Assembly (NCBI GenBank): GCA_037976565.1
Contig: CP137682.1
Span: forward strand, 28,261,199 to 28,325,198
DNA from: Mesocentrotus franciscanus
Lineage: Eukaryota > Echinodermata > Echinoidea > Camarodonta > Strongylocentrotidae
Reading direction: 5' to 3'
Length of the DNA stretch: 64,000 bases
A program made the translations under genes and the position numbers. Numbering within the stretch: position 1 is the stretch's first letter; the number at the start of each line of letters is the position of its first letter. This document shows, in pieces, positions 1 to 64,000 of this stretch. The notes below the pieces were generated by a model that was not told the DNA's origin, did no database searches, and saw only the letters and a list, made by a program, of their open reading frames with translations.

Positions 1-41
1 ATGCCATCGAACTGCTTAGGATGCTTAAATTCCACAAAGTG
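1..41 (+). CDS. PPFIBP1: Liprin-beta, exon n-4 (partial; end of SAM domain 2)
   Basis: The window opens inside an exon. Read from base 3 it gives AIELLRMLKFHKV and ends in phase 0 at a consensus donor (GTG|GTAAGT, bases 42-47). This aligns with the end of the second SAM domain and the linker of vertebrate liprin-beta (as I recall it, RAIQVLRINNFEPN). The next exon joins in frame and continues the same alignment, which is the main reason to accept so short a fragment. Liprin-betas are cytoplasmic scaffold proteins with an N-terminal coiled coil and three C-terminal SAM domains; they bind liprin-alpha and act at cell-matrix adhesions and presynaptic active zones. The upstream part of the gene lies outside the window. 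Whether it is the PPFIBP1 or PPFIBP2 orthologue cannot be decided here; invertebrates usually have one gene. Confidence 0.75.
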
Positions 42-571
42 GTAAGTATCTAGAGGTGTATTTGCTGTGGCAATTATTCACTATATGTTGTATGCCATAG
101 AGCTTCCTGGCATCAAGTCCTGCTGTTAATATGAGATCTGGGCCCCATTTCACAAAACTTGTCATCAGTGACAAATGACAGTTTTTTTATAAGCTAGTAA
201 AATCCTTGCTTGTGATTGGTTATCAGCAGATTTGTCACTGATTTTTGTCATTTGTCATTGAAAAAAAGGCTTTGTGAAACGGGTCGCTGATTGTATACTC
301 TCTCCAGTTGCAACATTCACAGTGGTCTTGAAGGCTTGAGATAACTCGATGATTACATTTGCTTTCAAACTGACTTCCCTATGACAGAAGTTTGTAACCA
401 CAAGAATGCATGATTGAGTGTTTTTTCGGTTGTTGTTTGACAGTATTTGTGTGAAAAATTGTTATATTTGTAATTTATGCTGTCTGGGAAAGAGGCATAT
501 TTTGCAGTAAATTGTTACATAATTTTGATATGGTTAAATTGAATTATTTATATTTTCTCTAATTTCTTTAG
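42..571 (+). other. Liprin-beta intron
   Basis: Bounded by GTAAGT at 42 and TTCTTTAG ending at 571. It holds one small inverted-repeat element (140-285), listed separately. Nothing else is recognisable. Confidence 0.7.
140..285. mobile_element. MITE-like inverted-repeat element, ~146 bp
   Basis: The left end reads GGGCCCCATTTCACAAA. The right end reads CTTTGTGAAACGGGTC, the reverse complement with a few mismatches. Inside the ends, CAGTGACAAATGACA on the left pairs with two copies of its complement on the right, so the whole unit can fold back. No coding capacity. A similarly ended element sits at 40102-40243. The family name is not known to me, and no clear target-site duplication is visible. 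Confidence 0.6.
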
Positions 572-673
572 ATGCTAGCAGAGAGAAGAACACAAAGTGA
601 AGACATTGATATGGATCCCTTAGTCTGGACTACAAGGAGAGTCATGAAGTGGGCCAGATCAATAGATCTCAAT
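572..673 (+). CDS. PPFIBP1: Liprin-beta exon n-3 (start of SAM domain 3)
   Basis: This 34-codon phase-0 exon is bounded by TTCTTTAG and AAT|GTAAGT. It encodes a linker, MLAERRTQSEDIDMDP, followed by LVWTTRRVMKWARSIDLN, the first helix of the third SAM domain. Vertebrate liprin-beta has KWTNHRVMEWLRSVDL at this place, so Trp, Thr, Arg-Val-Met, Trp and Ser-x-Asp-Leu are kept. The initial ATG is internal and is not the gene's start, because the upstream exon (1-41) joins in frame. Liprin-alpha has RVIRWVQSIGL here, a poorer match. Confidence 0.88.
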
Positions 674-1421
674 GTAAGTACTCCTCCCTCCCTCTTGTAG
701 TTGTACGTTCATATGCATCTTGGTGCATTGTGTGGCTTTGTGGCTTTGTATTTCTCTGTTCAATGGTGAATCTCTGAAATATTCTTCTCTTCATTTCCCT
801 TATCTTTTCTCCTTTCGTCTCTCCTCTCTCTCTCCCTCCCCTTGGCTTTCTCTCACTCTTTCTATCTTTCTCACTCTCTCCGTTTCATCTGTTCCCCCTC
901 TCTCCCCACCCCCTCTCTCTCTCTCTCGCCCTCTCTCTCTCTCTATCTCTCCCTCTCTCTCTCTCTCTGTTGCTCTTAAATCTTTTCTACTGTCCCCTTC
1001 TCTTTATGACTTTCAATTCCTCATTATTAAATATTTCATGTTTCTCTTTCCATCTTTCTGTCATGTATTCCCATCTGTTACATCACATATTTATATTTGC
1101 ATTTCTTGAACTTACCAATGTTTGTATACAACAGAATAGAATTTAGTTTATCCTCATGAAAATAGGCATAATAAATACACAGGTGCATACTACAGCATTA
1201 TATTTACCTATTCAAACAGATAACTGCTCCTCAACCCCCCTCCCCACCCCACTGTAAACTCTCACATGGTAAGTTTGGTCTCATTTTCAAAAATGATATG
1301 TGCTCCAAAATATTTTAGGTTTCGGTCCCAGTGTCGGGAACAAAATCTGCTCCAGATTATACATTTATGGGTATGTAATAATTACAAGTTCGCTTTCTTT
1401 CACTCATCTTTTCCTGTATAG
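674..1421 (+). other. Liprin-beta intron
   Basis: Begins GTAAGT and ends TTCCTGTATAG. It contains a pyrimidine-rich (CT)n stretch at about 785-1000. No other feature seen. Confidence 0.8.
785..1000. repeat. CT-rich microsatellite tract
   Basis: Interrupted CT/CTC repeat of about 215 bp within the liprin-beta intron. The Ser/Leu/Pro-rich open frame crossing it is a by-product of the repeat. Confidence 0.85.
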
Positions 1422-1588
1422 GAGTATGCAGAGAACCTGGTAGACAGTGGGGTACATGGTGCCCTCATGGTTCTAGAACCTTCCTTTGATTCTGACGCCA
1501 TGGCCAATGCGCTAGGAATCCCATCAAGCAAGAACATCATCAGAAGGCATCTCACAACAGAACTCAATGCATTGGTCTTACCAGCTAG
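1422..1588 (+). CDS. PPFIBP1: Liprin-beta exon n-2 (core of SAM domain 3)
   Basis: A 167 bp exon between TGTATAG and CTAG|GTGAGT; it ends with two bases of an Arg codon. It encodes EYAENLVDSGVHGALMVLEP, then a segment ending IPSSKNIIRRHLTTELNALV. Vertebrate liprin-beta has EYAPNLRGSGVHGGLMVLEP and IPPNKTLLRRHLATHFNLLI, so identity is high through helices 2-5. Liprin-alpha has SGVHGALIALDE at the equivalent place, which separates the two families. This domain completes the tandem SAM array that contacts liprin-alpha or other SAM partners. It is the strongest evidence for the gene's identity. Confidence 0.93.
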
Positions 1589-2866
1589 GTGAGTCTCAAA
1601 GCCTTCTTCACATATGAAACCATTAAGTGTCTTTTTTCTTTTTTTAAAATAAAAACATTGCCTTGAAACTCACTTTAAAAACCCGCCCCAATAAACCACC
1701 TAAAAAACCTTAACCTTGTCAGAAAAGAGAAATTTTATGAGTACATGAATGGCAAGTTGGGTGGAAAATAAGGGCTGGACTTAACCAAGGCTCCCCCAAA
1801 CTACTTGCTTATCTATGTGTTGGAAGATACAGAACCTTGAAGTGCATTACTCTTCCGTCACTTCATTCGGCTGCAGTGTTTTTTCCGAGATGGTTTAAGA
1901 TATCGTATGTGAAAGCAGCTACATGCATGCTGGCCATGTCTTGTGCTGTGTTCAAACTGCCTGGTGTGGATTAGGCTTTTAATAAAGGAATGATCTGTGA
2001 TTGGTCTCTTTGATAATCAATGTGTGGATCCTTTCATGGTTTCATGGTTGCCAAATTGCAGTGTGCTGTAACTACAAAACAAGACTATGTGACAGAAGAA
2101 ATTTATGAAGAGTTACTGTGTCATTAGTGATTGTTACTTTTCAATGTTTAGGAATGGATTAATTTCGGCTTTCTGGACTTTTCATTTATCAAATAATTTC
2201 TTATACATACAGGAAAAAATGTAAAGTAAATCAGTGTAACTTTATGTAGATATCTGTGAATGGAATCCATTAACAATTATAAAAAGAAAGTTCAGTTAAT
2301 GAACACGATATGGGTGTAAATACTTAAAGGCATCGTTTAACAATGTTAAATCTGAGATGCATGGCCCTACGTGTTATCAGTGTCTGTGATATGGTGTAAT
2401 ATTGAAGCCCTAAAAAAATTGCGCTTCAAAATGATCATGAAGTGCCTCAAAAAAGTAAAAATCTTTGAGTGACCGGTTTTACCATACTCATTTTCCCCAA
2501 TAGACTGTAGTGTTATATAAACCGTTAGGAAACTGAAAAATGAAATTTTGATTTGCAATCATAAATATCTTGATAATCAGACAGGCGATCGGCTTGTACA
2601 AGTCATGGGATTCCTGACTGACCTAAAGGTTTACAATTATGATTGCAGCATGAGCTAAATCCAGGATTTTGTTTCAGAATCTGAGGCAATGTTACCGAGT
2701 CACTTTAAGATGTCTGCCTCTCACATTTCTTCGCTTGGTAACATTTTGAGAGTGTATTCCCAAACTGTCTTAATCAACCTTGACTGCTCAGAAGTACTGC
2801 ATGCGCTTTGTGTGATCCATTGAAATATTTTGTCGTGATGTCTCTCCTTCCCTGACTAACATACAG
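1589..2866 (+). other. Liprin-beta intron
   Basis: Begins GTGAGT and ends CTAACATACAG; the CTAAC just upstream is a good branch-point match. Apart from AT-rich sequence nothing is recognised in its 1.3 kb. Confidence 0.8.
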
Positions 2867-2999
2867 AGCTGCCTTAAAGCCAGTCAATGGTACAATGGAT
2901 GCCAGACACAGACGAGCAAGCGCTGGAGCTCTGGGCGGAGGAGGGTTCCAAAGGTCGTATAATTCTAACGGAGAGAGCAAGAGTAAACCCACATTCAGG
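2867..2999 (+). CDS. PPFIBP1: Liprin-beta exon n-1 (basic Gly/Ser-rich tail)
   Basis: A 133 bp exon between ACATACAG and TTCAGG|GTGAGT. It enters with one base completing an Arg codon and leaves in phase 0. The 44 residues (beginning AALKPVNGTMDARHRRAS, then a Gly-rich run and SKSKPTFR) are low in complexity and basic. The end, KSKPTF, matches the position of KVKPKKLAF in vertebrate liprin-beta, just after SAM domain 3. RHRRAS looks like a basophilic-kinase site (RRxS), but this is inference only. Confidence 0.82.
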
Positions 3000-3740
3000 G
3001 TGAGTGATCATCTAAGGGCTGTACCAGCTCTGGGATGACATATTAAATGTTTAGGCAGAATAGGAACTTTAATCTTGGTAGAATAAATATAGAATAATTT
3101 TCAGTCAAATATTTCTTATAACTTCAAGTTTTTAATTTCTTGATTTATTTGTGTTCCTGTAACCTTTTACCTGAATTAAATTGAGCCCCCAAAGGATGAT
3201 TTTCAGCATGTCTGTGTGATTCAAAGAGAATAAATCATGTAACTTTTATGAGAATTTGAAGCATAACAGTATAGCATTTTTATTCTTTTCTTTAATTTTT
3301 TACGAACATTTGTGTCATATTTTGGAGAGCATAAGGGGAATAGTCTAAGACAAATGAATAAGGAAAAACAGGAAACTTGCATCAATAATCTGAAGTGTAA
3401 GAAATGAAGAATGATTTTGATATAACATCTTGTGACAAACTTCTTTTTGTAACCCTTGACCTTTTTAAACCTTGTGTGTATGCATGTGTTAGTTTGTTTG
3501 TTTGTTTGTGCAGTGTTAGAATGATTGTTTAAAGACAGTATGAGGTTGATGATATGATTGTGTGATCTGATAATATTAATGACCCCAAAACAGAGATGGA
3601 TACCTTGTTTGTGTAATTTCAAGTCTTTATTTCTTGTTATTTCTTACAGCCTTTATATCCCAATTCATGATGGTACCCAAATGCAAGTTTCCTTTATTTT
3701 CAAAGTCCTGACCATATTTCCTTTCTCCTTTTCTTATCAG
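3000..3740 (+). other. Liprin-beta intron
   Basis: Begins GTGAGT and ends TTCTTATCAG with a strong pyrimidine tract. No other features seen. Confidence 0.8.
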
Positions 3741-3878
3741 GGCTCACTTGGACGAGCTCTTGGACGGAAGCTTCGTCAGGATATGAACACTTACGGCTCA
3801 ACCTTTGGTGCCATGCCAGAACAAATCCGCTCAAAATCACGCAGCCAGGAATTCACCCAAGAGAGCACCATAGTATAG
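3741..3878 (+). CDS. PPFIBP1: Liprin-beta terminal coding exon with PDZ ligand
   Basis: This 45-codon exon follows TTCTTATCAG and ends with TAG at 3876-3878. It starts GSLGRALGRKLRQDM, which lines up with the FGNLRKKKQED region of vertebrate liprin-beta. It ends QESTIV. Thr-Ile-Val fits the class I PDZ ligand S/T-x-hydrophobic; vertebrate PPFIBP1 ends DSNV, which also fits, so the C-terminal PDZ motif seems conserved although the tail between differs. Much shorter than the vertebrate tail, so this may be one of several 3' isoforms. No downstream coding exon was found before the next gene. Confidence 0.85.
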   Translation, partial: GSLGRALGRKLRQDMNTYGSTFGAMPEQIRSKSRSQEFTQESTIV

Positions 3879-6800
3879 GGTTCTCTCGTGACACTCGCCA
3901 TGTGGTATTTTGCAAAGACTATACCATGGCTGACTTAAAGACCTATTTTGCCTTTTGTGTGGATATTAGGAATGACTCCAGATTGTGCTATATGTTGTGT
4001 GGAGGTGAACAAACTATTGACAAAGCCAGGAGGAATATAGAAACACTTGCCAGAATGGAAGAAGATGACTGCATTTTTGTATCGGGAGAGAAAGATTTCA
4101 TTCATAAGAAACTGGGATGGTAGTGCTGATTTATGGAAGAGCAGAGCAGAAATGGAAACAATATTCTAAGTTGCCAATTTGAAGATTGCATCGATTAAGA
4201 TGTGTGGGACATAGCAGTGATGGAGTGGGATTCCAATGAAGATGCAAAAAAGGAGGAGAAATGGAGCATTAAAGGATTATATGAATTTGAAATAATTGGA
4301 AAGTATCGGAAGCCATCAAATGAATTTCACCGTATTGAGAGAAGCAGTAGAGGGACAGCAATTCTGCAAACTGTTTACTAGTCAAAGCCCTAAGCCACTT
4401 TGATGATCATGCAGACTATACACAAATTAAAATTGAATGATAATCTGTCTTCAGTTTAGCATTTGTAATGCAACCTACATGTGTATGAATCACATTGATA
4501 ATAAAGTATAGGAATGGAATGATCATGGCACAAACTATCATCTTGGACTTGTAGCCTGGACTTATAGCCTACATGAACATGTATGTGACTACTCCCACCC
4601 AAAGAACATTAGATACATGTTAGTTGTTATCTCAGGATGTATTCATAGTCTTCATCTCCAGGTGTTTTATCAAACAAAAGGTCTAATTTGAATACTACTT
4701 TCATCTTTTAGACTTACGATCCAGATACTTAATTCATCTGTACATACAGAGATTATCATCTATGCAGTTTATTGTTGAGAGTTGTGTCGTGTGAATAATA
4801 ATTTGCAGAGTATTATATTTGTTGGATGATTGAGTTTATATTTTGACTGCCAAAAATAAAATGGAGTGTGATGAGTGAGGTGTATAGATGGTGTCGCAAA
4901 TATTTTGGATACATTTAAACATTTGCCTGTGGGACCCGTGAGATCTTGTATTAAATCTAATGGACTGAGAGAATTCGGTCTTAAGCAATACAGAACCATT
5001 GAGATGTGATTTTTTTTATTTTAAATAAATACATTGGAAATGGGGTAAAGAAAGGTTTAAGTATCTAGAAGGTATGAGATTGACTTAAATATATTGGTTA
5101 ATCTTAATTCATTTGAAAATAAATTTCTAAATTTAAAATAGAATTAATATTGAAGCTCTGTCTTAATACTGCACTATGATTCTCTTAAAATACACGTTCA
5201 TTTGCATATTCTGTCCTTGAATCTTGAAACTTGATTTTTATCTATTAAAGTCAGCAATCAATAATGTATGACACTGGGTTAAAGTTTTACAAATTGCTTA
5301 ACCTCGCGTCTAGCTTCAAAATGTTCAATTTCTTTACAACCATCCAAATATTTGTATGTATACAGTGAGTGCTGAACATGCTAGTTGTGTGTATATATTT
5401 TGTTACATTTCAGCATTGCTAGATTTTATGTGAATTTGATGCATTTTGATTTATGTTTATGTGCAATTTACGTCTTAAGTTTGACATTGTAATATCAAAA
5501 TATTATTGTATCTAGACCTTTGTTTTTTTACACCCTGTTATGAACCATGATCCATGTTTTGAGGGGAGGTACTTTATTTTATATTGAACATTTCTTACGC
5601 CAAGGAAAGAAAAAATAGACACACTTTAATACATACACATACATTTGTAGTGAATTAAGAGAGTTCTTAATGCAGCTTGAGTCAAAGGAATTTGATTTTG
5701 TCACCCCTACTTTGCCTGTTTGAAGAGATTCATGCACATGTGTTTGCACAAGATATTTAAATTTTCTGTTTATGTGACGCTGCTGAAGTTTCAGCTGTAT
5801 TATCAAAGCACACGTTTCGTTTTCTTGACAAAAGATTATTTTCATTCTTCTGAAATTAATTTTCTGCACTTCCATGTAGACTGAGGATTAATCTAAGATT
5901 GAGTTTGTGTAGCAATAAATGTAGCAAGCAATGGTTAGCTAAACTAAGCCAGAAGTTTTTAGTAAAATATATCCTTAGATGGGTATTTCATAAGAGTCCT
6001 TTGGGGGGGGGGGGAGAAAGAACATTGAGTTCTAATGCATCTCCCTTAAATGGTCTTTCATTTGTCATGTTAACATTCAATTTCATTTTTTTCCTTTTCC
6101 AAAGAGAGCATTATTTTATTTCATATTGTCCTTCCCTTCTTTCATCTAATTGCTTTCATAAATTTTGTTTTGGTTTTTGCCTATTGTGTTGAAGATGATT
6201 TGTCTTGGGGGGTACACCATTTTTAATTAATGGGACTTTATATGTATACACACCTAAAGAGCAAATGGATTTGGATTTGTTTTGGTTTTTGCCTATTGTG
6301 TTGAAGATGATTTGTCTTGAGGGGTACACCATTTTTAATTAATGGGACTTTATATGTATACACACTTAAAGAGCAAATGGATTTGGGTTATTTTCAAAAG
6401 TGCACTGACTTTGGTGTATGCTGTCCTAATGTACAAGTCATGCATTATGATGATTTCTACAACTGCCGGAAGTAAGTGTCCGATTGTTTTTGGTGTATGT
6501 TTGTAAATTGGCAATATTTTCTGTTCTTCTCAGTGTAAAAAAATGATTGTGAGTGCATGAATTGAATTTTGAAAAATACTTGATGATTCTTATAGGTTAT
6601 TAATCAGGACTGAAGTTTCATTGCATTTTCTTCTCATTTGAAACAGATCAAGCTTTATGAAATGTATTTGTATATTTTGCACTTTGGAAAGTTTTCTTTT
6701 AGAGTGGATTTTTTTAGTTTGGTTCCATTTTTCATCATCTCATAGTATTGTATTAGAATTGTTATTTTCAAGACTTCTACAGACATTTTAGTTTTAAGAC

Positions 6801-7160
6801 TGAATACTGTTTGACACATTTTATCCCTCCTTTCCAATGGAAATTTAAAGTTGAACAAAAGATGATGGGTAATTTTCTTCCCCCTTTTTTGAAAAAACAT
6901 TTTTGCCCCTTGGTTATGTCTAATTCTAGTTACATGTATGCACATCTTTTCATAGTGCAATGCATGTGTGTAACGCCTTCCTCTCTTTTGTGGCGATTTT
7001 AGAACAAATCTAACTGCGTACAAAAGACCCTCATTTGATGAATGTAAGGCATCTGTATAAGACAGATATTAATATTCTGAATGAATAGGTTCACCCAATC
7101 AATGCCCATTTATTTAGACTTTTTAATGTACCTAAGTCTTTAAAAAAATAAAATAAAAGT
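3879..7160 (+). other. Liprin-beta 3' UTR region
   Basis: AT-rich sequence without credible coding potential follows the stop codon. Poly(A) signals AATAAA lie at 4500-4505, 5024-5029 and a cluster at 7147-7157, so the UTR may be about 0.65, 1.15 or 3.3 kb long. A 73-codon open frame at 3902-4123 has no recognisable domain and is treated as UTR. A 112 bp tandem duplication at 6164-6387 lies within the longest form. Actual ends are inferred. Confidence 0.45.
6164..6387. repeat. Two-copy tandem duplication, period 112 bp
   Basis: Bases 6164-6275 and 6276-6387 are nearly identical, each running from TTTGTTTTGG to GCAAATGGATTTG with only a few differences (for example TTGGGGGG versus TTGAGGGG and CACACCTAAA versus CACACTTAAA). 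High identity implies a recent event. Confidence 0.93.
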
Positions 7161-7522
7161 TGTTTATTTAACAAAGGCTGGTGAGTGGCAGCATTTTCAA
7201 AATGATCATAATATAACTTTAAACTTCTGGATACCGTACTTTTATATTGTTGGATCCAGTAATACAGATAACGAGATACAGCATTCTGAAAATTATGCTA
7301 CCCCTCAGTCCTTTGAATTTTTCATTCAAACCAGGGGGGGGGGCGGTATGTTTGTCAATTTTATCCAATTCAGTCAGCCCCTTTCATCTGAAAATTTCCT
7401 GACTGGCTCTTGATAACTCATGTTTATGCATTTTATCTAAATTTGCTCCCTCTTTGTTACCTGATTTCTGTTTTTTTCCTTTGAATGTTGGATATAAATG
7501 AATTCCTCCTTCAATTTCTGCT

Positions 7523-7575
7523 TAGAACCAGAAAGGCATTGAATCATAGACGTTATACACCCTTCTGGCTCTCAG
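7523..7575. repeat. Dispersed hairpin element, copy 1
   Basis: GAACCAGAAAGG on the left pairs with CCTTCTGGCTC on the right around a ~28 bp centre. The same theme (GAGCCAGAAGGGC...GCCCTTCTGGCTC with GTTAACTC/GAGTTA inside) recurs at 21641-21710, 25481-25535, 27094-27144 and 36191-36250. Confidence 0.6.
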
Positions 7576-8175
7576 CAGAACATATATATGATTGAATGTC
7601 AAAAAAAAAACTGTTGACTTTCAGCTCTGAAATGTTGCAAATCACAAAATGACATGAGGGGTAGTGGCTGTTATAATGATTTAATGGAATTTTGTTTTGC
7701 GACACTTTCTGGTTTTACATATTTCCAATTATTTATTGATAGTCCGAGCAGCAGATACTGCCTGATGAAATACTAATAATTGACTTTTTAGAGAGTATGA
7801 GTGATGAATGAATTCTAGATTGAATTGAATGCAGAGAAATCAAAGAGATGTATTTTCAAGAAACTATGATGTGGGTGATCATGGATTGTGATTTATATAA
7901 AGATCTATAAATATATATATAATAATAAAACATGAATTCAGCATTTGATATATGAATTGACAGATGTCCAGTGTGATTATTTTTGTTTGAATCTTTACTG
8001 AAGGCAATCACAAACATTACCATATCTTTATTAGTACTGTCAGTACCTTGTTATCATGTTAATGCAGGTTGCAATATGCTCTGCCAAGGCAAATTCAGTT
8101 TACTTTAGAACAATGTGGAAAAAGAAAGGAAGGGCGCAAAGATACATTGTAGACAAGTGCTATTAAAGTACTGTC

Positions 8176-8545
8176 TTTAGAGAGAGAGAGAGAGAGAGAG
8201 AAACAGAAAGGGGATAGGAAACTGAAAGAGATGGGGGGAAAAAGATCTTTATAATGAGATTTACAAAAGGAGAGACATAGAAAGAGAAATTAAAACAAAA
8301 AAGAAAAAGAAATCTCAGCAAAATAAGTGAGTGAAAAAGGGAAGGAGATAGTGTGACAGAGACCAAGGATGATAGAAAGCATATAAAGTCACCATGACTC
8401 TTCTTTCCTCCCTCTTTCTCTATCCTTTATCTCCATCTCTCATGCCTATCATTCCTCTCTTTATCTTCTCACCATCTATCCCCTTTCTCTTTCTATCTCT
8501 TTCTCTCTTCCCTCTCCATCCCTATCCGCTCTCTCATATCTGCGT
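8176..8545. repeat. Adjacent GA-rich and CT-rich tracts
   Basis: (GA)n with GA-rich flanks up to about 8380 is followed by a CT-rich tract from about 8400. Opposite-strand purine bias side by side makes a large imperfect foldback possible. Confidence 0.75.
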
Positions 8546-8644
8546 TTGTCCCTAATAATTCACTGATGATCAGACATACATGTATACCCCTGTTACAACT
8601 GCTCCAGGTTTTGTTTTATCAATGATGCTTGGAATCTGGTTTCA

Positions 8645-8674
8645 GCTTAGGTTTAGGTTTAGGTTTAGGTTAGG
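8645..8674 (+). repeat. Short TTTAGG tandem repeat
   Basis: About four copies of GTTTAG/TTTAGG. It differs from the animal telomere repeat TTAGGG, so it is read as a microsatellite. Confidence 0.8.
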
Positions 8675-11261
8675 TACTTATCCAGGGTTTAACTTCAGAA
8701 TTTGATAAGTGTAGTATGCTGACCATGGGGCAATTGTCGATGGAGCATGTCATAAAACCATCCATCCTCTCCTTCCTGCCTCTCTCCTCCCCCTCCCTCT
8801 TCCCCCTTTCTCCACCCCCTCTTCCTCCCCCTCCACCAGTGAAAACAATACTTTAAAAAATACATGCAACAATAAAGTAAACAAACTGTAGCTTTCATAT
8901 TTCATTCAACTTTAATTGAATCATTTCTACTCAGTGTAGATTCTCTAGTATGTATTTACAATACAAAATCTTTGACAGGAAAATTATGACAGAACAAACA
9001 AAATTATTAAATGTCCAATAGAAATTAATCTCCCAAGGTGCTGTTTTCTCCATGGCAACAGAAAACAAATTACAGGTAGAACAGGACGGAAACAGATTGA
9101 AGCGCACACATTAGGCAGATTAATACATTACATGGGAGGGGCAGAAGCTCACAAAAAAGTATATTTAAATCTATTGCAAGGGTAAGATTTCTTTAGCTTG
9201 TACCTAAATTATCCCAAATTAATGGCTAAATAATCAATGTCTTGTTAATTCATATCACTTAGATCAAGTTCACATGACTTTGAATATCAAATACTCATTT
9301 ACTATGGTGATAAATCTTCTGAAGCCCAACAGATAGCCATATCAATATCTGGTTGATATGTTTGCAGTTAACATTTTGTCAACTTTACAGTTTCATATAC
9401 TTTAAAGGTTTGAGGATAAAGTATCATCGTTTTGATTATCAAACATTTGAAAGAAAGGTTAATTCTACAAGGAATTTCTACTTTATGCAGTCATTACCCC
9501 AGATATCTGGGGTTTTAATCTGTGGCTGTATTGTTTGAAATTTAGATCAGTATGATTGCAATTCAATTTTTATCTCTGTTTTTGGAGGGAATCAAACTTC
9601 TCAATTTGCATGCAAAAGTTTGTGCTCTCCAAATGCTATTTATGGCTACAGTGCTGATTTTATATTGTTTATTTCATTCTAGAATAGATGCACATCCAAT
9701 GATGATGCTGTTTACCTTTTTTCTTAACGGTTGCTCTACATGAATCATTGGTTCATTAACTTTAAACTTTACATGCTCAAAACAGACACATCATTTCCAA
9801 TGAAAAACTGAATACAAAAGAAAGTGCCAATCACAACAAGCAAAAGTTTCCAGCAACATCTAAAAGACGCTTAAAATCAAACATAAAATGATTTGGTATA
9901 GGCTTGAATGCAAACGGCACTGACTACATAAGACAAATTTCAGTCGAATTCCCATAAACAGGTAGCATACGACGACGATGTCACATTCAAAGTTTGCAAG
10001 GTGAATGGTGATGATTCTGTGCAAAAGATTTGGTAGTTGCACGTACATGTATCACTTGATCATACTAAATAAATCTTTTTACATATATCTCTTGCTATTG
10101 TTCTTCATACACAGGAATACTGAATGTTTTGATATAATCTGAAGTAACTACTCTTTCATAAAATTCTCCTTCACAAAAGTATAAATGGTTGGATGTTCTC
10201 TATGCAGTGGCTGGCATGACAATGAAAATTAAAATGCATGGCTTTTTTGTGTCTTATAAGATCTCAAATGGTACTGGACATTGTTAGGTACCCTTATTCT
10301 TCTCAAATTCTGTCAAAAGAGTTTTGATCAACCAATTTCAGAAATCAAGAAAAGGTTGGGTTTTTTTATGTATGAGATTTCTCTGGTGTTTAAAGTAATA
10401 AGACCTTAACTTAAAAATTCTGATCAAAAATCAAGGCAAGATATTTGAGGTAAAATTTAAAAGAAGGGGGGTAAAAAAGCTTTGCTGTCCCCATCACCTC
10501 CATAAAAACTAAAAAAATATTTAGTAAGAAATAGTCTGCCCTTTTCATAAGACTACTCAATCCTCTTCAAATACTGCTAGCCCAACATGCCAACATTTTG
10601 AGAAAGTAATATGTGCATATATATGGTTGCAGTGGTATCAAAATGGCTACCAACATAAAACACTAATCATGATTTTTTTTCTTCTTGTCCCTTGATTACC
10701 TAAAACTTTAAAATAGTGCATCACATACATGCATGTCAATGGTTCCAGAAGAGTGTTTTCAGTCTAAACATTGAAGAGATAGGAATGGGGGCCTACCTAG
10801 AAAATAGAATTGGCAAAACATTTTTTCTGTATAGTTGTTGAGCTGCCTCCCGGAGATCTCAGTATATTGTCCATAGCTACAGCTTACAGTAGTTACTATT
10901 TGATCTAATTTGGTAACAAAAATAACATTCATATAATTGATCTCTAAAAAAAAAATTGTTTAAAGTAAGAAAAGGAGTTTCCATCTACTTCATACTTTAA
11001 AAACAAATATCTTTTAAATGTAGATACCATTTAAAATCTCAATAAATATATTTCCATAATTTTTTCACATATATCTGTTTTCCTGAAGACAATGATAGAA
11101 AAAAAAAGATATTTACTAAAATAGTGACATAAACTATGATGTCGTCCACATGGATAAATATACAATTCTATATTTCCTTTTGTTTCTGGCTGAATTCTAA
11201 TTATAGTATTCCATGCTTTTTATATACAAGTAAAAGTAACAAAATATAGAACAGAATGTAG

Positions 11262-11596
11262 ACATGGTTTGGTAAACTTTGACCCGACAATGTACATGTA
11301 GACATGGTATGGTGAACCTTGACCTTACTCACAATGTACATGTAGACATGGTATGGTGAACTTGACCTCACTCACAATGTACATGTAGACATGGTAAGGT
11401 GAACTTTGACCTCACTCACAATGTACATGTAGACATGGTGGTGAACTTTGACCTGACAATGTACATGTAGAGATGGTATGGTGAACTTTGACCTCACTCA
11501 CAATGTACATGTAGACATGGTGGTGAACTTTGACCTGACAATGTACATGTAGAGATGGTATGGTGAACTTTGACCTCACTCACAATGTACATGTAG
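11262..11596. repeat. Minisatellite, 8 units of 38-44 bp, with DR1-like sites
   Basis: Each unit runs ACATGGTATGGTGAACTTTG to CACAATGTACATGTAG with small deletions; long (44 bp) and short (38 bp) forms occur. The last four units are a duplicated short+long pair of 82 bp. Five units carry TGAACTTTGACCT, the reverse complement of AGGTCAAAGTTCA, which matches a DR1 nuclear-receptor site (two AGGTCA-type half-sites spaced by one base); the other three have near variants. Confidence 0.92.
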
Positions 11597-12801
11597 CGAT
11601 AACATCATTATTAAGAACATGATTGCATGTAATAGACTCACTAACATATTCAAATTTATGGATGTTCCTTTCCTGGGGACCTAGTGACAAGTCATTCCAC
11701 ATGATTAACCTGTTATTAATGAATGAACTACACTACATGGAATCCAGTCTGCATATATTACTTGTTGCTATGTTGGACCAGCCTCAGACAAGCTTTCAGT
11801 AGGCATAACATTTGAATATGTTAGTAAACCGGTCTATTGGAGAGAAATGAATCAATGCTATATATAGATATAAATGTGATGTGGAACTCTTCTTGATAGT
11901 TCTTTAGCCATGAACACACTTGATGATATTTGTGACTTAAATTTCAAATGTTTAGAATCTTGTACCAGTCTTGACTTCTCTTGATGATCTACACCAATAT
12001 TTGACTCAATTTGAAGCTACAAATTCAAAGCAATTTGCTTCTAACTTTTTTAGCCCCACTTCAGAAACTAATATCACATGTAGCGATGTATAATAGCTAT
12101 ACTCATCTGATCTACAGATGTTAATTAGCTTGACAGTTCACTACTACTAGCTAGCTCATGAGGAAATGGTAAATAATTTTCACACACAATTAAGAACTTG
12201 AAAACGTGGAATAAAAAGTGAATACTTCACAACTCTTATTTACAACCATTACAACAGCCAACAATGTGCACATGTTGCATACATATATATGATCATAAAC
12301 TCAAAAGGCTTTGACAAAAAAGTCAAGTCTCGAGCATATACACGTACATGAAATGTAAAGAAAGATCTACAAACAAAACAATTTCATCCTTTTTGTCTAA
12401 AAAGATTTCAAACATGGCATGAATAAAGCTTTGTATCAAAATAAATTACAATTTACTTAAAATGTCATCAATGTATTAAAGGGCAGATGATTTCAAGCAG
12501 TTCATTATGCACCTATGTTTTACTATTTCAGAGGATAAACAGCATTACACATTGTGAATAAGAAAGAAGTGATTGAATTTATTGATTGTACGCAATCTAA
12601 TAAATTATTGTTATTTGTAATGTCCATTCAGCAATTCAAAGATTAAAATACTTGTGAAAATGTTCACAGAATGCAAATATTTCATTTGTTTTAGATGCTT
12701 AGCTAACATAAATATAGATAATTTTTGTATTTGTTGCTTGCTTTACCCCCAAATTATTTTAATGAAATTTGTGATTTGTATAATAAAGTATACCGGTAAG
12801 C
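11597..12801. other. Intergenic, no recognised feature
   Basis: AT-rich sequence without credible exons. It may include distal 3' UTR of the - strand gene, whose poly(A) signal would read TTTATT on the + strand (one lies near 12578). That is unproven. Confidence 0.4.
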
Positions 12802-13579
12802 CTTTAAAGTCCAAGTCCACTCCAAAAATAACTTACTTTCAATAGAAGCAGAAAAATCAGACAAACCAATCAAAAAAAGTTTGAGCAAAATCGGATAACT
12901 AATAAGAAAGTTATGAATTTTTGAAAAAGTATGTAAAACTATGGAACAATGAAAATCACTACACAAATTGCCAATTTGGTTATCAGTTTGTGACGTCATG
13001 TCCTCACTATTTATCAATTGCTTTATATAGTTTAATCCCATTAATTTCCTTTTATCCCCAAAACTTGATTTCCTCATGCCTTTGCCCAGGTTATATGATT
13101 TGTATCATATTGCGTGCATGACATTTCACAAAATCTTTTATGAATTTTGAAGAATTGATACTATTTTCTGAATATTGTATATTCATAATTATTGATTTTT
13201 ATATAAATAGTTTATCAAAATTCACATTTTTCATGATTTAACTGAAAAAATTACTCTATATTAGTGCATCCACACAAAAACATATTACTATCAATCTAAC
13301 TTGGATGCTGGTGTGAAGAAATAAGATTCTTAGGGAGAAAACAGAAATTTATATTATCAATATAAAGAAAATAATTAGTGGATAGTGAGGACATGATGTC
13401 ACAGACTCATGAGTGAGTTGCCAATTTGTCTAGTGATTTTCAAAGTTTTTCATGTCATTAAACATTCATAACTTTCTTATTAGTATCCGATTTTGCTGAA
13501 ACTGTTTTCGATTGGTTTGTCTGATTTTTCTGCTTCTATTGAAAGTAAGTTATTTTGGGAGTGGACTTGGACTTTAAAG
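12802..13579. mobile_element. Foldback/MITE transposon, 778 bp, ~200 bp inverted repeats, TTAA ends
   Basis: Arms at 12802-13010 and 13379-13579 are inverted copies with about 85-90% identity by eye: AAGTCCAAGTCCACTCC on the left and its complement GGAGTGGACTTGGACTT on the right, continuing through the shared motif AGCAAAATCGGATA. Both ends lie in CTTTAAAG, so TTAA flanks AGTCC on each side, as expected for TTAA-targeting superfamilies such as piggyBac or Kolobok. The 370 bp AT-rich centre has no transposase, so it is non-autonomous. Confidence 0.88.
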
Positions 13580-13722
13580 AAAATAAAAGTTATGTCTTTG
13601 TAGGCCTCAGCAATGAGAGTGTGCAAAATTTGATAAAACATTTAATTTCTCAACACAATAATTGAGTTCTGTTAAAGACAAACTTTGGCAATGGTATCAT
13701 TAAGTACAATTTGTGACAAATT
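13580..13722 (-). other. Proximal 3' UTR of the TEAD-motif gene
   Basis: Sequence directly after the TAA stop (13725-13723, - strand). AT-rich, nothing else recognised. Confidence 0.5.
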
Positions 13723-14071
13723 TTATAAAGCTTTCACAAGTTCGGAAAGTATGGCGGAATGATTCTGTTCGACACTAAGCGAGGGAAGTGACAGCATGCG
13801 ATTGTTGTCACCGCGGATTGTCACGATGGCTAATTGTGACGACGGGCCACTGCTTTGCCGAGTCGACTCTAAGGACAACATCGGGAGGAGGCCCTCTGCG
13901 ACACTGTCGATCATGTATGGGTCGTCACCGGTGAGGTAGGGGTGATGGAGTGTGGGGGCAGGGTTGCCGCTGGTTGGGGTGGTGTTGTTATTGTTGTTGG
14001 AGGCGTTGGCTGCTGTTTGGGCTGCTGCTACTGCTAGCACGGCTGCTTGAGGGTTATACTCTCGCTTTGGC
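13723..14071 (-). CDS. TEAD-motif/AT-hook protein, terminal exon
   Basis: The exon follows TTTCATCAG and ends with TAA. Its first base completes the Arg of GRP, forming RRGRPKREY with the preceding exon: a canonical AT-hook (RGRP core with flanking basic residues) that binds the minor groove of AT-rich DNA. After it come NPQAAVLAVAAAQTAANAS, five Asn, a Pro/Thr-rich stretch, then a better-ordered tail with DDPYMIDSVAEGLLPMLSLE and ending LSVEQNHSAILSELVKAL. The last 60 residues have alternating hydrophobic spacing and could form helices. Composition changes sharply from low complexity to this tail, suggesting a conserved functional end. I do not recognise the C-terminal domain. Confidence 0.8.
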
Positions 14072-14508
14072 CTGATGAAAGGAAAGGGAAACAAGTAATA
14101 AGACAGAATATTAAATACATGTGCAGTTTTTGTGTTTGTAATACTTAATAATACAATGCTAAAACTACAGGGTTGTTTATCTATTTTCAGTATCTTTTTG
14201 GTAATGACAAAAGTAAATCTTATCAATGTAAATGTTTGTAATTTGAAATTTTGAAATTTAAAGAATGTGTTAATCTTCAATCCATAAATTCATAACACTG
14301 TACAATCAGAAACTTTCACGTGTGAATAACTTTTGAGAATTTCTCAAGCAATCTTGATTTCAATAAGTTTTCATGCGAGGAAACTAACAAATTAATAATT
14401 TCAAAACACACTTTGCAATATGTGGAAGTTTCTTGCTACAAAAAAAAATCGGTAACATTTTTTTCAAAGCCCAAAGTTTCTGGTTTGACAGTGATAAGAT
14501 GTACATAC
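14072..14508 (-). other. Intron of the TEAD-motif gene
   Basis: - strand intron from GTATGTAC (donor ends at 14508) to TTTCATCAG. No other features. Confidence 0.8.
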
Positions 14509-14955
14509 CTTCCTCTCCTTACAATCTTCTTTTTGCCGTCTCCATCAAACCCTTCAAAAAGCTTCGCAAGCAGCTCTGAGTTTGCTGGAGACACTCTCAC
14601 TATCCTCGGTGGGGGTCTCGGCTGTTTCTTCTTGGCCTCTGGAGGAGCTGTTTACTGGACTCCAGCCCACCCTCCTTGAGATCGCGCATCTTCTCTTTAT
14701 CCCGTGGACTCTCCTTATCCCGGCCCATATCTCTATCCCGAGGAGATAGGTCCTTTTCTCGAGGGAATAGTCTCGTTCTCTAGGGAGACCTCCCTCTCAC
14801 GCGATAAGTCTCTTTCTTTGTCTTTCTCTAGTTTGATGGATAAAGAGTCTTTGTCAATGAGGGTGTCTTTTTTCTCCTTTAACCTGACATCAGGTTGATC
14901 CCCCTCTCTGCTCTCGACATTCTCACCATCTGAGGGCGGTGTCACGGTCTGATAT
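14509..14955 (-). CDS. TEAD-motif/AT-hook protein, Lys/Glu/Arg-rich exon with frame break
   Basis: The acceptor TTCTTTCAG precedes 14955 and the donor GAGGAAG|GTATGT ends the exon. The frame starts YQTVTPPSDGENVESREG, then becomes highly charged (KDKERDLSREREVSLENE) and meets a stop at 14735-14733. A +1 frame is open from about 14782 to 14600 and continues in the same style (SPRDRDMGRDKESPRDKEKM). The original frame resumes after about 14652 with KKKQPRPPPRIVRVSPANSE and LLAKLFEGFDGDGKKK, and supplies the start of the AT-hook. Either two compensating single-base changes are present, or a 162 bp GT-AG intron (14800 to 14639) is removed, which also restores the frame. The charged region is probably disordered. 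Confidence 0.65.
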
Positions 14956-17900
14956 CTGAAAGAATGAAAAGAGAAAGGAATCCATCTTTAGAGGTAAAGA
15001 ATTTACAAGACCTTGCTGCAGATCAATACACGACAGACGTAAGGATTAATCTAGCTGCACATAGAGCTAGCTAAACTAAATAGGGGAAATGATCCTTAAG
15101 TTGCTTCAGGTGTATTCTGACAAAAATTTGCCAAAAAAAAAATCAAGTCATCAACTCTTCAGTTACTCACTAGACCTAATTGAATCGTCAAATGCTTCTT
15201 TAAGAGAAACCATTTTAAAATTGCATTATTTGGGTTGTGTTGTTCTCTCACTAATTAAATGAATACATGCACAAATCCATCTTCATTTATCTATGCATCA
15301 GCACAATTCTCCTACCTCAAATTCTATTCTTTTTCTAATAACTATATATACATTTCTCTTTTTCATACTAATTTTTTCCTTCACTTTCTGCCTCTATCAC
15401 ATACAGTTACATGTATCCTTGCATAAATGGAATCTGTTGGGACCCCAACAAAAAAAATTTGACTTAGGAGCATAGTTTGGTTTATACAAAAAAGTTGATT
15501 TGACTACCGGGTAGGTAAAATTTGATTTGTGCAACTTTGGGTTTAATATGCAGAGTAAACTGTATATGTGACCCCACTTCACAAAACCACCAAATTGTTG
15601 AATGGTGTGATTTTCAGTTAGAGCTCAATAAAGGTGTATTTGGTCAAATTGATTGAATTTTAGTTTTTTCATTTCGTGAAAGAGTATAATTTCTTCTATC
15701 TAATTTCCACATTTTGAAGCACCAAACAATCGAGAAGTAGGATTTTTTTGGGGTGCTTTGTAGGCCTATGTTTGTCTGATTTTGAGTTTTATGTAGTAGA
15801 TGTAATTTTCTTTTTTGAGACCCTGGCTACTAGTCTCATTTCAATCTCCCATAACTTTAAAACAGAGTGAGGTTTTGCATTGATACATAAACAAAATAAA
15901 GAACACAATTTGTATAATTGGTGTGCCAACTTTTACACAAAATTTGACCATCCCTTCACATTATTTCTTTTAATAGAGATCTAATCTCCCTTTTGTCACC
16001 TTGCACAATTCCTTGGAGAGTCAGACAACAGGATTTAAATCTCCCTTTTTTTCTAGAGTAACATTCTTTGCGACAGGGCATTCTCCTCCTTTTACAATAG
16101 GTTTAGGAATGTATGTTATTCTGAGATATATATCATTTAAAGAGAAAGACCAGTTCTGGTCATGCGATTGCATTGTGAAAGAAACGTTGTGGAATCGATC
16201 AGAAAAGGTTGATCATCTAGCATATAAGTATTGGTGTGTACTGCAAGGTTCTGGAATCATCAAAATGATAAGAAATTTTGCCCAGTCTTGGTAAAGTTAC
16301 AAGCACTGTACACAGAAAGATGTATATGGGACTACGCGACCACGCGCGATATCTATTTGGTCCAAATAGATATAATAATTTACCAAATATATCAATTATT
16401 AGGCGGTTTCCCGACTTTCCCGGCAAAATTTGTATCATCACGTATTAGTCAAAACATATTCTTTCACATAATTGGTAATGAGAGCTTCCATTTCATTTTT
16501 TTTGAGAGAGAGGCGTTTCCAAAACTGGTCTTTACCTTTAAAGCTGAGAATCTACTCTTTCAGAATCAGACCTAAATTAAAAAGTAATCTTTTGGTGACT
16601 TTTATGCGTTTTTTTGGTGAAGGGTCACATACGCAAGTCATTGCACTCAAATACCCATACCACTCATTTTTTACTTGTACAATGTTGCATATATTAAAGA
16701 AAAAGCATATATGTTTTTTTCTCATTACTTAGATTGCGTGTACATACACACATGTATATTGTACACATGTAGGGGTCATAATACATGTAGTTTGAATACA
16801 ATTAATGTTGAATCCCTCAAAATGATTAGAACATTGCATCTATTTTTAAGAAATTATATTGCAGGGTAATAAACAGATTTTTGTTTACAGAAGAGAACTC
16901 TGATTATCCACAGAAAAGTTGCGATTTTCTAAGGTGTGGTCCTTATATGCAGAATTTTGTCTAGAGTATGGTTTCATCTATCCACGGCTTCAAAGTACAT
17001 TGCTCTTTGCTGCCATTTATTTATTCTATAGCTAGAGAAAATTGCTCATTTTTATGTGGAAATGCAATATATTGTAAAAATGATCACTCTTGGGATAGTC
17101 TTAAAATACCATGAATATTTCGCCCAAATTAAAAAGATATTCATTGTCGATGAAGACTGTCCACTTATTATATTATTACACTGCCATGGTATGCATGCAT
17201 GCATATCTGTGGGATAATTATAATAATTCTAATTATACCATTATAATTGTAATCATAATTTAGAGTGAGTGATTTTCAGCAGTACAATATACCAAGAGCA
17301 GATCAAAGTAAAAAAGAAGAAAAGAATAGGAAAAAATATATGCTGCATGTTACCCAGTTGAGAGTACTGTGCACATGTATGTAGTAGATTCATGTACATG
17401 TACATGTATAGAGGTTAAATTCATAGCTATTTCACATTAATGGCTTTTTAGAAGGAATGTGACACTGTTGCACAATGATGAAAAATGAGAAAATCAAAGA
17501 TACAAGAGAGAAAATGGGTAGCAATTTCCCCGGAGATCAAGAAAAAGCCTTTTATAAACACCATGCTGAAATACTTTTGGCATCTAATTCTCCCGAGTCC
17601 ATATTGAGAAGGAAGCTAAACGATCATTGATATTGGAAGTGAAGTGGAAATCTATACATCATCAATCAGAGGTTCTATCGATTACAGTTTGCCCCACTAG
17701 GTATGGCTTGGTGCAGAGGAGGAAGTGTAGATCATAATAAAAACACGACACAAACAATCCACGGTTGCCATGACGACGGGAGTAGCCACATACTCGAGTG
17801 CATCAAATTGATGGTTTGGCATTGTGCTCGGCTGAATTGACTGATTGTAAATGCACTTGTACCTACAGAGCGCATAATGTAGGCTGTGATGAAAGACCGG

Positions 17901-17963
17901 TATCGTGTAGCAAGTTTCACTGCCTGCAGGTATATTCATGCAGTGGCTTGCAGTCCAATGGGT

Positions 17964-18513
17964 TTCTCCTCCTCCTCCTCCTTCTCCTCCTCCTCCTTCT
18001 TCTTCTTCTTCGTCTTCTTCTTCTTCCTCCTCCTCCTCCTTCTTTCTCCTACTCTAATTCCTCCTCCTCCTCCTCCTCCTCCTCCCTCCTCCTCCTCCTC
18101 CTCCCTCCTCCTCCTCCTCCTCCTCCTCCTCCTCCTCCTCCTCCTCCTCTTCTTCTTCTTCTTCTTCTTCTTCTTCTTTTTCTTTTCCTCCTCCTCCTCC
18201 TCTTCTTCTTCTTCTTCTTCTTCTTCTTCTTCTTCTTTTTCCTCCTCCTCCTCTAATTCCTCTTCCTCCTTCTCTTTCTTCTTCTTCTTCTTCTTCTTCT
18301 TATTCTTCTTCCTCCTCTTCTTCCTCCTCCTCCTCCTCCTCTAATTCCTCCTCCTCCTCTTCCTTTTCCTTTTCCTCTTCCTCTTCCTCTTCCTCTTCCT
18401 CTTCCTCTTCTTCTTCTTCTTCTTCTGCCCCTTCTCCTTCTCCTTTTCCTTTTCCTTCTCCTTCTCCTCCTTCTCTTTCTTCTTCATCTTCTTATTCTTA
18501 TTTTTCTTCTTTT
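17964..18513 (+). repeat. ~550 bp polypyrimidine (TCC/TTC/TTTCC)n tract
   Basis: Almost uninterrupted pyrimidines on the + strand: (TCC)n and (TTC)n blocks, then (TTCCTC)n and (CTTCTC)n. On the host gene's transcript this is a pure purine GGA/GAA tract. Open frames across it (poly-Ser, poly-Leu, poly-Pro, poly-Phe) come only from the repeat. Such mirror-repeat tracts can form triplex (H-DNA). Confidence 0.95.
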
Positions 18514-18539
18514 TATCAACTATTCTACTTTGAGATTTT

Positions 18540-18640
18540 TATCATAAAGTAATAACAATAATAATAAGAATAATAAACAGTGCTTATAAAGCACTTTCCA
18601 CCAAAGTCTATAAGCGCTAGTATTACGGAAATAAGCTTCT
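18540..18640 (-). mobile_element. Retroposon 3'-end fragment with (AAT)n tail (tentative)
   Basis: AATAATAATAAGAATAATAA is followed by a GCTTATAAAGCAC and TATAAGCGCT pattern. The same (AAT)n next to a TAAAGCACTT pattern occurs at 37035-37135. Such ends are common in non-LTR retroposon tails of marine invertebrates; the family is not determined. Confidence 0.35.
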
Positions 18641-19387
18641 TTGAGAGTATTTAAAGAAATTCACATTCATCATGGTATGACATACAATGTGCATGCCTGT
18701 CTTCGCATAAATTATATTCTTTGAGCTTTAAATTTGTTTCATATGAGAGAAACCACTGTAAGTTAAGAGCTATTATGAAAAAATATCCATGTGGAAGAAA
18801 GCTGCAAATAGCTCTGGTGTACAACCATTAAAGAGTGCTATTTCAAAATTACACTTTTACGTACATGTACATGTTGTGTAGAATAGAAAATCCAATCGAG
18901 CTGTAGATATACAGTTCATATTCATGTAGTATTTCCATCAATGATCACTTGCTATAATTTTAATTTAATTTTAGTTTGACCTGAAATTGTATGATTTCTA
19001 ATAAGTTTGTGCATTCTCTGTTGAAATATCATTTCAACAAGCCTTTTTGTATTTTTCACAATCCTAGTACTGTTACTTAAATGTTAATGATTTGTCAATG
19101 ACATTTGAAGAAGAAAAATAAAATGATCTGATCCAGTTAATAAAATTCTTTCTATTTCTGGCATGTAGGGTCTAATTATGAAGACTACATAACCGGCACA
19201 AGTACAGGTACACGTAGCAATCAATTCATCGGTAGATGGGAGACACAGTCACAGAACATCATCACGTAAGAGGCTCCTCTTTGAGATAATGAGCAAAAAA
19301 TTACCCAGCTTTCTTCCAATTTATCTGCAATACAGATGTGCATCGAAAGAAGAATTTCGGGCTGAGATTTATGGTCTGGGGTCTAGG

Positions 19388-19740
19388 GATGAATGTTAAT
19401 GATGACAATGATCATGAGGAGGAGGAGGGTGATAATGATGATGAAAATGATGATGAAAATGATGATGAAAATGAGGATGGAAAGGAGAAGGAGAAGAAAG
19501 ATGGTTGAGAATGATACAGGAGAATGATGATGATGGTGATGGTGATGATGATGGAAGGGGAATAGGGGATTATGAGGATAAATGAGGAGGAGGGGAAGGA
19601 GGAGCATTTATAGCAAGAGTGGGGTCAGAAGGAGGATGGGGATGGTGATAATGATAAGGAAGAGGATTATGGAGATCAGTGATGATGAGGATATGATGAT
19701 GATGATGATGATGATGATGACGATGACCAGTGAAAAAAAT
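19388..19740. repeat. ATG/GAT-rich microsatellite cluster
   Basis: Interrupted (GATGAT)n and GGA-rich sequence, with a clean (ATG)n run around 19695-19720. More (GAT)n lies at 19890-19950 and 20295-20325. Confidence 0.85.
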
Positions 19741-21640
19741 TGTACAAGGGTATAGTGAGCAAGTTAGTCCAAGAAAGCTCTAGCATACATGTAGCTCTTG
19801 TAATTTTGAAAAGAACTCTGGTTATAAAAAAGCAAAACAAAAGCTGCTGTATAAATCTTGACACAGCATATAAAGATTTTTTTTTAATGAGGATGATGAT
19901 GACAATGATGATGATGAAGTAAATAGTAATGATGAGGTTGATGTTGAAGACGAATGTGATATAATAATGCAGATTGTAAACTAGTGATAAAGATTATAAA
20001 TACATGTACATGTATGCACAATTACAATGATAGAATTGTAAAATACATTTGTACTCGCAATAAACGACCGAGGCTTAAAAGGTTCCATGATGAATGAGAT
20101 GAGGAGTTAGATATCACCATGGCAACTGGAGAGGATGCGGTGGCAGTAGTAGGTAAGGATGATGGAGATGGTGGTGATGCTGATGGGGGATATCACTGAT
20201 ATCAGAGAGCATCTGGGGAATGCATTTAAGGGACAGAAGAATGGATGAGGAGTGATTTGCATTTTTGAGGTGAAATAAATAATATGGGATTGTGTAATGA
20301 TGATTACGATGATGATGATGATAATGAGATAAAGAAGATGTGAGATTATAAAGGTGGTATAATGTAATGGTAAATATGTCAAAGGTACTATAATGGTCAT
20401 AGAAAATATGTGTTACTTTCATTCTAATTCATATATTTATCTAATTATCTTTTCTTCCATTATTGCCCCCTCTTCTCTCTTTCTCTCTCTCTCACTTCCT
20501 CCTCCTCCCTCTCTCTCTCTCTATTTCTCTATATTTCTCCATTTCTATATTTACATGTACATGTATCTGTCCCTCTGTTAATGCTCTAATGAATATGCAT
20601 ATAGAGTTGTCTTACAGTTGTTAATATGAAGAACAAGATTTCTTGTCTTATTGCTGTATGAATAACTTTCAAATGACAGCTTTCATAATAACAAGAGAAG
20701 ATAGTTTCACAGGAATTCTGTGAGATTTTCCCCATCCATATGATCTAGCTTCCCATCAGCTTCTGTACTAAAAACATATACTTTCAAGTCACTACTGATT
20801 TCACCTATAGTTGTCATTTCATTATAAGAGATAAAATATTTTATGATTTTGGATGCAAAGTGTTCTGCGAACATTCCCTTCCTAATTCTCATGGCGCTGC
20901 TCTGGGGAGAAATGCAGGCTCGATTCATATTCATGCGTTGTCGTCAGGATGTACAAATGCAGTGATTGTGACGAATCCGTGTACACCAACGAATGCAAAG
21001 AAACGTGAAATGAATACAATATTCTTCAATGTGTGGTGAACTGGTGATGGGCGTGATAATAGATTAAAGATTGTGTGACACCATATAGGAAATACAAATC
21101 AGTGGAACTATCAATTATATTTATAATAGCATTGATATACTGGAACCCCTGGAGAGCTAGCAGTTTCAAATTATTTATGCTCATTATCAAAATGGATTGA
21201 GAGTTCCACTAAACATGACACAGATGTGCAGTGTGTTTTTGTTGATGACATGGCTACAGCATGAGTACTTCTTAGGCTAATAATGAAGTAATCTAAATGA
21301 ACACATGCTACATTTGTAAGGGGGGGGGGGGTCAAAACCCCAAAAATGTAAAAAAAGAAAAAGAAAAGAATGAAGACAAAAAAAAGGTGAGGCCATTTGC
21401 CCCATGGGGTGGTATTCTGAAGACCATTTCATTGGTAGTTTTGGGATTTCAGTTGTCATAATTGTTACAATGAGCATTTAATAAATAATAGCTTGTACAC
21501 GTACATGTACACGTAAGTGGATGCGTATGCGGATACTTCACAAAGATGTCTGTGCGAACACCAATGAGATGTGATTAAATGCAGCATACATGTATAATTG
21601 AAATTTAGTATGACAATGACAATAACACAGATACAATCGT

Positions 21641-21710
21641 CTGTTTGAAGCAGAAGGGCATTGACTCTGTGTTTAAGTATATGAGTTGATGCTCTTTTGA
21701 CTCCAAACAG
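21641..21710. repeat. Dispersed hairpin element, copy 2
   Basis: CTGTTTGAAGCAGAAGGGC...TTGACTC on the left pairs with GAGTTGATGCTCTTTTGACT...CCAAACAG on the right; arms of about 27 bp with several mismatches and a ~16 bp loop. Confidence 0.65.
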
Positions 21711-22174
21711 ACAAAATTAAAGATAAATGTAATTTTTTAAATGCCAACTATGATTTCTAACCTGGTTTGGGTTACTAGTTTATGGTTACACTCATGTTTT
21801 GGATCATATTGCATTTCCACCTTTTTATTTTCTTTAATGGATAGTATCAAGCAAACAGAAGAGGAACATACCAATGTTTTAATAATTTAGGCACTTAGAA
21901 ATCTAGATCTAATTCTCTTCAAAGAGAAATAGCACCTTATTCTCTCATTTGTTTTTTCACACAACATGAAGCTATTACAAAAGTTTAGATTAATTTTGTC
22001 TTTTAAGCTGCCATTTACAATGTATTGCTATCATTCAAACTGCTTATTTACAATGTAAATATACATGAACATGTATAATATTCTATTTATATGCTACTGA
22101 GTGTAGCAAATATATGTAGTATGAAACAGTAGCCAGGATTTTCATCAAAAGCCAATCACTCTACAGTACCTTAC

Positions 22175-22315
22175 CTGCCAGGTCCGAGTTGGACTGTTCC
22201 ATTTTGCAGAGGGGAGGAAGAACAGAGTACATCGAGCCAGGAGATGCTGAATTGACGGTGTTAGGCTGCTGCCAAAAGGATTGTGGGAGGGCTCGTAACC
22301 TCATCGGAATCGGTT
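22175..22315 (-). CDS. TEAD-motif protein, exon with YAP/FAM181-type omega-loop
   Basis: A 141 bp exon bounded on the - strand by TTGAACTTTTCAG and CTGGCAG|GTAAGG. With the last base of exon 34326-33929 it reads EPIPMRLRALPQSFWQQPN, then TVNSASPGSMYSVLPPLCKM. YAP's TEAD-binding omega-loop is VPMRLRKLPDSFFKPP: Met, both Arg, Leu, Pro, Ser, the first Phe and the last Pro are all kept. The second aromatic is Trp, as in FAM181A (as I recall, MRKRQLPASFWEEP). In YAP these residues pack on interface 3 of TEAD transcription factors. YAP's upstream LFNAV-type helix is absent, as in FAM181 proteins, and no WW domain is seen. Expected role: nuclear TEAD cofactor or competitor of YAP. The symbol is left open because the overall architecture does not match FAM181. 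Confidence 0.85.
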
Positions 22316-24082
22316 CTGAAAAGTTCAAATAAAACAAGAAATAAGACTTATAAATGTGATTAATTTTTTAACATACACTGTATTTCAGTATGCGACATAT
22401 CAGAATTAATTCATATTTAGAATCTACATCCACTTGGGACAAATGCAAAAGGTTGAAGTATGCAATCAGGCACAAGTTGTGTTGGAAAAAGAAAATGCTT
22501 ACCATAAATCTTTTTATAATTAAATTATTCTATAAAAACAAAAATCAAGATATTTTAATCCATTGTATAAAGGAACCAGATGTTCCCTGTCTTAAGCCTG
22601 TGGGAAATGGAGATTTCAGTCAATGGGTAGAATCTACATTTACAAAACCTATAAATAATCTACAATTAAATAATCAATCAATTCAAAAAATTATTTTGTT
22701 CATGAAATAGACCGTGATATATTGATTTAATCAGCATTGATAATGCTTGCCAATCCTTTTTAAACTGTATGGACCTGATATTCTTTTAACAGATTTTTTT
22801 TTTTTAAATACATGTACATTGATAATTATTTCTTTAATTGGACTTTGACATGTGATCTAAATATAGGGCACTCCTATAGCAACATCCAAATACATATATA
22901 TTAGCTATTCATAGTAGTATTATTATCCAGGCTAAAGAGCTGTGTATTCTTCTCCGACTGTAATATTGATTTTATGGCATGCCGCAGCTCATCCACTTGT
23001 TTCTCCCTTAGTGATATAACAATGGTTAGTTTTCAGACGCCTTGAGAAAGTCAACATGGAACAGCATACAAGCTTTTAGTCAGGGTGGTATGGGTATTGC
23101 ACAGCTGTGAATACCGCGGTGTACAGGAGAAAAATAGAAACACTTGTTACTCATTGGTACTGAGTCACACCGTCCCTATGTACAATGTACTTGTAGTTTG
23201 TTGATATGATAACACAGCTTGATGCCATGGTTTTGTTGTTGATATCTACAAATATTCTCTGCATCTTTATCACATTCATTTTAATACAATATATTTATTG
23301 GGAGATAAAGAAATATGTAGATTTACAGTATGCTCTAATTTGATACTGTTATATACAATGTAGCACTTAAATTAATTAATTCCTTCCAAAGATATTAAAA
23401 CAAAATTATAGTATTATACTGTTAAATGGTGCTAGAATTTCTTCCAACGATATAAAAACAATGATTATATGCAGCTTTTGATAAAGATTTTTGTTTTCAT
23501 CATTCTCTTAATCACTTGACAAAATACATTTGTAGGCCTAGACCCATTGTAGATGGGTGGATAAGAGTGTATACTTCTGATTTGATTATATTATTTGACA
23601 TTAATAAAATAATATAACTCTATATATTAAACCAATTAATTACGTGCAATTACTGCCTTTACTATTCTATTCACCTTCATCATATTGACGTCATAACAGT
23701 GTAAAGGATAATTTAAGGCAACAAGATAGTATGCTCTTCTTTAAATTTTTCCCTGGGGGGGGGGGCAAGTGAGGTTGGGGAGGAAGAAATAAAAAAGGAA
23801 TATCAGAGAAGCAGGGGAAATGAGAGAGAGAGAGAGAGAAAGTGAGGAGACAAAAACAAAATTTAGAAAAGAACAAGAGAAATTGAGAGAAAAGATTACA
23901 GACACACATACAATGTATAAACAGTATTACACTGTATGAGAGAAGAATTGTGTGAATTATAAGTGAAAGTAAATAGAGGATCACTCCTTCTGTGATGGGC
24001 AGCATCTGGTTGCCCCTAGCGATTAGCTATCATGCCATTAAGCATTAGAAGGGTTGGGATGAAATTAGGGGAGAGAGAGATA

Positions 24083-24123
24083 TATATATAGAGAGAAAAG
24101 GGGTTAGGGGAGAGGGAGGGTAC

Positions 24124-24166
<43 letters not shown>

Positions 24167-24175
24167 AGCGAGAGA
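24083..24175. repeat. (GA)n microsatellite
   Basis: GA/GGGA-rich run within the large intron; a shorter (GA)n lies at 23823-23842. Confidence 0.85.
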
Positions 24176-24437
24176 GAGGAGTCAGACTACATGTACCACT
24201 AGAAATCAATAGAAGCATTGCCTGTATGGTCAAGGGCGACCAAATATATCAATATAGCCTATAGGTAAAGAGTAAAGGAGGGAAAAGGAAAGACATGGAG
24301 AAACAGGGAGAGAGAGAAAAAAAAATGAGAGAATGGGGGTAATTACATAGAGGATACCATATTCATTTATGGGTAAGATACTGAGACTGTGAGACAGGAT
24401 AAAATGGTGAAAGACAGATATGGAGAGGGAAGAGATA

Positions 24438-24842
24438 GGGTGCGTTTATGCTCAACTTTTGTTATGTGGTAAGTTCAAAACACGGTTGCGTCCTTTCTCA
24501 TTTTTGTAGAATCACTGATAAACGGCGATCATAATCGCCGGATCTTAAACTCACAAAAAGGTGCGTTTACGATCGGCGATTCTCCTAAATGACGGTTTCT
24601 TGGGAAGACGGTTTCTGGGGAAGCATAAACGCACAATCATTCGTAAACGCGTTTAAATGACGTTCCCGGGGTCAACATAGCATGCGCAGTGCAGGTTTGC
24701 GAATCCAGCTGCAGAGCCCGAATTTGCCTGGAGGAGCCGGAGAAGGGGAGCATAAACAGTACACCTACATTGTACAATGAGCGTTTACGATGAGCGTTTC
24801 AAATCGCTTATTCTGCCTTCAAAAGTGAGCATAAAGGCACCC
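24438..24842. mobile_element. MITE-like element, ~405 bp
   Basis: The left end GGGTGCGTTTATGCTCAACTTTT is inverted at the right end as AAAAGTGAGCATAAAGGCACCC (about 22 bp, three mismatches). The interior repeats GTGCGTTTAC, GCATAAACGCAC and GAGCGTTTACGATGAGCG in both orientations. More GC-rich than its surroundings. No transposase. ATA flanks both sides and could be a short target duplication. Confidence 0.7.
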
Positions 24843-25140
24843 ATAGACAGAGAGAGAAGAGAAATAAGAAAGAGCAAGTAAAAAGAGAAAAATGAAAAAG
24901 AAAAGAGAGAGGAAAAAAGAGAGAAAAAGGATAAAAGAAAGATACAGGGAGGAGAAAGAAAGTAGAGAGAAGAAAGCAACAACAACAAAAGAGAAATAAC
25001 GATATGAAACAAGACAAGAAAGAGAGAAAGAGGGAGAAGAAAGAAATGGAAGAAAGAAAGAAAAGAGAGCAAAATGAGAGAATAAGACAGTGAGAAAATA
25101 ACAGGAAGAGACTACTAGAGAGAGACAGAATAACAGAAAA
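24842..25140. repeat. GA/GAAA-rich purine tract
   Basis: About 300 bp of nearly pure purine with AGAGAGAAA-type repeats directly abutting the MITE-like element at 24438-24842. Confidence 0.85.
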
Positions 25141-25480
25141 AGGAAAGAATTACAGTACAGTGAATAGAACAGAGGCAGTATACAAAACAGATCATGATTC
25201 ATCAATCATATACTATTTCAGGGTATTACAGAAAACACAAATCCAAAGAGAAGTATTAAAATAGTTAAATAAACAAATGGAAGAAGAATTAAAATACATG
25301 TACAATAGATTTTCTGAAACCACTCCAAAATAAAATCCTATTTCAACATCTACTGAAGATTGTTAGTCTATTTTCTATCTAATCACCAACACGATTTTTA
25401 TTTTTTATTCTGCAAATTAAAAAAAAAAAATCTCTACAGCTGTATATAGTGTGTATTTAACAACGCTATCAAATGGTCTA

Positions 25481-25535
25481 TTAAGAGCCAAAAAGGCGTT
25501 AACTCATATCAGAGAGTTAAGACCCTTCTTGCTCC
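25481..25535. repeat. Dispersed hairpin element, copy 3
   Basis: AGAGCCAAAAAGGCGTTAACTC on the left against GAGTTAAGACCCTTCTTGCTC on the right. Confidence 0.6.
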
Positions 25536-26879
25536 AAATAAATACAATGCAGTGTTTACAAGCATGAAGTCAAATAATTCTCACTACTCTTGAGTTAAAA
25601 ATACTTATTTGAAGCCATACAGTATATCTATGCTTTCAAAAGAAGTATGCCTATGTATTTACAGTATTTTACACACATGTGGCTTTAATAAATGTTGTGC
25701 TTCATAAATAATACTAAGAAAAAAGACTTAACTTTATACATGTATATGTGCGATTTAAAAGCTCAAATGATTGTCCATACGATTGCATAAATGCAGTGGC
25801 AATTATTGCTACAGTCAAACAAAAAGCATGTACATGTACAATGTATATGTAATGGTAAAGACAAGAATGATTACGGTAGTACATGTAGTTAGTTATACAC
25901 CTGTAGTTTTGTATATTTTATGATGAATTCTTGACCTGGTGACAATAATTGTGTGCCATGACCAGCAAAACAAGTTTGGCCAAAATTTGGATCAGTTTCT
26001 TCTAAAACAGCAACAAAAATACACTAAAGATTGTTCCAGTAAAATATATCCAAAACAAATTTAACCAGGAAATAAAGACTTAAAAACCCTTTATATAAAA
26101 TATTGAAAGAGTATACTTAAAGCTTTGACAAATATGTACAGTAAAACCTATAGAGACAGAGAAGTGTTAAAACCTTGGTATTACCAAGTGTTCTTAGTCT
26201 TGAAAGGGTTAATATATGTACAGTCTTTGGTCCTACATTACACTTGACATCAGGAATGAATCATCGACCAGCCCGGCCAGCCGTTGGCTCACGTTCTTCT
26301 CCAAATCATTGGCTCATTTATTTGCTCACCACGGATCGGGTTTCCATCAATATGCATCGTGCGTTGTAGAGAATATGAATTCTTTTCCTATGCCTTTTCT
26401 TTCATTTCAAGCGATTTCCCCGAGGGCAGCATTTTCAATAAGAGCTCTCAAAATTATATCTAACTTATAGAATATTTTTTTGTACAGTCTCATTATGAAT
26501 GATTTGGGTGTGGCTTAAACAACAGGCTATTCGCTCCCTCGAGTTGTTTTCACTTTTTTTCTTCCCCAAGGTATATCTACAGTATATGTAGATACAATCA
26601 AAATTAAATTGCTTAAAATAAGAAATCTCTTTATAAAGTGGCTGTGTATAGCTGTAATATTGATCTGAGTTTGGATACACAAGTACATGTACAACTTATC
26701 AAGGGTACACTCATCCTCCTATTCTCTGTACAGTACACATCATACACCAAATTGTACATTTTACATTTTGTAGGTTAATAGTTATTTTAAAAAAGGACAA
26801 AAAATTGAACTTTTCATAAATCTGAAAAGGTACATGTATGTGCATAAACTCTGTCATTATTTTGTGTGTGTTTCATGTT

Positions 26880-27086
26880 ATTCAAATGTATTTATGTATG
26901 GAATAGCATGTGTTTACATGTAATTGATGTACAATGTATTTTACACATGTTTTCATACAAAGATGGAATCTAAATAAAGTGAATTGAATTGAATTGTATT
27001 GAATTGAATTGAATTGAATTGAATTGAATTGAATTGAATTGAATTGAATTGAATTTTATTGAATTGAATTGAATTGAATTGTATTG
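26880..27086 (+). mobile_element. Retroposon 3' end with (ATTGA)n tail
   Basis: TTTTCATACAAAGATGGAA then CTAAATAAAG runs into about 20 copies of GAATT/ATTGA (about 26982-27084). AAATAAAG followed by an AATTG or AATTC tail also ends the class B satellite monomers after a similar TGTTTTCAT stretch. This suggests a shared non-LTR-type 3' end; a full element is not visible. Confidence 0.5.
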
Positions 27087-27093
27087 AACAGTT

Positions 27094-27144
27094 GACAGCC
27101 AGAAGGGCGTACATGTTGATGAGTTAGTGCCTTTCTGGCTTTCA
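27094..27144. repeat. Dispersed hairpin element, copy 4
   Basis: GACAGCCAGAAGGGCG on the left against TGCCTTTCTGGCTTTC on the right; it directly follows the (ATTGA)n tail. Confidence 0.65.
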
Positions 27145-29339
27145 GCTCACAATAATACATTGTACATGGAACAATCCTCTTTTTTTCTTCATTCTCCATA
27201 ACATAATTTGTCATAAATGTACCTCCAACAGTAAATAAAACATACATGTAAGTGTACATACAGTGTACATGTACCTGTAGATATCAACATGTATCAGTCT
27301 TGACAATCCCTTCACATTATAGTCCCATTCTTATATACCACTAATAATTTTATGAAATGCATTGTAAACAGTTCAACTAAATTATTCATGTATGCTAATC
27401 ATTGGCTGTTCATTAAGTGATCACTCCTACACATTCGCAGCACTCAAAGCTTAATCAAACAGACAGTAATTATGCCAGTACAATGTACACCAGTTATTAC
27501 TAAACCAAAAAGATTTCATATCCTTTTCCTAAAGCAGAGCTGCATCCCTCATTTACACCCTTGATAAACTTCAGTGAGAGGCCCCCCTCTTCAGGGCATC
27601 TTCAAACCCATGTTTATTTCCCCATCCTCAGTTGGAAATGAGCGCCCAGTCAGGAATTATTCTGACACCGACGCCACATCAATGAAGATTCTCTCTCTCC
27701 CTAGATTTGTATGTCCCCGGCAGAAATAGCACAAGCTCAAAGCAGACGATTTTAATCTCTCCGATTGCTATAAAGACTCACTGGGGTGTTGTTTTTTGTT
27801 TTGTCTTCGTACAATGTCCAAGGGCTAAATAAGAATGGATGGCTTGGATGGGTGCCTAGATTTTTAAAATAATTTCCATAAATCTATTACAATATCATTG
27901 TACATGTACATGAATGACAATTATGGATTATAAAACTCCTTCCAGACCTATTAAATTAAAACTTGATTTTTGAGGGATGCTCCATTTCTAACCAAACATA
28001 AACATGTAACATTTCTAATTGTATCCAACTGAAGACAAATTCTCATTGAGATTTAAATCCTATCTTACTAATATTATATTTCTCCAAATTAGTTGGCTTG
28101 CCAACATGTAGTTTAGTGTAGAGAGTTGTACATGTATATAGATGTACTTTCAAAGACAAAGTTAACAACCTTTTATGAAACCCAGTTTTAACACAGAATT
28201 AACACAGAAGGTTAATTAAAACAGATGAATTAAAATTCTTTGATCATTACAGCTACTGAATTGGAAGTCTAATTCAACTTAAACTCTACCTTTTTTTTAA
28301 ATCTTGTTTTTTCCTTCTTCACCTTTTATGAGTCAGCAGAGATGGATTCAGCACATGGAATGCATAAATAGACAGTTCATCATTTTCTGAATCAATTTAC
28401 AGTTTTATACTTTCAAATCAAAGCAAAATTCTGTCCTGTAATTCCCTTGGGGAGGAGGTAGGCACGTGACCAGAATAAATGATACTAGGGGTTCTAGATT
28501 GAATGCATACATAATGAAAAGATTATTGAAATCCAATAGGATTCTAAATATCTTTGATTAAGAGCTAGAAAAGTTTTGACCCTTTGTTAAAGAATAACAT
28601 GAGTTACAATGTACAAGTAGAAGAGGACTTGACACTAACAAGGAGATGGTGCACATGGACATAATGCTTTTAAATAAGAGTAGTACATGTAGTAGTAGTG
28701 GTTATTTTACCTGACTGCTAAGGAAGCATAAATGCTTGTTAGTATTAGCAACTGACAAAAAACCCTAATAGAGTTTTTTAACAAAATCAAAACCTCCTCC
28801 CATTTTTTCCCCTTCAAAATAATGCTTCTTTGCAAATACAATCAAAGTGTGTCTTGAACACCGCCACTTTTGTAAAATTATTTAAATCTCACAAAATTTA
28901 TGCTAAACACTTAAAACAATATACATGTAGAGTTAAATAAACAATCTACACCCTTCAATTAATCATTTGAGTTTTAAATCCAAACATGCTATTCCATACT
29001 CAATCTGGCCCCACTGAATACACTTTTAATTACATTTTCAGTGGCACACTTCTTTTGAAAAGGGATACCAGCAGGCGAAATCTGTTAATAATTCATCAAA
29101 CACAGTCTCCACATTAATTGTAATTTTCTGCTACTTGTGGCAGGTTATTGAGCATGCAGCGATGCAGAGATGATGTAAACGATAGGGATTGGTGATTCAT
29201 CAGGGCGGGGTGGGTGGAGTGAGATACAGTCAATTCATATCATATCAACTTGTCAATTTAGTTGGGTGTGGACAGCTAATGAGGTAGGTTTTTTAAAATA
29301 AAGACACAAATACACTGTAATACTTATACAGAGAAAAGG

Positions 29340-29430
29340 AGAAATAAAGGAGATTATGTATATGAGAGAGAGAAATAGAGAGAGAGAGAGAGAGAAAGAT
29401 AGACAGATACAGAGAGAGAGAGGAAAGGGT
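29340..29430. repeat. GA-rich microsatellite
   Basis: Interrupted (GA)n; a second GA-rich block spans about 29645-29755. Confidence 0.75.
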
Positions 29431-31781
29431 GTGGTAGAGAGATATATATACAGTATATACATTGTAGGCCTATACATGTATATAGTGAGAAAAAGAGAAG
29501 AGAGCAGTAGACAGAAAGAAATGTAGTGATGAGTGAAAATCAACAAACAAATAAAAAGTGACCAAAAGGCATTTTTAAGGACAGTGGGAAAAGAGAAGCA
29601 ACAAAACCTCAGGAAAGCTTAAAATTTAACAGAAAACTGGTACATAGGGAGAGAGAGAAAGAGCTCAGAAGAATGAAAGAGGGAAGTGTAGAGCAAGAAA
29701 GAAAAGAGACGGGGAAATAGAGAGAGAGGTAGAGAGAAAGAGAAAAGGAGAAGGAAATTGGGGTACCCGGTAGTTGGAGTAGTATACAGCTGCAGCAAAG
29801 TGGCACGTGCATTGAGCATTTCATTCCAAGCTCTCTCCTCTCTCTCCTCTCTGAGTAGCGGCATAGATTAGCACTGAGGGGAGACAAGGACTCCTGTTGC
29901 TAGGCAACAACCACATCACATGTAAACTCAGGGCGAATTTTTTTCTGTGGCAGTGCCCTATCTGATGCGTCAATTATGGCACGGCCAGCGAAGAGATTTT
30001 CATCTCTCATTCTAACAAGCCACATGATGATTTTACTAAATTGACAGGGACTTTGATGGTGATGTAAAAAAAAAGGATGAAATGCGCTTTTTTCGAGATG
30101 GTGTCTTTCTTGGTTCTCAAGTTTCTTTGAGCCGTAGCACTTCCCAAATCATACATTACCTGGAGATCCATTATGATCTAGATAACAACATCTTCAAAGA
30201 AAAGATGACAGTGGGAAAGATGAAAGTGAGATACATGTGTACATGTACATGAAGTGTGAAAAGAAAAGGGTAAGGGAAATCAGAAAACATACATGGTAAC
30301 ACATGTACATGTACAGTGTATACAAGATTCATGTTCATTAAAAAGAAAAAAAAATGAAGTTTACATCTGTCATACATATACATGTATGTACATTTCCTGA
30401 TTAAAGATTACTACATACATGTATATATTGTTTTTGCAGTGTAAATGCTGGCTATCAAAACATTGGTGAAATATTCTGGATTTTGCTTGTGCATGATTCT
30501 CGTCATTTTCAGGGTATTACATGCAGAGCAGAGACAAGTCACTAATGCACACTATACTCCCCCCAGAATTCCAGGAAAAAAAGGAATGTTTTATGACAAG
30601 CAACAAAAAAAGTATACCAGTTTTTTTTCCAGCTAGTAGCATAAATGGTAGTTCAATAAACTGATGTTTTATCCAATTTGTGTTTTGGGAGTATAAATGA
30701 GCCTATTGCAAAATCTTCATCCTCCTGATATAGCTGTACACGTAGACCTACAGGACATGTGTATCCCATCTTCTTATGTAAACAGAGATGCCCTTGGATG
30801 GCACTTCTCTAATTGCGTCCTGTTTTATACCCATGGACAGCTACTCCTTACTTTCCAAACAGAGAAGCGTGCTCAAAGCTGTCTTGCATGTGCTACAGCT
30901 GGGCGTCCAGGTTAACACACAGTACGGTGTTTTTTGAAGAAGTACACAACTCAAATCGTTTCTACATTTGACAATTTTAGGACACAAATTGGGAAGGAAT
31001 GTGACACATTTTCCCTTCAGGCTTGAATTTTAAATTTGAATCTCTAGTGCTTGGCTATAGACAAACATGAAACGCAGCACAGAATATGGCCTGTGAAAGA
31101 GAATTACAATCTTCATGTGAAGGATGTACTGTACTGTACATGTCTATAACATGATTGATCAGAGGCACTAATAAGCTAAGAGAGAAACATCTAATTTCTG
31201 TCAGATGAACCTAATTCTAATTTACTGTAGTACACAGAGAGAAAGGAAAAAATAGATGATGAATTGTATGGAAGTAATTACATGTACTGTATATGGGGGC
31301 AAAAAGAACCTTCCTTCATCAAATAAATACAGATGCCTTTGTCAGGCATTTAAATTAAATTTATAAATGCTGTGCCAACTATTAAATTGAATATCAACTT
31401 ATTTTTATTGAAATATTTATACTGCAATCGCCCTCCATACTATAAAAGTACATTTGCATCTTTTCACATTTAGTTTGCTTAGTGCTCACACGAGGGGAAA
31501 AACAAACGTAGTTCTGTTACCATAGAAACGATTTATACTATTAAGACATCAGCACTTCACAACATGAAGGCCATGTTTGTGTAATGGTGCACATTACATG
31601 TATATCAGAATGGCTATGATGCAATATACAATATATATATACAATGTTCACAGTCATGTATCTTTTTGTTCTGGAGATGATATGGGTATCTGAGGTCATT
31701 ATTTTTAAATGTGCATGTACATGTATGCAACGTAACTCAAAGTGTTTTGTTTTCTAATTTCAAAAAGTGCTATTAGATCTT

Positions 31782-31784
<3 letters not shown>

Positions 31785-31813
<29 letters not shown>

Positions 31814-31903
31814 TGGGAGGGAGAAAGACTGACAAACAAATAGAAAAAAGAAAAACAGACAGATAGACAAACAATTACAGTGAGTGAGAGAGAGAGAGAC
31901 AGT

Positions 31904-31940
<37 letters not shown>
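31785..31940. repeat. (GA)n microsatellites with poly-G
   Basis: Two (GA)n runs (about 31786-31812 and 31885-31936) separated by a degenerate purine stretch and followed by a G-rich run near 31945-31965. Confidence 0.85.
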
Positions 31941-32116
31941 GGTGAGAGGGGGGGGGGGAGGGTAGGGCCTTTAAAAACTGTATACATGTACATTACAGAC
32001 GTACAGCACTACATTACACATTACAATGAAACAATTTATTCAGACAAAGCTGGTAAAAGAAAAGAAGCTTAATTGGTCCAACAGAAAACAAGAGGTGAAA
32101 GAACTACAGTATAATA

Positions 32117-32647
32117 CCCCATGTACACTGTACATGTACTCTAGATGAAATACAATCTCATTACTCATTACAAAAATGACCCAAATTTAAAATCCTTATT
32201 GAATTCTCGGCATGACTTTCCCCAACAATTGTATCTGAAATAAAACTCAAATTCCATTAAGAGCAAGCAGGTCATTTTGCCAAGCTAATATTGAGTTACT
32301 GCCTTATCAAGTTACATGTACAAGCAAGAAAGTCGTAATAAGAATCATATGTGCAATTGTGCATGGAAGTCAACATAACGGAGCTTCTAACTTTTTATTT
32401 ATGTACATTGTATCAGTAAAAGGAAAACTACAATGTAACCTTGGTACTTACGCATTCAACATACCTGAACATGTATTATGCTGTTTGTTAAGCAGTAGAA
32501 TTAATTTAAGGGGAGAGGAAAATGAGATTAACTTGCCCTACTATCGGCACTTTAAAAATGGACATCAGCTACTGTACATGTACAGTACTGTACATGATGT
32601 TTACCCCATGTACATGTAGATGAAATGCAATCTCATTACTCATTACA
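32117..32647 (+). repeat. Direct repeat pair (32117-32172 and 32602-32647)
   Basis: Both copies read CCCCATGTACA, then a TGTACATGTA segment, TAGATGAAAT and CAATCTCATTACTCATTACA. They differ by one substitution and an 8-10 bp length change, and are about 480 bp apart. Confidence 0.8.
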
Positions 32648-33928
32648 ACCCATGCTTTACATGTATATACACGTAATTGCAAGTCACAAGTCATTTGTTT
32701 CTCTCTTTTCAATAAAGGCAACTTATTATAAGGTTCCAAGACACTACATTTTAACCTCCTTCCCCCTCCAGTCAATACTGCAATTTCTTATACTATATAT
32801 TTCATTATTTATATCGGAGCGTCGGTTTCCAAGAAACGAAACCGGGACCCGATGGCAACGGTTGGGATTCGGTGTGACCGACCGTACCGACTCAGGCTTA
32901 ATTACAAAAATGTACAAGAGAGATATATAAATGAAGATATTCTTAGTGTAACACTCTATAAAAATAGATATTTGGTAGTCCTTGTAATTAGGCGAGTGTT
33001 AACTAGACATATACAGTTCAGGATGGTAGTTTCAATAATACCGATCGTTAATATAGCAACCAACCCTCTGTGTACGCCTACAATAGGCAGGGGCATTCGC
33101 TGTTGAATCCTCACCTGAAGGTGGTGAGGACCAGACAGAGATGACCACACATGAGTTATTTCACAAACTATTTATACTACTCCAGATATGACCTTGTGAC
33201 TTCTAATATTGCTATTGTAAGACCACTTTTGAGACCATATTTGGCCATGGCCAACATTCATGAATTAAACATCAACATTCATGAATAAAACAAAGACCTC
33301 ATGCCCATAAATGGTCATGGTCAAGGGTTATTTCTGAATATGAGTGGAATGACAGAGTCTAATGGAATGTGCTATATTATCTAGCAGTTCACACTGCTGG
33401 TGTTCTGTTATTAAGGGATTGTGATATTGGGTCTTACATTAGCATGATGTGATGCCTTAATAGCATGACAACAAATATAACAGGGGAACAATTGTAACTA
33501 GCTCATTCTTTTAAATATACTAAAATATAGCAGTGGACAAATCTATTTCATTTACATGTATGAGAAATCTTCAACCCAGAAGAGAACCAACTTATTTATG
33601 CAATTTGCGTTCTGGCAATCGTAGTACAAAGAATAATAGCAGGTGAATGAAATGCTTCATCACCACACACATCTGGGAAGGAAGCATCCATAAATTTGAA
33701 TATATTAATACTTGATAAACAACTTTGTATAGTATGTCACGTCACGTTATCAAGACAAAGGCGATGCCCGTTTCCTGCTGAAGAAAATGTACATTATTCT
33801 TGCTTTATGCCTCTCTCATACACTTGGTTGGGAATCTTGTAGATTAATGGTAAGAATATGATAAATTTCTCAGAATAAGTAAAGTTGGGGTGAGGTTTCC
33901 TTTAAAGTTGTTAATTTCTTGAACCTAC

Positions 33929-34326
33929 CTTTCCTGACTTTAGTTTTCATCCCACTGGGTGGCAGGACCTGGACCCCAGTCTTCTCCTCCATCGTTACCT
34001 TGGTAACAGGGTGAGAGGTCACATGACTGAGTGGCAGCACGTCCTTCATCATAGACTGTCTCTTGATCTTGCGCTTGATTCGCACATTGACCTTTGGCTT
34101 CTGTTCCTGGACCTTGATTTCTTGTCCATGGTGCTTGAACCCTGGAGGGCGCACATAGGTGGGTCCACTGGAGGTGCTGCTACAGGGGAGGGGTATCTCC
34201 TCATGGTCCGACCCCTCCCCTCGCTGGAGCTACTACCGCTCAGGGAGCATGTGGGTCCCGCTTGCCGTTGTTGGCCGACGGAGACGTCGATGATGGCTTT
34301 ACCAGCTTGTCCATGTTTCTAATCAT
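33929..34326 (-). CDS. TEAD-motif protein, first coding exon (frame disrupted)
   Basis: An in-frame TGA (34332-34330) precedes two ATGs (34326 and 34314); the frame opens MIRNMDKLVKPSSTSPSANN and stops at 34242-34240. A different frame (TCSLSGSSSSEGRGR) is open across 34255-34200. A third carries SDHEEIPLPCSSTSSGPTYV, RPPGFKHHGQEIKVQEQKP, KVNVRIKRKIKRQSMM and LPPSGMKTKVRK, to a donor AAAG|GTAGGT that joins the omega-loop exon in phase. Two missing bases would join all three. KVNVRIKRKIKRQS weakly recalls the conserved KVNHRKYLQKQIKRCS of FAM181B and may also serve as a nuclear localisation signal. The start is favoured by the upstream stop, but its link to the rest depends on the two indels. 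Confidence 0.6.
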
Positions 34327-34834
34327 CAGTCAATCGCTGATGAAGCGATCACTTCGCAAAAACTCGGCACCAGAAGTCGTAACCCCTGGGTCTGCGATTC
34401 ACATCGGAGGTGCGAACATCAAGTTGTGAAACAGGCATTTCCTGTTAATGGTAATGCATTCGTAATCGACAACAAAGTTATTTGTTGTCTGACACCGTCT
34501 AATGATCAAAACACCACGTGGTACACCTAACACCTACATGGTCCAAAGAAAACACAATCCAAAATGCAACACAAGCTATAATGTGATACAGCTGCGCTAA
34601 AATCCAGCTCTGATTTGCCTATGTTATAATGCAGTGGCTTGATCCAATCAAGTTGCTTTATTCCTTCATCTGATGAAAACAAAGTGCAGTCATGAATGAG
34701 GTCAGCGATCCTTCGTTTCCATGGAGATGAGTGGCTTACAGGTCATGGTCAGACTTCCATGGAATTACATCTTTGACCTAGTTGTCAAAATACCAGATGA
34801 CTTGCAGTATATATCCATGCATGCCCTGCTGGTC
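34327..34834 (-). other. Probable 5' UTR exon segment of the TEAD-motif gene
   Basis: Upstream of the start codons the - strand runs back to a plausible acceptor (TTATATTTACCTCAG) before 34834. The interval has scattered stops, as expected for UTR. The exon extent is inferred. Confidence 0.3.
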
Positions 34835-37034
34835 CTGAGGTAAATATAAATATAATAAAAGTTAGAATATACTCCTTAAAAGCTACCGATGGATAGAATA
34901 TACATGTACAATGTACATGTGTATCTTTAAAAATATATTTCTTCCTGATCTAAAAAACACCATGTTGACCAGAATATCATAATGCCAGTCTGGCTTGACT
35001 TTATAGAACTTGCTGGGTGGCCGGTCAGAATTAATTTCTTCATATCAGCAAGGAGCTTTGAAGTTCTCTGGGATTAAGATTCAAACTTGCTCCTCCAAAA
35101 TACCTGAGGTATTTCTATAAGTTCTTTATCTTGAAATGAAAGTCAATAAAACCCAACTTTTAAAGCTAGAGCCTCCCTTTCTAGCATGATTTCCACAATC
35201 CTATCAAACGAAGGATCAAATTATTTCTGCTAGTAGATGTAGCTTATTAATGATTCCAAAATATAAATCATAGTCTCCATTTTCAGACGCTTCACAAAAT
35301 CTTAATGTATTTAGCAGTTACTGTACATGTACATGTAGCTTTGGGATGATACATGATACATGTACATTTGCATCAACTTCTGTCCTTTGCATTATAAAAA
35401 AATTCTATGTTATTTATGTCCATAAAATGTCAAATACCAAGTTCATAACTTAATGATTTTTGTGACTTCATTGCCTCTATATACACCAAACATCATATTT
35501 CATGGCAAAAAAAAATATATGATTTTACAAAGGGCGGCATGGGCAGGAAAAGGGAAGTGGGCTGGGATGAGAGCCTTAGAATATGGTTGTACATATTAAA
35601 GTAAAAACAAAATACAAAGATGTACTAAGTAATGGAAACCTGTCAAGAAAAGGAACATTTGTTTCACATGATGTAGTGAAAATATATATATTTTTTAAGA
35701 GGAGATGTATTTTACTGTTTGAACCCTGAAATGTAAATGAAGCGTGGAATCAAATAACAAATTATTTAATAAACATAAAAGTTACAAACATAATGTATGT
35801 ACATGTACAGTACATGTAGTAAAGTACTTCTGAGTTCTGAAATTAGAATGTAAAACTGGAGGGGGGAGCTCTAAATAACATTGTTTCTTCGCATGATGGT
35901 GAATAAAAGTTGGTCTGAAAATAGAGACTACTTGCAAGCCCTTTCATGCCCATGTACATGTACCTAAATCAACCAGAGGCGATATTTTTATGATCTCTAT
36001 TGTCAAATCAACAATGTCAACATGGGTCTGCATGATTGCCATCTTATCTTTATAACTGCCTCCAATTACTCTTTGATTGTTTGGTTAACAATAAACCTAA
36101 CAAAAAGCTCCAATAAAAACACTTTTAAATTAAGATTAGTCCATTACTCAACTTTAGTAAGGTAGGTGTAAATACAAACACTTTAGTCTGTTAAGAGCCA
36201 AAAGGTCATTAACCCTATGAGAGTATTAGCTAGCACCCATCTGGCTTTCAACATATATTTTTTGGTAAAACTACATGCACTGGAAGAATTTACAACATGG
36301 CAAGGCATTGACAAAAATAAACAACATTCAAAAGGGTGGATACAATTTAGGTTTGAACATTTCAAAAAGAGCTCTGGATGACTCTAAAGAACTGTAGTTT
36401 TAAAAAAATAATAACTACAGCAACAACAAACTGGGAATTTCTGCAGGAAAACCTCTGCGGCGGTTTTCAAACTAGCTTGTGTGGTTGTGTCTCAGCTTAG
36501 TAGCCCAAAACAGACAGGCGAGCAAACAAACACACACATACACTGTACAAAAAAACTAGCTAAGCAAGTACATCTGGTTTGGTAAAGCAACTGCCATTAT
36601 AACAGCATAATGCATAATTTGTTTGCATTGGAGACTTTGGAGTCATTGGAGTTGAGTTTGGATTGACGTTTTGCCTACTACATCTACTGTGTATCTACTG
36701 TACATGTACAACGTAAGATGCCAAACAATATGTTTTCATGTTTATATACACATGTTGTAGAAAGAAATCAAATAAATCAACTCTTTCTACAGCTATTAGG
36801 GGAAAAGGTGAGAAAACAAAATCTGGAGCTTCCTTTACAGGTTGAGTAGTAAACTAGTAAGGTATACTATTGGACCAAGAAGAAGGAAAAAATAACACTT
36901 CTCTGGTTTCACCCCCCTGGTTGTCAACATAAAACCAAGGGGGCAGGGTTTCCTTTTGACATTGTCTGATGAGAACCAGAAGAGATTCAACTCCAATACA
37001 GTTAATAAAGTTACAGAGACAATTGTGTTCCACA
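34835..37034. other. Upstream/5' intron region without recognised genes
   Basis: AT-rich, with several ACATGTAC palindromes, one hairpin-family copy (36191-36250) and short homopolymers. Probably first-intron or upstream DNA of the - strand gene. Confidence 0.4.
36191..36250. repeat. Dispersed hairpin element, copy 5
   Basis: TTAAGAGCCAAAAGGTCATTAAC on the left against GTATTAGCTAGCACCCATCTGGCTTTC on the right; the most degenerate copy. Confidence 0.5.
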
Positions 37035-37135
37035 TAATATTAATAATAATATAATAATCATAGTAATAATATTAATAATAATAATAATAATGATAACAAT
37101 ATGCAACATTAATAAAGCACTTATTAAATGCAATA
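37035..37135 (-). mobile_element. (AAT)n-tailed retroposon fragment (tentative)
   Basis: (AAT)n runs lead into ATGCAACATTAATAAAGCAC, like the fragment near 18540. Family unknown. Confidence 0.4.
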
Positions 37136-37277
37136 GGAAGATTTACAGGGATAAAATGAGAGAGGGGCAGAGAGTCTCAAAATAACTTCAAATTGCAAAT
37201 ATACTGATTTTATTACTTCATAGTTTATACTTTATTTGGATTTCTTCAAATTGTTCTTATACTGTACATACGTACAT

Positions 37278-37554
37278 GGGGGGTGTTTCACAAAGACTAA
37301 GATCGACTTTAAGTTGGACTTAAGTATAACAGGCCGTTCGTGCCATTGTTTGCTCTCACCATTATGATCTTTAGATAATATTTTTCCTTCAATAATGAAT
37401 TATCAAAAATGTAAGTTTTGTAGATTTTTACCATGATTTGTACGTCCCGTGAGAGACCAATGCCAGTAAATGATAAGAGAAAACAATGGCACGAACGGCC
37501 TGTTATACTTAAGTTCAACTTAAAGTCGATCTTAGCCTTTGTGAAACACCCCCC
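37278..37554. mobile_element. MITE, 277 bp with 74 bp inverted repeats
   Basis: The left arm (37278-37351) starts GGGGGGTGTTTCACAAAG and continues to CGTTCGTGCCATTGTTT. The right arm (37481-37554) is its near-perfect reverse complement, with only about two or three differences, implying recent insertion. The centre is 129 bp with no coding capacity. No clear target-site duplication. Confidence 0.9.
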
Positions 37555-37800
37555 TGGACATGTAAGCATTGACCTTCTATGAAATGATGTAAGTATGTGG
37601 AGCAGAAATAGAACTCCAGAAAACAAAGAAATGGAAGGGACAAAAAACTTAATGTCCATGAAAACAGGAATTTGATATCAATATTGAAGAAAATCTGTAT
37701 ATACAGTGTAGCATACCGGTACTGTATATCAAGCCTCTCCATCATGTGTTATTAGAGTTAGAGGGGAGTTGACTCAAAGGTGTACATCTACAATGTACAT

Positions 37801-38519
37801 TGAGTGATTTCAAGTTGGGTGTTAGTGTTAGTGTTTAGAGCAGTAAAGAGCTCTTAAATCGAGCTAAAAATGTGCTGATGAAATTAAGAGTCCGATACCG
37901 ATAGCAATATCGATAGCTTAACACCACTGTGACATCGCCACACAGACTTTCACGACGATGATTTAAAAATAGTAAATCAAAACTAAAGATATCATGAAAA
38001 GCACAGAATAAATTTACACTTATTTCTCTGGTCTTATAAAGTAACTCATTTTACACAAAAGAATATATGAATCACATAGTAAAGGACCTGTTTCGCATAT
38101 TTTTATTTGATTGTCAGACAATATATTAGCGTCGTTGGTGCGTTGACTGTTGTGCGGGTACAACACTAACACCGACCTGGAAATGAACATTTGCTTAGTC
38201 CCTAGGGGCTAGTGTTAGTGAATAGGACATTCGTATGTAAAATATTAACACCAGCCACAAAGTTCGGTTCAGCAGACGACAATTTTGCAAAATCGATAAC
38301 ACTAGCTACCGGAAGTTGACGATATTCATAGGTCAAAGCCTTAAAACCAGCTTATTTCCATTTCGGTGTTAAGGGCTTGTGTTAGTGTTTATTAAACACT
38401 TTTTTGTTTTTGTTTTGAAATAAATCTTTATTCAGATACAAAATCATGGATAATATGATACATTAAAGGGTTTATTAAACACTAACTCCAGCCCTAAACA
38501 CCCAACTTGAAATCACTCA
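37801..38519. mobile_element. Inverted-repeat element, ~719 bp
   Basis: TGAGTGATTTCAAGTTGGGT at the left end is exactly inverted at the right end (ACCCAACTTGAAATCACTCA, allowing the next two bases as well). Next to both ends are runs of GTGTTAGTGTT or AACACTAAC. The centre contains CACTAGC and TGTTAGTG repeats and an AT-rich segment around 38400-38470 that may be a secondary insertion. No transposase seen. Confidence 0.8.
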
Positions 38520-39200
38520 TTATATACACATGTACATCGACTTGAACACCGTCAAGTATCTTAAACAGTTACATGTACATTTCAACACCAATAATTGTGT
38601 GTATATACATGTAGGCCTACATACTGGCAGAGCAAAGACTGTCTGTAGGCCTAAGGCTATACTGTACAGTATGTATGCATGTTAAACATTTTCGTATCCA
38701 TGGATCCTTCTTCTTCCTCCTCCTTTTTTGTTTTAAATCCCTTTTTAAATTTTTTTTTATTTCTTCATGATTCTCCTTCTTCCTTCTCTTCTTCCTTCTT
38801 TTACTTTATCTTCCTTCTTCAACTTCATCTTCCATCTACCTTGTCTTTCTCCTCCTCTTCTTCCTCTCCTTCATCTTCTCCCTCCAAACAACTACCAAGC
38901 TGGCTAACACTATATGAACTGGAATTGTTTGTAATGTTAGAACTTAGAGTTGCCTTGAGGGTTCAGTCTTTCCCTTTGCCTCTTTCACACAGTAACTGCA
39001 GAAATAAAATAGATCTATACCTAGTAGTAGTACCATGATCTCTTTCATACTTTCAACTTTGATTTGTATTTCACATAAAAACAATTCGATGCTGCATGCA
39101 CGTCATATTTTTGACCGAAAGTCTGTAACTGTAAGTGTTATTTCAGACTCAGTCTCAGACTCAGACACTCAAGTCAGAGTCGGAGACACAACAACAGAAC
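38520..39200. other. Non-coding; CT-rich patch
   Basis: Contains ACATGTAC palindromes and a TTC/TCC-rich patch (about 38706-38890). The Ser/Phe-rich frame over it is repeat-derived. Confidence 0.5.
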
Positions 39201-39810
39201 AGTAATGCCAACACTGCAACATTGCAACAGTGCCAACAGCAACACTTTCATACAAAGAAATATTATGCTCAATGCAGGCATCACTGGACGAAGGCAACAT
39301 CTAGAAATATGTGACTGTCACTGGCCCGCCTGTTTATCGGCTCAAGATCAAGATGCAATGCAATGTCGGTCTGGCCTGGTTCTCTTCAGCTTCAAGATGT
39401 AATTCGACACCACTGCTGTCCAGAGCTAGTGAGCAAGGATGGGCTGACTGGCACACACATGCCGCACACAGCCCGGTAGCGGCAGTGAACAATCGATGCG
39501 CTATAAGCAGGGGCAACCGCAACAAGTCAGCGCGCGAAATACTACCCAATCGATGTCGACATACTGGCATAAAATCGCTGCATATAACTTCTAAGAGAAT
39601 ATTTTTCCATTACAACCTCAATAATTCCGTTCTTAGATATCCAACTCACCTTTTCTCAGCCAAAATATAAAAATCCAAGCTACAGAAAGTATATTTTACC
39701 CAATTCCAGTGTACGAAGCGGCCCAGTTTTCGCAGCAGCGCGGGGCAAAGTCCGTTGCTTATAAACATCCGTCTGTAACTAGGGTTTCTCACACGGTCAC
39801 ATGTTGTGAA
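39201..39810 (-). promoter_or_regulatory. GC/CpG-richer island, candidate promoter and first exon of the - strand gene
   Basis: Locally richer in CG dinucleotides than any other non-repeat part of the window (GCGCGCGAAAT, GCGCGGGGC, CGAAGCGGCCC). A donor-like GGAATTGG|GTAAAATA on the - strand at about 39699 could end a non-coding first exon. Open frames on both strands here have no recognised domain. Promoter status is inferred. Confidence 0.3.
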
Positions 39811-40900
39811 CGAGGATAATTGATTGGTTCGTGCTTACGTCAACCCATTGGAATACAGTGCAGTGGCAGAGGCTTCATGAAATTTACTACACGTGAACTA
39901 AAAAAATCATCTGCCGTGGGCCGCCATATCATAGCTCATACTTATTTTGGGGGTGGGTGGTGCTGCACAATACGAGCATTGTTTTTATCCAGTCGCGTTC
40001 AAACTTATGCAGGCTACCTACCTCGATCCGTGTATTGATTGGGCACTGGAGGTAAATATATCAGTTCAATATGATACATAGTACAGTTCGTGCATAAATC
40101 TGGGCCCCGTCTTATAAAATATAAAGAGTTAATTGCGATCAATCGCAATTCTTCAAAAAAAGGGGCCCCTACAATTTAAGTTACAAGTTCCCTAATCAAT
40201 CGCAAGCTTACAGTCGGTTTAGCGATTTAATTAGACGGGGTCCTCGGGTTGAGAAATACCTATAATATAAACACGTACAGGCCAGAAATGATACCCCTCG
40301 CGATCAGCTGCCCCCTAGACTCATAGATAGAAAGATGGACAAACAGACCCGGAAACAGACAGACGGCCAGCGAAATAGATGAGATGGAAGAAATAGATAG
40401 ATAGATAGATATAGACAAATATGACAGTTAAATGGTACGAGATCGAAATAAATATAGGCAAGCTAGAAGTGTGCATAAAATGAGTGTCTTTATGGGCCTA
40501 GATCATTGTAGAATGGATGATAGACTTAATTGATAAAACATTATTATCAGTCACTGACGGTTGGAGCGAATGTCATTTTCACCCATATATAAATGGATTT
40601 TTAAAAAGACATTTGACAAAAGAAAACATGAGCTAAGGGAAAAAGTTTACATATCTTTTAGAAGTGTACATTTACCTCTTCGGCTCAGAACATGTCAATT
40701 TCGAGCAACTATTTTCTAATTTGTTTTCTATCGAGGGGAGGGGGGGGGGGGTTACGCGGCCCCTTTAGTGCCCTAAAACCTCCCTATTCTGGGTGCAGCC
40801 TATACAAATAACAGCGAAATATAGTAATGACAATTCTTCATACAACGTAAAGCATGAAAGTTCTTAATTAATGAATTGGTTATCTAGTTGAAGGTATATC
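39811..40900. other. Non-coding gap before the satellite array
   Basis: Contains the MITE at 40102-40243, a short GATA microsatellite (about 40395-40412), a poly-G run near 40740-40750 and otherwise unremarkable sequence. Confidence 0.5.
40102..40243. mobile_element. MITE-like element, ~142 bp
   Basis: GGGCCCCGTCTTATAAA at the left against TTTAATTAGACGGGGTCC at the right. The interior contains AATTGCGATCAATCGCAATT (9 bp arms) and a further CAATCGCAAGC on the right. End sequences resemble the 140-285 element. Confidence 0.65.
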
Positions 40901-41318
40901 ATGGGGTCCAATGAATGAATAAAGCAAACTTATTCTTCATTATTGTGAGCTGCCCTCTCTGGCAATATACAGCGTAATAATTACATCGTATTGACGGTGC
41001 AATATTTGGGAGAGTGATAAATAGTGAAACTATTATGTTTTCTGTCGGGGTGAGCCGTGGTGTAGTTGTTATCGTTTGAGACTTTTTGTTGTTGTTGTTT
41101 TCTATAATTAATATTTTTTTCTTTATCTTGTACACTATGTTTAAAAAAAAATATTTTAATGATGAATGAAATAAAGAAAAATTCAATTCAATTTCAAGTA
41201 CTCTGCGTACAATTTTTACATCAATTTTGGAAAAGGAGAATTATTCAAAATTTTGATGAAGAAAGGGTTAATGAGAATAAAGCATAACATAGAAGGAAAT
41301 ATAGAGTGTGTTAGAGAA

Positions 41319-41354
<36 letters not shown>

Positions 41355-41396
41355 GGAGAGAGAGATAGAGAGAGAGAGAGGGGATATTAATGTTTA
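40901..41396 (+). repeat. Left-edge truncated monomer
   Basis: The first unit is only about 500 bp. After GTTTGAGACT the sequence jumps to TTTTTGTTGTTGTTG, losing about 430 bp including the B-box-like region, so head and retroposon-like tail (AAATAAAG, AATTCAATTC) are only ~155 bp apart. It is also the most diverged copy, as expected at an array edge. Confidence 0.85.
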
Positions 41397-41552
41397 ATGG
41401 GGTCCAATGAGCAATTAATAAATAAAGCAAACGTCCTACTCTAAATTGTGAGCCGCCCTCTCTGGCAATATACGGTATTATGATTGCATCATATTGATGG
41501 TGCAATATTTGAGAGTGTGTGATAAATAGTGAAACTATTATGTTTTCTGTCG

Positions 41553-41656
41553 GGGTGAGCCGTGGTGTAGTTGTTATCGTTTGAGACTAAGGCATCCGAA
41601 CTTAACCCAATCGGGTTATCTATATATACTGCACTGAATTCGACACTCATCCTTTT
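41553..41656 (+). ncRNA. tRNA-like / Pol III-type module, class B example
   Basis: GGGTGAG (41553-41559) pairs with CTCATCC (41646-41652), 7 bp with one G-U. Just inside lies CCGTGGTGTAGTTGTTATC, like the A-box region of tRNA-Val (CCGTAGTGTAGTGGTTATC), then AACCC-AATC-GGGTT hairpin, then GAATTCGACAC resembling a B box. TTTT follows at once. The boxes are about 80 bp apart, longer than in ordinary tRNA genes, and no full cloverleaf forms, so this is a SINE-type tRNA-derived head and not a tRNA gene. Transcription is not shown. Confidence 0.5.
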
Positions 41657-42482
41657 ACTTGTTTTTACTTTTTTAAAAACTTTTTTACTACTTTAATTAA
41701 GAATGAAATTTTCCATGATGAATAATGATGATGAGGTTTCAAAATGGACTTGAGCACTTTCATTCGTTTATCATTATATACATTATTTTAGTAATAGAGA
41801 GAGTGGAAGAAGAAATCGGTCATTACAAAAAGTTATAATTCCAGCTAATTAATGAAATTTTGTTCTTGTTTTTGTTCCCTCCCCCCTCTATTGAGGCATT
41901 AGTTTTTTTTTAATCACCTTTTAAACACAATATAATCGTGTATTTTGGATTCGATGGCAGGAACAAAAAACCCTCTGGCTTTCTTAGCTGTCTTCACATT
42001 CATATGACATTATTGTTGTTGTTGTTTTCTATTGTAAATATATGTCTTTATCTTGTACATTATGTTGTTATTTTATATGTTTTCATGATGTATGAAATAA
42101 AAATCAATTTCAATTCAATTTCAAGTACTCTGCGTACAATTTTTACATCAATTTTGGGAAAGGAGAATTATTCAAAATGTTGATTAAGAAAGTGTAAAAT
42201 AGAATAAAGCATAACATAGAAGGAAATATAGAGTGTGTTAGAGAGAGAGAGAAAAAACAAAAGGGGAGGGGGGGGGGAGAGAGGGAGATATAGAGAGAGA
42301 GAGGGAGGGGGGGACGTGAATGTTTCATGGGGTCCAATGAGCAATTCATGAATTAAGCAAACGTCCTACTCTAAATTGTGAGCCGCCCTCTCTGGCAATA
42401 TACGGTATTATGATTGCATTATATTGATGGTGCAATATTTGAGAGTGTGTGATAAATAGTAAAACTATCATGTTTTCTGCCG

Positions 42483-42594
42483 GGGTGAGCCGTGGTGTAG
42501 TGGATATCGTTTGAGACTGAAGCAACCGGACTTAACCCAATACCATGAAAATGGTGGGCTTTCTACTGCACTGAATTCGACACTCATCCTTTTT
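42483..42594 (+). ncRNA. tRNA-like / Pol III-type module, class A example
   Basis: Same GGGTGAG/CTCATCC closing stem (42483-42489 with 42583-42589) and T-run (42590-42594). The A-box region CCGTGGTGTAGTGGATATC differs from the tRNA-Val sequence given for class B at two positions. The variable hairpin is CCC-aat-ACCAT-GAAA-ATGGT-GGG, so the sequence differs from class B but a stem is kept at the same place. Repeated in all class A monomers. Confidence 0.5.
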
Positions 42595-42917
42595 GCTTAT
42601 TTTTTTGTTGTTTTTTTTTGTTTTACTACTTCAATTAAGTATGAGATTTTCCGTTATGAATAAAGATGATGAGGTTTTAAAATGAACTAGACACATCTTC
42701 TTGTTCATTATGTATTCATAAATTCGCAACAGAGAAAGGGGAAAAAAGACTCATTCCTAACAAGAAGTAATAGATGTAGTAAATTTTTACATCAATTTTG
42801 GGAAAGGAGAATTATTCAAAATTTTGATTAAAAAAGGGTTAGAGAGAAAAAAGTATAACATAGAGGGAAAGTTAGAGTGAGTGAGAGTGAGAGAGAGAGC
42901 AAAAAAGAGGGAGAGTA

Positions 42918-42960
<43 letters not shown>

Positions 42961-42982
42961 AGATGTGTGTGTGTGTGTGTGC

Positions 42983-43024
<42 letters not shown>

Positions 43025-44488
43025 CGAATGGATGAATGGCATTGTCCAATGGATAATTAATGAATAAAGGAAACTTATTCTTTTATAGTGAGCCGCCCTC
43101 TCTGGCAAAATACGGTATAATAATTGCATCATATTGATGGTGCAATATTTGAGAGTGTGTGATAAATAGTGAAACTTTTATGTTTTCTGTCGAGGTGAGC
43201 CGTGGTGTAGTTGTTATCGTTTGAGACTAAGGCATCCGAACTTAACCCAATCGGGTTATCTATATATACTGCACTGAATTCGACACTCATCCTTTTACTT
43301 GTTTTTACTTTTTTACTTTTTACTACTTTAATTAAGAATGAAATTTTCCATGATGAATAATGATGATGAGGTTTCAAAATGGACTTGAGCACTTTCATTC
43401 GTTTATCATTATATTCATTATTTTTGTAATAGAGAGAGTGGAAGAAGAAATCGGTCATTACAAAAAGTTATAATTCCAGCTAATTAATGAAATTTTGTTC
43501 TTGTTTTTGTTCCCTTCCCCTCTATTGAGGCATTAGTTTTTTTAAATCACCCTTTTTAAACACAATATAATCGTGTATTTTGGATTCGATGGCAGCAACA
43601 AAAAACCCTCTGGCTTTCTTAGCTGTCTTCACATTCATATGACATTATTGTTGTTGTTGTTTTCTATTGTAAATATATGTCTTTATCTTGTACATTATGT
43701 TGTTATTTTATATGTTTTCATGATGTATGAAATAAAGAACAATTTCGATTCAATTTCAAGTACCCTGCGTACAATTTTGGGAAGGTAAAACCTATTCAAA
43801 ATGTTGATTAAGAAAGTGTAAAAAAGAATAAAGCATAACATAGAAGGAAATATAGAGTGTGTTAGAGAGAGAGAGAGGGGGGGGGGGGATGAATGTTTCG
43901 TGGGGTCCAATTAGCAATTAATGAATAAAGCACACATCTTACTCTAAATTGTGAGCAGCCCTCTCTGGCAATATACGGTATTATGATTGCATTATATTGA
44001 TGGTGCAATATTTGAGAGTGTGTGATAAATAGTAAAACTATCATGTTTTCTGCCGGGGTGAGCCGTGGTGTAGTGGATATCGTTTGAGACTGAAGCAACC
44101 GGACTTAACCCAATACCATGAAAATGGTGGGCTTTCTACTGCACTGAATTCGACACTCATCCTTTTTGCTTAATTTTTTTGTTTTTTGTTTGTTTTACTA
44201 CTTCAATTAAGTATGAGATTTTCCGTTATGAATAAAGATGATGAGGTTTTAAAAAGAACTAGACACATCTTCTTGTTCATTATGTATTCTTAAATTCGCA
44301 ATAGAGAAAGTGGAAAAAAGACTCATTCCTAACAAGAAGTAATAGATGTAGTACATTTTTACATCAATTTTGGGAAAGGAGAATTATTCAAAATTTTGAT
44401 TAAAAAAGGGTTAGAGAGAAAAAAGTATAACATAGAGGGAAAGTTAGAGTGAGTGAGAGTGAGAGAGAGAGAGCAAAAAAGAGGGAGA

Positions 44489-44553
<65 letters not shown>

Positions 44554-45404
44554 TGACGAATGGATGAATGGCATTGTCCAATGGATAATTAATGAATAAA
44601 GGAAACTTATTCTTTTATATTGAGCCGCCCTCTCTGGCAAAATACGGTATAATAATTGCATCATATTGATGGTGCAATATTTGAGAGTGTGTGATAAATA
44701 GTGAAACTATTATGTTTTCTGTCGGGGTGAGCCGTGGTGTAGTTGTTATCGTTTGAGACTAAGGCATCCGAACTTAACCCAATCGGGTTATCTATATATA
44801 CTGCACTGAATTCGACACTCATCCTTTTACTTGTTTTTACTTTTTTACTTTTTTCTACTTTAATTAAGAATGAAATTTTCCATGATGAATAATGATGATG
44901 AGGTTTCAAAATGGACTTGAGCACTTTCATTCGTTTATCATTATATTCATTATTTTTGTAATAGAGAGAGTGGAAGAAGAAATCGGTCATTACAAAAGTT
45001 ATAATTCCAGCTAATTAATGAAATTTTGTTCTTGTTTTTGTTCCCTCCCCCCTCTATTGAGGCATTAGTTTTTTTTAATCACCCTTTTAAACACAAAATA
45101 ATCGTGTATTTTGGATTCGATGGCATTAACAATAAACCCTTTGGATTTCTTAGCTGTCTTCACATTCATATGACATTATTGTTGTTGTTGTTTACTATTG
45201 TAAATATTTTTCTTTATCTTGTACATTATATTTTATTTTATATGTTTTCATGATGTATGAAATAGAGAACAATTTTAATTCAATTTCAAGTACTCTGCGT
45301 AAAATTTTTACATCAATTTTGGGAAAGGAGAATTATTCAAAATGTTGACTAAGAAAGGGTAAAATAGAATAAAGTATAACATAGAAGGAAATATAGAGTG
45401 TGTT

Positions 45405-45435
<31 letters not shown>

Positions 45436-45676
45436 CAGAAGCGGATCTAGAGGGGTTGGGGGTTGCAAAAAAAAATGGGGACCATTTTTTAAATCTTATC
45501 TTTTTTAAACTTGTAATTTTATTTTATTCTATTTCTATGTATTTGAGATTTTCAAAAATTTTCCTACTGTGGGAGGGGACACCCACACCCTCCCTCGCTC
45601 GCTCCGCTCGCTTGGACTCGGTCGCTACGCTCCTCGCATACCACAACCCCCTTTATAAAAGCTGGATCCGCTCCTG
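45436..45676. mobile_element. MITE inserted in satellite, copy 1 (241 bp)
   Basis: Ends CAGAAGCGGATCTAG and CTGGATCCGCTCCTG are inverted repeats (15 bp, two mismatches). The interior has CCCTCGCTCGCTCCGCTCGC and GGTCGCTACGCTCCTCGC. Inserted in the poly-G after the monomer's (GA)n; G-runs on both sides hide any target duplication. No coding capacity. Confidence 0.85.
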
Positions 45677-46287
45677 GGGGGACGTGAATGTTTCATGGGG
45701 TCCAATGAGCAATTAATGAATAAAGCAAACGTCCTACTCTAAATTGTGAGCCGCCCTCTATGGCAATATACGGTATTATGATTGCATTATATTGATGGTG
45801 CAATATTTGAGAGTGTGTGATAAATAGTAAAACTATCATGTTTTCTGCCGGGGTGAGCCGTGGTGTAGTGGATATCGTTTGAGACTGAAGCAACCGGACT
45901 TAACCCAATACCATGAAAATGGTGGGCTTTCTACTGCACTGAATTCGACACTCATCCTTTTTGCTTAATTTTTTGTTTTGTTTTTGTTTTACTACTTCAA
46001 TTAAGTATGAGGTTTTCTGTTATGAATAAAGATGATGAGGTTTTAAAATGAACTAGACACATCTTCTTGTTTATTATGTATTCTTAAATTCGCAATAGAG
46101 AAAGTGGAAAAAAAAGACTCATTCCTAACAAGAAGTAATAGATGTAGTAAATTTTTACATTAATTTTGGGAAAGGAGAATTATTCAAAATTTTGATTAAA
46201 AAAGGGTTAGAGAGAAAAAAGTATAACATAGAGGAAAAGTTGGAGTGAGTGAGAGTGAGAGAGAGAGAGCAAAAAAGAGGGAGAGTA

Positions 46288-46320
<33 letters not shown>

Positions 46321-46341
46321 AGATGTGTGTGTGTGTGTGCG

Positions 46342-46379
<38 letters not shown>

Positions 46380-47861
46380 GGGGGGGACATGAATGTTTCA
46401 TGGGGTCCAATGAGCTATTAATGAATAAAGCAAACGTCCTACTCTAAATTGTGAGCCGCCCTCTCAGGCAATATACGGTATTATGATTGCATCATATTGA
46501 TGGTGCAATATTTGAGAGTGTGTGATAAATAGTGAAACTATTATGTTTTCTGTCGGGGTGAGCCGTGGTGTAGTTGTTATCGTTTGAGACTAAGGCATCC
46601 GAACTTAACCCAATCGGGTTATCTATATATACTGCACTGAATTCGACACTCATCCTTTTACTTGTTTTTACTTTTTACTTTTTACTACTTTAATTAAGAA
46701 TGAAATTTTCCATGATGAAGAATGATGATGAGGTTTCAAAATGGACTTGAGCACTTTTATTCGTTTATCATTATATTCATTATTTTAGTAATAGAGAGAG
46801 TGGAAGAAGAAATCGGTCATTACAAAAAGTTATAATTCCAGCTAATTAATGAAATTTTGTTCTTGTTTTTGTTCCCTCCCCCCTCTATTGAGGCATTAGT
46901 TTTTTTTTAATCACCCTTTTTAAACACAAAATAATCGTGTATTTTGGATTCGGTGGCAGCAACAATAAACCCTCTGGCTTTCTTAGATGTCTTCACATTC
47001 ATATGACATTATTGTTGTTGTTGTTTTCTATTGTAAATATATGTCTTTATCTTGTACATTATGTTGTTATTTTATATGTTTTCATGATGTATGAAATAAA
47101 GAACAAATTCGATTCAATTTCAAGTACCCCTGCGTACAATTTTGACATCAATTTTGGGAAGGTAAAACTTATTCAAAATGTTGATTAAGAAAGTGTAAAA
47201 TAGAATAAAGCATAACAGAGAAGGAAATATAGAGTGTGTTAGAGAGAGAGAGAGAGGGGGGGGGGATGAATGTTTGGTGGGGTCCAATTAGCAATTAATG
47301 AATAAAGCACACGTCTTACTTTAAATTGTGAGCCGCCCTCTCTGGCAATATACGGTATTATGATTGCATTATATTGATTGTGCAATATTTGAGAGTGTGT
47401 GATAAATAGTAAAACTATCATGTTTTCTGCCGGGGTGAGCCGTGGTGTAGTGGATATCGTTTGAGACTGAAGCAACCGGACTTAACCCAATACCATGAAA
47501 ATGGTGGGCTTTCTACTGCACTGAATTCGACACTCATCCTTTTGCTTAATTTTGTTTTTTTTTGTTTTACTACTTCAATTAAGTATGAGATTTTCCGTTG
47601 TGAATAAAGATGATGAGGTTTTAAAATGAACTAGACACATCTTCTTGTTCATTATGTATTCTTAAATTCGCAATAGAGAAAGTGGAAAAAAGACTCATTC
47701 CTAACAAGAAGTAATAGATGCAGTAAATTTTTACATCAATTTTGGGAAAGGAGAATTATTCAAAATTTTGATTAAAAAAGGTTAGAGAGAAAAAGTATAA
47801 CATAGAGGGAAAGTTAGAGTGAGAGAGAGTGAGAGAGAGCGAGAAAAAAAGAGGGAGAGTA

Positions 47862-47898
<37 letters not shown>

Positions 47899-47911
47899 AG
47901 ATGTGTGTGTA

Positions 47912-47953
<42 letters not shown>

Positions 47954-48836
47954 GGGGGAAGGGGGGACATGAATGTTTCATGGGGTCCAATGAGCTATTA
48001 ATGAATAAAGCAAACGTCCTACTCTAAATTGTGAGCCGCCCTCTCTGGCAATATACGGTATTATGATTGCATCATATTGATGGTGCAATATTTGAGAGTG
48101 TGTGATAAATAGTGAAACTATTATGTTTTCTGTCGGGGTGAGCCGTGGTGTAGTTGTTATCGTTTGAGACTAAGGCATCCGAACTTAACCCAATCGGGTT
48201 ATCTATATATACTGCACTGAATTCGACACTCATCCTTTTACTTGTTTTTACTTTTTACTTTTTACTACTTTAATTAAGTATGAGATTTTCCATGATGAAT
48301 AATGATGATGAGGTTTCAAAATGGACTCGAGCACTTTCTTTCGTTCATCATTATATTCATTATTTTTGTAATAGAGAGAGTGGAAGAAGAAATCGGTCAT
48401 TACAAAAAAGTTATAATTCCAGCTAATTAATGAAATTTTGTTCTTGTTTTTGTTCCCTTCCCCTCTATTGAGGCATTAGTTTTTTTAATCACCTTTTAAA
48501 CACAATATAATCGTGTATTTTGGATTCGATGGCAGCAACAAAAACCCTCTGGCTTTCTTAGCTGTCTTCACATTCATATGACATTATTGTTGTTGTTGTT
48601 TTCTATTGTAAATATATGTCTTTATCTTGTACATTATGTTGTTATTTTATATGTTTTCATGATGTATGAAAAAATCAACTTCAATTCAATTTCAAGTACT
48701 CTGCGTACAATTTTACATCAATTTTGGGAAAGTAGAACTATTAAAAATGTTGATTAAGAAAGGGTAAAATAGAATAAAGCATAACAGAGAAGGAAATATA
48801 GAGTGTGTTAGAGAAAGAGAGAGATAAAAAAGGAGG

Positions 48837-48874
<38 letters not shown>

Positions 48875-49471
48875 ACATGAATGTTTCATGGGGTCCAATG
48901 AGCAATTAATGAATAAAGCAAACGTCCTACTCTAAATTGTGAGCCGCCCTCTCTGGCAATATACGGTATTATGATTGCATCATATTGATGGTGCAATATT
49001 TGAGAGTGTGTGATAAATAGTAAAACTATCATGTTTTCTGCCGGGGTGAGCCGTGGTGTAGTGGATATCGTTTGAGACTGAAGCAACCGGACTTAACCCA
49101 ATACCATGAAAATGGTGGGCTTTCTACTGCACTGAATTCGACACTCATCCTTTTTGCTTAATTTTTTTGTTTTTTTGTTTTACTACTTCAATTAAGTATG
49201 AGATTTTCCGTTGTGAATAAAGATGATGAGGTTTTAAAATGAACTAGACACATCTTCTTGTTCATTATGTATTCTTAAATTCGCAATAGAGAAAGTGGAA
49301 AAAAGACTCATTCCTAACAAGAAGTAATAGATGTAGTAAATTTTACATCAAATTTGGGAAAGGAGAATTATTCAAAATTTTGATTAAAAAGGGTTAGAGA
49401 GAAAAAGTATAACACAGAGGGAAAGTTAGAGTGAGAGAGAGTGAGAGAGCGAGCAAAAAAGAGGGAGAGTA

Positions 49472-49506
<35 letters not shown>

Positions 49507-49525
49507 AGATGTGTGTGTGTGTGCG

Positions 49526-49559
<34 letters not shown>

Positions 49560-50447
49560 GGGGAGGGGGAGGGGGGACATGAATGTTTCATGGGGTCCAA
49601 TGAGCTATTAATGAATAAAGCAAACGTCCTACTCTAAATTGTGAGCCGCCCTCTCTGGCAATATACGGTATTATGATTGCATCATATTGATGGTGCAATA
49701 TTTGAGAGTGTGTGATAAATAGTGAAACTATTATGTTTTCTGTCGGGGTGAGCCGTGGTGTAGTTGTTATCGTTTGAGACTAAGGCATCCGAACTTAACC
49801 CAATCGGGTTATCTATATATACTGCACTGAATTCGACACTCATCCTTTTACTTGTTTTTACTTTTTTACTTTTTTACTACTTCAATTAAGTATGAGATTT
49901 TCCGTTATGAATAATGATGATGAGGTTTCAAAATGGACTCGAGCACCTTCTTTCGTTCATCATTATATTCATTATTTTTGTAATAGAGAGAATGGAAGAA
50001 GAAATCGGTCATTACAAAAGTTATAATTCCAGCTAATTAATGAAATTTTGTTCTTGTTTTTGTTCCCTTCCCTCTATTGAGGCATTAGTTTTTTTAATCA
50101 CCTTTTAAACACAATATAATCGTGTATTTTGGATTCGATGGCAGCAACAAAAACCCTCTGGCTTTCTTAGCTGTCTTCACATTCATATGACATTATTGTT
50201 GTTGTTGTTTTCTATTGTAAATATATGTCTTTATCTTGTACATTATGTTGTTATTTTATATGTTTTCATAATGTATGAAACAAAATCAACTTCAATTCAA
50301 TTTCAAGTACTCTGCGTACAATTTTTACATCAATTTTGGGAAAGAAGAACTCATTTAAAATGTTGATAAAGAAAGGGTAAAATATAATAAAGCATAACAT
50401 AGAAGGAAATATAGAGTGTGTTAGAGAAAGAGAGAGAAAAAGGGAGG

Positions 50448-50492
<45 letters not shown>

Positions 50493-51096
50493 GGGGGACA
50501 TGAATGTTTCATGGGGTCCAATGAGCAATTAATGAATAAAGCAAACGTCCTACTCTAAATTGTGAGCCGCCCTCTCTGGCAATATACGGTATTATGATTG
50601 CATCATATTGATGGTGCAATATTTGAGAGTGTGTGATAAATAGTAAAACTATCATGTTTTCTGCCGGGGTGAGCCGTGGTGTAGTGGATATCGTTTGAGA
50701 CTGAAGCAACCGGACTTAACCCAATACCATGAAAATGGTGGGCTTTCTACTGCACTGAATTCGACACTCATCCTTTTTGCTTAATTTTTTTGTTTTTTTG
50801 TTTTACTACTTCAATTAAGTATGAGATTTTCCGTTGTGAATAAAGATGATGAGGTTTTAAAATGAACTAGACACATCTTCTTGTTCATTATGTATTCTTA
50901 AATTCGCAATAGAGAAAGTGGAAAAAAGACTCATTCCTAACAAGAAGTAATAGATGTAGTAAATTTTACATCAAATTTGGGAAAGGAGAATTATTCAAAA
51001 TTTTGATTAAAAAAGGGTTAGAGAGAAAAAGTATAACATAGAGGAAAGTTAGAGTGAGAGAGAGTGAGAGAGAGCGAGCAAAAAGAGGAGAGAGTA

Positions 51097-51127
<31 letters not shown>

Positions 51128-51130
51128 AGA

Positions 51131-51175
<45 letters not shown>

Positions 51176-52068
51176 GGGGGAGGGGGGACATGAATGTTTC
51201 ATGGGGTCCAATGAGCTATTAATGAATAAAGCAAACGTCCTACTCTAAATTGTGAGCCGCCCTCTCAGGCAATATACGGTATTATGATTGCATCATATTG
51301 ATGGTGCAATATTTGAGAGTGTGTGATAAATAGTGAAACTATTATGTTTTCTGTCGGGGTGAGCCGTGGTGTAGTTGTTATCGTTTGAGACTAAGGCATC
51401 CGAACTTAACCCAATCGGGTTATCTATATATACTGCACTGAATTCGACACTCATCCTTTTACTTGTTTTTACTTTAAAAAAAACTTTTTTACTACTTTAA
51501 TTAAGAATGAAATTTTCCATGATGAAGAATGATGATGAGGTTTCAAAATGGACTTTAGCACTTTTATTCGTTTATCATTATATTCATTATTTTAGTAATA
51601 GAGAGAGTGGAAGAAGAAATCGGTCATTACAAAAAGTTATAATTCCAGCTAATTAATGAAATTTTGTTCTTGTTTTCGTTCCCTTCCCCCCTCTATTGAG
51701 GCACTAGTTTTTTTAATCACCTTTTTAAACACAATATAATCGTGTATTTTGGATTCGATGGCAGCAACAAAAACCCTCTGGCTTTCTTAGCTGTCTTCAC
51801 ATTCATATGACATTATTGTTGTTGTTGTTTTCTATTGCAAATATATGTCTTTATCTTGTACATTATGTTTTTATTTTATATGTTTTCATGATGTATGAAA
51901 TAAAGAACAATTTCGATTCAATTTCAAGTACTCTGCGTACAATTTTTACATCAATTTGGGGAAAGTAGAACTTATTCAAAATGTTGATTAAGAAAGGGTA
52001 AAATAGAATAAAGCATAACATAGAAAGAAATATAGAGTGTGGTAGAGAAAGAGAGAAAAAGGGGAGGG

Positions 52069-52099
<31 letters not shown>

Positions 52100-52984
52100 G
52101 AGGGGGAGGGGGGGGACATGAATGATTCATGGGGTCCAATGAGCAATTAATGAATAAAGCAAACGTCCTACTCTAAATTGTGAGCCGCCCTCTCTGGCAA
52201 TATACGGTATTATGATTGCATCATATTGATGGTGCAATATTTGAGAGTGTGTGATAAATAGTGAAACTATTATGTTTTCTGTCGGGGTGAGCCGTGGTGT
52301 AGTTGTTATCGTTTGAGACTAAGGCATCCGAACTTAACCCAATCGGGTTATCTATATATACTGCACTGAATTCGACACTCATCCTTTTACTTGTTTTTAC
52401 TTTTTACTTTTTTACTACTTCAATTAAGTATGAGATTTTCCGTTATGAATAATGATGATGAGGTTTCAAAATGGACTCAAGCACTTTCTTTCGTTCATCA
52501 TTATATTCATTATTTTTGTAATAGAGAGAATGGAAGAAGAAATCGGTCATTACAAAAGTTATAATTCCAGCTAATTAATGAAATTTTGTTCTTGTTTTTG
52601 TTCCCTTCCCCTCTATTGAGGCATTAGTTTTTTTAATCACCTTTTTAAACACAATATAATCGTGTATTTTGGATTCGATGGCAGCAACAAAAACCCTCTG
52701 GCTTTCTTAGCTGTCTTCACATTCATATGACATTATTGTTGTTGTTGTTTTCTATTGTAAATATATGTCTTTATCTTGTACATTATGTTGTTATTTTATA
52801 TGTTTTCATAATGTATGAAACAAAAATCAACTTCAATTCAATTTCAAGTACTCTGCGTACAATTTTTACATCAATTTCGGGAAAGTAGAACTCATTTAAA
52901 ATGTTGATTAAGAAAGGGTAAAATATAATAAAGCATAACATAGAAGGAAATATAGAGTGTGTTAGAGAAGAGAGAGAGAAAAAG

Positions 52985-53033
<49 letters not shown>

Positions 53034-54835
53034 GGGGGACATCAATGTTTCATGGGGTCCAATGAGCAATTAATGAATAAAGCAAACGTCCTACTCTAAA
53101 TTGTGAGCCGCCCTCTCTGGCAATATACGGTATTATGATTGCATCATATTGATGGTGCAATATTTGAGAGTGTGTGATAAATAGTGAAACTATTATGTTT
53201 TCTGTCGGGGTGAGCCGTGGTGTAGTTGTTATCGTTTGAGACTAAGGCATCCGAACTTAACCCAATTGGGTTATCTATATATACTGCACTGAATTCGACA
53301 CTCATCCTTTTACTTGTTTTTACTTTTTTACTTTTTTACTACTTTAATTAAGAATGAAATTTTCCATGATGAATAATGATGATGAGGTTTCAAAATGGAC
53401 TTGAGCACTTTCATTCGTTTATAATTATATTCATTATTTTTGTAATAGAGAGAGTTGAAGAAAATATCGGTCATTACAAAAAATTATAATTCCAGCTAAT
53501 TAATGAAATTTTGTTCTTGTTTTTGTTCCCTTCCCCCCTCTATTGAGGCATTAGTTTTTTTTAATCACCCTTTTGAAACACAATATAATCGTGTATTTTG
53601 GATTCGATGGCAGCAACAAAAAAACCCTCTGGCTTTCTTAGCTGTCTTCACATTCATATCACATTTTTGTTGTTGTTGTTTTCTATTGTAAATATATGTC
53701 TTTATCTTGTACATTATGTTGTTATTTTATATGTTTTCATAATGTATGAAATAAAAATCAATTTCAATTCAATTTCAAGTAATCTGCGTACAATTTTTAC
53801 ATCAATTTTGGGAAAGGAGAATTATTCAAAATGTTGATAAAGAAAGGGTAAAATAGAATAAAGCATAACATAGAAGGAAATATAGAGTGTGTTAGAGAAA
53901 GAGAGAGAAAAAAAGGGGGAGGGAGAGAGAGAGAGAGAGAGAGAGGGAGGGAGGGGGGACATGAATGTTTCATGGGGTCCAATGAGCAATTAATGAATAA
54001 AGCAAACGTCCTCTTCTTAAATGTGAGCCGCCCTCTCAGGCAATATACGGTATTATGATTGCATCATATTGATGGTGCAATATTTGAGAGTGTGTGATAA
54101 ATAGTGAAACTATTATGTTTTCTGTCGGGGTGAGCCGTGGTGTAGTTGTTATCGTTTGAGACTAAGGCATCCGAACTTAACCCAATCGGGTTATCTATAT
54201 ATACTGCACTGAATTCGACACTCATCCTTTTACTTGTTTTTACTTTTTACTTTTTACTACTTTAATTAAGAATGAAATTTTCCATGATGAATAATGATGA
54301 TGAGGTTTCAAAATGGACTTGAGCACTTTTATTCGTTTATCATTATATTCATTATTTTAGTAATAGAGAGAGTGGAAGAAGAAATCGGTCATTACAAAAA
54401 GTTATAATTCCAGCTAATTAATGAAATTTTGTTCTTGTTTTTGTTCCCTCCCCCCTCTATTGAGGCATTAGTTTTTTTTAATCACCCTTTTTAAACACAA
54501 AATAATCCTGTATTTTGGATTCGATGGCATTAACAATAAACCCTTTGGATTTCTTAGCTGTCTTCACATTCATATGACATTATTGTTGTTGTTGTTTACT
54601 ATTGTAAATATTTTTCTTTAACTTGTACATTATATCTTTATTTTATATGTTTTCATGATGTATGAAATAGAGAACAATTTTAATTCAATTTCAAGTACTC
54701 TGCGTAAAATTTTTACATCAATTTTGGGAAAGGAGAATTATTCAAAATGTTGACTAAGAAAGGGTAAAATAGAATAAAGTATAACATAGAAGGAAATATA
54801 GAGTGTGTTAGAGAGAGAGAGAGAGAGAGAGGGGG

Positions 54836-55098
54836 CAGAAGCGGATCTAGAGGGGGTTGGGGTTGCAACCCCAAAAAAAAATCTGGGACCATTTTTTAAA
54901 TCTTATCTTTTTTTTTAAACTTGTAATTTTATTTTATTCTATTTCTATGTATTTGAGATTTTCAAAAATTTTCCCTACTGTGGGAGGGGGGACACCCCCC
55001 TCCCACACCCTCCGCCCTCGCTCGCTCCGCTCGCTTGGACTCGGTCGCTACGCTCCTCGCATACCAAACCCCTTTATAAAAAGCTGGATCCGCTCCTG
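54836..55098. mobile_element. MITE inserted in satellite, copy 2 (263 bp)
   Basis: Same element, same orientation and same monomer position as copy 1, starting exactly 9400 bp later. It has a slightly longer interior (extra CCCCAAAAAA and C-rich bases). Identical placement means it was copied together with the surrounding satellite. Confidence 0.88.
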
Positions 55099-55715
55099 GG
55101 GGGGGGGACGTGAATGTTTCATGGGGTCCAATGAGCAATTAATGAATAAAGCAAACGTCCTACTCTAAATTGTGAGCCGCCCTCTATGGCAATATACGGT
55201 ATTATGATTGCATTATATTGATGGTGCAATATTTGAGAGTGTGTGATAAATAGTAAAACTATCATGTTTTCTGCCGGGGTGAGCCGTGGTGTAGTGGATA
55301 TCGTTTGAGACTGAAGCAACCGGACTTAACCCAATACCATGAAAATGGTGGGCTTTCTACTGCACTGAATTCGACACTCATCCTTTTTGCTTAATTTTTT
55401 TGTTTTGTTTTTTGTTTTACTACTTCAATTAAGTATGAGGTTTTCTGTTATGAATAAAGATGATGAGGTTTTAAAATGAACTAGACACATCTTCTTGTTT
55501 ATTATGTATTCTTAAATTCGCAATAGAGAAAGTGGAAAAAAAAGACTCATTCCTAACAAGAAGTAATAGATGTAGTAAATTTTTACATTAATTTTGGGAA
55601 AGGAGAATTATTCAAAATTTTGATTAAAAAAGGGTTAGAGAGAAAAAAGTATAACATAGAGGAAAAGTTGGAGTGAGTGAGAGTGAGAGAGAGAGAGCAA
55701 AAAAGAGGGAGAGTA

Positions 55716-55748
<33 letters not shown>

Positions 55749-57280
55749 AGATGTGTGTGTGTGTGTGCGTGTGTGAGAGAGAGAGAGAGAGAGAGAGGGA
55801 GGGGAGGGGGGACATGAATGTTTCATGGGGTCCAATGAGCTATTAATGAATAAAGCAAACGTCCTACTCTAAATTGTGAGCCGCCCTCTCAGGCAATATA
55901 CGGTATTATGATTGCATCATATTGATGGTGCAATATTTGAGAGTGTGTGATAAATAGTGAAACTATTATGTTTTCTGTCGGGGTGAGCCGTGGTGTAGTT
56001 GTTATCGTTTGAGACTAAGGCATCCGAACTTAACCCAATCGGGTTATCTATATATACTGCACTGAATTCGACACTCATCCTTTTACTTGTTTTTACTTTT
56101 TACTTTTTACTACTTTAATTAAGAATGAAATTTTCCATGATGAAGAATGATGATGAGGTTTCAAAATGGACTTGAGCACTTTTATTCGTTTATCATTATA
56201 TTCATTATTTTAGTAATAGAGAGAGTGGAAGAAGAAATCGGTCATTACAAAAAGTTATAATTCCAGCTAATTAATGAAATTTTGTTCTTGTTTTTGTTCC
56301 CTCCCCTCTATTGAGGCATTAGTTTTTTTAATCACCCTTTTAAACACAAAATAATCGTGTATTTTGGATTCGGTGGCAGCAACAATAAACCCTCTGGCTT
56401 TCTTAGATGTCTTCACATTCATATGACATTATTGTTGTTGTTGTTTTCTATTGTAAATATATGTCTTTATCTTGTACATTATGTTGTTATTTTATATGTT
56501 TTCATGATGTATGAAATAAAGAACAAATTCGATTCAATTTCAAGTACCCCTGCGTACAATTTTGACATCAATTTTGGGAAGGTAAAACTTATTCAAAATG
56601 TTGATTAAGAAAGTGTAAAATAGAATAAAGCATAACAGAGAAGGAAATATAGAGTGTGTTAGAGAGAGAGAGAGAGAGAGGGGGATGAATGTTTGGTGGG
56701 GTCCAATTAGCAATTAATGAATAAAGCACACGTCTTACTTTAAATTGTGAGCCGCCCTCTCTGGCAATATACGGTATTATGATTGCATTATATTGATTGT
56801 GCAATATTTGAGAGTGTGTGATAAATAGTAAAACTATCATGTTTTCTGCCGGGGTGAGCCGTGGTGTAGTGGATATCGTTTGAGACTGAAGCAACCGGAC
56901 TTAACCCAATACCATGAAAATGGTGGGCTTTCTACTGCACTGAATTCGACACTCATCCTTTTTGCTTAATTTTTTGTTTTTTTTGTTTTACTACTTCAAT
57001 TAAGTATGAGATTTTCCGTTGTGAATAAAGATGATGAGGTTTTAAAATGAACTAGACACATCTTCTTGTTCATTATGTATTCTTAAATTCGCAATAGAGA
57101 AAGTGGAAAAAAGACTCATTCCTAACAAGAAGTAATAGATGCAGTAAATTTTTACATCAATTCTGGGAAAGGAGAATTATTCAAAATTTTGATTAAAAAA
57201 GGGTTAGAGAGAAAAAAGTATAACATAGAGGGAAAGTTAGAGTGAGAGAGAGTGAGAGAGAGAGCAAAAAGAGGAGAGTA

Positions 57281-57311
<31 letters not shown>

Positions 57312-57324
57312 AGATGTGTGTGTA

Positions 57325-57363
<39 letters not shown>

Positions 57364-58884
57364 GGGGGAAGGGGGGACATGAATGTTTCATGGGGTCCAA
57401 TGAGCTATTAATGAATAAAGCAAACGTCCTACTCTAAATTGTGAGCCGCCCTCTCTGGCAATATACGGTATTATGATTGCATCATATTGATGGTGCAATA
57501 TTTGAGAGTGTGTGATAAATAGTGAAACTATTATGTTTTCTGTCGGGGTGAGCCGTGGTGTAGTTGTTATCGTTTGAGACTAAGGCATCCGAACTTAACC
57601 CAATCGGGTTATCTATATATACTGCACTGAATTCGACACTCATCCTTTTACTTGTTTTTACTTTTTACTTTTTTACTACTTCAATTAAGTATGAGATTTT
57701 CCGTTATGAATAATGATGATGAGGTTTCAAAATGGACTCGAGCACTTTCTTTCGTTCATCATTATATTCATTATTTTTGTAATAGAGAGAATGGAAGAAG
57801 AAATCGGTCATTACAAAAGTTATAATTCCAGCTAATTAATGAAATTTTGTTCTTGTTTTTGTTCCCTTCCCCTCTATTGAGGCATTAGTTTTTTTAATCA
57901 CCTTTTTAAACACAATATAATCGTGTATTTTGGATTCGATGGCAGCAACAAAAACCCTCTGGCTTTCTTAGCTGTCTTCACATTCATATGACATTATTGT
58001 TGTTGTTGTTTTCTATTGTAAATATATGTCTTTATCTTGTACATTATGTTGTTATTTTATATGTTTTCATAATGTATGAAACAAAAATCAACTTCAATTC
58101 AATTTCAAGTACTCTGCGTACAATTTTACATCAATTTCGGGAAAGTAGAACTCATTTAAAATGTTGATTAAGAAAGGGTAAAATATAATAAAGCATAACA
58201 TAGAAGGAAATATAGAGTGTGTTAGAGAAAGAGAGAGAAAAAGGGAGGAGGAGAGAGAGAGAGAGAGAGAGAGAGAGGGGGTGGGGGGACATGAATGTTT
58301 CATGGGGTCCAATGAGCAATTAATGAATAAAGCAAACGTCCTACTCTAAATTGTGAGCCGCCCTCTCTGGCAATATACGGTATTATGATTGCATCATATT
58401 GATGGTGCAATATTTGAGAGTGTGTGATAAATAGTAAAACTATCATGTTTTCTGCCGGGGTGAGCCGTGGTGTAGTGGATATCGTTTGAGACTGAAGCAA
58501 CCGGACTTAACCCAATACCATGAAAATGGTGGGCTTTCTACTGCACTGAATTCGACACTCATCCTTTTTGCTTAATTTTTTTTTTTTTTTTGTTTTACTA
58601 CTTCAATTAAGTATGAGATTTTCCGTTGTGAATAAAGATGATGAGGTTTTAAAATGAACTAGACACATCTTCTTGTTCATTATGTATTCTTAAATTCGCA
58701 ATAGAGAAAGTGGAAAAAAGACTCATTCCTAACAAGAAGTAATAGATGTAGTAAATTTTTACATCAAATTTGGGAAAGGAGAATTATTCAAAATTTTGAT
58801 TAAAAAGGGTTAGAGAGAAAAAGTATAACAGAGGGAAAGTTAGAGTGAGAGAGAGTGAGAGAGAGCGAGCAAAAAGAGAGAGTA

Positions 58885-58919
<35 letters not shown>

Positions 58920-58922
58920 AGA

Positions 58923-58976
<54 letters not shown>

Positions 58977-59854
58977 GGAGGGGGGACATGAATGTTTCAT
59001 GGGGTCCAATGAGCTATTAATGAATAAAGCAAACGTCCTACTCTAAATTGTGAGCCGCCCTCTCAGGCAATATACGGTATTATGATTGCATCATATTGAT
59101 GGTGCAATATTTGAGAGTGTGTGATAAATAGTGAAACTATTATGTTTTCTGTCGGGGTGAGCCGTGGTGTAGTTGTTATCGTTTGAGACTAAGGCATCCG
59201 AACTTAACCCAATCGGGTTATCTATATATACTGCACTGAATTCGACACTCATCCTTTTACTTGTTTTTACTTTTTACTTTTTACTACTTCAATTAAGTAT
59301 GAGATTTTCCATTATGAATAATGATGATGAGGTTTCAAAATGGACTCGAGCACTTTTTCGTTCATCATTATATTCATTATTTTTGTAATAGAGAGAATGG
59401 AAGAAGAAATCGGTCATTACAAAAGTTATAATTCCAGCTAATTAATGAAATTTTGTTCTTGTTTTTGTTCCCTTCCCCTCTATTGAGGCATTAGTTTTTT
59501 TAATCACCTTTTTAAACACAATATAATCGTGTATTTTGGATTCGATGGCAGCAACAAAAACCCTCTGGCTTTCTTAGCTGTCTTCACATTCATATGACAT
59601 TATTGTTGTTGTTGTTTTCTATTGTAAATATATGTCTTTATCTTGTACATTATGTTGTTATTTTATATGTTTTCATAATGTATGAAACAAAAATCAACTT
59701 CAATTCAATTTCAAGTACTCTGCGTACAATTTTACATCAATTTTGGGAAAGAAGAACTCATTTAAAATGTTGATAAAGAAAGGGTAAAATATAATAAAGC
59801 ATAACATAGAAGGAAATATAGAGTGTGTTAGAGAAAGAGAGAGAAAAAAGGAGG

Positions 59855-59904
<50 letters not shown>

Positions 59905-61365
59905 ACATGAATGTTTCATGGGGTCCAATGAGCAATTAATGAATAAAGCAAACGTCCTACTCTAAATTGTGAGCCGCCCTCTCTGGCAATATACGGTATT
60001 ATGATTGCATCATATTGATGGTGCAATATTTGAGAGTGTGTGATAAATAGTGAAACTATTATGTTTTCTGTCGGGGTGAGCCGTGGTGTAGTTGTTATCG
60101 TTTGAGACTAAGGCATCCGAACTTAACCCAATCGGGTTATCTATATATACTGCACTGAATTCGACACTCATCCTTTTACTTGTTTTTACTTTTTACTTTT
60201 TACTACTTTAATTAAGAATGAAATTTTCCATGATGAATAATGATGATGAGGTTTCAAAATGGACTTGAGCACTTTTATTCGTTTATCATTATATTCATTA
60301 TTTTAGTAATAGAGAGAGTGGAAGAAGAAATCGGTCATTACAAAAGTTATAATTCCAGCTAATTAATGAAATTTTGTTCTTGTTTTTGTTCCCTCCCCTC
60401 TATTGAGGCATTAGTTTTTTTAATCACCTTTTTAAACACAAAATAATCGTGTATTTTGGATTCGATGGCAGCAACAATAAACCCTCTGGCTTTCTTAGCT
60501 GTCTTCACATTCATATGACATTATTGTTGTTGTTGTTTTCTATTGTAAATATATGTCTTTATCTTGTACATTATGTTGTTATTTTATATGTTTTCATGAT
60601 GTATGAAATAAAGAACAATTCAATTCAATTTCAAGTACTCTGCGTACAATTTTGACATCAATTTTGGGAAGGTAAAACTTATTCAAAATGTTGATTAAGA
60701 AAGTGTAAAATAGAATAAAGCATAACAGAGAAGGAAATATAGAGTGTGTTAGAGAGAGAGAGAGAGAGGGGATGAATGTTTGGTGGGGTCCAATTAGCAA
60801 TTAATGAATAAAGCAAACGTCCTACTTAAATTGTGAGCCGCCCTCTCTGGCAATATACGGTATTATGATTGCATTATATTGATGGTGCAATATTTGAGAG
60901 TGTGTGATAAATAGTAAAACTATCATGTTTTCTGCCGGGGTGAGCCGTGGTGTAGTGGATATCGTTTGAGACTGAAGCAACCGGACTTAACCCAATACCA
61001 TGAAAATGGTGGGCTTTCTACTGCACTGAATTCGACACTCATCCTTTTTGCTTAATTTTTTTGTTTTTTTTGTTTTACTACTTCAATTAAGTATGAGATT
61101 TTCCGTTGTGAATAAAGATGATGAGGTTTTAAAATGAACTAGACACATCTTCTTGTTCATTATGTATTCTTAAATTCGCAATAGAGAAAGTGGAAAAAAG
61201 ACTCATTCCTAACAAGAAGTAATAGATGCAGTAAATTTTACATCAATTTGGGAAAGGAGAATTATTCAAAATTTTGATTAAAAAGGGTTAGAGAGAAAAA
61301 GTATAACATAGAGGGAAAGTTAGAGTGAGAGAGAGTGAGAGAGAGCGAGCAAAAAGAGGAGAGTA

Positions 61366-61402
<37 letters not shown>

Positions 61403-61423
61403 AGATGTGTGTGTATGTGTGCG

Positions 61424-61455
<32 letters not shown>

Positions 61456-62983
61456 GGGGAAGGGGGACATGAATGTTTCATGGGGTCCAATGAGCTATTA
61501 ATGAATAAAGCAAACGTCCTACTCTAAATTGTGAGCCGCCCTCTCTGGCAATATACGGTATTATGATTGCATCATATTGATGGTGCAATATTTGAGAGTG
61601 TGTGATAAATAGTGAAACTATTATGTTTTCTGTCGGGGTGAGCCGTGGTGTAGTTGTTATCGTTTGAGACTAAGGCATCCGAACTTAACCCAATCGGGTT
61701 ATCTATATATACTGCACTGAATTCGACACTCATCCTTTTACTTGTTTTTACTTTTTACTTTTTTACTACTTCAATTAAGTATGAGATTTTCCGTTATGAA
61801 TAATGATGATGAGGTTTCAAAATGGACTCGAGCACTTTCTTTCGTTCATCATTATATTCATTATTTTTGTAATAGAGAGAATGGAAGAAGAAATCGGTCA
61901 TTACAAAAGTTATAATTCCAGCTAATTAATGAAATTTTGTTCTTGTTTTTGTTCCCTTCCCCTCTATTGAGGCATTAGTTTTTTTAATCACCTTTTAAAC
62001 ACAATATAATCGTGTATTTTGGATTCGATGGCAGCAACAAAAACCCTCTGGCTTTCTTAGCTGTCTTCACATTCATATGACATTATTGTTGTTGTTGTTT
62101 TCTATTGTAAATATATGTCTTTATCTTGTACATTATGTTGTTATTTTATATGTTTTCATAATGTATGAAACAAAAATCAACTTCAATTCAATTTCAAGTA
62201 CTCTGCGTACAATTTTACATCAATTTCGGGAAAGTAGAACTCATTTAAAATGTTGATTAAGAAAGGGTAAAATATAATAAAGCATAACATAGAAGGAAAT
62301 ATAGAGTGTGTTAGAGAAAGAGAGAGAAAAAGGGGAGGGAGGAGAGAGAGAGAGAGAGAGAGAGAGAGGGGGTGGGGGGGACATGAATGTTTCATGGGGT
62401 CCAATGAGCAATTAATGAATAAAGCAAACGTCCTACTCTAAATTGTGAGCCGCCCTCTCTGGCAATATACGGTATTATGATTGCATCATATTGATGGTGC
62501 AATATTTGAGAGTGTGTGATAAATAGTAAAACTATCATGTTTTCTGCCGGGGTGAGCCGTGGTGTAGTGGATATCGTTTGAGACTGAAGCAACCGGACTT
62601 AACCCAATACCATGAAAATGGTGGGCTTTCTACTGCACTGAATTCGACACTCATCCTTTTTGCTTAATTTTTTTTTTTTTTTTGTTTTACTACTTCAATT
62701 AAGTATGAGATTTTCCGTTGTGAATAAAGATGATGAGGTTTTAAAATGAACTAGACACATCTTCTTGTTCATTATGTATTCTTAAATTCGCAATAGAGAA
62801 AGTGGAAAAAAGACTCATTCCTAACAAGAAGTAATAGATGTAGTAAATTTTTACATCAAATTTGGGAAAGGAGAATTATTCAAAATTTTGATTAAAAAAG
62901 GGTTAGAGAGAAAAAAGTATAACATAGAGGGAAAGTTAGAGTGAGAGAGAGTGAGAGAGAGCGAGCAAAAAAGAGGGAGAGTA

Positions 62984-63020
<37 letters not shown>

Positions 63021-63963
63021 AGATGTGTGTGTGTGTGCGTGTGTGTGAGAGAGAGAGAGAGAGAGAGAGGGAGGGGGGAGGGGGGACATGAATGTTTCAT
63101 GGGGTCCAATGAGCTATTAATGAATAAAGCAAACGTCCTACTCTAAATTGTGAGCCGCCCTCTCAGGCAATATACGGTATTATGATTGCATCATATTGAT
63201 GGTGCAATATTTGAGAGTGTGTGATAAATAGTGAAACTATTATGTTTTCTGTCGGGGTGAGCCGTGGTGTAGTTGTTATCGTTTGAGACTAAGGCATCCG
63301 AACTTAACCCAATCGGGTTATCTATATATACTGCACTGAATTCGACACTCATCCTTTTACTTGTTTTTACTTTTTACTTTTTTACTACTTCAATTAAGTA
63401 TGAGATTTTCCGTTATGAATAATGATGATGAGGTTTCAAAATGGACTCGAGCACTTTCTTTCGTTCATCATTATATTCATTATTTTTGTAATAGAGAGAA
63501 TGGAAGAAGAAATCGGTCATTACAAAAGTTATAATTCCAGCTAATTAATGAAATTTTGTTCTTGTTTTTGTTCCCTTCCCCTCTATTGAGGCATTAGTTT
63601 TTTTAATCACCTTTTAAACACAATATAATCGTGTATTTTGGATTCGATGGCAGCAACAAAAACCCTCTGGCTTTCTTAGCTGTCTTCACATTCATATGAC
63701 ATTATTGTTGTTGTTGTTTTCTATTGTAAATATATGTCTTTATCTTGTACATTATGTTGTTATTTAAAATGTTTTCATAATGTATGAAACAAAAATCAAC
63801 TTCAATTCAATTTCAAGTACTCTGCGTACAATTTTTACATCAATTTCGGGAAAGAAGAACTCATTTAAAATGTTGATAAAGAAAGGGTAAAATATAATAA
63901 AGCATAACATAGAAGGAAATATAGAGTGTGTTAGAGAAAGAGAGAGAAAAAAGGGGAGGGAGG

Positions 63964-63999
<36 letters not shown>

Positions 64000-64000
64000 G

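Follow-up and report, generated by a model that had tools for sequence, protein, structure and literature searches.

Finding an omega loop of the TEAD-binding YAP/FAM181 type in a single exon raises the question of which protein the loop serves. The exon lies at positions 22175-22315, on the minus strand, of a 64,000-nucleotide stretch of the Mesocentrotus franciscanus genome, the whole of which we call the window. The original prediction placed the loop in a protein other than YAP, either an invertebrate FAM181-like TEAD partner or a member of a new family competing with Yorkie/YAP.

The omega-loop exon and its gene

The feature coincides exactly with one coding exon bounded by consensus splice sites (22315-22175; acceptor tttcag/AACCG, donor GGCAG/gtaagg). 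It is 141 nt long, in phase 1 at either end, and encodes (E)PIPMRLRALPQSFWQQPNTVNSASPGSMYSVLPPLCKMEQSNSDLA(G), with all 47 of 47 amino acids the same in Strongylocentrotus purpuratus. A tblastn search with the S. purpuratus protein places this exon second in a four-exon gene that runs on the minus strand from 34314 to 13723, with 1323 nt of coding sequence in total and intron phases of 1, 1 and 2. The S. purpuratus protein, XP_800421.2 (LOC586927), is uncharacterised, carries a database name that gives no function, and is read from an unbroken frame; in a frameshift-aware alignment, 420 of 436 aligned codons are identical between the two species.

Exon 1 (33929-34314, minus strand), delimited by tblastn and the frameshift-aware alignment, contains the start codon, a conserved N-terminal block SSTSSGPTYVRPPGFKHHGQEI at approximately 34181-34116 and a basic stretch KVNVRIKRKIKRQ, and ends at the donor AAAG/gtaggt. 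Exon 3 (14509-14955, minus strand) encodes an acidic/basic stretch predicted to be disordered, followed by PPPRIVRVSPANSELLAKLFEGFDGDGKKKIVRRGR. Exon 4 (13723-14071, minus strand), identical to S. purpuratus at 111 of 120 positions by tblastn, supplies the RGRPKR end, a variable linker, GDDPYMIDSVAEGLLPMLSLE, the conserved C-terminus LPSLSVEQNHSAILSELVKAL and the stop codon. A scan of the whole window with Rfam gave no match at gathering scores. The protein models of Lytechinus (P0002) and Lottia (P0071), which apparently retain introns, both break before EPxPM, and that of Lottia breaks after the exon as well. Read from these models rather than from aligned genomes, the pattern suggests that the loop exon is an old, symmetric one.

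The loop itself, PMRLRALPQSFWQQP, scores 34.7 bits (E=1.9e-8) against the Pfam model PF15238, TEADIR3, whose curated cut-off is 26 bits; the part that Pfam assigns to TEAD interface 3, MRLRALPQSFWQQP, occupies 22263-22304 of the minus strand. The S. purpuratus protein reaches 31.0 bits, and seven of the eight family proteins scanned pass the cut-off, the one failure being P0024, which has L for Q in the loop and scores 21.7 bits. When the loop was searched against the PDB, the best match was a FAM181A peptide (6l9f_C, E=0.01) and the rest of the best ten listed were YAP chains (E 0.14-1.3). The shortness of the motif keeps these values modest, and the strength of the loop is its conservation. 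Just as predicted from the DNA, the residues corresponding to YAP Met86, Arg87, Arg89, Leu91, Pro92, Ser94, Phe95 and Pro99 are all present, and tryptophan takes the Phe96 position, the second aromatic place, as it does in FAM181A. In an alignment of 51 sequences the equivalents of Met86, Arg89, Pro92, Ser94, Phe95 and Pro99 are invariant and the Phe96 position is W throughout, while L stands at the Leu91 position in 48 sequences and F in three, and at the Arg87 position 17 sequences have R and 34 have K. Of the 77 relatives, 66 preserve the loop pattern unbroken; the remaining 11 are pieces of 168-290 amino acids.

A family separate from YAP, FAM181, PERCC1 and Vestigial

A PF15238 search of the 773-Mb, 21-contig assembly, in which 92 candidates were scored, returned five places above the cut-off and one below it. 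One of the five is the window gene, on contig C17. The YAP gene is another: it lies on contig C21 (L011), where LxxLF, the omega loop and the start of a WW domain follow one another in the same frame, the partial WW scoring 23.1 bits, below the WW cut-off of 26.9. YAP identity is rejected, as the original prediction had held it would be. The FAM181 orthologue, L013 on contig C15, has the N-terminal region, LxxLF and the loop in canonical order, and its match to FAM181B P0078 (34% over 186 aa, E=1.6e-19) covers all three elements; its loop scores 27.9 bits in the genome search and 24.1, below the cut-off, as a whole frame. A second FAM181-type gene on contig C4 (L009) combines part of the N-terminal region with the loop PLRKRRLPASFWQEP. 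The gene on contig C8 (L012) is of PERCC1 type, an assignment made by the architecture set out in passages of PMC9710580 and not by comparison with PERCC1 sequences. The place below the cut-off, on contig C6 (L014), is a loop of Vg type, with Met, Ser, Arg, Phe, Ser, Phe and Trp, the Vg residues named in the accessible text of PMC7566471. In the frames read, LxxLF stands upstream of the loop by 22 residues in YAP, 50 in the PERCC1-type gene and 30 in FAM181, once in each; the frames of L009 and of the Vg-type exon have none.

Direct comparisons gave the same separation. BLASTP of the S. purpuratus orthologue P0001 against the PERCC1-type gene produced a single match, beginning at the loop, with E=0.02-0.03, and so gave no sign of the N-terminal helix region that in PERCC1 comes ahead of LxxLF and the loop. 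A profile of 51 relatives compared with ten FAM181B sequences aligned in 25 columns, confined to the loop, at a probability of 3.6% and E=0.012. Pfam reported no WW domain in P0001 at E<=10, and the 25 WW matches listed for the genome all lie on contigs other than C17, which agrees with the prediction that the protein has none. Nor did Pfam report the Vestigial/Tdu family in eight family proteins at E<=10. Strings for the YAP helix, TONDU, the FAM181 helix and WW gave unconvincing best matches in the window.

The likenesses are thus those of parts. With YAP, TAZ and Yorkie the window gene shares the eight named loop residues and the presence of LxxLF in the same protein; it differs from them in having Trp for Phe96, in lacking any WW domain that we could find, and in both termini, the C-terminus having been predicted to be unlike that of YAP. 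Their LxxLF, moreover, precedes the loop by about 21 residues, whereas here it follows at 62-218. With FAM181A/B it shares the omega loop, including the W in the second aromatic place of FAM181A, but not the FAM181 N-terminal region (NIKLALDK...NHRKYLQKQ); the motif order is reversed, and the coding sequence is split over four exons, against a single open frame for the matched part of the sea-urchin FAM181. The suggestion of a FAM181-like protein accordingly holds for the loop and fails for the rest, the orthologue being elsewhere in the genome. PERCC1 has an omega loop and LxxLF as well, but in the opposite order, and it is reported in passages of PMC9710580 to be absent from hexapods, whereas the family of the window gene has insect members. 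Vestigial and VGLL2 have an omega loop, the second aromatic residue of which is Trp in Vg, and Vg differs in carrying a TONDU helix (VxxHF) before the loop, to which the window offers no convincing counterpart. The identities with FAM181, PERCC1 and Vg are rejected on architecture and on the presence of each loop type elsewhere in the genome. The gene belongs to none of the YAP, FAM181, PERCC1 and Vestigial families, and the alternative of a new family, raised in the original prediction, is the one that stood.

A protein search among other animals had been proposed as a check. Two such searches (at least 38 and at least 70 matches), in which only candidates sharing exact words were scored, up to a ceiling of 7992 in each, and matches without a source name were left unassigned to a taxon, yielded at least 77 distinct relatives. 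Those listed come from sea urchins, sea stars, the hemichordate Saccoglossus, Branchiostoma, molluscs, annelids, nemerteans, a bryozoan, a scorpion, crustaceans and insects; no vertebrate appears by name among them. Conversely, a search with FAM181B brought up no invertebrate by name among the best 120 of 406 matches. As far as these matches go, the family is likely to be absent from vertebrates. The named insect matches listed (P0032, P0016, P0017, P0021 and P0028) include a single holometabolan, the beetle Carabus, and flies are missing from them; some holometabolan lineages may have lost the family.

Beyond the two motifs, the relatives have further blocks in common. Of the 62 that possess both loop and LxxLF, 51 have an N-terminal Y-x-R-x-x-G-F block, 45 have a basic RGRP stretch lying 18-30 residues beyond LxxLF, and 57 end in a C-terminus of LSELV type. 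In a Pfam scan of eight family proteins, the N-terminal, RGRP and C-terminal blocks all remained without a named family; the RGRP stretch resembles an AT-hook, but the Pfam model for that motif gave no match. Two AlphaFold models for the family are mostly disordered (mean pLDDT 50 and 53). The C-terminal 36 residues, LAIVTIRGDNNRMLSLPSLSVEQNHSAILSELVKAL (13833-13726, minus strand), include the family's second most conserved block, after the loop, and are modelled as a hairpin plus helix in one of these predictions and as a helix alone in the other.

The kind of loop is already known, since Pfam recognises the motif as such; the family and the order of its motifs seem not to have been described before. 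Judged by titles and the openings of abstracts, none of the papers listed in the literature searches describes the family, and neither LOC586927 nor the loop string led to any paper. It may nevertheless have been met under another name. A gene of the annelid Urechis unicinctus labelled FAM181B is given as a top hub of a ciliogenesis module in the accessible text of PMC10380512, and this may be either a true FAM181 or a member of the window gene's family. Likewise, a Capitella 'FAM181' entry named in the PERCC1 paper, as far as its passages in PMC9710580 tell, could belong here.

LxxLF and the reversed order of the motifs

No YAP-type helix precedes the loop, as had been noted from the sequence; yet an LxxLF motif (LAKLF, 14570-14556 on the minus strand) follows it in exon 3, on the 3' side, and is a candidate interface-2 helix by its occurrence in relatives and its modelled structure. 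LxxLF is present in 62 of the 66 loop-bearing relatives, always downstream of the loop and upstream in none of the 66. As a conserved helix motif it occurs, downstream every time, in 61 of the 66, starting 62-218 residues after the start of the loop, and two bivalves show a shifted form. The sole LxxLF of P0070 is LPPLF, just past the loop, and therefore stands outside the 61; P0038, P0050, P0068 and P0071 are without the motif, P0050 having FLFKRLF in its place. The block has the consensus ANTDLLFKLFDG (17 peptides), and both AlphaFold models put a short helix on LxxLF, with a pLDDT of 68 and 72 over the ten-residue block. By chance, 5.7% of composition-shuffled family members contain an LxxLF. 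Outside the loop exon, just four columns of the 51-sequence alignment never vary: L318 and F319, which belong to LxxLF, and P435 and L447, which lie close to the C-terminus. The C-terminal block is conserved more strongly than LxxLF, so that conservation alone does not single LxxLF out.

An order of this kind departs from that of the known partners. According to passages in PMC9710580, YAP/TAZ, FAM181 and PERCC1 are homologues with consecutive interfaces 2 and 3 in common, and in the portion of that paper available to us no member with the reverse order is described; in Vg and VGLL2, too, the helix precedes the loop (PMC7566471, in part). Spacing does not stand in the way. The interface-3 pocket is given as about 18 Å from the end of the interface-2 helix in passages of PMC10146773, and the shortest linker between loop and LxxLF, at about 47 residues, is therefore long enough for the reversed order.

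Our preferred reading, to which we assign a probability of roughly 0.6, is that the gene's product is a TEAD co-regulator of a bilaterian family, so far uncharacterised, whose two docking sites come in reversed order, loop first and LxxLF second. This nuclear gene would encode a largely disordered transcriptional co-regulator whose family stands apart from YAP/TAZ, FAM181, PERCC1 and Vg/VGLL. The omega loop of exon 2 would fit into the interface-3 pocket of TEAD/Scalloped through the residues that YAP uses, and the LxxLF helix downstream would fill the interface-2 groove, so that the grip would be two-pointed as in YAP, with its elements in reverse order. Such a protein would compete with YAP/Yorkie and Vestigial for TEAD because these occupy the same TEAD sites, and a prerequisite for competition with Yorkie/YAP is that the protein occupies the TEAD pocket which they use. 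Isolated omega loops bind TEAD weakly (Kd 58 µM for YAP 85-99, from the accessible text of PMC7566471), so a protein that lacked a functional second site might bind too feebly to have an effect. The parts of this reading are not equally firm: the gene, its loop, the conservation, the motif order and the separation from the other families are observations, whereas docking on TEAD, co-regulation and competition are proposed. TEAD binding through the loop, in one form or another, appears very probable; the assignment of LxxLF to interface 2, which we infer from its pattern and position, is the weakest step. For a bilaterian co-regulator family, apparently without vertebrate members, with a permuted, loop-first order and the loop on its own phase 1-1 exon, we see an even chance.

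The chief alternative is that the protein binds TEAD through its loop only and that LxxLF is a transactivation helix or a docking helix for another partner. FAM181A is reported, in passages of PMC10146773, to sit on TEAD at interface 3 only in its crystal structure. The LxxLF block of the window gene (NTDLLFKLFEGIEE) is acidic and amphipathic, a character that many activation helices have, and a PDB search with the profile built from 17 LxxLF peptides retrieved no chain at E<=10, whether of YAP or of any other protein. L-x-x-L-F is, on the other hand, the exact YAP pattern, and in the frames read a single LxxLF occurs in each of three further omega-loop genes of the assembly; we regard loop-only binding as a serious minority view, clearly less probable than two-site docking. 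More remote is the idea that the likeness of the loop is convergent, the protein not binding TEAD at all and the motif serving some other partner. Other blocks of the protein are strongly conserved too, as convergence would allow, but at most of its TEAD-contact positions the loop does not vary among the 51 aligned relatives, the exceptions being the Arg87 (R/K) and Leu91 (L/F) positions, and in the search of its own genome the loop scores on a par with that of YAP (34.9 versus 34.8 bits), which makes convergence improbable.

A rearranged invertebrate FAM181 orthologue, finally, would account for the FAM181A peptide being the closest in the PDB and sharing the position of Trp. A paper of 2021, as far as its accessible text goes, moreover applies the name 'FAM181 domain' to the part of YAP that binds TEAD, a usage suggesting that PF15238 formerly bore that name. 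This reading is already largely refuted: the canonical-order orthologue and the second FAM181-type gene lie on other contigs, and the profile comparison with FAM181B extends over the loop only. We hold it to be very improbable.

Invertebrate TEAD output is usually ascribed to Yorkie, Vestigial and Tgi. If the co-regulator reading is true, interpretations of Hippo read-outs in sea urchins, molluscs and many arthropods have left out one old, strongly conserved component, and the sites of Yorkie/YAP and Vestigial have a further competitor in invertebrates. To our knowledge no TEAD partner of reversed topology has been known before, and this one would be the first. If the reversed order is real, the two TEAD pockets require no fixed chain direction, which would matter both for the evolution of TEAD partners and for designing TEAD inhibitors that engage two sites.

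Frame breaks and surroundings of the locus

Relative to the S. purpuratus frame, the gene in this assembly has lost single bases at six points, two in exon 1 (34260-34259 and 34222-34221) and four in exon 3 (14944-14943, 14786-14785, 14766-14765 and 14647-14646); no break occurs in exon 2 or exon 4. At four of the six points there is a G or C run at least three bases long, and the other two points are at or next to CC doublets. We consider the breaks probably errors of the assembly consensus.

Whether the locus is instead a decaying pseudogene is a question apart from the function of the family. Six one-base breaks across two exons would suit decay, as would the finding that no more than four of them are at G/C runs of three or longer. 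A damaged copy has also to be reckoned with because four other omega-loop genes of the genome, with open frames of 180 to 531 aa, are without any break. All six breaks are, however, losses of a single base at G/C-rich spots, along a path with no other stop; the splice sites are intact, and the near-complete codon identity with S. purpuratus persists, a pattern that consensus error explains better than neutral decay. The coding-like ORFs on the plus strand at 2.8-4.4 kb change frame too, so that this stretch of the assembly may be locally poor. On balance a pseudogene seems unlikely.

Those plus-strand ORFs, at 2856-4378 and in several frames, are probably exons of one gene; they matched no Pfam family above cut-off, and one of them, searched against the PDB, gave no match. 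Intron 2 of the omega-loop gene contains a long simple-sequence tract (18050-18550), several frames of which are open and read poly-Ser or poly-Glu. From 41000 to 64000 the window is occupied by a repeat array of long period (about 1.6 kb) with AG/GA tracts and recurring ORF pieces, one 20-bp unit of which is found at 13 places between 42032 and 63724.
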